This document shows, in pieces, positions 1 to 64,000 of a stretch of DNA of 64,000 nucleotides. Numbering within the stretch: the first letter of the stretch is position 1; every line of letters starts with the position of its first letter. The notes beneath the pieces were generated by a model, which saw only the letters and a list, made by a program, of their open reading frames with translations, made no database searches and had not been told where the DNA came from. Source of the DNA: Rutstroemia sp. NJR-2017a BVV2 (lineage: Eukaryota; Ascomycota; Leotiomycetes; Helotiales; Rutstroemiaceae); assembly GCA_002946415.1 (NCBI GenBank), contig NJPS01000048.1, positions 124,001 through 188,000 of the forward strand, in the 5' to 3' direction. The position numbers were made by a program, and so were the translations under genes.

Positions 1-735
1 AATTATTATTTATAATCGATTTTGAAAATTGTGAAAAATATTGATAAATAATTAATATATATATATTTTATATTAAACTAATTTATTCTTTTTAGCTAAT
101 TATTTATTAATAAAATAAAGTTTATATAAAATTAGTTTCTTAAGAATTTATAATTTTATTAATATTATAATTTCTAATATTATAAAATTTTCTATTATCT
201 CTAAGTTTATTATTATTTAAAGTAATTATTTATTTATATATATTTTATAAAAAATCTATTTTAACTTTAAAATAGATTTTAATTTACTAATTAACTTCTT
301 TAATAATTTTATTATAAGTTATTTCTAATCTAAATATTTATAATTTTTATTTCTAAGTTTTTTTTAAATATTATTTTATATTATTTTTATTTAATCTATA
401 TATTAAATAATAATTATAATAATAAATTATTTATAATATTTATTAAATATCTAAATATGTTTTAGTTATTATTATATTTTATTATATCTTTAAATAATTT
501 CTTCTTTTTCTAAATATCTTTTTTAAATTTTATTTTTTGAGATTTCTTTTAATAATCTCAAATTTAATATTTTAGAAATCTATATTCAAAATAAAATTTC
601 TATTTTTAATAATAATTTCTTTTTTTCTAGAAAAGATTATTTTCCAAATTTATTATATCTAACTTTATAAAGTTATTATAAATATCTTTTCTAATATATT
701 ATTATTTAAAGTATTATAATTTATCTTTATTAGAT
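1..735 (-). repeat. RIP-destroyed internal part of an older Gypsy copy (left of the nested insertion)
   Basis: Very AT-rich sequence. From about 450 to 735 it aligns colinearly with the intact element at a constant offset of 5484 (537 matches 6021, 735 matches 6219). Nearly all differences are C>T or G>A, so this is the gag zinc-knuckle region of the same family after RIP. I could not align positions 1-450 convincingly; that part of gag evolves quickly. The copy continues beyond the left edge of the window and resumes at 7375 after the younger insertion. No open reading frame survives. Confidence 0.85.
731..735. repeat. Target-site duplication TAGAT, left copy
   Basis: TAGAT directly precedes the left LTR and is repeated at 7370-7374 directly after the right LTR. 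The matching position in the uninterrupted gag sequence (6215-6219) reads TAGGC, so the target was already RIP-mutated when the insertion happened. Confidence 0.93.
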
Positions 736-1153
736 TGTTACGAATGCTTGTCTTCTGAGTCACGTGGAAGTGGTCAGGGTCTCGAGTACTAGAGGTCGCG
801 ACGACTAATAGTACTATCGTAGGTTTATTGTTGATAACAGTCACACAGGGAATCGATCGTAATTGTAATGGTAGGTAAACAAGTAGTAATTGTTGTTGAG
901 CACGAAGCTCCATATACTATAGGAAAACTATCTACTTATATAGACCTTCGTACTCAGTGGGAGAGACGGCGAGATGTTCTATCCGTCTATTTCTGGAGAG
1001 ACGGCGAGACGTTCTATCCGTCTATTTCTGGAGAGACGGCGAGACGTTCTATCCGTCTCTCTTGTTGCTTTCCTGCCTGAGGTTCTACTAAGGGTGCTGG
1101 CTAGCTACCCTCTGAGCCTAAGGTCCTCAGGCTCACATGACTTCGTCGTAACA
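736..1153 (-). repeat. 3' LTR of the Gypsy element
   Basis: 418-bp direct repeat of 6952-7369. Inside it, a 35-bp unit is tandemly repeated almost three times (starts at 961, 996 and 1031), each beginning GAGAGACGGCGAGA. The unit probably lies in the LTR regulatory (U3 or R) part. Short ORFs inside the LTR have no coding features. Confidence 0.96.
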
Positions 1154-1166
1154 CTATCCCCTTTCT
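1154..1166 (-). other. Polypurine tract of the retrotransposon
   Basis: On the element's coding strand this reads AGAAAGGGGATAG and sits flush against the TG of the 3' LTR. That is where the plus-strand primer of an LTR element is expected. Confidence 0.7.
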
Positions 1167-1255
1167 AGCCTAGCGTCGTCCCGACGCTTACTATAATAGT
1201 GCGAGGTGCCTACTTGGGCCTCCTCGATAAATACCTCTCTTCTTCCTTCTTTATT

Positions 1256-1852
1256 ATGCCTGCAGATCGTACTCAAAGGACTAAACAAATTGAACTTGGA
1301 AATCGTATCGAAAGGTTAGGACAGAAAATGGTTGCTTGTTCTTGTTGTGAAAGAGCTGGTCGCTCTGATAATTGTATTGGGATGCCTTCTGGTCTTCCTA
1401 ATCGTCGTTGTGCTGAGTGCTCTCGTCAGGGCAAGACTTGTGATTTCGTTTCCCGGAATCGGATGCCGGAGTTGTCTGATTGGGATTCCATAGACTGTCA
1501 GCGTGAGCAGTTGAGGGAAGAGGAGGAAAAGGCTATAGCTGCCTCTCAGGAAGCTATGGCGAAAATACTTCGTTTGAGGAAGCAGCAGCGGTTTTTGGAT
1601 GAGTGCGAAAAGAAAATGATTCAAGCTGGTCTCAACTCGTTGGATGAGTTAGACAAGTTGGAAGAGAGGGAGAGGTTGGAGAAGGAACAGGCGGAGCAGG
1701 CTGAACAAGCTCCTCAATCTAGTTCTTCCGGGGTCGATCCTTCGGTCTTCGAGCTCCCTCCGATGAGTGATTCTGAGCTGGCTGCTTGGTTGGAAGCCGA
1801 GGGTTCCTTTGGTGGAATTTCTCCAAGTCAGCTGGGCAGTTCAAGTTCTTGA
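1256..1852 (+). CDS. Accessory Cys-rich coiled-coil protein carried antisense in the Gypsy element
   Basis: 198-aa ORF from the ATG at 1256, on the strand opposite to gag-pol and convergent with it. Its last 134 bp overlap the end of pol (pol stop at 1719-1721). A Cys-rich segment near residues 27-65 (CSCCERAGR, then CAECSRQGKTC) resembles a zinc-binding cluster. It is followed by a Glu/Arg-rich coiled coil (about residues 75-150), a Gln/Ser stretch and an acidic, hydrophobic tail (ELPPMSDSELAAWL). From memory, very similar ORFs are common hypothetical proteins in ascomycete genomes, which fits an element-borne gene. The function is unknown; DNA or RNA binding is a guess. The ORF has no stop although pol has seven. 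An upstream GTG at 1199 would add 19 residues, but the ATG is preferred. Confidence 0.7.
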   Translation: MPADRTQRTKQIELGNRIERLGQKMVACSCCERAGRSDNCIGMPSGLPNRRCAECSRQGKTCDFVSRNRMPELSDWDSIDCQREQLREEEEKAIAASQEAMAKILRLRKQQRFLDECEKKMIQAGLNSLDELDKLEERERLEKEQAEQAEQAPQSSSSGVDPSVFELPPMSDSELAAWLEAEGSFGGISPSQLGSSSS

Positions 1853-4800
1853 TTGGTTCCTATGTGTTTTCCGAGTGTGGGTAACCTTCCCATTTGATCA
1901 AGTAATGAAGCTTTCCTCTAATATACTTCTGATCTAGTATTTCTTCAACTTCGTATTCGGCGTTTGGGTTGATTGGTTCAATTTCGGTATAAGGTGTATT
2001 CGGCGCTCCTGGTGGTGCTGGTTCTAGAAGTGAAATGTGGAATACTGGGTGTATGTTCATTGTTCGTGGTAGCTCTAAGCGGTAATTGACTGGTCCGACC
2101 ACTTCGCTGATCTTGAAGGGTCCTAATTTTTTGTGATCCAGCTTGTCGCTTGGTCTTTTTGTGTTGATGTTTCGTCTGAGGAGGTAAACCTTATCCCCCT
2201 TCTTAAGCGTTGGTTCCATACTACGCTTTGTGTTGTAGTAGTGCGCCGTTCGTTGTGCAATGAACTTGATGTCAAGTGACAATTGTTCGTGCAGATTCCT
2301 AAGATCCTCTGCTTTCGTTATCCCTGTATCTGATTTTGCTGTATCCGGTAATTGCGTATTGTATGCTTTCGGCTCGAATCCGAAATTAGCGTATGCTGGT
2401 GTTATGTTTGTCGTTGTTGCTTTAGCAGTGTTGTATGCAAACTGTGCCAGTGGTAGTAGCTCTACCCAATTGTCTTGCTTGTAGTTGATATAATATCGTA
2501 AGTATTGTTCCATAGTTTGGTTCAATCGTTCCGTCTGACCATCTGTTTGCGGGTGGAATGCTGTTGAGAGCTTTCTCTTGATTCCTAGTAAGGCTGTGAG
2601 TGTCTGCTAGAATTTCGAGGTAAAGAGCTTGTCTCGGTCTGAGATGATTTCGGTAGGCACCCCGTGTACGCTGGCTACTATTCTTAGAAATATGTAGGCT
2701 AAATCCTCAGCTGTACTGCTTTCTTTGTATGGAATCATGTATCCAAACTTGGTTAATCGATCCACTATGACCAGGATAGAGTTATACGTTACTTCTGTCA
2801 TTGGGTCCTTCGAGGGTGGTAGCTTAACCACGAAGTCCTATGTAATGGACTTCCATGGCTGAGTAGGTGTATCCGGAGTTTTGAGCTGACCATACGGAGC
2901 ATGCTGTGAGGTTTTGTTCCGTATGCAGGTGTCGCAGTTTCCGATAACTTCCTCAACTATCTTTCTCATTTGTGGGAAATACGAGCTCGCCTTGATTCTT
3001 GCGAACGTCTTTGTGATTCCTTGATGTCCGTGAGCTGGTAGTTCATGCTGTTCCTGAGTAAACTGTTTGGCCAAGGTCGAAGGGATATATATCTTCCCGT
3101 GGAAGTATATGATGTTGTCCTTGATTGTAAATCCCTCGCCTGGTCGCTCTAGTATTCTCTTTGCGGTGGAATTATTTTCGTAGTGCTCTTGTACTTGTTT
3201 CTCCAAATGGTCGTCACAAAGTGACGTTATCGTGGCTAATTGGGCTGAGTTGAATACCAACGAATCCCCGTCCTGACGAAATATGGCGTGTGATTCGTGT
3301 GTCTTATTCTCTAGGTATTCCGGTTTTCTGCTAAGCGCATCGGCTCTAGCGTTTTCATTTCCCTTGACGTACAGTATTCTGAAGTGGTACATGGCTAATG
3401 TTTCTGCCTATCGTACCTGTCGTCTGTTTAGAACTTTGGTCGTTATAAAGTACACCAAATTCTTGTGATCTGAGTAGACCTGGACCGTGTGCTTAGATCC
3501 TTCGAGGTAAACTCTCTATTCTCTGAAAGCATCGACGATTGCTAGAAGCTCTTTGTCGTAAATCTCGTAATTCAGCTCGGCTGGCTGAAGCTTTCTTGAA
3601 TGATATGCTACTGGTTGTAGCTTCTTGTCCTTGCCCGGCTGGCTTAGGACTGCACCTAATGTGTAGTCTGATGCATCTGTCTTAACAGTGATTGGTTGTT
3701 CGGGATCGAAGGTAATAAGAACTGGTGCCCGCGTGAAGGCTTGTTTGAGGGTTTCAAATGCCTGTTGCGCCGCACTGTTCCATTTGTACTCGACATCCTT
3801 CTTGGTTAACTCTGTGAGAGGTGCTGCGATTTTCGAATAGTCTTTGATAAATCGCCTGTAGAAGTTCGCAAATCCTAAGAATGATTGCATTTCTTTCACA
3901 GTAGTGGGTTGCTTCCACTCCAGAACTTCTTTCACTTTGTTTGGACTCATCTTGAGTCCTGTCGTACTGACAATATATCCTAGAAACTCGGTTTCGGTGA
4001 CGTGGAATTCGCATTTCGAAGGCTTCAGTAGGATGCCTGCATCCGCTAATATCTGAAGTATTTCTTGTACGATCTTGATATGTTCTTCGAGGGTTTCGGT
4101 GAAGATCAAGATGTCGTCTAAGTATGCTACGCAGTAGTTGTCAAGACACTTTCTCAATAAGTTATTAACCAGATGCATGTACGTTGCTGGTGCGTTGGTG
4201 AGCCCAAAGGGCATAACTTGGTACTCGTAGTGTCCGTATCGCGTGCGAAATGCTGTTTTCCATTCGTCTCCTTCCTTGATTCGGATTAGGTTGAATCCTG
4301 CGCGTTGATCCAACTTAGTGAAATATTTAGCCTTCCCGATTCGATCTCGTAGCTCACTGGCTAGTGGCAACGGGTATCGATCCTTAATAGTAATAGCGTT
4401 GAGTTTTCGGTAGTCAATGACTGGTCTACCCTTCTTGTCTCCTTTCTTGGGTACAAAGAAGATTGGCGCTCCTGTGGGTGAAGAGGATTCCTTTATGAAT
4501 CCTTTCGCTAAATTTTCGTCGAGGTATTCGCGAAGCAATTTGAGCTTCTCCTCCGATAATGGTATAATTGGCAAGAATGGTGGTTCCTTTCCTTCTTCCA
4601 ATTTTATCTCATGATCCCAAGGCTGGTGCTTTGGTAAGGCATCCTCCTGAGGCCTTTCCTTGAAGATCTCGGCGTATTTCTGGTACTGCACTGGTATATC
4701 CTTCAGTGAGGGATCCTGGGCTAAGGTATCCGACCTCGGTGAGCGTGTTGCTTTCAGCTCTTGACCGGGTGTTGGTCTCGCAAGACCCCGTGCAGACTCT

Positions 4801-6914
4801 TTCTTGCACTTGTACTTATCGCACTGTACGGTCCTTGCGACCCAGTCGATATGCGGATTGTGGCTCTCTAGCCATGGTATTCCCAAAATTAGTTGGTGTC
4901 CTCCTAGTGGGACTAAATCCATTTTTATCCGCTCAGAATGCTGTCCTAGCTGCATTTCGAATTCTTGCGTTTCGTACTGAACCAATCTATCCCCTTTGGC
5001 TAATTGCCCGTCGGCAAGGTGAAGCCTGTATGGAACTGGTTTCTTGAGGGTTCGTAATTTCGCTAATGCCGCAGCTTCTGGTGCCATAAAATTTTCCGTT
5101 GCTCCCGAGTCTATCATTGCTCGGAGCGAATGCCCGTTTATGCGTACGACGCAAAGGATCTGTCCTGACCCTAGGGTGGCCTTCAGCTCCCTGGCTGGCC
5201 CCCTGCTCACGCCTTCGGTGAGTCATTCCTGATTAATTTTTTTCTGGTTTCGGTCCACGACCTTAGGCTTGCTGCCTTTCATGAAACCAAAGAATCTCTT
5301 CTGGGTATCGATTATATCTTCCCAAACCGTGCTTAGATCCGTTCCGATCCTTACTCTGAGGATTCGGCCAATAGGAATGTCGATATATTTGGTAGGTACC
5401 TCGTGTCTAAGGACCTGTAATACCACCTGTTGTGGTTGAGTCAGTTCTTGTAGTAGTGTATTTCGTTGGTCCTTGTGACTATATTGGTGAATGACCTCCC
5501 AAGTCTCTCCGTTGCTTGGTAGATTGTATTGCTGAAACTCCCTGAATCCCCGGTGGGTTCGAGTTTCCCGCCATACTCTGGTAGAGCCAATCTCAAGTTC
5601 CAGCTTGTAGTAGCGACCTGCGATTGGTTGACCTCGGACATCCCGAGCATCGTTCCAGAGTCCGTTATCGCCTGGTAAGCCGGCAAATTCCTTTTTTCTC
5701 CAAGACCTGGTTCCGTAGTGACTGATTCTTTCTAGGAACCATATCTCTCCCTGCTTTGGAGGTTCGTCTTGGGTAGTAGTTTTCTTGCTGCTAGGCTTCC
5801 TTGGGTACCAGCCTGCCCCCTTCTTATCTGCCTCATGAACTAGGCAAGAATCCTTGTAGCAGGCGGTCCACGACAGTTGCACATGATCCGTTTCCTGAAT
5901 AGTTCGATGACTGCTCGTCATGCTTAATTGGTGCCTGGGTACAGCCTGGCCACCGTCTTGTCCTACCATAGACTTGAGCTGTTTCTTTCCATTCCAGTTA
6001 GTTTGCTTGGGCTTCGTCCCTTGAGGCTTTTTTCGGCAGTCTCGTGCTTGGTGGCCTGGAAAACCGCATTCGAAGCAAAGCTTCTTTTCTCGTCTGCGGT
6101 TCTTTTCATCCTGGGAAAGGTTGTTCTTTGAACTCATTGCGTCTAATTCCATAGGGTCGCCGTAAGTCCCTTCCCTAGTGTATCGTTGTCTGGAATGTCG
6201 TGGCTTGCCTTCGTTAGGCCTGGCCCGACTTCTGGTTCCATGGGACTGCTTTTCTCGGAGGTACTCATAGTACTGGTTGTCAATCCGAATAGAGTCCTCA
6301 ATCCATTTATCCAGGTCGTCGTCATCTTCCTGTGTTTGCCTTGCTAATTCTAGTTTGATGAAGTCTTTCAGCCCACGCTTATAGTGGCTGATCAAGGCAG
6401 CAGTTCCCTATTTGGTCTGATTGGACCATTTCCTGAATTCGGTAGCGTAGTTGATGGCTGACCCTGTTTGTCTAAGTCCAAACAAACGATGCTCTGCTGT
6501 CTTGACAGAGTCGATATCTCCAAAGACTCTTCGGATTTCCGTACGAAATCCTTCCCATGAGTCGAAGATCTTGGTGGTCGTAGCCATATAGTTCTGTGGC
6601 TGGGCGCTGTTCTCGAAGTAGTCTGAAAGAAAGGGTTCGATCCATTTCAATGCTTCGCCCCTAAGGTAGGAAGCGGCGTAAATGCTCTTTGCATCTCTGG
6701 TATCGAATTTGTCGGGGTTAAATCGGAAGTACATTCCGAGCTGCAAGAGGAATGTCTCAAGTTCTCGTCGGTCTCCGTGGAACTTGTCTGGGTTGGCGAC
6801 TTTAAGGGTTTCTTGTAACTTGAGGTTTGTAGGAGGTCCGTCTCCTATGAGGACGTCGCCATCGCGGTCTCCAGTGCCCGTGGTCCGGGTAGCGGATGGA
6901 TCTTGTGGAGCCAT
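1719..6914 (-). pseudogene. gag-pol: Gag-Pol polyprotein of the Gypsy element, broken by seven in-frame stops
   Basis: One continuous minus-strand frame. Order: Gag (6914 to about 6000, ending in a CCHC zinc knuckle CFECGFPGHQARDC); aspartic protease (DSGATENF, about 5110); reverse transcriptase (YLDDILIF, about 4120); RNase H (TDASDYTLGAVLS, about 3680); integrase with an H2C2 zinc finger (about 2950) and catalytic core; C-terminal chromodomain (LIKWEGYP, about 1890). Stops lie at 6408-6410, 5223-5225, 3516-3518, 3408-3410, 2838-2840, 2607-2609 and 1860-1862. All are in frame with no indel. Six are TAG and several sit where the family has Trp. On the plus strand the TAGs read CTA, as expected from CCA to CTA, i.e. 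CpA to TpA, the dinucleotide RIP prefers. This copy cannot make the full polyprotein, but an intact relative could mobilise it. Confidence 0.93.
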
Positions 6915-6951
6915 ATCGATTCGGTATGTGAAGCAACAATGGTGCTCAAAG

Positions 6952-7369
6952 TGTTACGAATGCTTGTCTTCTGAGTCACGTGGAAGTGGTCAGGGTCTCG
7001 AGTACTAGAGGTCGCGACGACTAATAGTACTATCGTAGGTTTATTGTTGATAACAGTCACACAGGGAATCGATCGTAATTGTAATGGTAGGTAAACAAGT
7101 AGTAATTGTTGTTGAGTACGAAGCTCCATATACTATAGGAAAACTATCTACTTATATAGACCTTCGTACTCAGTGGGAGAGACGGCGAGATGTTCTATCC
7201 GTCTATTTCTGGAGAGACGGCGAGATGTTCTATCCGTCTATTTCTGGAGAGACGGCGAGACGTTCTATCCGTCTCTCTTGTTGCTTTCCTGCCTGAGGTT
7301 CTACTAAGGGTGCTGGCTAGCTACCCTCTGAGCCTAAGGTCCTCAGGCTCACATGACTTCGTCGTAACA
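6952..7369 (-). repeat. 5' LTR of the Gypsy element
   Basis: 418 bp, two transitions away from 736-1153, with the same almost three-fold 35-bp internal repeat. It drives minus-strand transcription into gag (ATG at 6914, 37 bp inside the LTR edge). The target-site duplication TAGAT follows at 7370-7374. Confidence 0.96.
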
Positions 7370-7374
7370 TAGAT

Positions 7375-8112
7375 CTAGTTTTATTTTTTTTATTAATTTT
7401 GAAAAATTATTTATTATAAATATATTTATAATATTAATTATTAATTTAAATAGAATCTTTAATTTATTTATCTAAATTATTTTTATCTTTTTGAATTTAT
7501 TTAATTAATTCTAATTTGATAAAATATTTAAATCTTTATTTATAATAACTAATTAAGATAATATTTCTTTATTTAATCTAATTTGATTATTTTCTAAATT
7601 CAATAATATAATTGATAATTAATTTTATTTATCTAAATCTAAATAGATAATATTTTATTATTTTGATAATATTAATATTTTCGAAGATTTTTTAGATTTC
7701 TATATAAAATCTTTTTTATAAATCGAAGATTTTATTAATTATTATTATATAATTCTATAATTAGATATTATTCTCAAAATAGTTTGAAAAAAAGAATTTA
7801 ATATATTTTAATACTTTATTTCTAAAATAAGAAATAATATAAATATTTTTTATATTTTTAATATTAAATTTATTAAAATTAAATCAAAAATATATTCTAA
7901 ATTATAAGAAAAATATTTCTAATTCTTATTAGTTTTTATAAAATTTATTAAAGTTAATAACTTTGAAGATTTTTTATAATTTAAAATTTATAAAAAAGTT
8001 ATCTTTTATAAAGATATTATTATTATAATTTCTAATATTAGTAATCTAAGTAAAAAATAAATTTTAAAAAACTATATTAATTCGATATATAAAATAATAA
8101 AGATATTCAAAA
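7375..8112 (-). repeat. RIP-destroyed gag of the older Gypsy copy (right of the nested insertion)
   Basis: From about 7447 it aligns to 6286-6951 of the young element at a constant offset of 1161, with C>T and G>A changes almost throughout. A 6-bp length difference lies between 7375 and 7447. With 1-735 it shows that the old copy was a contiguous Gag region before the young element landed in it. No coding capacity remains. Confidence 0.9.
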
Positions 8113-8445
8113 TATTATAAATATTTATCTTCTAAATTATATAGAAATAGTTAAAATCTTGAATATTATTAATTATAGAATTAGTAATATTATTATAAAA
8201 TTTATTATTGAAAATAATTATATAAAGAATCGATTATAATTATAATAATAAATAAATAAATAGTAATTATTATTAAATATAAAATTCTATATATTAAAGA
8301 AAATTATTTAGTTATATAAATCTTTATATTTTATTAGATTATACTAAATTATATATTATTTTATTTTTATTTAAAATTCTATTAAATTATTATTAGATAA
8401 TTCTAAATTTAAAATCTTTAAACTTTATAATTTATAATAATAATA
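8113..8445 (-). repeat. RIP-destroyed 5' LTR of the older Gypsy copy
   Basis: The start matches the LTR start at 6952 (TGTTACGAATG read as TATTATAAATA) and stays alignable for about 200 bp with transitions only. The part matching the 35-bp repeats is shorter than in the young LTR, so the old LTR had fewer units. The right end near 8445 is approximate. Confidence 0.85.
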
Positions 8446-10129
8446 AATAATTGATTATCTATTTTATATAATTTATAAATAAAATAAATAATATTTATCT
8501 TTTCGAATTCGAAAATTATATTATTTCTATTTTTTTATTTTATAATACTAATAATAATAAATTCTATATCTTTTTAATTATTTTATATTATAGATTATAT
8601 AATTTAAATTATAAAATTATTTATAAAAATTATAATCTCTTTATATATATTAATCTGATACTAAATTAGATTTATATTAAAGAAAAGAAATAAATAGAAA
8701 TAGAATTATATTATAATCTATTAATAAATTATAATATAAATAAAGTTAATAATTTTCTTATTATATTTTCTTTTAGATTTTAAAATTTTTATCTAAATTT
8801 ATTATTTTATATCTAATTCGAGAGATTTATTTAGAATATATTTTTTTATATTTTTTATTTTATTTATTTCTTAAATCTATATTAATATATTATATTAATT
8901 ATCTTTTATATTCTCTTTATAGATTAATATATATATCTATTCTCTTAAATTATATAGAAAATATTATTTTTTATAATTAGATTATTATCTTTATTATATA
9001 TTATATTTTATAGTTTTGAATTATTTTATATTACTTTATTAAATCTTTCTTTATAATAAAGCTAATTATATTTTGTAGAAATTATTTTATTATATCTATA
9101 TCTCTAATTATATAATATAATATAATATTTTTCTTTTATTAATCAAAATATTATTTCTTTTTCTTTATCTATTTTTATTAATTCTTTTTTTTCTACTAAT
9201 TTATATTTTTATATCTATAATCTAAATTATTAATATTTGCTAGAATTATAATTATAAAGCCGGATTTATTTCTATAATAGAGTTTTTCTATATAGTATTA
9301 TTAAGAACTTTATTATTCGAGAAAAAGTATAATAACTATATATTATTTTTCTAGAATCCTCTTTATAGCTACTTCTCTATTTTCTACTATTTAATATCTA
9401 GACTATAATATATTTGTTTAATAAGAGCTTGTTAAATCGTTCGATTAATTAGAGTTTCGATAAGTCCTTTAAGTAATATATAATATATATATATCTTCTA
9501 TATCCTCCGGTGAAAATTCTATAATATACCCCAGAGGTATTCTATCGTATAACTAGGTATCGGTTCTATATCGATAAAATCGAGGGCCTACTTCCTAGGT
9601 CAGATAATTGTACGTCGGATAGTTTTCATACCCGTTTTGATGGTAGTCCTCTGTTCTAATATAGCTATGTCGCCGTCGCACAATAGAGGGGGACAAGGCC
9701 TCCACCGATAACCACGATACCACAACAGCTCTATCGAATATGTTTATCTCCCATTGGCTCTGCGATAATATTGCAATCGTAGGTTCGTAGCCAGTACCAC
9801 GGACAGGTGGGAGTTCGACTTTGCTGGCCCATAAAGGTACAGTCGCTTACAAAATCGGCTTCCTCTCCGCACTCGCTTGAAACTTTTTAACCATCCAGCC
9901 CGGCCCGGGTTTGTCTACTGGTCGGTCCCCGAAGCGCTTAGCTCCAATGGACCCTGGATTTCCACACGACAATGCATTTCTATTGGCCAACATGAGCGAA
10001 TTCTGTGTGGGGTTACTTTTTGTCCCGTTGAACCGGGTGTGAGTCATATTTCAGGGTCAACTCAAGACCGCCTTGTTGTACGTATCGCGATCTTCATATA
10101 TTTTAGTTCCTTCGACATTCCAAGCTACG
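8446..10129. other. AT-rich block passing into unique DNA, no gene seen
   Basis: 8446 to about 9500 is extremely AT-rich with no ORF. It is probably another RIP-mutated repeat, but I could not match it to anything in the window. Composition returns to normal between 9240 and 9600. 9600-10129 is ordinary single-copy-looking sequence that presumably holds the promoter of the HET gene at 10130. Confidence 0.6.
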
Positions 10130-12108
10130 ATGGAACCACAGGCAAGCGAGCTTTGCAATTTCTGCATTGGATTAATTCCGCCAAAGGAAGGATCGTCGCT
10201 AAATCGAGATCATCATCCTAACATGGGGCTTCTAGAAAGATGTAGTCAAGACTGTTTGATTTGTAGAGTTTTGTTAGGCGATTGGTCCCTAGAAAAGATT
10301 CGACGAAGGTTTCCAGACATTGGGAACAAAGCCTACGAATCCATGGCTCTTGAGGTCAAAGTGAAAGAAGTTCGGCGTGTTGGCTCTGGAATTTCATGGG
10401 CAATATTAGAGGTTGATTTTTATATTCGAGGATTCATCTATTGTTCCTCTTTTTCAATCACTACATGCAACGCCAAATGTATGTTAGCACCTCCCCTATT
10501 GCTTGATATCCGCTTAAGGATCTCTTCACAGCCGGTAGTGCAAGCCTGCCGATTTGGAGAGGTGCTACTACATCGTCCTCGGATAAAGTCTTTACCTTGA
10601 AGTCGTGGCTTCATGATTGCGAGACTAACCACAAGAACTGCAAGACTCCTGTGCGTCAACTGCCGAAGAGGTTGATAGATATTGGCTCGCTCGGTGTTCG
10701 TCCACCCAGACTTGTCATGTCTGAAGATTTACACCACCAAGATATCAAATACGCTACCTTGAGCTATTGCTGGGGAAACCAAAATTTATGTACGTATGGA
10801 GAGAATGAGAGTTCATACAAGGAAGGAATACCGTTTCAGCTCATTCCCAGGACTCTACAGGATGCTATGACCTTGACATACAACTTAAATATACAATATC
10901 TATGGATTGATGCTCTCTGTATAATCCAGGATAACGACGCAGAATGGAAAGCCGAAATTCCTAGGATGCAAGATATCTACTCAGGGAGCTCGATCACAAT
11001 TGCCGCTACAGATGCAATTGACTGTTCCGTCGGCTGCTTTTTCCCTGAGCCCAGAGAGTTGGATAAGAGCGAAGTTTTCTTAACCATCTCAAACACTGGT
11101 TGTGATGTGGGAACCATTGTGCGAGTCCAGAAGGGCGATATCAGGACATCTGCGGGATACTCAGCACTTAATACTAGAGGCTGGGTTCTTCAAGAGCTGG
11201 TGCTCTCACATCGCACCGTGCATTGCATGCGCGCTGGACTCTATTGGGAATGTAGATCTGAGTGCCGGAGTGAGGCAGGTCTTGTGTTCGATCGAGCAGC
11301 AAATCATCAGAGTTCAGTACCTGTTCTATCTGGAAATATGCGGCACGCGACGTTTAAAACATGGTGGAAATGGATCGAAAGTTACTCGCGACGACATTTC
11401 TCCTTCTGGAATGACAGGCTTCCAGCCTTAATTGGAATCGTTCAGTACTATCAACAGGCTACAGAAGATGTCCCAATTCTCGGCCTATGGGAAGGTTCTT
11501 TTTGCCAGGACTTACTGTGGATGAGAGTTACGAAACTGGCTGAAGAGGTTGAGCCAACTCCAATTGAACAGATTGAATTTCCGTCTTGGACCTGGTTATC
11601 GTGCGCCTACGAAATTGCCTACGATTTCTGGAAACCCTCCCGCGGTAATGACGAGCTAAATCAAGATGTGCACGACCATGTCAACCTGGTCGAGTGGAAC
11701 GTGGTTTGGACCTCTGAGCCCTTAATATCCAGGATTGAATCCTCTCGACTGGTATTAGAGGGGCCGGTCCAAGAACATATGCTGAGCGTTGCACCTCAAG
11801 GAAAAGATCACAATCCTACCTACTTGGACGTTGACAACGAGAAGCCAGATTTTGAAAATCGTCCTTTTCCATGGAGATGTTCCGGTCAGTTCGACGACGG
11901 ACCCCGAATATCCCGTGTTCAATATTTGTGTCTCCTTTTAAGATCAAGAGATTCTGAGGAGAATGGAAAGACATACATAAGGGAGACATTCCTTATTCTG
12001 GAATCTGACTACAGCACTGATGCATATCGGCGAGTTGGAATAGGAAACTTTTTCGGAGAGGAAAGAAGTTTTGATCCAAAACTTCGACGTACTATAAGTC
12101 TCCTTTGA
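10130..12108 (+). CDS. HET-domain protein (heterokaryon incompatibility), two exons
   Basis: Model: join(10130..10478, 10532..12108), 641 aa. The 53-nt intron (GTATGT..CACAG) is the choice that brings the two reading frames together. The N-terminus has a CxxC-type cap (CNFC, then CSQDCLICRVL). The HET domain runs from about residue 189 (YATLSYCWG) through 238-249 (YLWIDALCIIQD) to RGWVLQE near 331, followed by a long C-terminal region with PSWTWLS. HET proteins trigger cell death after non-self recognition between hyphae; this one has no visible NTPase or repeat domain. It lies 1.7 kb from the RIP-ruined repeat block. The allele or partner it recognises cannot be told from sequence. The fold is certain, the specific role is not. 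Confidence 0.9.
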
Positions 12109-12700
12109 ACGTTCCGGGACAAGGTTTACCAATCGATAATGAGCAAGTCACTTGGGGCCAGTCACTTTGGGCCAGTAACAGGGTAAATCGCATGAATATA
12201 CTGGATTATGATGTTCGAGTAATTTTGGCGTGAAAATGAGAAAATGAGAAAATAAGAAAAGAAAGGGAATGGGTGTTAGAAGGTGCAGTATATATTCTGG
12301 GATATATCAAGGTATCCGTAGATCAACTTCAGTTTATAGTATCTATAAGCTTCGTATATCGGTTTTTGGATTTTGGCCCTCGACTTCCCAGGAAACCGAA
12401 TACTATCAACGGTTTTCCAACAAACAGTTATCGTAATACAGAATCTCCATTATAGAGAATTAATATCTGAAGTCTTATTGTACTTCATCTTCTTATCAAT
12501 TAAGAATATATTACTTGATAGGTATAGAGACCGATTTATGATCTCAGTTACTATATAACGAACGGTATATGAACAGGTAGAAAGAAAGAGAAAAATAAAC
12601 TATTTGTAGTTGGAGATCGGTTTTTTATATATAGTGTTACAAAACATTTAGTTAAAGTGGGTTGTAAGCAAATTACCGATAACAGCAACTGGAGCAAACA
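12109..12700. other. Intergenic, no gene seen
   Basis: AT-leaning sequence between the HET gene and the tRNA. Small ORFs at 12273-12558 have no coding character. It presumably holds the HET 3' UTR and the tRNA upstream region. Confidence 0.5.
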
Positions 12701-12786
12701 TCTTTGATGGTCTAACGGTCATGATTTCCGCTTGTCATTCATCTGGCAATGCGCGGGAGACCGGGGTTCGACTCCCCGTCAGAGAG
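12701..12786 (+). tRNA. tRNA-Asp (GTC) with a 14-nt intron
   Basis: The acceptor stem TCTTTGA (12701-12707) pairs with TCAGAGA (12779-12785), with discriminator G at 12786. The anticodon stem TCCGC pairs with GCGGG around loop TTGTCA..C, giving anticodon GTC. The T arm is CGGGG-TTCGACT-CCCCG. The 14-nt intron (12738-12751) lies one base 3' of the anticodon, the canonical nuclear tRNA intron site. A T-rich pol III terminator follows near 12806. Confidence 0.93.
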
Positions 12787-15624
12787 TGTATCTGAGTTCA
12801 TACCAATTTTTTTACGTTTTCTTTTGATATATTTTTTCGTTTTTTGATTTTGTCCAAATCTGCGGGTTAACCGAAGAGTCGGGTCGGGTTGTGTTATCTC
12901 GGCAAAGTCTCGTTAGTGTGTATTATGTAAGCCTCATAAGTACTTATTCATACTTAACCCCGACCGACACCTTTGAGTTTGCAACCCCGATACCTTTGAG
13001 TTCGCAATCCCGAAATCAACTTGGCCTTGGAGCGCTGGCTTCGGGTTGAATTCTCAATTTAATTGACTTCTTTTACCTATTTGAATCCCTCTTTAAGCTT
13101 GGGATTCCACCAGAGCATATCTCACATATTAGAGGCTACAGCAGCCCTCCTCACTGTCATGTACTTCCGACTCAAAGTATAAATCGTGGCATTGCATCTT
13201 CCCAATCTGTATTTGCTTGTTGATAGGCAGTCATGTCTTTATTTGCAAGGGTGTAACACATTCAGATTAACTCTCGAATACACCACAGAGACGAATCAAA
13301 CAGATTGAGCGCTCGATGAGATACTTCTTGCCTTCCTATACAGTACATCTACGCGGCTGCAGTTTGTGAGCACCACATATATAACATCCAGCCGTCCTGA
13401 TTAGTTTGACTCCACAACGATGATGATGTTTTGGATGGTGTCGGGGTCCAAAAGCTGCGATCTAACGTCAGAATCTTGTACGGTGCAATGAAAAACGTTC
13501 CACGGTAAGAGCGTGCTCGAACATGCTGTTGACGGATCGCCCAAATTATCTCGTTCGCCCTCCAGAATCTTCCTCGATATCCTTGGGAAACTATATCTAA
13601 AGATACACCCAGTTCCACCTACCTGTAACGTCTCTACAGTTGAAAGCCCGGGCAATCCACAGTCACACCGCAAAGACCTGCATGATCTTGATTCGAGAAG
13701 GGCTTTTCCGATCAATAACAAAGAGGTGCCCATTGCTACCCAAAGTTTCTGTGCTAGTTACATGATTTACTCCGTTAACCAACTTGGAGAACAAGCCAGA
13801 CGCCACCGGGTTGAACACCGAGCAGATTAATTCATTCTACATGTACCCTTACTTCCGATACAAGTCCATAGTTGTGCGTGATAGAAAAGTATTGATCCAA
13901 AAGAGTTAACAGCAGGGATCTGGGACCTCCCAATGACCTATATCTACCATAGGTCTGCGGGATGAATATATGCATACAGGAAGCCATATAGGCCTCCAGG
14001 AGAGCTCTTCAATTTTATTCTTATGATAGGTCGATTGGAAGCATAGTTTCGTATAAAGAGCTGAATTTGAAATAAGGCATGCCGGCGCAAGCCAACCTCG
14101 CTGAGTCGCTGGCGCCACTGTTACCTCTTGCTTCGCGCGACGATTTTCCACCATACTATCTACTTTCACTTTTCGAAGGTTACTCAGGGCTTCTTCCAGA
14201 CGCCGGATTGTTACGGAGCGTGACACGATGGAATGTGCTGTTTTGTGTGGAAAGTTGTCTTCTTCAATGGACGTCTGTAGCGAGTTACTAGTAGTTTCAT
14301 TGATGACAGTGGAAACATCAAAGGTCTATTCAAGTCGAAGATAGTACGCGGAGATTTGTGACAAATCTTCCCACGTCTTTTCGAAGGTCCTGCCAGTAAT
14401 ATTCGAGTCCTAAGGAACTGGGAAACCCCGTGGAGTTTCGCGAAAGACTGAAGGATATCGTTAGACCAAGGGCTGTTACGTTTCGATCGGTACATCTAAA
14501 TGATGCATGCATTCTCAAACCCAATGTCCAACATCCGCTCTGCGATGCTACGGGTAGGGATCCATTCAATCAAAGACACAGCTAAAATGAAACTGTTGTT
14601 GAAAGATCACAGGCGTTCATCGTATAATTGCAGCGGTGGGCACACTTCCTGCCGGTGACAATATTGAAGCTCTGAAAAGGATGGTTGATTATGCCGCCGA
14701 AGTCAATGCAAGCATATACGCAGCTGAAACAGTGAATGAGGATGGTACCGATGTTGCAGCTGTATCGAATCGTCAGATGGAATACTGGTTTCGCGGATGG
14801 CTTAAGTTTGTCTTAACTGGCGCGAGGATTTCACTTCCACGCAGAAAGAGGGCACGAAAAACGTTCTTCATTCCTGGGAAAACAGTCGATACATGGGCCG
14901 AAAATGCCAAAACCATGTCATGTCAGCGTAATCCAACATGATTTATTGATGGCATGGATATAAATGGTGACTATAGAATGGAATCTTCCTTGTTGGTAAA
15001 ACCATTCAGTCATACTAACTTGCCCAGGCCGCGTTGAACTCAGCTGGAAGTACCACACTTCGGGTAGAATTATACTTCTCTTCTATAATGAACATCGAAA
15101 AGCTGCATATATAAAATCCTCAGCTCTAAAGGATATAAGGTTCAACAACTCTGTTGTTATCCTTGCAAGCTTATGGCCAGAAGCTTCGCAAGCCGATCAC
15201 TATGTTGTCCAAGAAAGAAGGTGGAGATCGATCGCCACCTATCCCGCTTCAGTGGTGGAACGTGGTGGAACTACATAACACTCCATACAACATTATTGAT
15301 CCGAAGCTGAAAAGTACATTCCACGAGTACTCTTACCGCGTGGTAGGTACGTATTCAGATCACCAGATGTCAACCCGACTTGGCGTAGCCTTAAGCGATC
15401 TTCGTAAGACAAGAAGCTGTCCAAGATGCTCACACTGTGAGCGGCGATGTCTCTTAATAGCATCATTTTATTATTTTTGGATGCAGAATTGGTGACAGGC
15501 TGTAATCTCAGTATTCGCTTCTCTACTTAAGGGCAACATGAAAACCTCACCAGACCAGAGTCAAGGCGGTTTTACACCATCTCTTCATAATCACCAAATA
15601 TAACTGCTCTAGAAAACTGATCAA
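12787..15624. other. Decayed intergenic region with short coding-like fragments
   Basis: No recognisable gene. Several ORFs of 80-113 codons on both strands (for example minus 13401-13733, minus 13906-14226, plus 14636-14941, plus 15154-15495) have non-random composition but match no family I can name. They may be pieces of dead genes. 14636-14941 is the most protein-like. Confidence 0.4.
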
Positions 15625-17030
15625 CATCATATTAAGTGATAAATCTATTTTCATCACTGGTGGCTCGGGGTTTTTAGGCACAGTCCTAGTTTGTCGTCTA
15701 GTTTTTGACACATCCGTGAGTAATATCTGTCTCCTAGTAAGAGGTGGAAAGCCTTAAGTTACTCTTCTCACATTTCAGGTCATATAATAACCTCGTCTTT
15801 AGCCACCTATTCTCAAAATGGGCCAAAAGCCTTCCTCCAGAAATGTTGAATGCCCTCGAAGGAAGTCCTAAAATCACTGTGGTCAGTGGTGACATTACTC
15901 TGCCTTCCTTGGGTCTTTCCGAAACAGATCAAGAGCACATTAGAGCGACCTCAACAATCTTATCCACGCAGCCTCATCCTTGAGTCTCGGCGCCCGGCTC
16001 GCATTTATTGCACCCTCTATTATCGAAGCCAGTCTCGAAACAGCCAAGCTTGCTCTGAGCTGTCCTGGATTAGAACTCTTTGTTTATATTTCGACAGCCT
16101 ACGCAAATAGCCACTTGCATCAGCAGCATGAAGGAATCAAAACACGAGTAGAAGAAAAGATATATCCCTTGCTACCAAGTGATGATGATCTAGAGAATGC
16201 CAGCCCTGAAGAAGAGTATGTTAATATTAAACTTCACGGGACGAACAAACAGTTTCAGCTCTCAGATTTCCCATGGGCGTATGGATATGCAAAACACTTC
16301 ACGGAAAATTTGCTACTGAGAAAATTCCAAGACGACCAGATTTCAGGCCTCGGAAAAGAAACGGAGCTGTCAAGTCTCCCCAGCAAATTTCTTATCATAC
16401 GGCCAGCCACTATTGGGCCTTCCCAGACTTGGCCATATGCAAATTTTGAAGTCACCGGCTCCGTACCTTCTTCAACTCTTGCTGCCGCCATGATAATCGA
16501 ACTTCCTCAAAAGATAAACTTTGCCTCCCGAATGGATGACTCTTGGACCGAAACGACTATGAACGAGATTCCCGTAGATATGGTAGCCAACCCATATTTT
16601 AATGCATCTAGTTTACAATTCGCATGGTATCGTCTATGCTGTTGCGCCAAAAGACCAGTTAATTTCGATGGGCGACTTCATGCGGGGGATGACGAAGACT
16701 CGACGTTTACCCTGGATGCCAAAAATTGTGTGGAAGGAGGTGCACTGGCGTTCTAGAGAGTTATGTACTATAGCTAGGATATTTGTGGTTCTTGGGACTT
16801 CCTATGATTTTTGTCAAGACTTCAATGAAAGTTTGCTTGCGAGAATAAGCACCGACGAGCTGGAGAGTTTCCCTCTGTGCGCGTCAAGACATCCTGTGGT
16901 GGATGGCTTTTACGACTTTACTGGTAGAAGAGAGGCAATTTTGGCATGTGTGGAAGCTATTCTCGAGAGAAAAGGTTATTCAGCATGGATATTCAGATTT
17001 CTATGGAAGAATGTCTGGGACATAGTTTAA
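15625..17030 (+). pseudogene. Fatty acyl-CoA reductase (NAD-binding_4 / male-sterility type), frameshifted
   Basis: The conserved parts occur in order but in alternating frames. First comes the NAD(P)-binding loop ITGGSGFLGTVL and LLVRGG (frame 2, ends about 15756). Then KITVVSGDITLPSLGLS (frame 0, to about 15950), LIHAASSLSLGARL and FVYISTAYANSH, then VEEKIYP and the YGYAKHFTE catalytic-type YxxxK (frame 2, to about 16600). Last come the sterile-domain-like C-terminus and stop at 17028 (frame 0). At least three frame changes fall in conserved segments, and introns would remove conserved residues. No in-frame ATG precedes the NAD loop. The intact enzyme would reduce fatty acyl-CoA to aldehyde or alcohol with NADPH. 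It looks like a relic rather than a working gene. Confidence 0.8.
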
Positions 17031-20000
17031 AGAAGTGTTGAGAATATGTTTTATCTTTGAATTTTTCTCAGTGGTTTCACGTAATGAAATCACACGATTT
17101 CTGACGTGCGTCAGGGGAGAAATACTTCTTCCTATATATCATTTATGTGTCTGTTTTGCAAAGATGCAGTTCAGATTATTTCAGCCGAATTGCATTCGTT
17201 CGCTCAGTCTCCTGGAACAGGCTGAACCTTGCTCTGTGCCTGTCAATGTCAATGTTCTAATTCAAGCAACAAACCTCTGATTAAGATCATCTATTGGCAA
17301 AAATCTGCAAATGATCATGCTCTAGACCTAATATGTGTCTCTCATGATGCATCAATGCATCGTATCCATTATTCAGCAACACGATATCACTATTTTCATC
17401 CCCATCCTCATCATTCACTTCCATTTCTCTATCCATGCTTACTTACAGCCCCGGCTCCTGCTTTGTCTGGAACGGCCTAGACGCCACAGATCTGGTCTCG
17501 GAATGATCATTTGTTGGAATATAACTGGAGGTGGCGAGCTGCTGCTTCTGTTTTCCTTTCTTGTCACAGCCTTCCGGGCGTCTGGTCTCTGACAATTTCG
17601 ATTCGGTTACCCTCCGCTTTCGTGATGATGATGGTGAGACTTCGGGATTAGTAGGATTTGATGGGACGCCAAGTAGACCGTGCGATGATCATTGAGTCGA
17701 GGAGTGTTCTGAGCAGTGCGCGGAGATGAGCTGCATGGCCATGCATTTACAGCTCCCTTGAGTTTATCTGGAATTGATCCATCAGCCTAACATCAAACCT
17801 TCCCCACGCGCACGCGCACCCGCACTGTCGCCTTATTCACCTTTTGGCCACGATGCACTCAAAAAGGGTGCAGTGGCAGCTGGTAGGTGATCAAGGCTGA
17901 TTCATATTAATCAGGGCATAAGGCCCTTCTATATAGTCCTCTATGTACAAGACCATCCGATGTATGCTGCTGCTGCGCCGTGCATTCGGACCGACACGCA
18001 CCTATACAACTTTGGTTGGGTGAGACAACGAAACAGATATATGTGGTAGGAGAATTCGAGACCATGGCAGCGTATTCAGTGCCAACTTGCCAACGATCCG
18101 ACGGCTCTAGTATCACCAATTAACAAGTCCCTCCCTCCAAATTCGATAGTAAATTATATACTTGATAGCACAAGGGAGCTTCTGGAAGTTGGTGGCCTTG
18201 CCATGGGACTCGATAAACACGACCGTTTGCTTAACTCCAGTTCCAAGTATTTGCAAGTAGCCAAGTAGCCTTCCTTGCAAGTAGTGTATCTGGACGCGAA
18301 AATAATATCAGCTCTTCCCCCAGAACATAGTTTTCCATCGTTACGATCGACTTTGATATCAGTATCTCATATACACATAGGCTCCCAACTTAATTTCACA
18401 TTCCCACTTCCCATCCTTAGTACTTAACTTTCCCTGTTACGACACTACGTAGTTCTCTTTCACACGAGTTTCTCAAAAAGCTCTCCGAAAGTAGTACTTT
18501 ATCTCTCTGCTCTCTTCCCGGGCGAGTTTCCCTTCCCATTGCGTGAGCTCACATCTCGCGTTCATGCAACGCCGGTGCATATATGTCGGTCTGATCTAAT
18601 GCCGAGTATTTAGAATCCGGGAATCTCCAAACCATCGTTTTCATACAGACTGTTGTAAGTCTTTTTCCGCGAATGGAAACGCTTCTCGGTCTACCTAGAG
18701 GATTCCGTGTTAATCTTGAGGCTCGTGTAGGCGAGTAGCTTCTGTTTTCCCCGAAATACTAACCCCCTCCCCCTTTCAAACCTATTCGATCTTCCACCAA
18801 ACCCACCCGACCTCTCGCAACCCCACCAACCTCAGATTCCCGTCCCAAAGCTTCCACCATATTGCCAGTCAATCCCACAGTCACAGTCACATCCACAACC
18901 TCATACATCCACATCCTCGTCCATCCTCATCCATCCACATCCTCGTTCATCCCCATCCCCATCCACCCAAAATACACAACACCCAATTCTCTCGTCCAAA
19001 ATCCCACCAAAGCCAACCAATATCATATCATAGATCCGTAGATCCGCAGATACATCTTCTAGAGACTATTCATTCACATTCAGCACACAGACAGGTAGCG
19101 GAAGCTCTAACTATTGAGAGATCACAGGTGTTTTATACAGGGGAGGGAGGATTATAAAGAGGTGATGCTGCGTGACGGTATTTATCACACATACTATAGC
19201 ATATGTGCAACTAGATGGTGGATATGAAATCGCTTGCCTATGTCATATTTCATTGCCTAGCATGACCATAGATGCAGCGTGCGATTCTGGTCTTACCGCT
19301 GCGGTTCAACAGCTTCGCTCCAGAAAATCGAGTCACGACTTGCAATTGCGGCGCCGGCCTAATCCTAGAGTCTCAAGAGTCAGATCCAGAGGTTGTGTTG
19401 GAGCCTGATAGCCGCTCCCGTGTGCGGGACTCATGAAGAAAATCTGTAATGGGGATTATGTGAATCGGACATTGAGAAGGCAGACCGGACAGCCTGAGAG
19501 AACGATTGGGCCGGGCCCATCTAAACTGGACATTGTCACGGGGAGGGCTTAGAGTTGTGAAGGGGTCCTCCTTTTGGCCACATTTCTAATTCTGAGTCCA
19601 GTGATAGGTAATCTTAGACAACCAACTTTGAGTCAAGCAACAGAAAATAAATGCGGGCAATGAGAATATGAATATGAATATGAATATGAATATGTATAGG
19701 CGTGATACGTATGGGAATACACGATGACCTTTTTACTTCATGAACATAACAGCTGGGTTGACAGAACACTAGTCGCGGCGATGAACTTGTATTTCGCTTC
19801 ACAGCCAGAGGCGCGGTGAAAACCATTGAACAGTAACAATGAAGACGATTGCAAGCGATGCACATATAAAGCCACATTGAAGAAGAGGCGAATACCCACT
19901 CACAGAATTCAGAAGTCACGCAGGGGTAACGAGACAAGAAGTAATGAGTGCGGATGGTGATTATATTATCTGCAGCTACGAAACTTCTAGTAAATTGACC

Positions 20001-21415
20001 TACCGGAGTTCAGCCCTGTTCATTTTTGTGGTCTCTGCACTCCCGGTTGGTGTTGGCAGCAGACGTGGAGGCCGTCGACAGGCAGTGGGGCAGGATTTGA
20101 TGGGTCAGAGACCGCTGGCTCAACTTTCGACAAAGACACATTTTATCTTGTATAGGTCCACCAAGAGACCATTGAGCTTCGATTCTTCGTCTCTCGGCAT
20201 ATGCATATGCCATCCCAAACACATCCTTCTCCCGTCCCCGACGCCAATCCCAGTAATATAACACTTCGAGTAAATCCCCATCAACCATTCCTAGAAGCCT
20301 TGCAAACAGATAGATGTTAGTAAACTGTTCAATTGAAATAAGTGATTGATCGAAAACATGTACATGCAAAATAGGTAAAATCAGAAGTAGATACGCGTTC
20401 TCAGCAATTGCAACTTCAATGTGCATCTGAGTGAGCTGGGTATAACGTGTGAGTTGTTCATCATTTTGGTGCTGGGAGGGAGAGGAGGGCTAGACAGCAG
20501 TGACGGTTGTGAGAGGTATACATACCAGGTGTGGTGTAGAAGTCCGCGAGGTCGAGTGATGCGCTGCTGTTAGTTTCTTCGAAGCTCAATATCTGTCGAG
20601 CTATTGGTATAGTATCAAAATAGGGACGGTTTTCCACCGATTAAGGAGAGGTAGGTCGCAGTGTTCCTTGCCTGTTCTATTAGTCAAAACGACGAGAATT
20701 CTGCTCAATGTGAATCCGCGACGACGGATAGAAGATCCAGATAATCTGTATCCAAGACAAAGCTCCTTAGAAGAAATATTCACACTGAGCAATGCTCCCG
20801 TAAACAATTGCTGTCAAGGTTGGGCATATTGGAGCCAAACGTTGATGAAATGTGCTTGCAAAAACAGCTCGAAAAAGAGCTTGCAAAAAAAGGTTGAACA
20901 TAAAAAAATAATTCTCGCAAAATTCCGCTCGGCAAAGGGGTGGCTCTAAAAATAGTGCTAAAAATGGATCGCCCCACGTCATCTCGTGTTCAGATTGTCC
21001 GGTGTACCCGGGTGGATTTATCGCCGAAACCCGAAGCTGTAGCTGTGCTGCCAGCAAAAGTTTGTTTGTACCTGTATGTGGATTATTGTTCTGGTTTCAC
21101 AGTTCCGAATATCACAATCTTAATGGTAGAAAATCCAAATTAGAGAGATAGAAGCTTCATTTTTTACTAAGCTATTCTATCCTATCCACTACCCAATCCA
21201 GTCTTTTCGCACCATCATATCCAGACCTTTCTGCAGTTGCATTTCCATCGGTCGAGCCATTAAGCAATAATTTTGTTCTAAAGGGGCGTATATCATTCAG
21301 TCATAAAAGGAGCCTGTAATCGGATGTCAGTATATGTTGGTTGGGGCCACCCTAGCACGAGACATTGACTCACGTATTAATTATAATAAAGGAGAGTCAT
21401 CAATCATCAAGTCTT
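17031..21415. other. Long gene-free stretch
   Basis: 4.4 kb with no convincing gene. It contains a hexanucleotide run (ATGAAT, about 19665-19695), a pyrimidine/C-rich stretch at 18740-19060 typical of an untranslated or promoter region, and scattered small ORFs. The largest (minus 20010-20426, 138 codons) matches nothing I know. A 15-nt motif, GGGCATAAGGCCCTT, at 17914 recurs near 42562. Confidence 0.5.
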
Positions 21416-22632
21416 CTAAGCTTGGACTGCATCAGCTCCACGCTTGTAGGTTCCGTAGTTGGCGTAAGATCCATAGCCAGTTGGAGTTGGAGTAGAGGTT
21501 GAGGATGATGAGGATGCGGTTGGGTATTTCTCGTAGTTGCCGTCTAAAAGATGTTCATGTTAGTAAATACTCTCGACATTGCTGCTGGATTTCACGGACA
21601 GTTGCCGTAGTTACCATCTAGGCGGGCGTAAAGTCAGCATTGCTCAGCCATAGCCATGAGACAATCCTTCAACTAATACCAAACTGACAGCAGCGAATGA
21701 AGGGGGATAGACTTACAGTCACCGTAGTTGCCATAGTCTGCTGGGTTGGCCTCTGGTGCCGCCTCACGAGCCTTCTTGTTCTTGTATGTTCCGTCTATTG
21801 AATTGGTTAGTTTGTAAAGATTTCACCATGGACGATGTACTCACAGTTTGCATAAGAGCCGTATCCTGTTGGAGTTGGGGATGCGGTAGTGGAGGTGGAA
21901 GTAGAAGTGGAGGTGGGCTTGGCAGTAGTGGAGGTGGAGGTGGAAGTGGAAGTAGCTGGTGTGTAGTTCTCATAGTTGCCATCTAGAAGTCCATGATATC
22001 AGTTCTGCGTGGCATTCAATATGATGAGAGGTACTAACAGTTCCCGTAGTCACCATAGTTTCCGTAGTCTGCAGGAGCAGCTTCTGGGGCAGGTTCTGGA
22101 GCAGCTTCTCTGGCCTTCTTGTACGAGTTGTATGTACCATCTATGAAGACTTGATTAGCAAATGCATTCAAAGTATTGCCAATTCAGGGTACACTTACAT
22201 GAGCCATAGTTTCCGTATCCGGTAGGAGTAGGAGTGGCAGTGGTTGAGGTCGAGGTTTTGCTTGTGCTTGTGCTCGAGGTGGAGGTGGTGGAGGGAGTCG
22301 AGGTGGAGGTGGAGGTGGGGGAGGGAGTAGAGGTGGTAGTCTTAGAGGTGGTCGTAGCAGGAATGGTATCTAAGTCGTCAATGTAAGTCTTAAGTCAACG
22401 CCCAAGGCTCAGTGAAATACTAACAGGCTCCGTAGTTGCCGTAGTTGCCATAGTCGCCATCTAAATCTATGATCAGTATGTGAGATTACCTAGTGAGCTT
22501 CAGGTACAACTTACAGTCACCATAGCCTTGAGGAGCAGCCTCAGCCTTGGCTACTGGTTCAGCAATTGGTGCGGCACTGACACCAGCGGCACCAAGTGCC
22601 AGAAGCAAGATGAAATCGCGTGAGAAGAGCAT
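21416..22632 (-). CDS. Secreted Tyr/Gly-rich repeat protein with dibasic sites, candidate RiPP (dikaritin-type) precursor, eight exons
   Basis: Exons (minus): 22632-22515, 22460-22425, 22369-22199, 22140-22039, 21982-21845, 21794-21717, 21617-21600, 21543-21416; 262 aa. Every junction is phase 1 and splits a Tyr codon as T|AY. Residues 1-20 form a signal peptide (MLFSRDFILLLALGAAGVSA). Two cassette types then alternate: Ser/Thr/Pro-rich linkers ending TPTPTGYG, and Tyr-rich units of type YGxYGxY that contain KK or KR, followed by AREAAPE or GADA. These dibasic sites plus Ala/Glu/Pro spacers resemble Kex2/Ste13 processing of pro-alpha-factor and of dikaritin precursors. It is transcribed divergently from the UstYa-family oxidase at 24374, about 1.7 kb away. 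Inference: processed, Tyr-crosslinked secreted peptides. Alternative: an O-glycosylated cell-wall protein. The donor of the 18-nt exon (GTCCGT) is weak, so that exon may be skipped. Confidence 0.8.
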
Positions 22633-24373
22633 TTTCAGAGGTATTTGTGGTGAGAAATGTGATGTGAAGGCTGCGAAGATCTAAGACTGGAGCGACTGGA
22701 GTGAGTGAATTGAGAGATGAGGAGCGAGTGATAGTGAAAGAAGTCAGATGTTCTGAGGATGAGGTGACTTTTATATACACTTGAGAAGCTAACTACATCC
22801 TCAAAGATGGTGTAAACACCACAATATCTGCAGCTGCGGACAATCGATGCAAACAGCAGCCCAGCCTAGAACCGAAGACAATGTTGGCGAGCTAGCTTGG
22901 CATCTTGTCGGACAATCTGAGGTGTGCTTGACATGAAAGCAGCAGCTTCCCCCACGTCATCCCATCCGGGTATCCATCTTAGGCTAGAATGGCGACACCG
23001 ACTTATCGACGATTAAGCAATAAAGCAAAATGAAGACGTGATAGAAGCAAGGAGTACGAGATGCATCCAGTACCTTCTACGTAGCGGTCCACTCGGTGCG
23101 CTGCGATACTCCACGTAAAATTCGTATCTGCATAGCCACTTGGCTGGTGGTTTGGTGGTTTTCCGGAAAACCAAGATCCTCCCGTCAGTTATCCCACAAT
23201 TTTGGGTGCTTATGGTGAGGTAGCATTGGCCCAAGGTGGGAGGCCGCAGAAGATCGCGGGGTCGTCGGCAATATCTCGCTCGTGTGGAGAGCTCGTATTG
23301 GGAGGATCTACGTTCAGGTGATGGATACGAGATCCTGCTTAAAGAGTTCGCCGTGTTTGTGGGAGGCCGGATAAAGAGGTACCCATGACAATATTGGCTA
23401 CAAGTGCAGTGCGAATATAGTATAAGATAAAGTTTTAACCTTGATGAGAATCCTGAGATGCATCAATGGGATGTTCGGGGACCTTCTAGGGATGGAGCTT
23501 GTGTTCTAAGTTGCGTTCTAAGTTGTGCAGTAGACAGGTGACAGCAGTCAACCTTAGCTCAGGACAGGCAGGACACAGGACTCGGCAAGGACTCGGCAAG
23601 GACCGCAAGGACCGTAAGGACCAGTAAGGACTCGTGTTATATTTAGACATGTGTACTTGTACTTGTACTATGCAAGTTGTACGGCTGTACCTCGTAAGGT
23701 TAAGCAGAGACAACTCAGGCATCTCACCATCTTACTCTCTCTCGCCTCTCCCTCTCAGCCCACTTCACGTAGAACATCGACCTTCCAGCCTTCGTGGGTA
23801 CTTTTCCAGAACGTCTCACTGCAAACACATCCTTGGACACACTGTGGACTCTTCCCATTGGCCTGGATTCAATTGCCGAGGTCGCCAAGCCACCACGCCC
23901 ACCGCACCCACTCCGCTCCCCCCACCCCAACGCCTTTAGCCTCTTCCGTGTTTACGGATTATGATGATGCAAACGTCCATAATATCTCGTATTTCCAACC
24001 ACATCGCAAGACTTTGGTGCGTCGTGCATGCAGCTTGATGTCCGTCGCTTCCAAGCCTCCAGCGTGCCATCTAAGGTGCCACTAGTCGAACCATTGTCGA
24101 TGCGATAAGGCTTAACTCAGACAACTAATCCGCCTACGGTAAGGATGACCTTCTTCACTAATGTACACGGTAGGACGGCGAAGTCGCTGCCCCGTGTTGG
24201 ACCATTTGAAAGCTTTTCCAGACTTCACTTCTCCCCTCCGGATGTTTCTCTGCTAGAAGTGTTTCCATCTCATCTGCCATTTCTTCCACTCTGATATATC
24301 TTAATGTCTGTTGGTTGTGCCCATCCCCATCCCCATCTCTGATACCAACATCTCGGCTCGTCCTGCTGCCAAA
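22633..24373. promoter_or_regulatory. Divergent intergenic region between the precursor-like gene and the UstYa gene
   Basis: 1.74 kb shared upstream region. Small ORFs here (for example 23651-24085) are low in coding character. Short tandem pieces (GGACTCGGCAAGGACCGCAAGG-like) occur at 23575-23630. If the flanking genes form a cluster, shared control elements should lie here, but I recognise no specific operator. Confidence 0.45.
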
Positions 24374-25432
24374 ATGTCCTATTCTCCATTATCCGACAAG
24401 TTCAATCATGAATCTCAATCCGAGGACAATGAAGGATTGCTGTCTCGAGAACAGACAACATATAGGAAACCCCCACGGAGAAGTGGCATGTTATGGTGCA
24501 TCCTATCGATTCCGTTGATATCATTATGTTCCGTCATCTTTGGTGCTTGGATTGGAGCCCGTTTCCTGGTACAACCAGAGAAGTTGTGTCCAGAATATGT
24601 GCAACATTACTGTATGACACTTCGAATATGTTCAATTGAGGTCTCTGCTAACATAGGATAGCTCCCATTCTCAAGGACGTTGATACTTCCTATCAGCCAG
24701 TTCTTTTCAATGGATCATTTATGAAGGAGAATGCCTTCAGACTGAAAGCGGGACCGGAAGTAGACACCGCATGGGCAAGTTTAGGGGTTCATTGTAAGTC
24801 TTCCTTCTTTCTCTCTTCGCTCCACCCGATCTCTTGCTCACCATCTGCAGACAGGAGTATAGCATTGCCAGCCAGCGAAGCGGAAAAGTCCGGTTTGACC
24901 CCTGCCCACGTACAAATCAACGAGAAATACGGTGGAGGATTTCCAGTAAACGTGGAAGGATTGCACCACTTGCATTGCCTTGTAGGTATTCCGCCGGTAT
25001 TGAGAAGGGGTGAATATTAACCGTCTGCAGAACCTCGTGCGACAATCGTTATACTACAACTACGACTATTACCACGAGCAAGGCAAAGGAGCATTTGTGA
25101 ACGACGACAACATTGTTCAATACCACGTCTGTAAGTTTACCTGGACCCTTTCCAACAGTATAATGTCAATACCTCATACTAACTCATCGAAAGCTCATTG
25201 TCTAGATATCATCCGCCAACAACTTATGTGCACGATCGATACTGGAGTTCTGGGACAAGTATGGTGGGACAAAGAGAGACCTCAAGCCTTCGTCGATTTC
25301 AACACCGAACATAGATGCAAGAATTTCGATGCGATTAGACAATGGGCTGAGGAGAGACAAATGCCAGAGGCAGGACCACCAGATTTCCTGCAGAGACCGA
25401 AGGAGAGTGATGTTCTGGAAGCGATACCGTAA
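24374..25432 (+). CDS. UstYa-family (DUF3328) oxidase, five exons
   Basis: Model: join(24374..24611, 24662..24793, 24851..24981, 25031..25130, 25194..25432), 279 aa. Introns are 49-63 nt with GT..AG ends, and each choice keeps the frame and the family pattern. A cytosolic N-terminus is followed by one membrane helix (about residues 45-67, LWCILSIPLISLCSVIFGAW). The lumenal domain carries LFNGSF and the two hallmark HxxHC motifs: HHLHC (exon 3) and HVSHC (exons 4-5), the latter continuing into LDIIRQQLMC. In ustiloxin, phomopsin and asperipin pathways, UstYa-type proteins oxidise and cyclise Tyr-containing ribosomal peptides in the secretory pathway. Its divergent neighbour encodes a secreted Tyr-rich repeat protein, a likely substrate. 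The motif set makes the family certain; the substrate is inference. Confidence 0.93.
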
Positions 25433-28400
25433 GATAGTGGGGGAAAAGCATTACAATGGAGTTGGGAACGGCGTTATGGAGGTTTGGGTATATGGGTCTA
25501 TTATTATAAAGATAATGACAATTTTTAATCTCAGGTGTGGAGTTTGAGGATAAAGTGCAAGGAGTGGTTCTAAAATGCAAGAAGTGGTTCTAAATCAGAC
25601 GCCAGTGGGTTGAGCATTCTGCTACATATCTGCATATCTACATGAAGTCTTGCTGCAAGGTACCAAGGCTGTTCACTCTCCATGCCTCGCAAAACAAACT
25701 CTCTCATTATTTCATTTCTATCATCCATACACCTTGTCCATGCCATCCCCAATCTCACCATCCCAAGTTTCAAGCCATCCATTCGGCCCTGATCAACTGC
25801 TGTCCAAAGTTTCAAGCTACCAATACAATCCTGTTCTGTCCATCTACGTTCCCATCATTTCAGCTACGTTCCCCTCCTCTTGTCCAACTCCCCTCATCGC
25901 CATTCCCCTCCTCTCATTCAATTCCCTCCTCTGCATCACCATTACGCTCATCTCCCCTCACCTCATCTTCCCCATTACCTATCCATACCATACCATACCA
26001 TACCATACTATTCCAACCCCCCTCCATCCGCACCCCCTCCATCCCCATCCCTCCATATCCCCCCTCCCCCTTTCAACTTCTCAAAACTCACCACTCTTTC
26101 TTCAATTCTTGTCGCAAGCCTTTCTCTCTTTGATTCCTCTCCACGAATATCTAATTAATGCCCTTGTCCTGTATGTACATGGGACGCAACCACTCACTCA
26201 CTCACTCACTCACTCACTCACTCACTCACTCACCCCCTCTACATCTTCACTCCCTCTACATCCTGCAACCCAACTCGTCCCATCTATCCTCACCTCGTTC
26301 TCAGTGATTACACGGAGGTCGGAGATTGCAACCAAGTGAATATCCATCCACCACTCACCACCTCTAGTCCAGCATCACGCCATACCATACCACACAAACC
26401 CATGTATATGTAGCGAGCTGCGCCGCATGCCTGGGGTTGGGTATAAATCCGCCACCTCGAACCCTTCTCGCTCTCCTACCCAAGTGACCAGCAACCCCAA
26501 GCCTTATTGATGATGGCTGGAGTGAGAGGAAGAGAGAGAGAGAGACAGCACAAGGGTGTGTCTGTGCAGGCTGGTGTAGGATGGATGAGTTGGGGTTGGG
26601 AGTGGGGTGGGTTTTGTTAAGGGTGAGGAGGTTGGTACTGTAGGGAATGAGTGGTTGATGAGGGAGTGGGGTGGTTGTTGTCACTGGATCTTTTTTTTTT
26701 GTCGTTAGAGTTGTCGTTGTCGTTGTCGTTCTCAGTTTTTGTCGTTTGCAGTTAGAGGAGTTAGGAAAGCAGGGGGTGTGGGTATAATCCATACGTATAT
26801 AACCCCCAACCTAACCCATCTCACACTCGCATTAAACACAGACCAGACAATTTCATTCAAAATCACCTAGAGAGAGGGCGCCTGCGCTGTGCGTTTGTCA
26901 CAGCCTAGATCTGGGGGTGGGTTTCGCTGTGCGAGAGTAGTGATGGTTGGTTTAATTAGTATTATTGTCGTTGTCGTTTGTTGTCATTTGTCATTGTCGT
27001 TGTCGATTGTTGTTGGAGGAGGAGGGGGGATAGTGTAAATACTCGTTAGCTGTCACTTTCCCCTCGTCGAACGAACCAACGAACGAACCAACGTTTGGAT
27101 GTATATTCTGTTACTATGTTACACTCTACTCTACTTGCAAGTGCACATACGCATCTGGCGTCAGTCTGGTCAGCTTTTCCTGTCACTGTCCCTGCCTGAA
27201 CATGCACACATAAGATCGCTGCTGAATGGAAAATTAAGACTCCTTTTTATACCCGGGAGCAAGAGAAAGTGCGGGACGTACAGCGAGTGGCCTGGCGATT
27301 AAATTGGATTGGATGGATTCACTTTGAGTCGCATGATCCCAGTGGTCTAGGATTTGCAGAGTGAATGAGATTGCAACTGTTGGGTCCGAGTCCGGTCCTA
27401 GCATGTATATAAACAGGTTCTCAGTCCATTCTGTTTTCTTTCCCTCGTGCTTGCGTTCTGTTCAAGTTCGCGACCTTTCATGGGAGTGGAATATTGGCGG
27501 ACTTAGGATGAGAAAATGTTTCCCTATTGTCTGGGCATGATCTGGGTATAGTGTTGTATTATGTGGAGCCTTTCGGATGGAAGTATATCTCCTGAAAAAT
27601 AGTGACAACATGAGTTCACTGTTGTCAAACCTTCCTCCATCATACATTATTGCTGTCATATACTCTCTACTCGCTGTCATCTATAATTATTGTCAAACCA
27701 ACTCACCACCAATCCTATATCTCATCTCAACGCCGTCTGTTTGTTTGTTCTTTAACTTACAACCATAAAATTTTACCTTACGTTCACCCATATTATTTCA
27801 GAAAAACTTGGAACGAAACATCTCTCTTACTTGGTTCTGTTTCTCGCAGTTAGCAGACGAGTGGCGAAGGGAAAGTTGAGGATAAAGACGGTGTTTATAT
27901 ACTTAGGAACCTAACTACAATGGAGAGACTCTTCGAACAACCTGGGTGGGGATAGAGTAGTGAATCGCCTACCCGTATACTTTCCACTCCATGTAGAAAA
28001 GTCGCTCGTTCATGCATTCACTCCTCTATGTTCATGTCGCCAATGCGATGGACTTGTTGCCTGTAGTTTGAATCTCATATCACGAGGTATGAAAGGTATA
28101 TAAACACCAATCCCATCACCTTCATCGAAAGTTCTATACGAATAATGTTTAGGAAAATTGGCATCAAGCCCTCAGGGAATCTGTGGACTGGTAGAGTCAG
28201 ACAGTAAGGTTCAGGAGATGTCAATGAGTTTACCGTCCATAGCAGCACATAAACACTCATTTGTGAACCACACCACACCCCACCGCGGTGCTGTGACTGG
28301 ACTGGAATGGTTCACTGCTGTTTGGTAGTTTTGTTGTCGAAATGTTAGTTCTGTTGTCGTTCATCTTTCATTCATTCATCATCATATCTTCTGTTTCGGT

Positions 28401-30334
28401 TTCCGCTGTCACTCATCATCAACCTACTCTACCCACTCGTCATCATCTTTGTTGGCAGCTCAACTGGTGGCTTGAAGAACATACCATATGCTTGGTTATT
28501 TTGATTCTAGCTTTCGAGATCCTGGTGCGTAAATCTTTTCGTAGGTGGTGTTTGTTTATACAGATTTTTAGAATAAATTGGATTGCTGTCTAAGTTTATA
28601 TACTCATTCTTTCCTCAACAAACGTGCGTCGGATGCTTTCCTAGCAAAGCAAGTTTGTCTATCTAACTTACTATTCACTCCTTATTTCCTTCATTCAGTT
28701 CAGTTTCTCTACTCAATTTACCTTATCTCTACTGCACTAAAGACGTTCTCCCCTCTCCTCTCCTTCGCATTATATAAATTCCTCTCTTCACCGCATACTA
28801 ATCCAATCCGCAACATCGCAGCGACGTACTACATATACTTCCCGTTATGTTGTGCATTTCCCTCTCCAGGACCGGACCTGAGTAGAAGGATGATTATGGG
28901 AGAGAAATCTTGATTGCTTTTCGAGGTAGGTCTGGGGAGTGTTACTGTGAGCTTCGTAGTGGCGTTGTTGTCGTTGTCGTCGTGATTTTCATCGCCACTG
29001 GATTTGTGCTGTCAATTTATATGTGTATCTGATTTTACTATCACTCTTCTATTATCACCACCGCCTATTCGACTCACCACCATTACATATCATCACCATC
29101 CTTGCTCTTGCCTCACCTCCTCGCCCATCCCATCCTCCCAACGCACTTACCCTCCCCCAACCCACAAACTCACACCACCACAACCTCTCACCACAACCAC
29201 CAACCACCCCATGGATAGTTCCATAGTATATGGAGCTTTCCCCCATTGATTGAACAAACTCAAAGAGCGAGAGATGGGTATTTATACTTGTGCTCCAGCC
29301 TCCCTCCACTCCCTTTTCCCTTCTTAAATTGGCTAGACCAGGTCGGATCTGCTTAGGGGAGTGAATAGGGTGGGGTGGGATGGATTAGGATGAAACTTTA
29401 ATTCTGAGAAGCATATCATGAGATGTCACTAGATGTCACAGCTTGGACGTGATGGTATTTTGGGGTAGAGGGGTAGAAGGAGGGGGCGGGGCGAGAGGGA
29501 GAAGGGGATGGGGGGAGGGGGTAGAAAGTCAACTGGAGGGAGTGCTGTGTTGTGCTATGTTGCGAGGGGTGAGGGAAGCAGGGAAGGAATTAGCCATTGG
29601 AATTGGATCGATGGATTGGTTTAGCATTAGCATCTCTGCTCATCTCCATTTCATCCACCAGATCTCTTCTCATCTCACCTTTTTTCATCCACTAGATCTC
29701 ATCTCATCTCATCTCATCCTATCACACTTCACCACCCTTATTCATACACACATTCATGAAAATCAATGATCTTCACAACTCAACTTAACTCAGAGCTTCA
29801 CTTCGTGACTGGTCTTCTCTTCTCTTTCTTTTCTTTTCTTTTCTTTTCTTTTCTTCCATCTAGATTTCGCTTTCTCCAGATTCGGTTTGTAGTTAAGTGT
29901 GCTGAATAAATAGCCGGGTGGGTTGAAGGGAAGGAAGTTGAATAGGTATTGATGGGATGGATAGGTATTGATAGGATGGGATAGTTGTGTTGGAGGTAAG
30001 ATTTGGGCTATTGGATACCAGAGGGGGAAAGTTGTAGTGTGGCGTGGTGGTGCTCGGAAAGAGGGAGAGAAAGAGAGGGAGAGAAAGAGAGGGAGAGAAA
30101 GAGAGGGAGAGAAAGAAAGAGAGAGGACTCGAATGCTTGTTGCAACTTTGGGTGCTCTGAAACTACGATCTTGTTAAACAAACTATGTTTACCGACTGAC
30201 CGAGTCAAAGAAGCTGGAATATAAAAAGGAATAGATAGAGAGCACAGGTATTGTATCTATACTTGCTATTACCTAGTAATCTGGAAAAGACTTAAACTCA
30301 TATGCACCCTCACCCACCTCACCCACTCCCTCAC
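25433..30334. other. Low-complexity, gene-free region with simple repeats and TATA-like sites
   Basis: No convincing gene. It holds (CACT)n at about 26190-26232, a (TTTTC)n run at about 29823-29853, a GAGGGAGAGAAAGA-type repeat at 30058-30123, and long pyrimidine tracts. Clusters of TTGTCGTT occur near 26700, 26965, 28335 and 28965. TATA(T)AAAC-like boxes followed by CT-rich tracts (for example 27403-27460, 28095, 26797) look like fungal core promoters without an ORF behind them. The long ORFs at 25642-26339 are repeats of Pro, Ser and His codons and are not credible proteins. Confidence 0.5.
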
Positions 30335-31979
30335 TCACTCCCCATCCTCCCCCTCTACCACCCCCCTACTAACCCTCTCCCTCTTCAACCTCTCCCCCCT
30401 CCCCTTCTTCCTCGCACCCCCCCTATGATCCAAAAACCCACTCTCATCTTCAATTTCCTCCGGTCTCCTCCTCTGACTTCCCCTCGGCACATCCTCATCC
30501 TCGTCATCATCATACCCACGATTTGCTCTCTGTTCCGCGCGTTTGACTTGGCGGCTCAGCACTTGGTCGTCGTACATGTCTTTTAGGGAGATCATCTATT
30601 GGGGGAGGAGATTGGGTTAGTTGATGGGTGTGGATTGTGAATTGTGGGGGGGATTGTGGTCTGGAGGAGGGGGATGGAGGGACAGAGGAATGGGATGGAT
30701 GGGATGGAATGGAAGAAATTAGATGGGAAATAGTAAAAAACGAAACTTACATTCTCACACCCCACAGCCGGACACTTAACCACTCTCACCCCGTCCCTAA
30801 CCAACGCACTGTTCCCATGATACTCAATGATCGCCTCCTTCTCAAACGAATGATTACAAACACCATTCGTATACGGATGCCGAAATGGCATTAGCGTGAG
30901 CGGACATTTGAGATCTTTGACTTCGCGCTGGATTTCGATTTCGTCGTCGGACGATTCTGCTGCTGCGCCTGCTCCGGCGTTGGCTTGGTCCTGAGGGAAC
31001 CAGGTTGATTCTCTCCCGAGGGCGGGGGCATCCGCTTCGGGGTGTTGGGCGTCGTGTACGACGCGCTTGAAGGTGCGGTAGGAGTTGTTTTGGGCGTATC
31101 TGGGGGTGGTTAGTGTGGGCGGGTGGTAAGATGGTAGGCAGGGGAGATAGGGATGGGTGTTGTTGGAGATATGAACAGGTTGTATGTCGTAGTGAACAGA
31201 AAGACAGGCAGTGAACGGAAAGACAGGCAGTGAACGGAAAGACAGGCAGTGAACGGAGAGACAGGCAGTGAACGGAAAGACAGGCACTGAGAAGAAAGAT
31301 AAACAGGTTGCGCATTGGCAGTGACAGCCTAGAAAGCAAAACATAAACAAGCAAACACATACCTCTTCGTCATACTCTCCCCCTCATACTTCCTCTTATA
31401 ATCCTCCTTCGCCTCAAAAAGCAACTCCACCGCACTAACCACCACCTTCCTGTCCCCATCCTCGTCCTCCTCCCCCTCCTCCCCCTCCCCCCTTCCCAAC
31501 GCAACCCTCCCCACAACCCCCTCCAACAACCCCTCCTGCACCGCCACCTCATCCCCCGTATCAATCAACTGCCTCATCGCCTTCTCCGCCTCCTGCGTCC
31601 ACACATCGACCCTCTTCCCAAACTGCCTCTTATATTTCTCCATCTCTGCGTATCTCCTCTCCAGGCCCTCATTCTCACCCTCTCCATCATCCTGTCTCCT
31701 TCTCTTCTTTTCCAGCCGCTCAACTTCTTGTATCCGCGCTTGCAGCCGGTCGTTGTTCTCGACTGTTGTGTCTGTAACGTTCTGGATCGCGGCTTCGAGG
31801 TGTTTTTTTAACTTGCCTATATTTCGCGTGCTGCGGATTGAGGCGAGAGAGCGCTGCGCGGGGAGGGAGAGGGGACATGTGGGTGGGGTGTAGGTGGGGA
31901 AGGGGACGGGTTGGTAGGAGGGGACTGGCGCGGGCGCGGGGTTTTGGTTGCGCTGGTGCAGACGTTTGCGGGCGGACAT
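30335..31979 (-). CDS. nse2: Nse2/Mms21 SUMO E3 ligase subunit of the SMC5/6 complex
   Basis: Model (minus): 31979-31363, 31099-30751, 30595-30335; 408 aa. The N-terminal half is a coiled-coil helical region that would dock on Smc5, with Arg/Lys- and acidic-rich stretches. The SP-RING follows in exon 2: CPLTLMPF, then CNHSFEKEAI, then CPAVGC, the zinc ligand pattern of Siz/PIAS and Mms21. After the second intron comes SLKDMYDDQVLSRQVKRA, the usual Nse2 continuation. The tail is basic and acidic. Nse2 sumoylates repair and cohesin substrates in the nucleus. Intron 1 (31362-31100, 263 nt) is long for this genome because it carries a 19-bp minisatellite. The family call is strong; exact exon ends are from frame and splice-site fit only. 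Confidence 0.88.
31193..31292. repeat. 19-bp minisatellite inside the first nse2 intron
   Basis: About five tandem copies of a unit like CAGTGAACGGAAAGACAGG, with single-base variants. The array lies wholly inside the intron 31100-31362. Confidence 0.9.
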
Positions 31980-32930
31980 TGTGGGTGGCTGTGTTTTTGA
32001 GAGATTTTTGTTTGGACTGGAGTCTGGATTGATGTATGGATAGATGGAGGATTAGTGTTGTGGTTGATGTTTGTGGTGGTAGCGGAGAGTTCTAGATTAA
32101 ATTTTGGGAGACGCGTCGTAAAATCTGGGGGACGCGATTTTTGACAGTGGATTTCCCCGCTGCGCGCTAGTGTGGGTCTCACGATTGGGCATCAGAGAGA
32201 TCTACTCAGGACACGATGAAAAGATTCATTTTATGATTTTGGATCCAGATGTTTGAAGGTATATGGAAATATCTACCACAAAATCAGGAGCCGTCTGTGA
32301 AGTCGAGGTTTTGGGTATCGAAAACTTGAGAACGTGGTGGGAAGGGGAAGGTTACTTTTCAAGGCTGCAGAGCCGAGGAGGTTACTTACTCGAACAATTT
32401 GGTGCAAGACCTTCGTACTTCCAAAGTTTGAGGGAAATGTTTTTACTATTTTAGGCGCGCGGGTTCTCTTTGAGCTGTGGGCATATTTGCCAAAGGATTA
32501 CTCTACTCGAACACCACAGAAAGTCTTGAAGTCTTACAACTTCTCTCTTCCGCGACTCGTCCACCTCACCACCTACCTACCTCTACACCACTCAGGCCCA
32601 CCAACCATCCAGCATCTTCCCCTCTCCACCCCTCAAAATATCCTCTCTCCCCCCATCACCGACCAATCCTATAGTATTATCACCCTCTGCTACCACCCCC
32701 CTCTGCTAGTACACCCCTCCACCCTTCCTACCTCTTCCCCTCATCCACCAACTCCCCCTCCTAGCAAAACCTCTCCCCCATCCTGGTATTTCCCCAAAGA
32801 TCAGCCCTCACCTCCGACACCTCCACTCTCTCCACCGTCATCCGCGAGCTGGAAGAAGAAACGAGTCTATATACATAAGCTCAGGATATCTTGGATAAGG
32901 GGATCTGAGGAGGCAAAAAAAGCAAAAAGA
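31980..32930. other. Intergenic, no gene seen
   Basis: The first part is the upstream region of nse2. A long ORF at 32334-33215 is mostly Pro/Ser/His low complexity and overlaps the 5S rRNA gene, so it is not accepted as a gene. Confidence 0.6.
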
Positions 32931-33049
32931 ACATACAACAGTGGGGATTCGCTGGTGGTCACCCACCCAACTACTAATCCACCGATTCAAGGCTTGTGTA
33001 TGGCAGAGCGGACGGGATGCCCAATTTTCCTTGATCTATGGTCGTATGT
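32931..33049 (-). rRNA. 5S ribosomal RNA (dispersed copy 1)
   Basis: 119 nt, starting ACATACGACC (33049) and ending TGTTGTATGT. It contains the conserved internal segment TAGTAGTTGGGTGGGTGACC. On the minus strand it is followed by T runs (pol III terminator). It is identical to the copy at 55555-55673. Dispersed single 5S genes are usual in Pezizomycotina. Confidence 0.97.
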
Positions 33050-35232
33050 GCTTGCTATTGAGCGAAAAGATCATATATTGCATTTTCTGAGCATGCTCAC
33101 TGTGGTATATATAATCTTAATTTCAGAGTTGGGAAGAGAGCCCCTCTTAAACTTCAAATCTGTATCAGCAGGAGAAGATGGGAAGATCGAAGGACAAAAC
33201 CAGGACGGCAGTTGATGATGTTTAATGAGGGGAGGAACATGTTGGAGAGGGTGAGGGGGTTGTGGAGAGGGAGGCGAGGGGAGAGAAATGGGTGAAGGTG
33301 GAGTTAGGGCGAAGGTGTGATGGATAGGGAGGGGGATTGTGAAGAATTGGACGTCTACTTCGAGATAGAGTCCTTAACCCCGAATTCAAGACAAATTATG
33401 AGGGTTAAAGTTGATTCCTGAACTATTGTTGGTGAAAATAAACGGCAGAACTGTAGACTGGCCAAAGAATACCAAAAAGATGCAGTGCTCAGGTTATGCT
33501 CGTGGCACTATTCCACCTACAACCATACAAGCCTCTGTCCATCGCAGAACGCATATACATAGACCAAGCCCTTTCTTCCTCCTCCCCGTCAACATTTAGT
33601 AAATCCAACAACCATTCCTCCGTCAGAATAACCTAGCCACTCACTCAGCAGCGAGTAAATTTCCGTCCCGGGTACTTCTCCGGCTACTTAACCGGAACAA
33701 ACCCAACAGCTTGGACCGACCTACTGTACTGTATCTTCCTACCAGCCAGCATCATATCACAAATGACGCGTGTTTGTAGCGGAGCCGCCCACCGGAGCAG
33801 TTGTCCTGAATAAGACGAAAGCGGACCTCGTACTGCACAGTAGGAATGGCGACCCTGCATATCACACATGTATCTAATACACGTGCATCGGATGACGACC
33901 GAGAAAGGAGCGATGTTCGTGCCATGTAGCCGCATACCCATTCAACCCACTAGGAAAGAAGCAAAAAACTCTTTCATATTGGTCTTTCAAACTAATTATC
34001 TGAGCCTACCATAAATTGCGTCTGAATGGAATGACGATAAAACATCTTATCTAACTCTGACTCCAACAGCCCAGCCCCAGCCCCAGGAATTATTCGGCCA
34101 GACCGATAGAAATTCTTATCCGATAAGTCCTGTAGGCATGCGTGCGCAATGCGGATGAGGGGATTGGTCCGTTCTTTTCTCCACTTTAAAAAAGCTTGAC
34201 TTTTTGGTTCATGGGTGTCATGACGTGTTTGGGGCTTGGTGATGTGGTGGTATTGGATTTTGGAGAAGTGCTCTTGTGATGCTTTGGAGGGGGAGGGTTT
34301 GTCGTATTTGGGCTTTTGGTGTTAGAGGAAGACTGATCAAGGGAAACTTGCTGGCTGGATGATAAAGGGAAATTGGCTGGAGATATACAAGCACAAAGAA
34401 CCTCGGCGAACTTCTGGTGGGTCGCGGGACGGCCAAGAATAAATGTCGTGGATCCTGAGAGTTGAGGCAGGAAATAGGTGGTAACGTCACAGTTGGAATT
34501 CCTTAAAAACTGGTCAATATTCCGAACATGGTATGATTAAGAGTTTGCGAAATCTCGTCGCATCGTAGATTGCTTGTACAGTCTTCCGGAGATATGGATT
34601 GGAGATATGGACTTGCCACAGTCAATGGTAGTTTGGTAGGAAATAGTTCGTAGTCGCAGCGACAGTCGAGAACTTCTCTATCTAGTCCTCCATATACAGT
34701 ACTGACGACCCCTTCTCGGCCGTTTAAAAGCTTCCTGTGCTTGTGCACGTGGTGCAATGCTACTCTGCGCGGGCTGACGCTAGCCAGTGACAATGCGATC
34801 TGATGGCTTGGGTTACCGGTCCATTGCAGAAGCAGGTCTTCTACTCAACGCCACCAGAAATTCTACCAGAATGTGTTAGATGCCTTACCTCGGAGGCTGG
34901 TGTCGCGGGGTTTATACCGAAGCAAGCAAGCACAAGCCGAATCCGTGAAGCTTGATTTGCTACCTGCCGGCAGGGTTAGTTTTGCTGCGAGATAGCTACT
35001 AACCCTTGCCCGTCTTTTTACCTTTTGCCTGCATGCTGCATCCTACATACATAGTAGACCTCGCACTTCTTCGTTATTTCATTCCTTCCAACAAACATCT
35101 TTCCTCCCCGTACAATCTCGATTGTGGTTTGTCGCCGTTGTGAGAGCTTCTCATAACCTTACGCTCGACTGCCCTCGAGCATCTACCCCGCCATCAGCTA
35201 CTTATCGTGCGACAACCCCACTATCGAGGGAA
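33050..35232. other. Intergenic, upstream of the permease gene
   Basis: No gene seen in 2.2 kb. ORFs at 33411-33599, 33684-33941, 34218-34490 and 34503-34793 are short and unmatched. A pyrimidine-rich stretch near 35040-35110 is probably the promoter and leader of the permease. Confidence 0.5.
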
Positions 35233-36947
35233 ATGTTTGGCCGCAGCAAAAGTCCGGCCGTCGCCCCCAGCGATTCGGTAGATTCGCAGAATAACGATCC
35301 GCTTGCTGAGATCCCCAAGACAAAATGGGAGAGATTATGGCCAGCGATGGCTTGCGGGAGCGGATTGTTCTCAGATGGTTACATTAATAACGTATGTTCT
35401 GCCGTCGCATTGGCTTCTCAGTGTACACCAGCTTCTCAGTATACGTGAACCCGAGAGCTAATCGACTTCGCATATAGGTTATAGGATCGGTATCGACGAT
35501 GCTCTCGCAAATCTACGGAGCTGCCTACACCAAATCAGCAGCGAAAAAGAACGTCTCCGCTATTACTTTCGCCGGTACTGTTGCGGGAATGCTTATTTTC
35601 GGCTATACCAGTGATAAATGGGGAAGGGCAAACACTCTGACGCTCTCAACGGTTATCCTGATTGTCTTCGCGGCTCTGGGCGCTGGCTCGTATGGATATC
35701 ACGGAAGCACACAGGGCTTATTTGCAGCCCTCACTGCGTATCGTTTTCTGGTCGGCGTGGGAATCGGTGGAGAATACCCAGCTGGATCTGTCGCCTGCTC
35801 AGAAGCGTCTGGAGAGTTGAAAGCCGGGACACGAAACCGATGGTTTATTCTTTTCACCAACGTTATGATCGATTGGGGTTTCGTTATTGGTGCTTTTGTT
35901 CCATATCTTTTGGTTGTCATTTGCACTGAGAATCATTTGCGTGCTGCATGGAGAATCTCGCTGGGCTTGGGCGTTGTTCCTCCCCTCCTTCTGTTCTACC
36001 TTCGACTTAAATTGAAAGAACCTGAAGAATATACCAGGTATGTAGACTCGACCGATGACTTCTTCAATCTTCTAACAGAGAAATAGGGAGAGTATGAAAC
36101 ACGCCAGAATCCCCTACGGTCTAGTCATTAAATATTACTGGTGGAGACTTTTCGTAGTCTCCCTCATCTGGTTTTTGTACGATGTAAGTATACTTTTCAA
36201 GACCCGAGGAAAATCCGCTTACTGACATATTTCCAGTTCTCATCCTACTCATTCGGTATTTACTCATCTACGATTCTCGCCAATATCCTCCCCGCAACTG
36301 CTCCCCTTTCGCAATCCTTCGGTTGGAACACCGTCATCAATCTTTTCTATATCCCCGGCGCCATGCTCGGATCCTTCTTCTCCGACTGGGTCGGACCCCG
36401 CTACGCCCTCGCCATTGGCGTCACCCTCCAAGCCCTCGTCGGCTTCATCATGGCCGGCCTCTACCCGCACCTCTCCCAACCCGGCAACGTCGGCGGCTTC
36501 GTCGTCGTCTACGGCATCTTCCTCTCCCTCGGCGAATTCGGCCCCGGCGACAACATCGGGCTCATCGCCTCCAAAACCTGCGCCACCGGCGTCCGCGGCC
36601 AGTACTACGCTGTCGCGGCTGCGATTGGCAAAGTCGGCGCTTTTGTCGGCACTTACGTGTTTCCGTATATTGAGGCCGCGGGAAGTGATGTGAACTCCAG
36701 TGCGCAATATCCGTTCTATGTTTCGAGTAGTTTGTGCATTTTGAGTGCGTTTTTGGTACTGTTTTGTGTGCCCCATATTGGCCAGGATACGATTACGAGA
36801 GAGGATATAAAGTTTAGGGAGTACCTTGAGAGTAGGGGGTGGGATACGAGGCAGTTAGGGTTGAGGAAGGGGGAGAATGGTTCGGAGGAGGGGGTGGTGG
36901 AGCAGATGAATAGTGGGGAGCATGAGAAGCAGGGGGGAAGGAGTTGA
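35233..36947 (+). CDS. MFS permease, Git1-like (glycerophosphodiester/phosphate family)
   Basis: Model: join(35233..35391, 35478..36037, 36087..36183, 36237..36947), 508 aa. Introns of 86, 49 and 53 nt start GTATGT or GTAAGT and keep phase. Family features: WPAMACGSGLFSDGY in the first helix, the MFS loop-2 signature GYTSDKWGR, GVGIGGEYPAGS in helix 4, FILFTNVMIDWGFVIGAF, and SSYSFGIYSSTIL in helix 7. About 12 membrane helices are expected in the plasma membrane. The pattern fits the phosphate:H+ symporter branch that includes Git1 glycerophosphoinositol permeases; the exact substrate is not proven. The gene changes from C-rich to G-rich third positions near 36640. Confidence 0.9.
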
Positions 36948-37885
36948 GTTCTTAGAGTGGTTAGTGGTTGATAGGATGGGGAGGGTTTTTGGGGTTGAGT
37001 GGTTGTGGGTGGGGGTGCTAGGTATGGTGTGGTAATGATGGAGGTCAATGTCAGTAACGAAAGGGTCAACAGTTAAGTTAATTGATACCTTATATTATGA
37101 TATATTATGATATGATATGATAAAACTGGATGGATACAGTAGATAGAAGGAAATGGAAATATCATTAGCTCCAGTTCTGGTGGGTGTGGGTGTATGTGTA
37201 GTCTCAGAAAGAAGACAGAGAGAAAGAAAGAAAGAACAAGACGTATTTGATTCTAATCTATGAGGAGGAGTAACTGCGTAGATCTGTTGATCAAGAGAAT
37301 CAACGTCCTGGGCTTAGTGGCCGGGGCAGGAAGCTGGCTGATTGAAATGACGGCGAAAGGGTGAAGCTAGTGCTTCAGGTCGGCGCTCAGGGAGTCACGC
37401 CAGTCAGTCGTGTGTGCCCTTGTACGGCCGTGTACGGATCTCTGTCAGCCACGGTCATCGTCGCGGTCCATGCATGCTGACTAACTGATTCGGTATAGTG
37501 GAGCGCAAAGGTTTGTTGCACGTCTGTACCAACGGATACTTGGCAACCCAAACGGATACTTGTGGGTGGATGGGTTGAAGGTATAAGAAAGCGAAAGCTG
37601 GGAGGTGGGAGTTGGGAGCTGAGCTTATATTATGTAGAGAATATTCGCTGGAGCTTAGTAGTGTCCCGAGAATGAGTGATAAGATAAGAGGACAGCGATT
37701 TCAGAAAGAAACATCATGATTGAAGAGACAAATAGTGAATTATAGTCGTCAATCTGATATCACGCTAGCCCTCTTCGCGTACTTCGCGCACTTTCTTGAA
37801 GGTAAACACTGGATATTTTAACTTCACCTTCATCTTCATCTTTCAATCTTACATCTCACAACACCACCATCGCTCACTCCTCAAA
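36948..37885. other. Intergenic, no gene seen
   Basis: The 3' flank of the permease has ATGATAT-type simple repeats (about 37090-37120). The upstream region of the next gene ends in a short pyrimidine-rich leader before 37886. Confidence 0.5.
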
Positions 37886-39126
37886 ATGTCTGGCCGAATC
37901 GGTGACGAAGGCTACGGATACACGCTAGTGTTGAAGCTGATGTTAAAAGCTCTGGGGGGTATTGACGATCCTCCTGAACCAAAGGCGTGGGTAGATATGC
38001 GTTTTGCTCGAGCCCAGGAGTTGCTTGAAAAAGCAAGGCAGAGATACCCCAACGACAAGTACATGGCCTACTACAGTGCCGAGTTTACGTGGCACCGAGA
38101 GTTCGGTAAGTATTATCCATCGCGATAGATCATAAATAATGGTGAACTAACTCTGGGAATAGTTGGCGATCTGTTTCCATTTCCTGGCATCTCGCCCCAG
38201 CAGGAATTCCGCAACTACTGGGCAAATATGAACAGGCAATACGGCAGGATACTACCAAGGCCGGGGGATCCTGGATATCTTGGAGTAGATGGAATCCCAG
38301 CCGCTCCTGCGCAGATGCAAACCCTAGCGGGTAATGCGGCTACAAGATCACGAAGTGGGAATACACCTGTATATGGAAGTGCGAGAATCTCCGCTCAAGC
38401 AGGTCAAGGCCGAGTGACAGAACGGGTGGCACCCTCTTTCACTCAAGCATCTACACAAGGAAGTGCGAGAATCTCCACTGAAGCAAACCGAGGCCAAGTG
38501 GTAGGACGGGTGGCACCCTCCTTCACTCAAGCATCCACACAAACGACAGGAAGGATGAATCCTTCGTCGACACAAATCACGGGAAGTGGAAGGACACCTA
38601 CACAAGGAGGTCGAGGCCAAGTGACAGGATGGGTGGCACCCTCTTTCACTCAAGCATCTACACAAGCTAGTGCGAGTATCTCCACTCAAGCAGTTCAAGG
38701 CCAAGTGACAGGACGGATGGCATCCTCCTCCACCCAAGCATCCAAACAAGTGACAGGACGGGTGGCACCCTCCTCTCAAGCATCTACACATGTGGCGGGA
38801 AGGATAAATCCCTCGTCGGCTCAATCAGGTCAAAGTCCATCGCCTGCATTACCCTTACCTGGTAACAGGCAGAACGCAGGTCTTTCGACTGCTCAGACAC
38901 AGCAAGCTCCTATACAGGAAAGGCTGTATCTTTGTCTGGCAAGCAGCCTGACACTACAAAAATGACTGGAACATCATCTGCTGAAAGTGGGGAACAATCT
39001 CGGGTTTCTGTGAGTAACCGAAATTCCCGCAGACCCACTGCACCAACTGGTCCAAAGTCTCGAGTCACTAAGAGGTGGTTAAACCACAGCAAGACTCTGC
39101 GAGGTCGTCCGCGCCGAGGATTATGA
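37886..39126 (+). CDS. Repeat-rich protein of unknown function
   Basis: Exon 1 is 37886..38105, intron 38106..38162 (57 nt), exon 2 from 38163. The first about 120 residues look like a folded helical domain (LVLKLMLKALGG, FARAQELLEKARQRYP, then FPFPGISPQQEFRNYW) that I do not recognise. Next come five to six imperfect repeats of about 28 residues containing GRVAPSFTQASTQ and SARISTxA, rich in Ser, Thr and Gln, probably disordered. This frame stops at 38963, but a second frame continues the same compositional style to 39126 with a basic tail (RGRPRRGL). A 35-nt intron at 38862-38896 would join them; a frameshift is the alternative. No function can be assigned. Confidence 0.6.
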
Positions 39127-39833
39127 AGAAGAACTCTTGTGTGTTACGGTCATCTGCCGGCAATACTGAAATGAACTTTGGCCAGTGATTCCTAACTGAG
39201 ACTTAATCTGAAGCTCTCTATCTGCACTTAAAGGTGGAGAAGAATGTTTGCTGTGATAGTTCTCTCAAAACTTGTCCCTTCACCCCCGAGGCCCCTCTAC
39301 TTAGCTCCAAGCACTCATGGATTTTGATGATGATATTGTAATTCCAATGTCTTATACGCAGTTGAACAATGACATCCCCGATATTTCACATCGAAGACAT
39401 AGTGGACCCTCTGTCTGAATGATATGATATCACGCCCAGGAATGGTCGACCAAGTGACTACTGGCAAAGACTGTGTTGAAGGAGCCGTGGGCAAGGAATC
39501 TATGCTAGCATGAGAGTGAGGACAGAAATCGAGCGAGGGGATGAAGAGAGTTAAGTGCTTGGTGTTTGTGGATTGAAAGGGTTGAACTAAACATCACTTG
39601 GGATAGCATTTGCGGTGTTCGGTTGAGTCTGATTCTAAACTATGGTTCTGGAGTGGCCATCAAATAGACCTGCTCTCCTGTACCTCATAGCACTAATGAA
39701 TTCCCTGACCTTACAATTGATTTCCTGTATTCTCTTCCGTAATCCATTGAATCTCATTCGCGACACAAACAAACCCATGGAGAAGGCGATATTAGTATAC
39801 TCTCTCCAACACCTATCACTACATACTCTCTTG
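39127..39833. other. Intergenic, no gene seen
   Basis: About 700 bp between convergent genes. ORFs at 39635-39904 and 39642-40004 are short and unmatched, the latter overlapping the RING gene antisense. Confidence 0.5.
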
Positions 39834-41879
39834 TTACTTCCCAACTTTTCTATTTCTTTCCTTCGCCTTTTCCATACCTCTAAACAAAGTATCCATACAA
39901 GCATTCACCCAATCCTTTTCTTTCCACGAACACGCATCTTTCAAGTTCGACGACATGGAAAATTCTTCTCCGCACCAATAACAGTCTTCTTCCCTCTCAA
40001 ATAACTTATCCGCACACGTATGACAATACAAATGCTTGCAGCCACGACACTTAGTATCAAGCCGTCCGCTTAAACACACAGGACACGTCTCCCTCCAGTA
40101 CTTCCCCAAACCAACCACCTTCTCATACCTAACGCACAGACTCGCCGCCACTTTATCCACCTTAGGATTTTCCGCTAACCGCCGCCACACCTCGCAGCTG
40201 TATTTATGCTCGCTGAGCGAAATCAGAACCTTGTTAAGACAGCGATGAAACTTATACGAAGGATTCACGGGATGTATCCGGATTAACTCCTTCCAGATCT
40301 CAATCGCAGTACGCTCGTTTCTCTCTCCCAAACGACTTAAACTTTCCCGCAGCGCTTCCAGAGCATATCTATACGAAGGATGCTTTTTCAACAACGCGGC
40401 GCATTTCTGCGCAGCCTCGCGGGCATCTGAGTGTGCCGCTGCAGTGAGGATGAGTTTCTGACCATATGCGATTTTATCGGGTCGTACGTCGCAGAGAGCG
40501 AGTGCTTGCTCTAGATCAGAACCGCCGACGAGGTCGAGGAGTTTTCGCTCGAACTCGGATTCTTTGTAGAGACGGATACTGCAAGCGCAGAGGTATCTCG
40601 CTTCTTGTGTAAGACCGATTTTTTCCAGTTCAGAGATAGCGGTTATGGCTTCGCCATTCTTGGACGATGGAGGCAGCATCTTGGCAGCTTTCTCCATCCG
40701 GTCGTCGTAGTTCTCAGGGCGGCGGCTGCGGTTCTTTCCATCGCCGCTCCCGCTGTTCAGATACGCAGCGTAACAGAGATTGAGACATTGCCCTACCACA
40801 CTATCTCGCTCCAGGCGTCTCAAACATATTTTCTTGATATTGGCGCCGTGGAGTTCTTCCTCACTTGTAACAACTTCCAAGAGATGGTGTGTGGAAGAAC
40901 AGTACAGGTATTCCAACTTCATGAGACTGATATATTCCAGCACGAGTTTTAGCTGAGCAGCTGTTGCTGCTTCTATCAAACTCTCGTAGAGTTTCTTCAA
41001 CGCATCACGGTTTTCGATAAAAGCTTTCTTCTCGCTGCTGGGGTTCCCGTCTCCAGGAATTACTCTCTCAACTACAACGCCATTCTTACTTTTCCTAAAC
41101 AAATAATCAACCTTCTTCAGCCCCTCATACGCCTCCTTGAGGGCTTTACTGTCTTTCGCCCACGCAAGCCGGTCCCGCAGCAGGGGAGTGTATTTCACAT
41201 CGACTTGTGCGAGGATCTTCTCCAAGAGCGCGATTTGAAACTCGAGTGGCACGCCGTGTGTAAGCTGTGCTAGAAGTCGGTTCTCGGCAGCTGTTATCGT
41301 GGCTGGATCGTGGGCTTTGTAGGCGTTTTTCAGAATAGAAACCGGTTGCGACATGTCGGGCTTGGGAGCTGGCGCCGGGGATACGTCGTGATTTCGAGGT
41401 TTGTGGGATGATGGCGCTCTCACGATTCCGGCACGCTTCATGGATCTTAGGGGTGGTGCTGCCCTTGATGTTCGGGATCTAGGAGGAGGGGCGATTTCGC
41501 TTTGTTTGGGTGGTCGGGTTGAGCTGTGCTTTGAGATTGCGTCGTGGTTTCTGTCTGCCCGAGTCGGGTCCTCTTGATAATACATCGAGTCATCTTTAAC
41601 ACGCCTTGATCTAGATGGAGGGGCGGTTTCGCTGTGTTTGGATGGTCGGGTTGAGCTTCCGTCGTGGTTTCTGTCTGCGCGAGTCGAGTCCTCTTCAATA
41701 CGCCTTGGATCCTTTGGGCGGTGCTTGGATGGTTCCTCTTCATGATAACTTCTGTCTGCTCGGCGCTCTGTCCGAGTCGAGTCTTCTTGGCGATATTTCG
41801 AGTCATCTAAAACACGCCTTGGATCCTTTGGGCGATGCTTGGATGATTCCCCTTCACGATACACACTCTCACGTGGCAT
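39834..41879 (-). CDS. Large helical protein with a C-terminal RING finger
   Basis: Single-exon 681-aa ORF from the ATG at 41879. Residues 1-150 are charged, Arg/Asp/Ser-rich imperfect repeats (SKHRPKDPRR, ADRNHD, PPSRSR), probably disordered. Residues about 180-590 are alpha-helical repeats with TPR/HAT-like spacing (for example EIWKELIRIHP, CEVWRRLAENP). The C-terminal C3HC4-like RING is at about 599-640: CPVC, then CRGCKHLYCHTC, then CYWCG. RING proteins usually act as ubiquitin E3 ligases; the helical part would bind a partner. It resembles the next gene (43087-44743) in layout, so the two are probably tandem paralogues. The substrate is unknown. Confidence 0.78.
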   Translation of the reverse strand: MPRESVYREGESSKHRPKDPRRVLDDSKYRQEDSTRTERRADRSYHEEEPSKHRPKDPRRIEEDSTRADRNHDGSSTRPSKHSETAPPSRSRRVKDDSMYYQEDPTRADRNHDAISKHSSTRPPKQSEIAPPPRSRTSRAAPPLRSMKRAGIVRAPSSHKPRNHDVSPAPAPKPDMSQPVSILKNAYKAHDPATITAAENRLLAQLTHGVPLEFQIALLEKILAQVDVKYTPLLRDRLAWAKDSKALKEAYEGLKKVDYLFRKSKNGVVVERVIPGDGNPSSEKKAFIENRDALKKLYESLIEAATAAQLKLVLEYISLMKLEYLYCSSTHHLLEVVTSEEELHGANIKKICLRRLERDSVVGQCLNLCYAAYLNSGSGDGKNRSRRPENYDDRMEKAAKMLPPSSKNGEAITAISELEKIGLTQEARYLCACSIRLYKESEFERKLLDLVGGSDLEQALALCDVRPDKIAYGQKLILTAAAHSDAREAAQKCAALLKKHPSYRYALEALRESLSRLGERNERTAIEIWKELIRIHPVNPSYKFHRCLNKVLISLSEHKYSCEVWRRLAENPKVDKVAASLCVRYEKVVGLGKYWRETCPVCLSGRLDTKCRGCKHLYCHTCADKLFEREEDCYWCGEEFSMSSNLKDACSWKEKDWVNACMDTLFRGMEKAKERNRKVGK

Positions 41880-43086
41880 GTTTCAGTGTCAAGATCAATA
41901 AAGTACTGGATAGTGGCGGAAGATGGAAGCTAGACATAGAAAACTTAATAAAATCAGGATTTGACATAAAGGTAGAAACACATTCATCCACGACCGGGGT
42001 CTTCAGATACCTGTTTTATATGTTGGTTCATGAAACAAACGATTTCTTATATAGGCAGTCATAGGTCCCAGCCTGCAGTAGGCTGCCATCAATCATCAAG
42101 TCTGCGGCTTTGAGCACAGGCCAAAAATGTGGCCAGCGCGTTTAAAGGAATTGAAGAACACTTGCATCTATTATAGGACTGGTTTGGGCCTCCGGGCCCC
42201 GGCACGGATGTTGGGTCTCGATTGGGTCCGTCGACCGTAGTTGGATTTTTAAGGGTTTGTTTTTTCGTTCTTATGGATCAGCTTCTCCGCACAGTTTTTA
42301 GAATATATGCAATTGCAGGTATCTTTCCAATAATATTTCGACAACATATCATCGGTGGAATCTTTACTTAACTTTTTCCCATATGTCGCAGCCGACACGG
42401 TAATCAGTGAACTCGAGTAGAACCTCGTTGAGATAGGGATGGAAGCTAGTGTGGGGATGGGTTCCGACAATATCTGTGAGTCCACACCCTTTGCCTACGC
42501 TGCACTCAATAAGGTGCACTATGTAGGCTCAGTGGGTATGTTATGACTGTGGTTCTATTATGGGCATAAGGCCCTTATTATAGTCAATGACTTCGGGATT
42601 CATCCGAAGTCATATACGTACATGGTCCCCGAGGAGTGCTGATTGGATCAACAATATCGCTCCGCGTCACGGCCACTGCAGCACTGGTCTTGGGTCTCCA
42701 TCCGGATTATCGAGCGTGGTTGGAATTTTACAGTCGGCCTGGTTCCGTGTAAAGCTGAAAATAAGGAAGGCTTTTCTGGGAGTGTCGCTGTTGTGGCTTG
42801 TAGCATGTCTCTGGGCTGAGGTCTTATATAGATCGGGTGCAGTTGGTTTAGTTAACGTGACGGCTGCAGTTGGAGAAGATAGTGCGCACAAATCAGATAT
42901 AGGTTAGAAGTTAAGGATGAATATATGTAAAGAAAGGTTGTAGAAGATGGTTTGAGGGAGGGGTGTAAAGGAGAGTACGATGTCCACTTACAGAGGCGGT
43001 AAAGCTTGTTGAATCATCAATATAATTAATTCTTTGAAAGCCTATATTCTCTATACTACATATTCCTATCATTCTCTCCCGCAGCA
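41880..43086. other. Intergenic between the RING paralogues
   Basis: No gene seen. It contains short inverted repeats: ATGACTTCGG with CCGAAGTCAT at about 42587-42612, and a GC-rich palindrome near 42191. The motif GGGCATAAGGCCCTT at about 42562 is shared with 17914. The ORF 42587-42907 is unmatched. Confidence 0.5.
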
Positions 43087-44743
43087 TCAATCATCTAACG
43101 ATATGAGACGTGCGTGCACTTTCATTGCGCAAGTAAATGTAGCCCGACATATATGACATCTTGAATGCAATTTCTTAGCGCATACATCACAGCAGACATG
43201 TCCGCAACTAACCAATACTGTATCGAGATCATTCTCCATACAAATAGGACATTTTGTGTCCCATTTATCTCCAAACTTTTTCTGCAGCTTTGCATGATAT
43301 TCCTTTTGCCTTTGCTGGAAATGTCTCTTTTCCAGGGCCCTTCGATACAGTTTCTCACATTGCTCATCTTTGAGGTCTTTATTTAATTTTCCCCATACCG
43401 TGATCGTCTGATCGAGGCTGCCTCTTTCATCCAGCAGAGTAATGAGATGGCCACGAAAGCTGGAATTTTTTGGACACGCCAATATCAAACGTTTCCAGGT
43501 GTCGATTGCAGACTTGGTTTCTACCTTATGAAGACATGCAACTAAATATTTGGTGGCCAAACGACAGACTTCAGCATCAGACTTAGGCCGGCGGAGTACC
43601 TTCTCGCAGACCCCCGCTGCAATGGCTGGAGTTTTGCAGAGCTGATGGGCGATGTCAAGCAAATGTTTGACATACTCAGGCACATCAGGATTGTTATCGT
43701 ACAGTAAGTTTGCTTCCTCGAGTTTATTGCGCGGTTGCTTCATTCTGAGGAATTCCTCCTTAAAGTCTCCCCAAGGATTCCTCTTTAAAGTCTCCCCAAG
43801 GATTCCTCTTCATTCTTCGCAGACATAACTCTTCTGCCTGTTTTGGGAATCCATATTCCTGAAGTTTCTTAACGACCTCTATTGCCAGGTTGTTATCAAG
43901 GTGGTCCGATTTTAGAATTGCGTCTTGGATATAATCCGGACTATGGCTACGATGCGCCTTATGCTTGTCCCCATCATGCTTCTGCTCCGTACTATGTTTT
44001 GTTTTATGCTTGCCATGTATATATGCGAGGTATATATATGCAAAGCATCGTTCAATTCGTGGACTTTTCGTACTTGCTGTGCATTTCTCCAGATACGAGG
44101 TACTTTCACCACCTTTGTAGTCAAATATTTTTTGGACACGCATGAAAATTTCGAGATTAAAGCAGTCGTGATCGGCCAGTCGTGCGAGATACTCCATGAC
44201 TAATTTAGGCCGATTCTCTACTGCGTCTTCTAACACGCGGGTAAGAGATTTCATATTCTTGTCTGATGAGTGAGATTTCCAGTTCTCATATAGGAGTGGG
44301 AGTGATTCTTCGTAGTTTCCCATAGCAGCTTGGATCGCAGTATATTGTTTCCGGATCCACCCAGCGCCATGGTCCACTTGCACATTCTTCTCGAGATCCT
44401 TTACTTCCGCTAAACATCTCGCTGGTGAAAATCCCTCTAATGCAAACTCAAGTCCTCGATGAATAGCGATTTGCCCAGGGTATTTCAGGAATCTGCCTTT
44501 CCAATAAGCCAGAGCTTCATCGTGTCTTCCATTACAGGACAATTCATAACCTATTTCATCATTGAGCCAATCGCATTTTGCAACCTCCTTTTGTAATTTC
44601 TGGTACGTAGCTAGACGAGTCGCTTCAGGTTTATTCCTAAGGGCAATTTCTAGCGCATTCTGATAATCTATCCTTTGTGGAAATTTCCTGAAATTGCTCA
44701 AGGCTGGCTCGATTTGGGGGCTTGGCGAGCGGTGACGTGACAT
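43087..44743 (-). pseudogene. RING-finger paralogue, frameshifted by a 25-bp tandem duplication
   Basis: The first frame runs from the ATG at 44743 (327 codons, helical repeats such as ALAYWKGRFLKYPGQ) and stops at 43760. The second frame runs from 43743 to 43087 and ends in a RING (CPICMEND, CGHVCCDVC, CHIC). The break coincides with two copies of a 25-bp unit (43759-43783 and 43784-43808) differing by one base. Counting one copy only gives a single frame of 544 codons with natural sequence through the junction. No GT..AG intron fits. So this is a recent frameshift in an otherwise healthy gene, or an assembly artefact. A short protein without the RING could still be made. Confidence 0.8.
43759..43808. 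repeat. 25-bp tandem duplication inside the RING paralogue
   Basis: Two adjacent copies of TAAAGTCTCCCCAAGGATTC-type sequence with period 25. The duplication adds 25 bp (not a multiple of three) and creates the stop at 43760-43762. Confidence 0.92.
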
Positions 44744-46621
44744 CCTGCTTTTGGATGCGAATAGACCAGAGATCTGGTGAGTTTAAAAGGCTGTCGTATA
44801 TCGATAACTAGAGCGGTTGAGATCTGTATATAACATTGACTAAGGAATAGTCTGTTCAAAGGGTGAGCTTCCCGCTGGAATGGAGCCTCATGTAAATTAG
44901 AGTGATTAGTGAATTGGACGATTCAGAAGCTCAACTGAAGTGCAAGAATATACAGATATATATCTCAATCGAATTGCTGTCTATTACGAGTAGGGGTTCG
45001 TTCTTGGGCCTTATGTTGTCCAGCGTTGTCCATTCTGAGGACCTGAGGAATTTGATTATGATACTATATTGATAACCTTACCTAGGGTTAGGTTGGCTGA
45101 AGACCTGGACAAACCCACCTCTGGGTAAGCTTACATTACACATTTAAACGTCGGCCGCAAAAACGGTTCCTTGAGGCTATACAATTTGTTGTTGGAAACA
45201 ACTAACAAATTGATCCAATTCCTTTCATCCAAAATTCCGGCTATTTAGTGTTGTTCTCTTTATCTCGGCGTTGCTTGTACTGTACATATTTGTAAGGTTT
45301 TACTCTCGACTCTCGTCACATCCTCCCCGAGGTCTTGTTATTTGGTTTGTTTCTTCTACTCGATACAGTGAGTCCACTATAAGCCCAGCAGAGCCCCAGC
45401 GACCGGCGCCAGCTTGTATTTTAATTTCGATGCGTTACTTGTTACCCAAGCACTGGCATCTTCGCCTGCACATTTGCCCCAACATTTGCCTCCCCTGGAA
45501 CTATAGTCGCAGCAACTATAATACTAGCGGGGAGTGACATACCTAGCAGCCTCTTGGGATGTGGACTTACTCTTACGTCTCACTTCGTCTGTAGAGCGGA
45601 AACGCGGAAACGTAGAAATGCAGAGATGCAAAAAATGTACAAGGGCAAAGCAGCAAGCGTGGCAGGCAAAGGGGCTCAGGGTGCGGGCCGAGCAGGAGAA
45701 GCCGCGCGGTTGTGTCTGAATTATGGGCGTGGATCAGCAGCATGATTGGCTCGCTCGGCTCTTGAATTTTGGCGACCTTTCGGCCCCGGAATAACGCTAA
45801 TTCTAACGGTTGTAATCGCTTAAACCTTTGCTGTGGCTCACCTCCAAGCTCTCGAGGGTGGAATTATTTATCCAAACATCGCAGTATGGACAAAGGCAGA
45901 ACCCGGACTTTTCGCTGTCATGGTGTCATGGTGTCATGGTGTCACCTCCGCTATGCGTCTACCTCTGACGTAGTGATAAACCCTGTCGCATCAATAATCC
46001 TTGAGATCTACTTCCGATAGCAAGTTGAGAGTACTTCTATACAGTAGCATGGTCCTCCGCAAGGTCTAATTTCATTTTCCTTCACCGAGCGTTATTAAGG
46101 GACGGGGGACTTGATGGCACTGTGCTCTCGGGACCGAATTTAAGCTTCGACACCGGTGGGACAGCATTTGGTGGGGAGGGTACATGAGGCTAGGGTACAG
46201 TACGAAGTACTGCAGATGCGTACTTAATACTTCCGCATGGAGTAATCCCTGTAAGATTACAAACTCTTTTTTGTGGATCTTTTACGACCAGATATAAAAA
46301 TCTGCAACTGTACAGATGGTGCAGCATCTCGGGACCGACTCCCTAGCCGCTAAATTCCTGTGAGAGCCTCAAGAGATCAGAGTGGAGTTTGACGGCCGTA
46401 GTAGCTAATGGAATCGGGGGGTGAGCATAGGAAGTTCCGTATCTTTCATAGTCCATATGCTTTGGCTGATAAACCGGGTTTTGGCCAGGAGTATAGCTTG
46501 ATCAGGAAACTGTATATATATGCAACAATGACCAGGCCCGAAATACTCTCACCATCCATCTCCAAAACAATTTTACTAGCTCATAACTTTCAGCCATTCG
46601 CCTAGTAAGAGGAGCGATTTA
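44744..46621. other. Intergenic, no gene seen
   Basis: 1.9 kb without a recognisable gene. Small ORFs at 45271-46020 and 46408-46605 are unmatched. A GGTGTCATGGTGTCAT short tandem lies near 45920-45942. Confidence 0.5.
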
Positions 46622-47167
46622 ATTATTTCCACAAAGATATCGGTTGCTTTGTGCCTCAGCCTCCTCGCTTCGGCTCCTTTGGCGAGCGCCTTTGCCCCTG
46701 GCCTCGAAGTCGCCTATGACCTAGAACTAGCCACTCAAGGTATATCCATCTCCACCGATGGCCGCAAGTTCTTGCCTCAGCGCTACTCAACTACTCTCCC
46801 AACTCTGGCCGTCGAGCTGCTTAGCGACAATACTACAGTACTCTATCCCGACGCCGCATGGAATTCGTGAAATGCCGCTAACTCCAGCTCCGACCCGCGG
46901 ACCTCCTTCGTCAGCATCGACAGCGCTCGTATTAGGCCTGATGGCCGCTAGTGACTGGTCGACGGCGGCTCGACTGGCATAAATGGCTCCACCAAGCTAG
47001 TGGGCGTCAACCTCACCACCGACACCGTTGACAGGATCTACTACCTCGACGACATCAAGGGTAGCAACAGCGGTATCGACGATATGCGCTTCAACAAGGG
47101 TAACGATGTTGCCTACCTTAGTAATACAGCAGATGCTCTGCTCGTTCTGAACATGACCACTGGCGAT

Positions 47168-47718
47168 CAGTGTAGGACTTAGTGTACTATCAGTGAAACG
47201 GTGGCTGATATTGACCGTCAAATATGTACGTACGTACGTAGGAATCCAATATCACATACAAGCGTAGGTATTCGCCAAGATCAGTAATATTGAGGATATA
47301 CTGAAATACTGGAATGTAGCACATTCCTCAGAGGTCAGGAATTTGGATTTCCTAATTAGGGAATTGTGAAGGCTGTGAAGCTAGGGACCATCCTATCCCA
47401 TCGACTAGCACTTGCACTTGCACTTGCGCTCACTTGCTAGTATAATAAAAGAAGCTACAGTGTACAGGGGAATAAGCAGGGTTCGTTCCCCGGCTTCATA
47501 ATTTCCTAATTAGGAAGTCCAAATTCCTGAGGCTTTTGGAATGTACTACATTCCGGTATTTCAGTATATTGCTAGTATTAGTGATATTCCATCCGAAACT
47601 GAATATCATCAGTGATATAGAATACAATACTGATCACTGGAGATATATCCTTAATAGCCTGTACGTATCACTATAGTGGGGCGTATGCAAAATACTGAAA
47701 ATACTATGTCCTACACTG
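47168..47718. mobile_element. Non-autonomous hAT-type element (MITE)
   Basis: Terminal inverted repeats CAGTGTAGGAC(T/A)TAGT at both ends, flanked by an exact 8-bp duplication CTGGCGAT (47160-47167 and 47719-47726), the size produced by hAT transposases. There is no transposase inside. The interior holds a much longer inverted repeat (47280-47371 with 47494-47585). Confidence 0.9.
47280..47585. repeat. Long inverted repeat (about 92-bp arms) inside the hAT MITE
   Basis: The left arm (TACTGAAATACTGGAATGTAG, then AGGAATTTGGATTTCCTAAT) is mirrored by the right arm ending GTATTTCAGTATATTGCTAG, about 80% identical, around a 122-bp centre. It is either a second, nested MITE or the hairpin core of the first. 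Confidence 0.8.
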
Positions 47719-48593
47719 CTGGCGATAGAGTGCAAGTGCTTGTTGATGACCCAACGGCTGTAGCTTGGTTTCCTATGATATACAACGGCTCTCTCATCAC
47801 CGGCTACCAAGGTGCGGGTAGCACTTTGGCCGTCGGCTTGGACCAAATGGAAGTTTCACCAGACGGTATCTATCTCTACTACCAGCCTTGCAATGGTGGC
47901 TTGTTCCGCATCGAGACGGCTCTTGTCGATGCCACGCTCACCAACGCCACCCTTGCTGCTACTCTTGGCGATTATGTTACGCCATTCGCCATAACTCCCA
48001 GCACTGGCGGTACCACCATCGACGGCGATGGCAACATCTACGTTAGCGATACCACCCTTCTTGCCATCTGGAAGGTCACACCTGAAGGGCGCGCCACTAT
48101 CCTCGTTCAAGATGACGCCCTTGTCTGGACCGACATGATGTGGGTCACTGCTGACAAGAAGCTCTGACTCCCCGCCTCTCAGATGCGACCTGGTGCCGAC
48201 GGTCTCATGGCAGCAGGCCCTAATTACATTTTCACCTATCCTATTGACGCTGGGCCATCTCCCATCGACCACGCCTAAATCTCCATAGCTGATCAGCTGC
48301 TAGTTGACGAGATGGGTAAATTGCTTGTATAATGGATTTTTGTAAACACAGGTCCTAATCTTAATAAGAAGATAGAATGGGAAGTGTCAGTCGCTTTAAG
48401 TTCAGTAAAGTAAGCTGGTCACTTAATTGCCGATCCAATAGTCTGTAGGATGAGAAATCAAAGAATTCATCCGTACCGACCTATTTTGACTTTCTGAGTT
48501 CTGTGACAGACTTGGCTTGATAGAATTTCAACTGACTGTCAGGTCGAAGTTCCAAATATGTGTTAGAGCAGAAGGAAGATATGAAAAGAGCCA

Positions 48594-49271
48594 TTGAAAT
48601 ATTTGGAATATGGTAGTCATTCTAAGACCAAGAAAATATTTGCCCCGCCGAATGTTGTCGAAGTGCTCGAGACGGAGTTCAAATTCCGTCGAGGCAAGGT
48701 CATGGTCTCCAGTCAGCGTCAGTTCATCTGCGAAAGTGAAAAGTATGGTAACCGACTGAACTACTGCTTAGTGACTTCACCAGCTGGGCGATCTCTTCGC
48801 CAGTATCACTCGATCAGAGAACTTTTGGAGGCGCTGCGCGATGCTATCCGACGTCGCAGGTCGCTGCCTCGAGGACGGTGGGGTTCTTCATCGGGATGTC
48901 TCCCACAATAATATCACAATCGCAGAAACTCCTACTGAAGGAGCCCCGAAAGGAAGACTAATTAACCTGGACTTGGTAAACGAGCTGGACAGTTAGCCGA
49001 GTGGAGCTCGTCATCGATCGAGGTTCCTGAAGGTGATGGCCAAACATATCGGCAGGGCCATGCGGGTAAGAATCGATTCGAGAACATTATCGCGGTTTTT
49101 ACGCCGGAGTTCGAGAACCCCAAGTCGTTGGCTCGCGAGCTCCGATCCGCTCTCTTTCCACTCATAGATGGGGCAATCTTCACGGGCATATTCCACGACC
49201 GTGATATAATGTACGATGGGATGATAGATACATTCAGCAGAGCGATGTACCGTCTGTGGAAGGAGGGATAG
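48594..49271 (+). pseudogene. FunK1-type fungal protein kinase, truncated and frameshifted
   Basis: Three frames in order carry kinase pieces: NRLNYCLVTSPAGRSL and SIRELLEALRDAIR (to about 48870); GGVLHRDVSHNNITI (HRD catalytic loop) with LINLDLVNELDS (DxD in place of DFG) and PSGARHR (to about 49010); then a C-terminal lobe with PKSLARELRSALFP and YDGMIDTFSRAM up to the stop at 49269. Frame changes and the missing N-lobe show a dead copy. FunK1 kinases are an expanded family in fungi, often near HET genes. Confidence 0.75.
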
Positions 49272-49499
49272 ATCGCAGGTAATTGTATAGGCGAGGTGAG
49301 GTCCGGACGAGTGATGTCCTAAAGCGCCTTAGTATATCGCAGGCGGGTATGGAAGATTGACTTACGTGAGGATGGAGCTCTGATTGCTTGACCAGCCATA
49401 TGGAAGACACATATCTTCCTACGCTCGTCCTTAACAGTGCCATACCAGCCAGATTCGTAGCCGAAACGCATTATACGAACAGTAGATGCCGTGTGGAGT

Positions 49500-50640
49500 A
49501 GGATGTTACTCAGTCACAATTCACTCTCTCAGGAGTGGCGTCACTTTTGGCGTTTATATACCACTTTGGAAAACATTCCAGGATCCATAAGCCAGTCAAC
49601 TTCTTCCTTACTCAATCCAAATGCTGTCTGGGCCGACTCCAATTCCATAGGTTCCGACGATACTACAGAGTGTCGGCGATTTGAGACTGTCTGGGAGTTC
49701 GTATACCTACTCAATCGCGTCTTCATTCTTGATACCCTGTTTTATGGGGTCAACTAAGACTTTGACTCCAGAGCCATAGGTTATTTGTTGTCTCCCGTGC
49801 TTTGACGAAGAGTAGTGACCTGCTGTCAGGCTGCTTAGAGGAATATCGGTAACGGACAAGGATAGTGTGGATTTACCCATCATCCAGAGTAGAAAAATGA
49901 AGGGGAACTTTTCGGCCAAAGCCGTAGAGTCTCCGGGAATATCCCAGTAGCATGATTCTTGGAAAGCGCAGTAAAAGAGGGGTATGGTGGTTAACAGGAA
50001 ATGTAGCCGCCGCCCCGGCCTGGCCCGTCCGCCCGATTTTATGCCTAACGCACGATAGGCCGACGAAGATACTTCAAGCAATGCAAATACATATATGCCT
50101 CTTGATGCAAAGTCAGGATTTTTTCATCTGATAATCGGGAACCAAAATATATCGCGTTCAGGCTGCGCATAGAGATATTGGTAGCCCGTTGGGTATGTTT
50201 GATAGGACTCAGTTATCATACGGACTTGTGAACAAGTTTTTAAGCCTGAAATCGTAGAATTTCTTCTTCCTTGAAAAAGCAGCACACGCGATGAGCAGGA
50301 AATAGGCAGTCGAAGGGCAGAACAAAAATGGTTGTTGTGCAACCACACCTGTGCGCCATGATGCAACGCCAGGCTTACTTCTGCTCAAGAGCCTTGCATT
50401 CTCTTGATGCGAAGGCGGCACTAATTATCCCCTACTTTCGCCCGGCATGAGAGGTAATTGATGTTCGTCGGCAAGAACCTGTGTAGGGGGTTGATAATCA
50501 ATTTCAGAAAAGAAGATTCGACAGAAAATGATTTGATTAGCACGCCCGCCAGAAGTATGTAGAGAATAACAATAGACCAGGGATATGCGCAAATCGTCAA
50601 GATTAAGATTCCCATCGTATCAGATGTTTCAATCAAATGC
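49500..50640 (-). pseudogene. Degraded membrane-protein-like coding remnant
   Basis: Minus-strand fragments follow each other in different frames: a hydrophobic segment (MGILILTICAYPWSIVILYI, about 50615), then CPSTAYFLLIACAAF (about 50320), GYQYLYAQPERD (about 50160), LLTTIPLFYCAF, and LSSLTAGHYSSSKHG (about 49830). Composition looks protein-coding but stops interrupt it. I do not recognise the family. An intact, intron-rich gene is the less likely alternative. Confidence 0.35.
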
Positions 50641-51270
50641 TTGTTCGAGGTTTGTTATTGGATTTCACTGTATCTCAAAGCTTTCTTTTTCTTTATTTCG
50701 AGGGCTTTATCGGCACGCCTCCTGCATGATCCCCGTTTTAGATACAAGATGACTAGGCATGAATATAAAGAGCTGAGAAGTTGGTGGCAAGGCAGTGCCA
50801 ATCGTACCTTGCCATCACCCTGCATTGGACGAACGATGGGGCAGAAAATCCCGGTCTTCAGCGCCAGAGTTCATGTAATTACAATCCCGCCTTACCAATG
50901 GTTAACCTCCTGTTTCAATGTCTCATGCAAAAGCCTGATAAGAGCGGTTGTTCACATATACCATGAGGCTTAATCTTCAAGGGCCTTCTCCAATGAATGC
51001 GCTAGCCGTGTGAGCCAATACCTTGCATATATACTCCCATAATCTTAGACTGTATAGTGGGAGCAACTATTCTTTAGAATAACAACTTTCATTCAGTTCC
51101 CTTCAGTATCATTTCTTCATTTCGCCAATATTCCGTCCCCAACAACATTAGTGAGACTACATCGACCGAGTTTCCAGACAAATCTATCGATTGCCAAGGT
51201 AAATGAACACCTTACTTAGTGAAAACAGATCGATGCACTAAGTACAAGAGCAGATTACAAAGCAAATATA
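50641..51270. other. Upstream region of the kinase-HET gene
   Basis: No gene accepted; the ORF at 50641-50973 is unmatched. It presumably holds the promoter and 5' leader of the gene at 51271. Confidence 0.45.
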
Positions 51271-54200
51271 ATGGCGGACCCTTTATCCACAGATTCTCAT
51301 GGCCTCGGCGACATGATCTATAAAAGAATGAAGCGTATTGGGATGGCACCATCACCAGAAAGTTATTATCTTCCGGAAAACGAATGTAACGAGCTATTAA
51401 AGCGGGATAAGATACAGAGAGTACTTGGTGATGGGAACGAAGTTTCTTCCCTGATCGACTATATCCTCGAGTATGCGCCGAAGACATTTATAACATTGCT
51501 ACTGGTCTTCACCGGCTGTAAAGATGTGCGTGAGGCTGCGAAATCTATACAGGAAAACGAATTTACCGATATTTCTTTAGAGTCGTTGTCCTCCCGCAAA
51601 ATTTCAGTATCTTTTTTTGACCACCATCCGTGGAATATAAGTTCTTTTCTTCTTTTCAAAAATTGCCGGTTACACTTTATCGTACCTAAGTTTCAAGTTA
51701 AGAAGTTTACTTATGAATTCGACAACGATCGACTTCTCCCATTCAAATCACCTAGTGGAAAATCGACTCTATCCGGCCACGGCCATTTCAGCGAAGTTAA
51801 ATGTGCGGAGCTGCTAGCTAGCCATCAAGACAAGGTTAAAGTGTCAAACGAGACGGTGAATGTCGCGTTAAAAACACTAAAAGGCTGCAGCGACAAAGAA
51901 TATGACATCCGCAAGGAATGGGAGCGCGAGGCAAGAGCCTATAAACAGCTAAATGATAAAAGTCCCCATATCATCCAAGCATTTGGCGCCTACCGACTAA
52001 GATCAATAAATCCCGAGAATGATACCTATCATCTTGTGCTTGAATGGGCCGATGGCGGAAGCCTTCTTGACTTTTGGGAGAAGTATCCTGAGTCTCAAGT
52101 GAAAGGTGTGAACGTCGATGAAGTTCGTCGACGAATCAAAGAAATGCTGAAACAGTTGCATGGGTTAGCGCAAGCCCTTGAGGCAATGCATTCTACTAAA
52201 GCTCAATCATCTGGGTATTCCACGAGTGGCTCTATACCACAATCGCCGGAACTCCTATCGCGGAAAATTTCAAATCCGAGTGAAAGCAATGGTGATGTCA
52301 GCATACCAGTTACAAGCAGCTCCTCCACTCCCATCATCACAATCGACCCCCCAGAAGATGGGAACGGAGTAAATACCACCACAAATTTCGATTCTCAAAA
52401 CTTGCATCAGGGCGATATCACATCGGAAAATACATCGCGATTCCTCAACGGCAAACCCGACAATCATCTTGGCACCTCGAAGCTCGGCGCCGGAAACTGG
52501 CGTCATGGCGACATCAAGCCGGAAAATATATTGCGTTTCCTCAACGGCAAACTCCATAATTATCTGGGCACCTTGAAGCTCGCAGATCTTGGAAGAGCAC
52601 AACAGCACCAGGTTGTGACAAACATAAGAAGATCCAAGGAAACTGAACTGTGGAGGACACGATGGTATGAGCCACCGGATCTGGAGAAGAGCAATCATGA
52701 GAAGGCCGATGGAAAGATATCACGTTTGTTCGACATTTGGTCCATGGGCTGTGTTATTTTTGAAGTTGTGTTGTGGTTACTGTACGGTTACAATTCCCAC
52801 AAGGATTTCTTGCGTGCGAATGGACTTTCTTCGGGAGAAAAAGGTGCGACACCATATTGGAAAATAGGGGAGAAAGGGACCTACGTGCTAAGCGATGCGG
52901 CTGCTGCATGGATGAAGCACATACTGGACCATTACGGTGGACATGATGGTGCTATCGTTGACTTGGTGAAGTTGGTGAAGGACAGGTTGCTCAAGATTGA
53001 TCTACCCCCAGATTCAGAAAAGTATACCCCAGGCTGTCGTACAAATGCTAAAGACCTAGAGAAACAGCTTCGTGAGATTCTTACAAAGGCAGAAGTCGAT
53101 GAGAACTACTTGTTTACTGAGGGTGATTCCATAAGCATGCCTCTAGAATCTGGGTCTTCCATTGATCCAAGCGCAAACAGCTCATCCCAATCTACTAGTG
53201 GCTTGTTGTTACAGGTCAACGGTGAAAGAAAAATGGAAGTTCTTAAGAACCAAAACCAATTGCGGAGAACGATGATAGCGCAGCAACGCGAATACACCAA
53301 CAACATGAACGATGAGTGGAAGACCCTCCCTGAAGAATCTTCGTTCGTTGCATCAATTCTGGAAGATCGGGAACTTGACTCTGGCCAAAGCATGTTGTGT
53401 GCCAACTGTAAAGCTATCGATATTACGTCGCGACACGCAATGATCTCCTTTGATAAGAATAAGCTGTATGAAGGCGGGAACTGCCATCTTTGCGAGGTAT
53501 TCGACACGGCAGCTGAGGCCCTGAAGCTGACGACCAGTGGCAATGCGCCTATCTTCTTGGAGAAATCAGGTTGCGATTTCATATTGAGAGAAACTAACAA
53601 GAAGGTTCTCCGACTCGGTGGTAAGTATTGAAATCTCAGTGTATCATAACATGCAAGTCTAATAATAGAAACAGCAATGAAGCAGAACCTAAGGACTCCC
53701 CTAGCTGCGTCGATATTAGAGCCGCTGACAGTTGATCGTGTTGCCCCCGGGGGTATTATAAAGTTGCTCGGAAAATGGTTGGAAGATTGTGATAAGCACC
53801 ACAATAGTTGTGCTCCTAGGCTTAACAGCGAAGTGCTACCAACAAGGCTCATCGATGTCACGAACCCCAAGGAGCCAAAGATCATAGTGACAGCAGATCT
53901 TCCAAAGGATAATCTTTCAGAGATTCGTTACATTGCACTCTCCCACATGTGGGGTGATATACCTGAGAACGTCGTAACAACGAAGAGCAATATCGACCTC
54001 CGCAAGGTTCAGATCCCAATTATGTTGCTAAACAACAATGCACTTGGCTTCAGCAATGCCATTGCAATCACAAGTGCCCTCGGCTGCGCTTATCTGTGGA
54101 TTGATTGTCTCTGTATACTACAAGGTCCCGATGGCGACTTCGACCAGGAAGCAGACAAGATGCAGATGATTTTCAACCGTGCGTACTGCGTTTTAGCCGT

Positions 54201-55271
54201 TTGCAGTTCTCCAAGTGGCGGCAAAGTTGGGTTTCTAAAACATCAACGACCACAATCAAAATGCGCCAAAATAGACGATTTGTTCATCTCGACAATCACG
54301 AATGATTTTGAGCGGGACGTTCTGCACAGTCCCCTTAGCCGCCGCGGGTGGGTTTTGCAGGAACGCGCTTTGGCGCGCCGAACCATTTATTTCACAGAAA
54401 CTCAGACGTATTGGGAGTGCGGCGATGGCATACGCTGCGAAACATTGGCCAAACTCAAGAAGTAAGTTGTGGATTGTATTAGTAAATAGCTAGGCTGGAC
54501 TGACATCGGTTACATAGTGATAAAACAGCCTTCCTTGGCGACCCAAACTTTCCTGACTATACGATTCGCAAAGAGAGTTCTGTGGGGGAGCAGATCGACC
54601 TCTGGACCAAGTTATTCCAGCAGTACTCTAGACTGGAATTTTCACACCCCGAAGATCGACCCATTGCCATTGATGGAATAATGGAGCGCTTGACCGTCGC
54701 ATTCAAAACGCGGAGTCTCGCAGGGCTTTTCCAAACTTTCTGGGGTCGCTGTTTGCTTTGGAGGCGAGCAGATGGCGCAGGACTTCTGAAGAAGATTCCG
54801 CATGGCAAACATTCTCGCCGGACTCCGCCCTCATGGTCGTGGATGGCTTACGATGGTGCAATCTCATTCCTCGAGCCTGGAGGCAATGAGGTTGACTGGA
54901 ACGAGTCTGATGTGACCCTGCCATTTGTTGATCTCACCCGTGATCAGGCTTCCTGGCTTAGGACAAGCTGTCAGAATGATAGTGTAGCTATCAAGGCTAA
55001 AGCGTCTGACTTCGACATACCCACAGACACAGACAAAAGTGAAGCATCTGTATACTACGATGGCGCTGAAATTGCCCCGGCGAAATGTGTCATTATTGGT
55101 ACCGAGAAGCGGGAGGTCAGTGATATAAGCACGAAGAAGCATTATGTTTTAATCGTGAAGCCAGTCTCAAGCGTCTCTGGTGGGACATTATACGAACGTT
55201 GTGGCGTTGGATATGTGTCAGGCAAGTTTATTCGTTTGGATTACCGCTCAATACCTGTGACAATTGAGTAG
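51271..55271 (+). CDS. Protein kinase-HET domain fusion, 1298 aa
   Basis: Model: join(51271..53620, 53669..54461, 54518..55271). Introns of 48 and 56 nt (GTAAGT..AG) keep the frame. Residues 1-160 are a helical N-terminus. The kinase domain has a Gly loop GHGHFSEV (about 169-176), VALK Lys201, an alpha-C Glu near 218, hinge LEWADGG, catalytic loop HGDIKPEN (412-419) and ADLG (438-441), so catalytic residues are present. A 100-residue insert (about 310-410) contains a degenerate copy of the catalytic loop. After a linker and a Cys cap (CANCKAID, CHLCEVF), the HET domain starts with YIALSHMWG (about 871), then AYLWIDCLCIL (about 925) and RRGWVLQERAL (about 1008). Inference: a sensor or relay in which kinase activity is tied to HET-mediated cell death. 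No NACHT/NB-ARC part is present. Confidence 0.9.
52405..52595 (+). repeat. 96-bp tandem duplication of the kinase catalytic-loop coding segment
   Basis: Two adjacent segments encode QGDITSENTSRFLNGK.. and HGDIKPENILRFLNGK.., 32 residues apart, with strong DNA similarity. Only the second keeps the catalytic Asp/Lys/Asn set and the DLG. Confidence 0.88.
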
Positions 55272-55554
55272 TTGTGTGTCGATATATGTAGCGGGTCGAG
55301 CAGCAGTTGTGGAAATGGATTGTATACTGTTATTAAGGGCAATAATATCAGTAACATGTATTTGTCGCCCACTTTAGCTTGTGTAAGAGGCTAAGAGTTA
55401 GGCATTTTTGGTGGGCCAGGTGTATGGATTGAAACTTGCTAGCTTCATTTCGAATTCAGGATTACCACGAATTTACGATATTAACTATTGTCAAATGCCT
55501 AGTACTAGTTATGTATTCCCATAATTTATAAATTCATTTAAAACTGATTATAGT
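55272..55554. other. Short intergenic stretch
   Basis: 3' flank of the kinase-HET gene and upstream region of the 5S gene; nothing else seen. Confidence 0.5.
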
Positions 55555-55673
55555 ACATACGACCATAGATCAAGGAAAATTGGGCATCCCGTCCGCTCTG
55601 CCATACACAAGCCTTGAATCGGTGGATTAGTAGTTGGGTGGGTGACCACCAGCGAATCCCCACTGTTGTATGT
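55555..55673 (+). rRNA. 5S ribosomal RNA (dispersed copy 2)
   Basis: 119 nt from ACATACGACC to GTTGTATGT, identical over its full length to the copy at 32931-33049 on the other strand. It is followed by T runs (55680-55700) that fit a pol III terminator. Confidence 0.97.
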
Positions 55674-58600
55674 ACAATTTCTTTTTGATTTTTTTTGATT
55701 TATCTATTGCATTCCTGTCTGTAAGCGATACCCCCCTTATTTGATGAGATCAGACCACGGGCAGTTGGGTAGTATTGATAATCATGGCTTTCATGGAACA
55801 TGTACCTACTCGGAAAATGTGGTCTACTATCCCTCCTAAGTTATGTATTCGTACACTTATTTTATTCTGCTCCCTTCCCACCTCAAATTTAACCTTTATT
55901 CATGGGTGGGACGAGTAGAATATTGGTTGTTCTTCTGCGGTTACGCAACGGAACAGACACGTGCAGAATTCTTTTGCTACTTGGTCTCAAGGATAAATAA
56001 GTGTAGTCCCTGTTCTCGTACCTCCAATATGTCAACCGATCAGTTCGCCGATATAACTTTGTGTTATTCGACTGGCTAACATTTAGATCCTGGAGCGACA
56101 GGGACTACACTTATTTATGCGGGACCAAGTGGCTAATATGGAATCTGCAAGGCCCATGAGGCGTAAATCTACTACTGCAAGGCAACGATATTCAGTTGAA
56201 TGGCACTCTGCGAAGCGCGGGTTCATGTAGAAGAAAGGAGTGCGATTTCTTATCGACTATTTCGGCGAGATCCTAAATAATCTTTTGCAGTGCGGTTATC
56301 CCTACACGCCTCGTGCCAGGATCGACGAGAGCTAAATAGCTTGGGAACTTTAAAGAAAACAGCCCTTCAGCCTAGTTTTATACTTCCAGAAAGACGTGGG
56401 TGTCAAAGGGTTTCGCGTGGACCGAGTAGTCCCCAAGCTGTGGTGTGGGAGCTTTCGATTTTCTTTTTGGATTGCTACTTTGGGTTATATCTTATGGAAA
56501 TTCGGTCACCGTGAAACTGTGGACGGATGGGTAGGTAAGTATTAGCATCGTTTGAGGTGGTGATCGATATGCTGGCGCAACGCAGGTTGAGGGAAACCTT
56601 GAAAAGAGCAAGAGAGACCAGGAATTTCGAGAACCTAGCAATAGGTCGCAATGGATCCTGTTCTTGGGTCACCCAGAGCAGTATAGATTGTTCAAGCGAT
56701 TGGAATGACTACTTAGTAAAACGCTTGAACACCGGATACAGTGTAGAGTCCATACCTCAGGTAAAGAGGAGATGCGTAGGTTAGCAGCTTCTGCTTCACG
56801 AGCAATATGCTCTACTCGATGAGGCAGCTGGAAAGACACGGAACTATCTTGTAGAAACAATCACGTAGAAACAATCATTCGCACATCATAACGCTCCCAG
56901 GGACTACTAGGATCACACACAGTCTAGACCGCGGGATACTTCAACCATATCCACTTAACGAGAAGTTGAAACCGAGTAAGCGCAACAGCGACCCGGAAAT
57001 CAACAACCTCAGCTCATCTCAACCCGGACTTATCTCATCTTTCTCTCTGTACATCCCTCAGGGTCGCAAACCCCGCCGGGCATCTCCACAACCCATTTCC
57101 ACCGAGACAAGCCACAAATCCAACAATTTTCCATCGACCAGAGTCCCCCACTTCCCGCGTCATCGTATTGCATTTCGCACCGGTTATCGTTACGATCCGG
57201 AGAATCTTAATGCTGTGCTGGACCCCCACACGCTTGTCGTCGGGTCTGACCGGTACGTCGGTAACCCCACGCGCGCATCCCACAATCGAGGCGGAAAATT
57301 AAACTTCCGGTGGTGGAGAGCGCAGTAACAGTTTGATACTGAGGGAAAGAAAGGAAAGGAAATGAAACGGACAGAGACGAATGCGATATCGCATACGAAA
57401 ATGAATCGGGAAGGGGATTCCCGTGGGGAAAGGAAAAGGGCAAGATTGAAAACGAAGGCTGACTGATTGGCTGATGGATGGATTGGCTTGTTGAGGAGGA
57501 TTTCACATGCGCTTGGTTCGGTCTGCGTAATACGGACCACCAGCACGGGTCGATGAGAGACATACGGGCATGGGTTCTGGGGATTGAATTAGCCGTTATA
57601 GGGAAGGGCCGAGAATTTCTTCAGGCTGTTGTCTTATGTGATATGTGTTGAGCGAGGAATTATTTGGTTCCATGTGAATTGAATTTGGGTGACTTGTTGG
57701 AGGGATCCGGAAGTCACTCGACTTTTGTTGGAATTCCATGAAATGATTTGTTTGTCCGTGTATTTTGAACTAGATGTTGAGTCTGTAGAGAAAGGTGGAG
57801 AGAGGGAGAATGAAGGGGCATGAAGGGGCATGGGCATGGGCATGAAGGAGAAAGTTGCAGCTTGCGACGCCTTATCGCAGATCACGATAGCTTAGCACGC
57901 TAGAGCGCTTTGGTACTAGACTACCCCGCATTTTTGAACCGCGACCTTGAGCGCTCTCTTAACGCGGTACATGAACATTCGAAACACGCAAGAAGTACCA
58001 AGAGGCCGACGACACAAAATACTTCTCAGCCATGGAGATGTTGACCCACGAACAGGTTTCGAGTTGCTATTCTAAAAATAACGAAATGGATCAATTGGGA
58101 CGTGAGCATCCTGGACTGGAAGGGAACAACAAAGGCTCATTCTCCTTTGTTATGTTGTACCACCCACAGCTCTGAAAGCAGACAACGATGCATTGCATCA
58201 TACCACGAAAGTATATCGGGTTGGCAGCCGATGTATATTCGTATACCTAGGTACTTGCTGTTACCTCCCTTCCAGGCTTTGAAAGTGTCACCTCGGGAAG
58301 GACGAAGCTCACGTCACAATCCTCTTCCCTCCCCTTTCCCATCCAAGTCAACACAACAGATGTACTTTAGTAGTCTTAGATTCATCAAACGCGCCATGCT
58401 GTTTCGGCAACTAGATGTAGAAACGTCGGTTTGATTGGCAGCGGACACTTCTCAGCGAATATACTTTCTCACTATCCAGAGAATCAACATTGTCGCACCA
58501 CCGACCGGTACGTGCCTTGCATCATAACAAGCATCGAAAGCCAAACAGTCCCTCGACCCCGCACATCAACCACATCAACCACATCCTACCACTCCTGCTT

Positions 58601-59312
58601 CAGCATCTGAGAAGAGGGTCAGGCCGGCCAACAGGAAGTTAATAAAAGCCCAACCCAATAGCTTTGACCCTACAAAAGCCATTCCATCTCCCGAGTCCGT
58701 TTTTTTTGTCTTTCAAACAACTTCACAACCTTCACAACCTTCTCATCGATATTCATTTCGTTTTCTTTTGAGCAGCCCCTCATCCTCATCTGCAAAAGCT
58801 TGTATAATATTGATATCGACCAGACGATCGACTTGCATATCAGCCCAACTGCTACCCCGCCGTACCAGCCTCCACACGCGACGGGAAATCGGTCGAGAAC
58901 CCCGGTTTTTCACGAGCCTTCAAGGGGATAAATTCAGGTAAGGCTTCATTTTCGTCTTCGTCCCCATATTTTCCGTCGCTTTACCAGGGTTATCCGGGAC
59001 CGGTTTCGCTTTGCTTGTCCGTTCGGTCCCGGAGGAATATCTGCTTGTGTTCTTCTGCGCGTTAGTAAGACGTCGTTGTCACTGCCCCTTGGGTACCCTT
59101 GTGCTTGTTCTTTCGGAGAGTTTGTGTCGATGGGCCAATTGTTTTCTACATATTTTCCGCAAGAATCTAGTGCTTTCTTGTTACAAATATACATCATGCC
59201 CCTCTTCCCTCTACTACCTGAACCCTTGGGCTAACATTTTATTGTCTATAGTAGAGCATCCAAAGTGCTCGACTTTAATCTGCTCTACTTCAATCCTTTA
59301 TCAAATATCAGC
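55674..59312. other. Long intergenic stretch with one inverted-repeat element
   Basis: 3.6 kb without a convincing gene. Apart from the inverted repeat at 55964-56147, short ORFs (56290-56514, 56557-56784, 56966-57328) match nothing known; the last has a Pro/Arg-rich plausible composition but no support. 58680-59312 has pyrimidine-rich tracts and is probably the promoter and leader of the carrier gene. Confidence 0.5.
55964..56147. repeat. Inverted-repeat element (MITE-like, about 184 bp)
   Basis: The left arm (ACTTGGTCTC..ATAAATAAGTGTAGTCCCTG, to about 56012) is mirrored by the right arm (CAGGGACTACACTTATTTAT..GGACCAAGTGGC, from about 56098). Weaker similarity extends the arms outward to CAGAATT/GAATCTG. 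No ORF inside. The target duplication is not clear. Confidence 0.7.
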
Positions 59313-60332
59313 ATGTCGACCTCCAACTCTCTCAAGCAAGCCGCAGAAGCCGCCAGAAAACAAACAGCTGAAGCGATGGAGACCACGAAACGACTTGCTG
59401 ATTCCGCCAAAGCCGACCCCATAGCAATCAAGAACGACATTCTCCATACTCCTTTCATGCGTGCCGCCCTCCCATTTATCAACGGTGGTCTCGCAGGCAT
59501 GTCAGCCACCACAGTCATCCAACCCATCGACATGATAAAAGTCCGCCTCCAACTCGCCGGCGAAGGACTCCGCACCGGCCCCAAACCCACCCCCCTCTCC
59601 GTAACCCGGGAAATCCTCGCCCAAGGCCAAATCCTCGATCTCTACACGGGTCTCTCGGCCGGCCTCCTCCGCCAAGCCGTCTACACCACCGCGCGTCTCG
59701 GCTTCTTCGACACCTTCATGCAAACCCTGACCACGCGCTCCCAAACCAACAACACCAAAATCGGCTTCAAAGAACGCGCCGCCGCCGGTCTGGCAGCAGG
59801 CGGTCTCGCCGCCATGATCGGCAACCCCGCCGACCTCGCGCTCATCCGCATGCAGTCCGACGGCCTGAAACCGCTCGCCCAGCGCAAAAACTACAAATCC
59901 GTCATCGACGCGCTAACTTCGATTTCCAAAACCGAAGGCATCGCTGCGCTGTGGGCCGGCGCCGCCCCCACCGTTGTGCGCGCCATGGCTTTGAATTTCG
60001 GACAATTGGCCTTCTTCTCGGAAGCCAAGAGCCAGCTGAAAGAACGCACGAGCTGGAACCCGAAGACGCAGACATTGGCCGCGAGCGCAGTGGCGGGGTT
60101 CTTTGCGAGTTTTTTTAGTTTGCCGTTTGATTTTGTGAAGACGAGGTTGCAGAGGCAGGGGACGGGGAAGGAGAGGGTTTATAAAGGGATGGGGGATGCG
60201 TTTGTGAAGGTGGCGAGGGAGGAGGGGCTGCTGAGGTTTTATAGGGGGTTTGGGACTTATTATGTGAGGATTGCGCCGCATGCGATGGTTACGTTGGTGG
60301 TGGCGGATTGGTTGGGATTTGTTACGAAGTAG
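59313..60332 (+). CDS. Mitochondrial carrier, 2-oxoglutarate/malate type
   Basis: Single-exon 339-aa protein from the ATG at 59313 (no upstream in-frame ATG back to the start of the open frame). Three tandem carrier repeats each carry the signature: PIDMIKVRLQ, PADLALIRMQ and PFDFVKTRLQ, with six membrane helices expected in the inner mitochondrial membrane. The N-terminal helix before the first repeat is Ala/Lys-rich. Repeat 1 (FINGGLAGMSATTVIQPIDM) and PADLALIRMQ in repeat 2 fit the oxoglutarate/malate (OGC/DTC) branch, which exchanges dicarboxylates across the membrane; a different dicarboxylate carrier is possible. Third positions switch from C-rich to G/T-rich near 60050. Confidence 0.92.
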   Translation: MSTSNSLKQAAEAARKQTAEAMETTKRLADSAKADPIAIKNDILHTPFMRAALPFINGGLAGMSATTVIQPIDMIKVRLQLAGEGLRTGPKPTPLSVTREILAQGQILDLYTGLSAGLLRQAVYTTARLGFFDTFMQTLTTRSQTNNTKIGFKERAAAGLAAGGLAAMIGNPADLALIRMQSDGLKPLAQRKNYKSVIDALTSISKTEGIAALWAGAAPTVVRAMALNFGQLAFFSEAKSQLKERTSWNPKTQTLAASAVAGFFASFFSLPFDFVKTRLQRQGTGKERVYKGMGDAFVKVAREEGLLRFYRGFGTYYVRIAPHAMVTLVVADWLGFVTK

Positions 60333-63069
60333 GTTTGTGAGCGGGGGAGGGGGACTGGGTGGGGTGGGGGAGTGTTTGTTTGATTTGACTGGTGGGTGGG
60401 TGGATTTTGTGGGTCGGATTTTTGTGGGTGATTTGATTTGATATGATATGGCGTATGAATGAGGATTTGAGAGTATGATAATGAGTTTTGAACATATAAT
60501 ATATTTGTTTTTCTTGGGGTATTTGATCAGTGTTAGGCTTACAGTAGGCTTAAGATGAGCGGTTATCAATATTTATACTTCGTTCTTGGTGTGTGCGTGT
60601 TGTTGTGTGGATAGATTTATGTGACTTGTTGTTTTCTTGCCTTCGTGGGTGCGCTGATATCTGGGCTGGTGATGGTATGAAGTAATTTGGATTGGATTGG
60701 ATTGGATTGGATTGGATTGGATTGGATTGGATTGGATTGGATTGGATTGGATTGGATTGGATTGGATTGGATTGGATTGAGAGAGTATGGAGAGTGAAAT
60801 TGAAGAGCGAGAGGGAATAAATAGGAGGGTGATGGGAGGTGATGGGATGGGAGGGTCATGGGATGGGATGGGATAGGATGAGGTGGGATAGGATAGGATT
60901 ATAAAGAAAGGAATAGAGGGAAATAAAGATGAGTATAGGATATTAATTGATAATAACTTATAATTGATATCAGGCTGTATAGTATACGTTAACTCCTATA
61001 AACAGAGGATGGGCGGCTTGATATAGATAGTAATAGCTATCTATACACACACCAACTTAACCATAGTCTATAGAACCCCTTAGAAACCCATTTCATATAA
61101 CTAATATTAATATCATCTTATCCTACCGACTACTGATTGAATGAATTAGTATAGTATATAAGAGAGGAGAGTTATCTAATTTAATTCAGATTCGGGTGTG
61201 GAGTATGAGTTTAGATGTAAGTTTAGATGTATAACTGCTTTGGTGCTTGGTTTGTTGGAGATGGTGGGGTTGTATTGGTGAGGAGGATATTGGGGTTCGG
61301 GGGGGATGGTGGGGAGGGGGAGGGGGGAGGATGGAGGAGATAGTGGTTTGGGTTATTGGGGTGGGAAGGGAGAATGGGGGGGGATGAAGAGGGAGTAGGA
61401 TATATATAGGGGGTTGAGGTGAAGTAATGGTTCAATTGTTACTGAGTTATATATTTCGGGATTCAATTGTTTAACTTATTCCTGGGCATTTAATGATCGT
61501 TGGGAGTTACAGGTGGTTATGAGAGAATTATTGGGATTTGGGATGGAAGATTGAGTAGGTGGGGGGTAGAGGGGTAGGGGGGAGAGGGGATATTGTTGCA
61601 GGAGGGATAAGTATGTTGATCTGGGGTGTCTGGATTTGGGTAGTGGAGTCACTGGAGAAGTTGCTGGGGAGAGTACTTCAATCAAGTGATGAGATGGAAG
61701 AAGTGAATGTCGGTGGAGATGTTCGTGGACGGATTGGGAAAGCAATGGCGGTGGTGAAGAGTATTAGTTTCTCTCATCCTGCGAAATTGGATACAAAACC
61801 TTGAAGATTTTAAAACGCTCAAAGAAGTACTTCTCAGGGCGCAAGTGCGACTCTCTTCTTCATGCTCCCAGTTGGCTGTGTATGTCCGAAGTATCAATTT
61901 TCTCGGTCTTTCAGGTCTCCATACTGTAATCATATATCCGACGACTGCTTTTAGTTTGATAATGAATTTTCATTATTTCAGTCTCTCCCTACGCAAGGAA
62001 CTGGTTCCTGTTCATCTTGGATACAACATAAATCTGTCAGTGGTTGATTCTCCATTCATTCATCGCGGCGAGCGCTGTTCGTGACTGCTTGAAAACCCAA
62101 AAAGGGGCTATAACGATTCATTATCAACCATCTGTGAAGCAAGAAGTGGTAAAAGTGTGATTGAATTGCCCATCTAGCTAATTACGTGGGAATGGCCTCT
62201 TTATACCGTAAAGAAAGACCAATTGATCGTACCATATCCAGGGTAATTAGTAGAAACTCTGCACCCTAAACGATCCCATAGTTGTCGTCTCATCTGTATT
62301 CTCATACCATCCTACGGCTTTTATATCAAGAGAAAGTATTCTCAAAATCAATTACCATTTTTACAGAAACTGGTATCTCGTAAAATAACCTTCGAAGACC
62401 TGATGATATTATTTCCAAAGTAGGACGTCAAAAATTGGATTTGCATTACGTTCTTCGGAAACACCGGTAATTAATACCTCAGAACTACCTTGAGCGGAAA
62501 CGTCATGCCGCCCCTTTCCCCACTCGGCCTTGACTCAAGTGCCGTCGACCCCGCTACGATGGATCTCACTGCCGGCTACAAGTACTTGTATCCATCCACA
62601 GCACAACCAAACAACAGTACAGCGGAGCCAGCTCCGAGCATCGGAGTGGAGTTCCACTGATCTAACAGTTACTGTATGCCCTACGAAGTACACGAAGTAA
62701 TGCCGAATACAGTAGCGCAACGCATTTGCGAGAGTTACATAATATGATTCATCGGAGTTCCGATTCTAATTGTTCAATTGACAGGGTAGAATGCGTTTGA
62801 TAAAGCTATCTAGGAGGTACTAAGTCGGTACTTGACTAATAGCTGTCGATCATGCTTTTTGGGATGGCATTATATAGTCGGGGATGCGAAGTTTTGCGTC
62901 TGATGTTTGAAATCGGATTTGCTTCAGGGAACATATCAATTCGATTTCGCAGCTTGGTCAATTTTGAGTTACTGAGTTCGACATATCCAGTAGAGCAGGA
63001 GGCATTCTAGCTCTCATCCATCCAACACCTGACACGCTCACACACGAGAAAGTCAGCCCTTTAGTCGCC
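60333..63069. other. Intergenic with G-rich and pentanucleotide repeats
   Basis: 2.7 kb without a recognised gene. It holds (ATTGG)n at 60687-60779 (about 18 copies), GGATG/GGGAT runs at 60835-60900, and very G-rich low-complexity stretches at 61290-61390 and 61555-61600. ORFs here are repeat translations. Confidence 0.55.
60687..60779. repeat. (ATTGG)n microsatellite
   Basis: About 18 uninterrupted copies of the pentamer ATTGG. Confidence 0.97.
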
Positions 63070-64000
63070 ATGGGTAGTATAAACCACACTTCCGCAGCTA
63101 CGAAACTTCGAGATTTCCTCGAGAACTCGAAAGATATCTTAGTATGTCCCGGTGTATACGATGGCTTCTCAGCACGGATAGCACTTTCCGTAGGCTTTGA
63201 TGCATTATACATGGTATGAATACATGTCCTAGTTCCTTTGACATATCTCTCGATTCTCTCCTCCTAACATCCCATATAACTACCCCAAGCTCATCGCTAA
63301 CGATGCCTTACCCCTTAAACAGACTGGCGCAGGCACCACGGCATCTCGTCTTGGCCACGCCGATCTCGGCATCGCCACCCAATCCGACATGCGCGCCAAC
63401 GCCGAAATGATCGCCTCGATCGACAGCTCCATCCCTCTCATCGCCGACGCCGACACCGGCTACGGCGGTCCGATCATGGTCGGGCGCACCGTAGAGCAAT
63501 ACGCACGTGCTGGGGTGGCGGGCATGCATATCGAAGACCAAGTGCAGACGAAACGATGCGGACACTTGGGCGGAAAAGAGCTTGTAGATCTTGATGTCTA
63601 CGCAAGTCGGATTCGCGCAGCTGTTGCGGCGAGGAAAAGAATCGGGAGTGATATTGTGATTATTGCACGGACGGACGCTCTGCAGGGAATGGGATACGAG
63701 GAGGCGATTCGGAGATTGAAGTTCGTGAGGGATTTGGGCGCGGATGTGGGATTCTTGGAGGGTATGACTTCGGTGGATATGTTCAGGCAAGCGGTAAAGG
63801 ATCTGGCTCCTTGGCCGGTGTTGTTGAATATGGTGGAGGGGGGCATCACACCTACAGTGTCGGTGGATGAGGCGAGAGAGATTGGGTTGAGAATTATTAT
63901 TCATCCGTTGGCTGCTATCAATGCGGCGTACCAACCTATCAAAGATATGTTTGAGCGACTGAAGACGAAGGGGAGGATGGATCATGATCCGAAGTTGACA
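63070..64000 (+). CDS. PEP-mutase/isocitrate-lyase superfamily enzyme (partial, runs off the window)
   Basis: Exon 1 is 63070..63213 and exon 2 runs from 63323 to the window end without a stop; the 109-nt intron is GTATGA..AACAG. Visible features: CPGVYDGFSARIA at the N-terminus, TGAGTTASRLGHADLGIA, the metal-binding DADTGYGG, and the active-site loop KRCGHLGGK (pattern K-[KR]-C-G-H of the isocitrate lyase family), then HIEDQ before it and IIARTDAL after it. The family includes methylisocitrate lyase, oxaloacetate hydrolase, carboxyPEP mutase and dimethylmalate lyase. The sequence shown does not decide between them. These enzymes cleave or form C-C or C-P bonds of small carboxylates with Mg2+. 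Confidence 0.9.

What the first reader, a model, noticed from the sequence alone, without database searches (positions are those of the whole stretch)
21416..25432. Candidate minimal dikaritin-type RiPP cluster: secreted Tyr-rich repeat precursor divergent from an UstYa-family oxidase
Seen: a 262-aa protein with signal peptide, alternating Tyr/Gly-rich repeats and KK/KR sites with Ala/Glu/Pro spacers, 1.7 kb from a DUF3328 protein with one membrane helix and two HxxHC motifs. Established: ustiloxin, phomopsin and asperipin pathways use Kex2-cleaved repeat precursors and UstYa-type oxidases acting on Tyr. Inference: the pair makes crosslinked Tyr/Gly peptides. The long Ser/Thr-rich linkers between repeats are not typical of known dikaritin precursors, so the product class may be new. 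No P450, peptidase or transporter of the pathway is visible nearby.
Basis: partly seen in the sequence, partly recalled or inferred. Interest (0 to 1): 0.9.

Follow-up and report, generated by a model that had tools for sequence, protein, structure and literature searches.

The report
Fungal tyrosine-ladder peptide–copper oxidase pair
A fungus carries, side by side, a secreted protein built of evenly spaced tyrosines and a copper enzyme of the kind that cross-links tyrosines, and both genes have relatives across several fungal classes, so this may be an old peptide system of moulds rather than a one-off toxin.

Summary
Minus strand 22632-21416 encodes a 262-aa secreted-looking repeat protein (8 exons). 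Divergent, 1.74 kb away, lies an intact UstYa/DUF3328 oxidase (24374-25432, 279 aa). A Kex2-type repeat precursor beside such an enzyme is a known kind of pair. Distinctive here: (1) Repeats are 'tyrosine ladders': neighbouring Tyr exactly 3 apart in 26 of 31 own steps, 269 of 367 over 18 sequences. (2) Seventeen precursor-like relatives, the six named ones in five classes (weakest: Fusarium). (3) This UstYa group is 47-82% identical over 46 chosen homologues, while own-genome paralogue fragments are 23-45%. (4) In the 2 of 17 precursor hits that could be checked, precursor and UstYa sit on contigs of identical length. (5) All 7 introns split a Tyr codon, so all 28 pairwise exon joins stay in frame and rewrite a Tyr. 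No P450, tyrosinase or S41 peptidase was found near. Most likely UstYa oxidises or cross-links the tyrosines in the secretory pathway; product and function are unproven.

The parts
21416..22632 (-). Tyr-ladder precursor gene, 262 aa. Exons 22632-22515, 22460-22425, 22369-22199, 22140-22039, 21982-21845, 21794-21717, 21617-21600, 21543-21416
   Evidence: splicing; 6 of 6 matches at E 0.001 in the assembly fall here; no Pfam family
22567..22632 (-). N-terminal signal-like segment MLFSRDFILLLALGAAGVSA-AP
   Evidence: read directly from the translation; no signal-peptide program available
22109..22120 (-). first dibasic site KKAR, followed by EA-AP-EP-AP-EA-AP spacer
   Evidence: translation; dipeptide register counted
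21766..21777 (-). second dibasic site KKAR, followed by EA-AP-EA-NP spacer
   Evidence: translation
21440..21445 (-). third dibasic site KR, directly after ladder YGSYANYGTY
   Evidence: translation
21600..21617 (-). 18-nt microexon; adds six ladder residues in frame
   Evidence: all six internal exons are multiples of 3
22461..22514 (-). first of seven phase-1 introns, each splitting a Tyr codon T|AY (others 22424-22370, 22198-22141, 22038-21983, 21844-21795, 21716-21618, 21599-21544)
   Evidence: 7 of 7; intron sequences mutually unrelated
24374..25432 (+). UstYa/DUF3328 oxidase, 279 aa, exons 24374-24611, 24662-24793, 24851-24981, 25031-25130, 25194-25432
   Evidence: PF11807 E 4e-64; 98% identical to Rutstroemia P0005, 84% to Sclerotinia P0006
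24488..24571 (+). single N-terminal membrane-helix-like segment
   Evidence: sequence; helix 38-65 in the model of the orthologue P0010
24964..24978 (+). first HxxHC motif (HHLHC)
   Evidence: lies in helix 160-174 of the P0010 model
25124..25201 (+). second HxxHC motif (HVSHC), split by intron 25131-25193
   Evidence: lies in helix 194-213 of the P0010 model

Best explanation
The pair is a minimal Kex2/UstYa ribosomal-peptide system. The precursor enters the secretory pathway (inferred from its N-terminus). Kex2 cuts after KKAR/KK/KR (inferred), and a Ste13-type dipeptidyl peptidase strips the X-Ala/X-Pro spacers (inferred from their register). This releases three units, each 'Tyr ladder - linker - Tyr ladder'. 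The neighbouring membrane-bound binuclear-copper UstYa oxidises the ladder tyrosines and probably joins them, within a unit into a hairpin-like macrocycle or between units into a cross-linked oligomer (inferred). The linkers act as variable tethers (inferred). Because both partners have relatives in several classes, the product is more likely a core developmental, surface or signalling peptide of filamentous ascomycetes than a recent toxin (inferred).
For: UstYa complete, PF11807 4e-64. Two HxxHC motifs in 118 of the 120 listed homologues and in 45 of the 46 rows of A2, each in a helix of the model. DUF3328 proteins are binuclear copper enzymes using that motif, and AprY is a cyclase of the family (PMC12435403 passages; that AprY is the asperipin enzyme is recalled). 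They make the Tyr ether cross-link of asperipin-2a (PMC12186524 passages). Tyr spacing of 3 in 269 of 367 steps in 18 sequences, some of which read through introns. YGxYK occurs 33 times, 22 of them running straight into KR. In 15 spacers that a pattern could parse, from 11 of the 18 sequences, Ala/Pro occupy the second dipeptide position 65 times and the first 13 times within the first 10 residues. One Kex2-type P-domain match, and one DPPIV_N gene seen at the same coordinates on two contigs. In this genome 4 of 20 other UstYa regions also hold a gene that looks like a Kex2-repeat precursor.
Against: No expression, peptide or enzyme data. Two of the three own sites are KK(AR), not KR. No extra peptidase, methyltransferase or exporter is evident at hand among the ORFs scanned. 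Known dikaritin cores are short (recalled), whereas the second and third units are 79 and 59 residues before trimming. The UstYa group is also found in Aspergillus and Penicillium, where my searches, limited to the best-matching 8000 or so candidates each, found no ladder precursor. The group is not cleanly one clade in the bootstrap: only 12% of 200 trees.
Confidence: 0.55

Rival explanations
1. The protein is a cell-wall or matrix glycoprotein: the Ser/Thr linkers are O-glycosylated, the ladders are oxidised into di- or isodityrosine-like bonds that hold it in the wall, and Kex2 cutting is partial or absent.
For: Own linkers of 50, 33 and 16 aa are 85-88% Ser/Thr/Pro; P0001, P0003 and P0004 also have Ser/Thr-rich linkers. 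Evenly spaced Tyr suits intermolecular cross-linking. The Acephala relative carries a Cys-rich stretch inside a linker. Rep1 peptides of Ustilago, Kex2-derived, form amyloid-like fibrils (PMC9769878 passage).
Against: KR plus in-register dipeptide spacers recur across the relatives, which fits processing. Several relatives have short Pro-rich linkers with few Ser/Thr.
Confidence: 0.22
2. The precursor yields linear, unmodified secreted peptides (hormone-like, as alpha-pheromone), and UstYa is a neighbour with another substrate.
For: Many Kex2-repeat proteins give linear peptides (PMC9769878 passages). EA/AP spacers are pheromone-like. UstYa homologues turn up in many genera, Aspergillus and Penicillium among them, where I found no ladder precursor, though the two searches are not of equal reach.
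Against: Same-length contigs in the 2 testable hits. Tyr content and regularity fit an enzyme family that acts on Tyr. In a survey, 65.6% of repeats with DUF3328 neighbours contained Tyr against 38.2% of those without (PMC7329392 section 7).
Confidence: 0.15
3. Chance neighbourhood: an ordinary Tyr/Gly-rich secreted protein beside one of the genome's many UstYa genes.
For: The UstYa search gave 79 exon-level matches in the assembly, so a UstYa neighbour is not rare in itself. The two-species linkage rests on contig length alone.
Against: The neighbour is the widely shared UstYa, not a random paralogue, and its orthologue shares contig lengths with the precursor elsewhere. Under random placement a 72-kb contig would hold a given gene about 0.2% of the time (my estimate, own genome size as proxy).
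Confidence: 0.06

Closest known systems
Asperipin-2a system (single DUF3328 enzyme)
   Same: One DUF3328 enzyme with a Kex2 repeat precursor; internal Tyr side chains are cross-linked (PMC7329392 section 7; PMC9233826 passages).
   Different: Asperipin has a bicyclic core (short, recalled); here each unit holds two ladders of 4-7 Tyr around a linker, and five of the six own ladders contain an intron.
Ustiloxin and phomopsin dikaritin clusters
   Same: Signal peptide, Kex2 repeats, UstYa-family oxidase.
   Different: No tyrosinase, S41 peptidase or P450 found near; repeats do not resemble the EDYxI core given in PMC6339444.
Kex2-processed repeat proteins with DUF3328 neighbours (Umemura 2020, PMC7329392)
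   Same: Same architecture; 1758 of 7878 such proteins had a DUF3328 gene within 15 genes, and DUF3328-linked types already span up to 20 genera.
   Different: Tyr-rich types are listed there, but logos are in a figure and tables in supplements not readable here, so it is unknown whether this family is among them.
Ascomycete alpha-pheromone precursors
   Same: KR followed by X-Ala/X-Pro dipeptides, Ste13-type.
   Different: Tyr ladders and no Trp at all; UstYa neighbour.
Rep1 of Ustilago maydis (Kex2-derived fibril peptides)
   Same: Secreted Kex2 repeats with possible structural role.
   Different: No DUF3328 partner is mentioned in the passage read; sequences not compared here.

Membership tests
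UstYa/DUF3328 enzymes | PF11807 over its curated cut-off | tested here: met
   216.9 bits against cut-off 25, profile 2-220 of 220
UstYa/DUF3328 enzymes | two HxxHC motifs forming the binuclear copper site | tested here: met
   HHLHC and HVSHC in the spliced protein; both in helices of the P0010 model. Copper binding itself not testable.
Kex2-processed repeat proteins | signal peptide | tested here: inconclusive
   clear by eye; no predictor available
Kex2-processed repeat proteins | repeats separated by Kex2 sites | tested here: met
   three sites, KKAR, KKAR and KR, after Tyr ladders. A gapless-repeat scan missed the gene; on the spliced protein the flanks of the three sites match at only 3-9 of up to 22 places.
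Dikaritins | DUF3328 class-defining enzyme clustered with precursor (definition from PMC12048977 passages) | tested here: met
   1.74 kb apart, divergent; same-length contigs in two other species
Dikaritins | side-chain cross-linked peptide product | not testable with these tools
   needs mass spectrometry
Ustiloxin/phomopsin type | tyrosinase, S41 peptidase, P450 in the cluster | tested here: not met
   nearest matches on the contig at C43:1845 kb, 1983 kb and 305 kb; window is C43:124-188 kb. Tyrosinase scored 25 of 25 and S41 4 of 4 candidates, P450 only 92 of 272, so the P450 part is weaker.
Ascomycete alpha-pheromone precursors | Trp-containing pheromone repeats | tested here: not met
   no Trp in the 262 aa; no Pfam match

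The most novel reading that the evidence does not exclude
A core, non-toxin peptide system of filamentous ascomycetes: a dedicated, slowly evolving copper oxidase zips together pairs of (Tyr-Gly-x)n ladders into a covalently cross-linked extracellular hairpin or fibre, and the gene's exon design, in which every splice junction writes a Tyr in ladder register, lets splicing or exon duplication change linkers, ladder length and Kex2 sites without breaking the ladder.
Probability: 0.2. Interest if true: 0.82.

Novelty: new variant of a known kind. Interest (0 to 1): 0.55.

Why it matters
The characterised DUF3328 peptide products are mostly toxins (recalled; PMC9233826 passages). A DUF3328 enzyme shared by several classes, with a recurring Tyr-ladder precursor, would point to an older, perhaps housekeeping use of this copper chemistry, although other DUF3328-linked precursor types are already known in up to 20 genera (PMC7329392). 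Because only two obvious genes are involved, enzyme and substrate can be tested directly by gene deletion and peptidomics in a tractable mould. The all-Tyr splice junctions are a striking, checkable case of modular exons in a repeat precursor.

Tried and rejected
Extra pathway genes: Pfam on 28 of the 142 stop-to-stop frames of 90 aa or more listed, plus the two spliced proteins, and whole-assembly searches for P450, tyrosinase and S41; none near. Recent intron copies: no, all pair z-scores 2.1 or less. Close UstYa paralogue in the own genome: none above 45% among fragments from the 20 fetched regions; several further UstYa places (on C2, C15, C25, C39, C55, C59, C68) were not fetched. A first homologue search with the full precursor gave 4 hits among 7993 scored candidates, perhaps because Ser/Thr words filled the list; a linker-free query gave 17 among 7999. 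PDB searches of UstYa found nothing useful (by sequence best E 1.1; by fold none at E 0.001), so the copper site rests on motif and literature. A first model was set aside because its lead sequence P0005, as annotated, lacks the second HxxHC motif. Paper PMC13278821 dropped: its 'ustya' hit was an author's name. Whether homologues share the T|AY intron position could not be settled: P0004, P0128, P0131 and P0133 seem to read through introns in the ladders, but without DNA the exact codon is unsure.
Full report
What is there. The window comes from a filamentous ascomycete close to Rutstroemia: the UstYa protein is 98% identical to P0005 (Rutstroemia sp. NJR-2017a BVV2) and 84% to a Sclerotinia sclerotiorum protein. 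It is part of contig C43 of a 43.4-Mb, 79-contig assembly. On the minus strand, 22632-21416, eight exons splice to a 262-aa protein. On the plus strand, 24374-25432, five exons splice to a 279-aa UstYa protein, PF11807 at E 4e-64. The ATGs are 1.74 kb apart and the genes diverge. Both gene models are mine, without RNA; the oxidase model is backed by close annotated homologues and the precursor model by the relatives found later.

The precursor. It starts with a signal-like segment, has no Pfam match, and appears single-copy: all 6 matches at E 0.001 lie at this locus. Its Tyr residues form ladders: 26 of 31 neighbouring pairs are exactly 3 apart, against a mean of 2.96 and maximum of 9 in 2000 shuffles. 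There are six ladders of four to seven Tyr, arranged in three units: ladder, linker, ladder, dibasic site. The linkers are 50, 33 and 16 residues and 85-88% Ser/Thr/Pro. The first two dibasic sites, KKAR, are followed by EA-AP type spacers; the last, KR, by a short tail.

Relatives. A search with the whole protein gave 4 hits among 7993 scored candidates. A linker-free chimeric query gave 17 among 7999, the four included. Six carry organism names: Amylocarpus and Acephala (Leotiomycetes), Xylographa parallela (Lecanoromycetes), Exophiala sideris (Eurotiomycetes), Rachicladosporium (Dothideomycetes) and, weakest at E 2.6e-4, Fusarium keratoplasticum (Sordariomycetes). The other 11 carry no name. 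E-values from a chimeric, repetitive query are to be taken loosely; I judged the hits by eye. Over the 18 sequences, 269 of 367 Tyr steps are 3. YGxYK occurs 33 times, 22 of them running straight into KR. In the 15 spacers that a pattern could parse, from 11 of the 18 sequences, Ala/Pro sit at the second position of the dipeptide 65 times and at the first 13 times within the first 10 residues. That is the register expected of Ste13-type trimming, described for alpha-pheromones in PMC9769878 (passages). Linkers vary: P0001, P0003 and P0004 have Ser/Thr-rich ones like the window's, while P0125, P0130, P0131 and P0135 have about 5-8 residues rich in Pro. One Acephala linker holds a Cys-rich stretch, residues 114-172, that could be real or a gene-model fusion (only a sub-threshold Pfam match). 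So the linker is the variable part and the ladders the recurring part.

Linkage. Precursor P0002 and UstYa P0031, both Amylocarpus, each lie on a single contig of 72,057 bases; P0003 and P0025, both Acephala, on one of 848,192. Equal lengths are taken as the same contig; the distance is unknown. These are the only 2 of the 17 hits that can be checked, because the UstYa list shows 120 of 450 proteins and most precursor contigs are unnamed. Both UstYa proteins fall within the group of the window's enzyme in the tree.

The oxidase. Of the 120 listed homologues, 118 have two HxxHC motifs. I chose 47 of the 120 for alignment A1; 46 of them are 47-82% identical to the first, P0005. In A2 (46 rows) the first motif is invariant; in the second the first His is invariant and the second His and the Cys reach at least 90%, 45 of 46 rows having both. 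Fragments from 20 other UstYa regions of the same genome are 23-45% identical to the window protein. A tree of 74 rows and 63 columns puts the window enzyme and the 47 homologues beyond a branch of length 6.72 (99/99), with short branches inside. Against this: one very long own fragment (from L016) falls inside the group, the bootstrap had not settled, 42 of 71 inner branches are open, and in only 12% of 200 bootstrap trees do the 48 rows stand alone. AlphaFold2 on orthologue P0010 gives mean pLDDT 78.9, pTM 0.65, one long N-terminal helix, and each HxxHC in a helix, as described for the copper site of CctR (PMC12435403 passages). No solved structure matches by sequence or fold.

Exon design. 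Seven of seven introns are phase 1 and split a Tyr codon (T|AY); they touch five of the six ladders. All six internal exons are multiples of 3, one being only 18 nt. Joining any earlier exon to any later one keeps the frame and writes a Tyr, 3 residues from the previous Tyr, in 28 of 28 pairs; the next Tyr is 3 away in 26 of 28. Intron sequences are unrelated to each other, so the positions have outlasted the sequences or the introns arose separately. Given introns at T|AY in a period-3 ladder the joining rule follows automatically, and part of it may reflect tandem duplication; whether exons are really skipped is unknown.

Surroundings. Whole-assembly searches place the nearest P450 match on this contig at C43:304.8 kb, tyrosinase at 1845 kb and S41 at 1983 kb, the window being 124-188 kb (the P450 search scored 92 of 272 candidates). 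A sugar-transporter-like gene lies near 35.5-36.9 kb, a HET-domain gene at 10.5-12.1 kb and pieces of a Tf2-like retroelement at 1.9-6.4 kb. One Kex2-type P-domain match, and one DPPIV_N gene at the same coordinates on C25 and C74, were found. In the same genome, 6 of 20 other UstYa regions gave gapless repeats around [KR]R; by eye four look like Kex2 repeat precursors (L016, L019, L025, L028) and two do not (L026, L027).

Comparison with print. Umemura 2020 (PMC7329392; outline, sections 6 and 7 read) found 1758 of 7878 Kex2-repeat proteins with a DUF3328 gene within 15 genes, several Tyr-rich types among them, and DUF3328-linked types spanning up to 20 genera; figures and supplements could not be read, so this family may be listed there. 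Le Marquer 2019 (PMC6339444; passages and section 10) names conserved motifs without this one. A string search for six ladder peptides found one unrelated paper, and the capped listings showed no study that I recognised as this family. A DUF3328 gene cluster was up-regulated in Sordaria protoperithecia (PMC3472292 passage), which is compatible with a developmental role for some members but was not compared with this gene.

Verdict. The finding is real and its class, Kex2 precursor plus UstYa, is known. The spread of the pair, the Tyr-ladder architecture and the exon design make it a distinct variant worth a direct test. Cross-linking, product and function are inferred.

Noticed in passing
own genome contigs C25, C50 and C74: Several matches on C25 and C74 have identical coordinates, and C50 matches recur on C74 in reverse, so C74 seems to repeat C25 and C50: redundant assembly.
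   Followed up: no
L028 (C28:697500-707000): Another UstYa locus with a long DADNAIVYPADAKR repeat precursor and a P450 match at C28:706923-707483; the repeat resembles the conserved DADAATxYV motif of Le Marquer 2019.
   Followed up: partly
L016, L019, L025: Three more UstYa regions with genes that look like Kex2-repeat precursors (VHGSYGYDKR, GANRYATAKR, FGPYPEDDYANSKR).
   Followed up: partly
window 1863-6407, minus: Tf2-like LTR retroelement pieces (chromo, reverse transcriptase, zinc knuckle).
   Followed up: no
window 10507-12105, plus: HET-domain (heterokaryon incompatibility) gene about 9 kb from the precursor.
   Followed up: no
P0003, Acephala precursor, residues 114-172: A Cys-rich stretch sits inside one linker between two Tyr ladders; real insert or gene-model fusion not settled.
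   Followed up: partly
P0005, Rutstroemia UstYa annotation: The public protein lacks the second HxxHC motif, perhaps a misplaced splice site, since the window DNA splices to an intact motif.
   Followed up: partly
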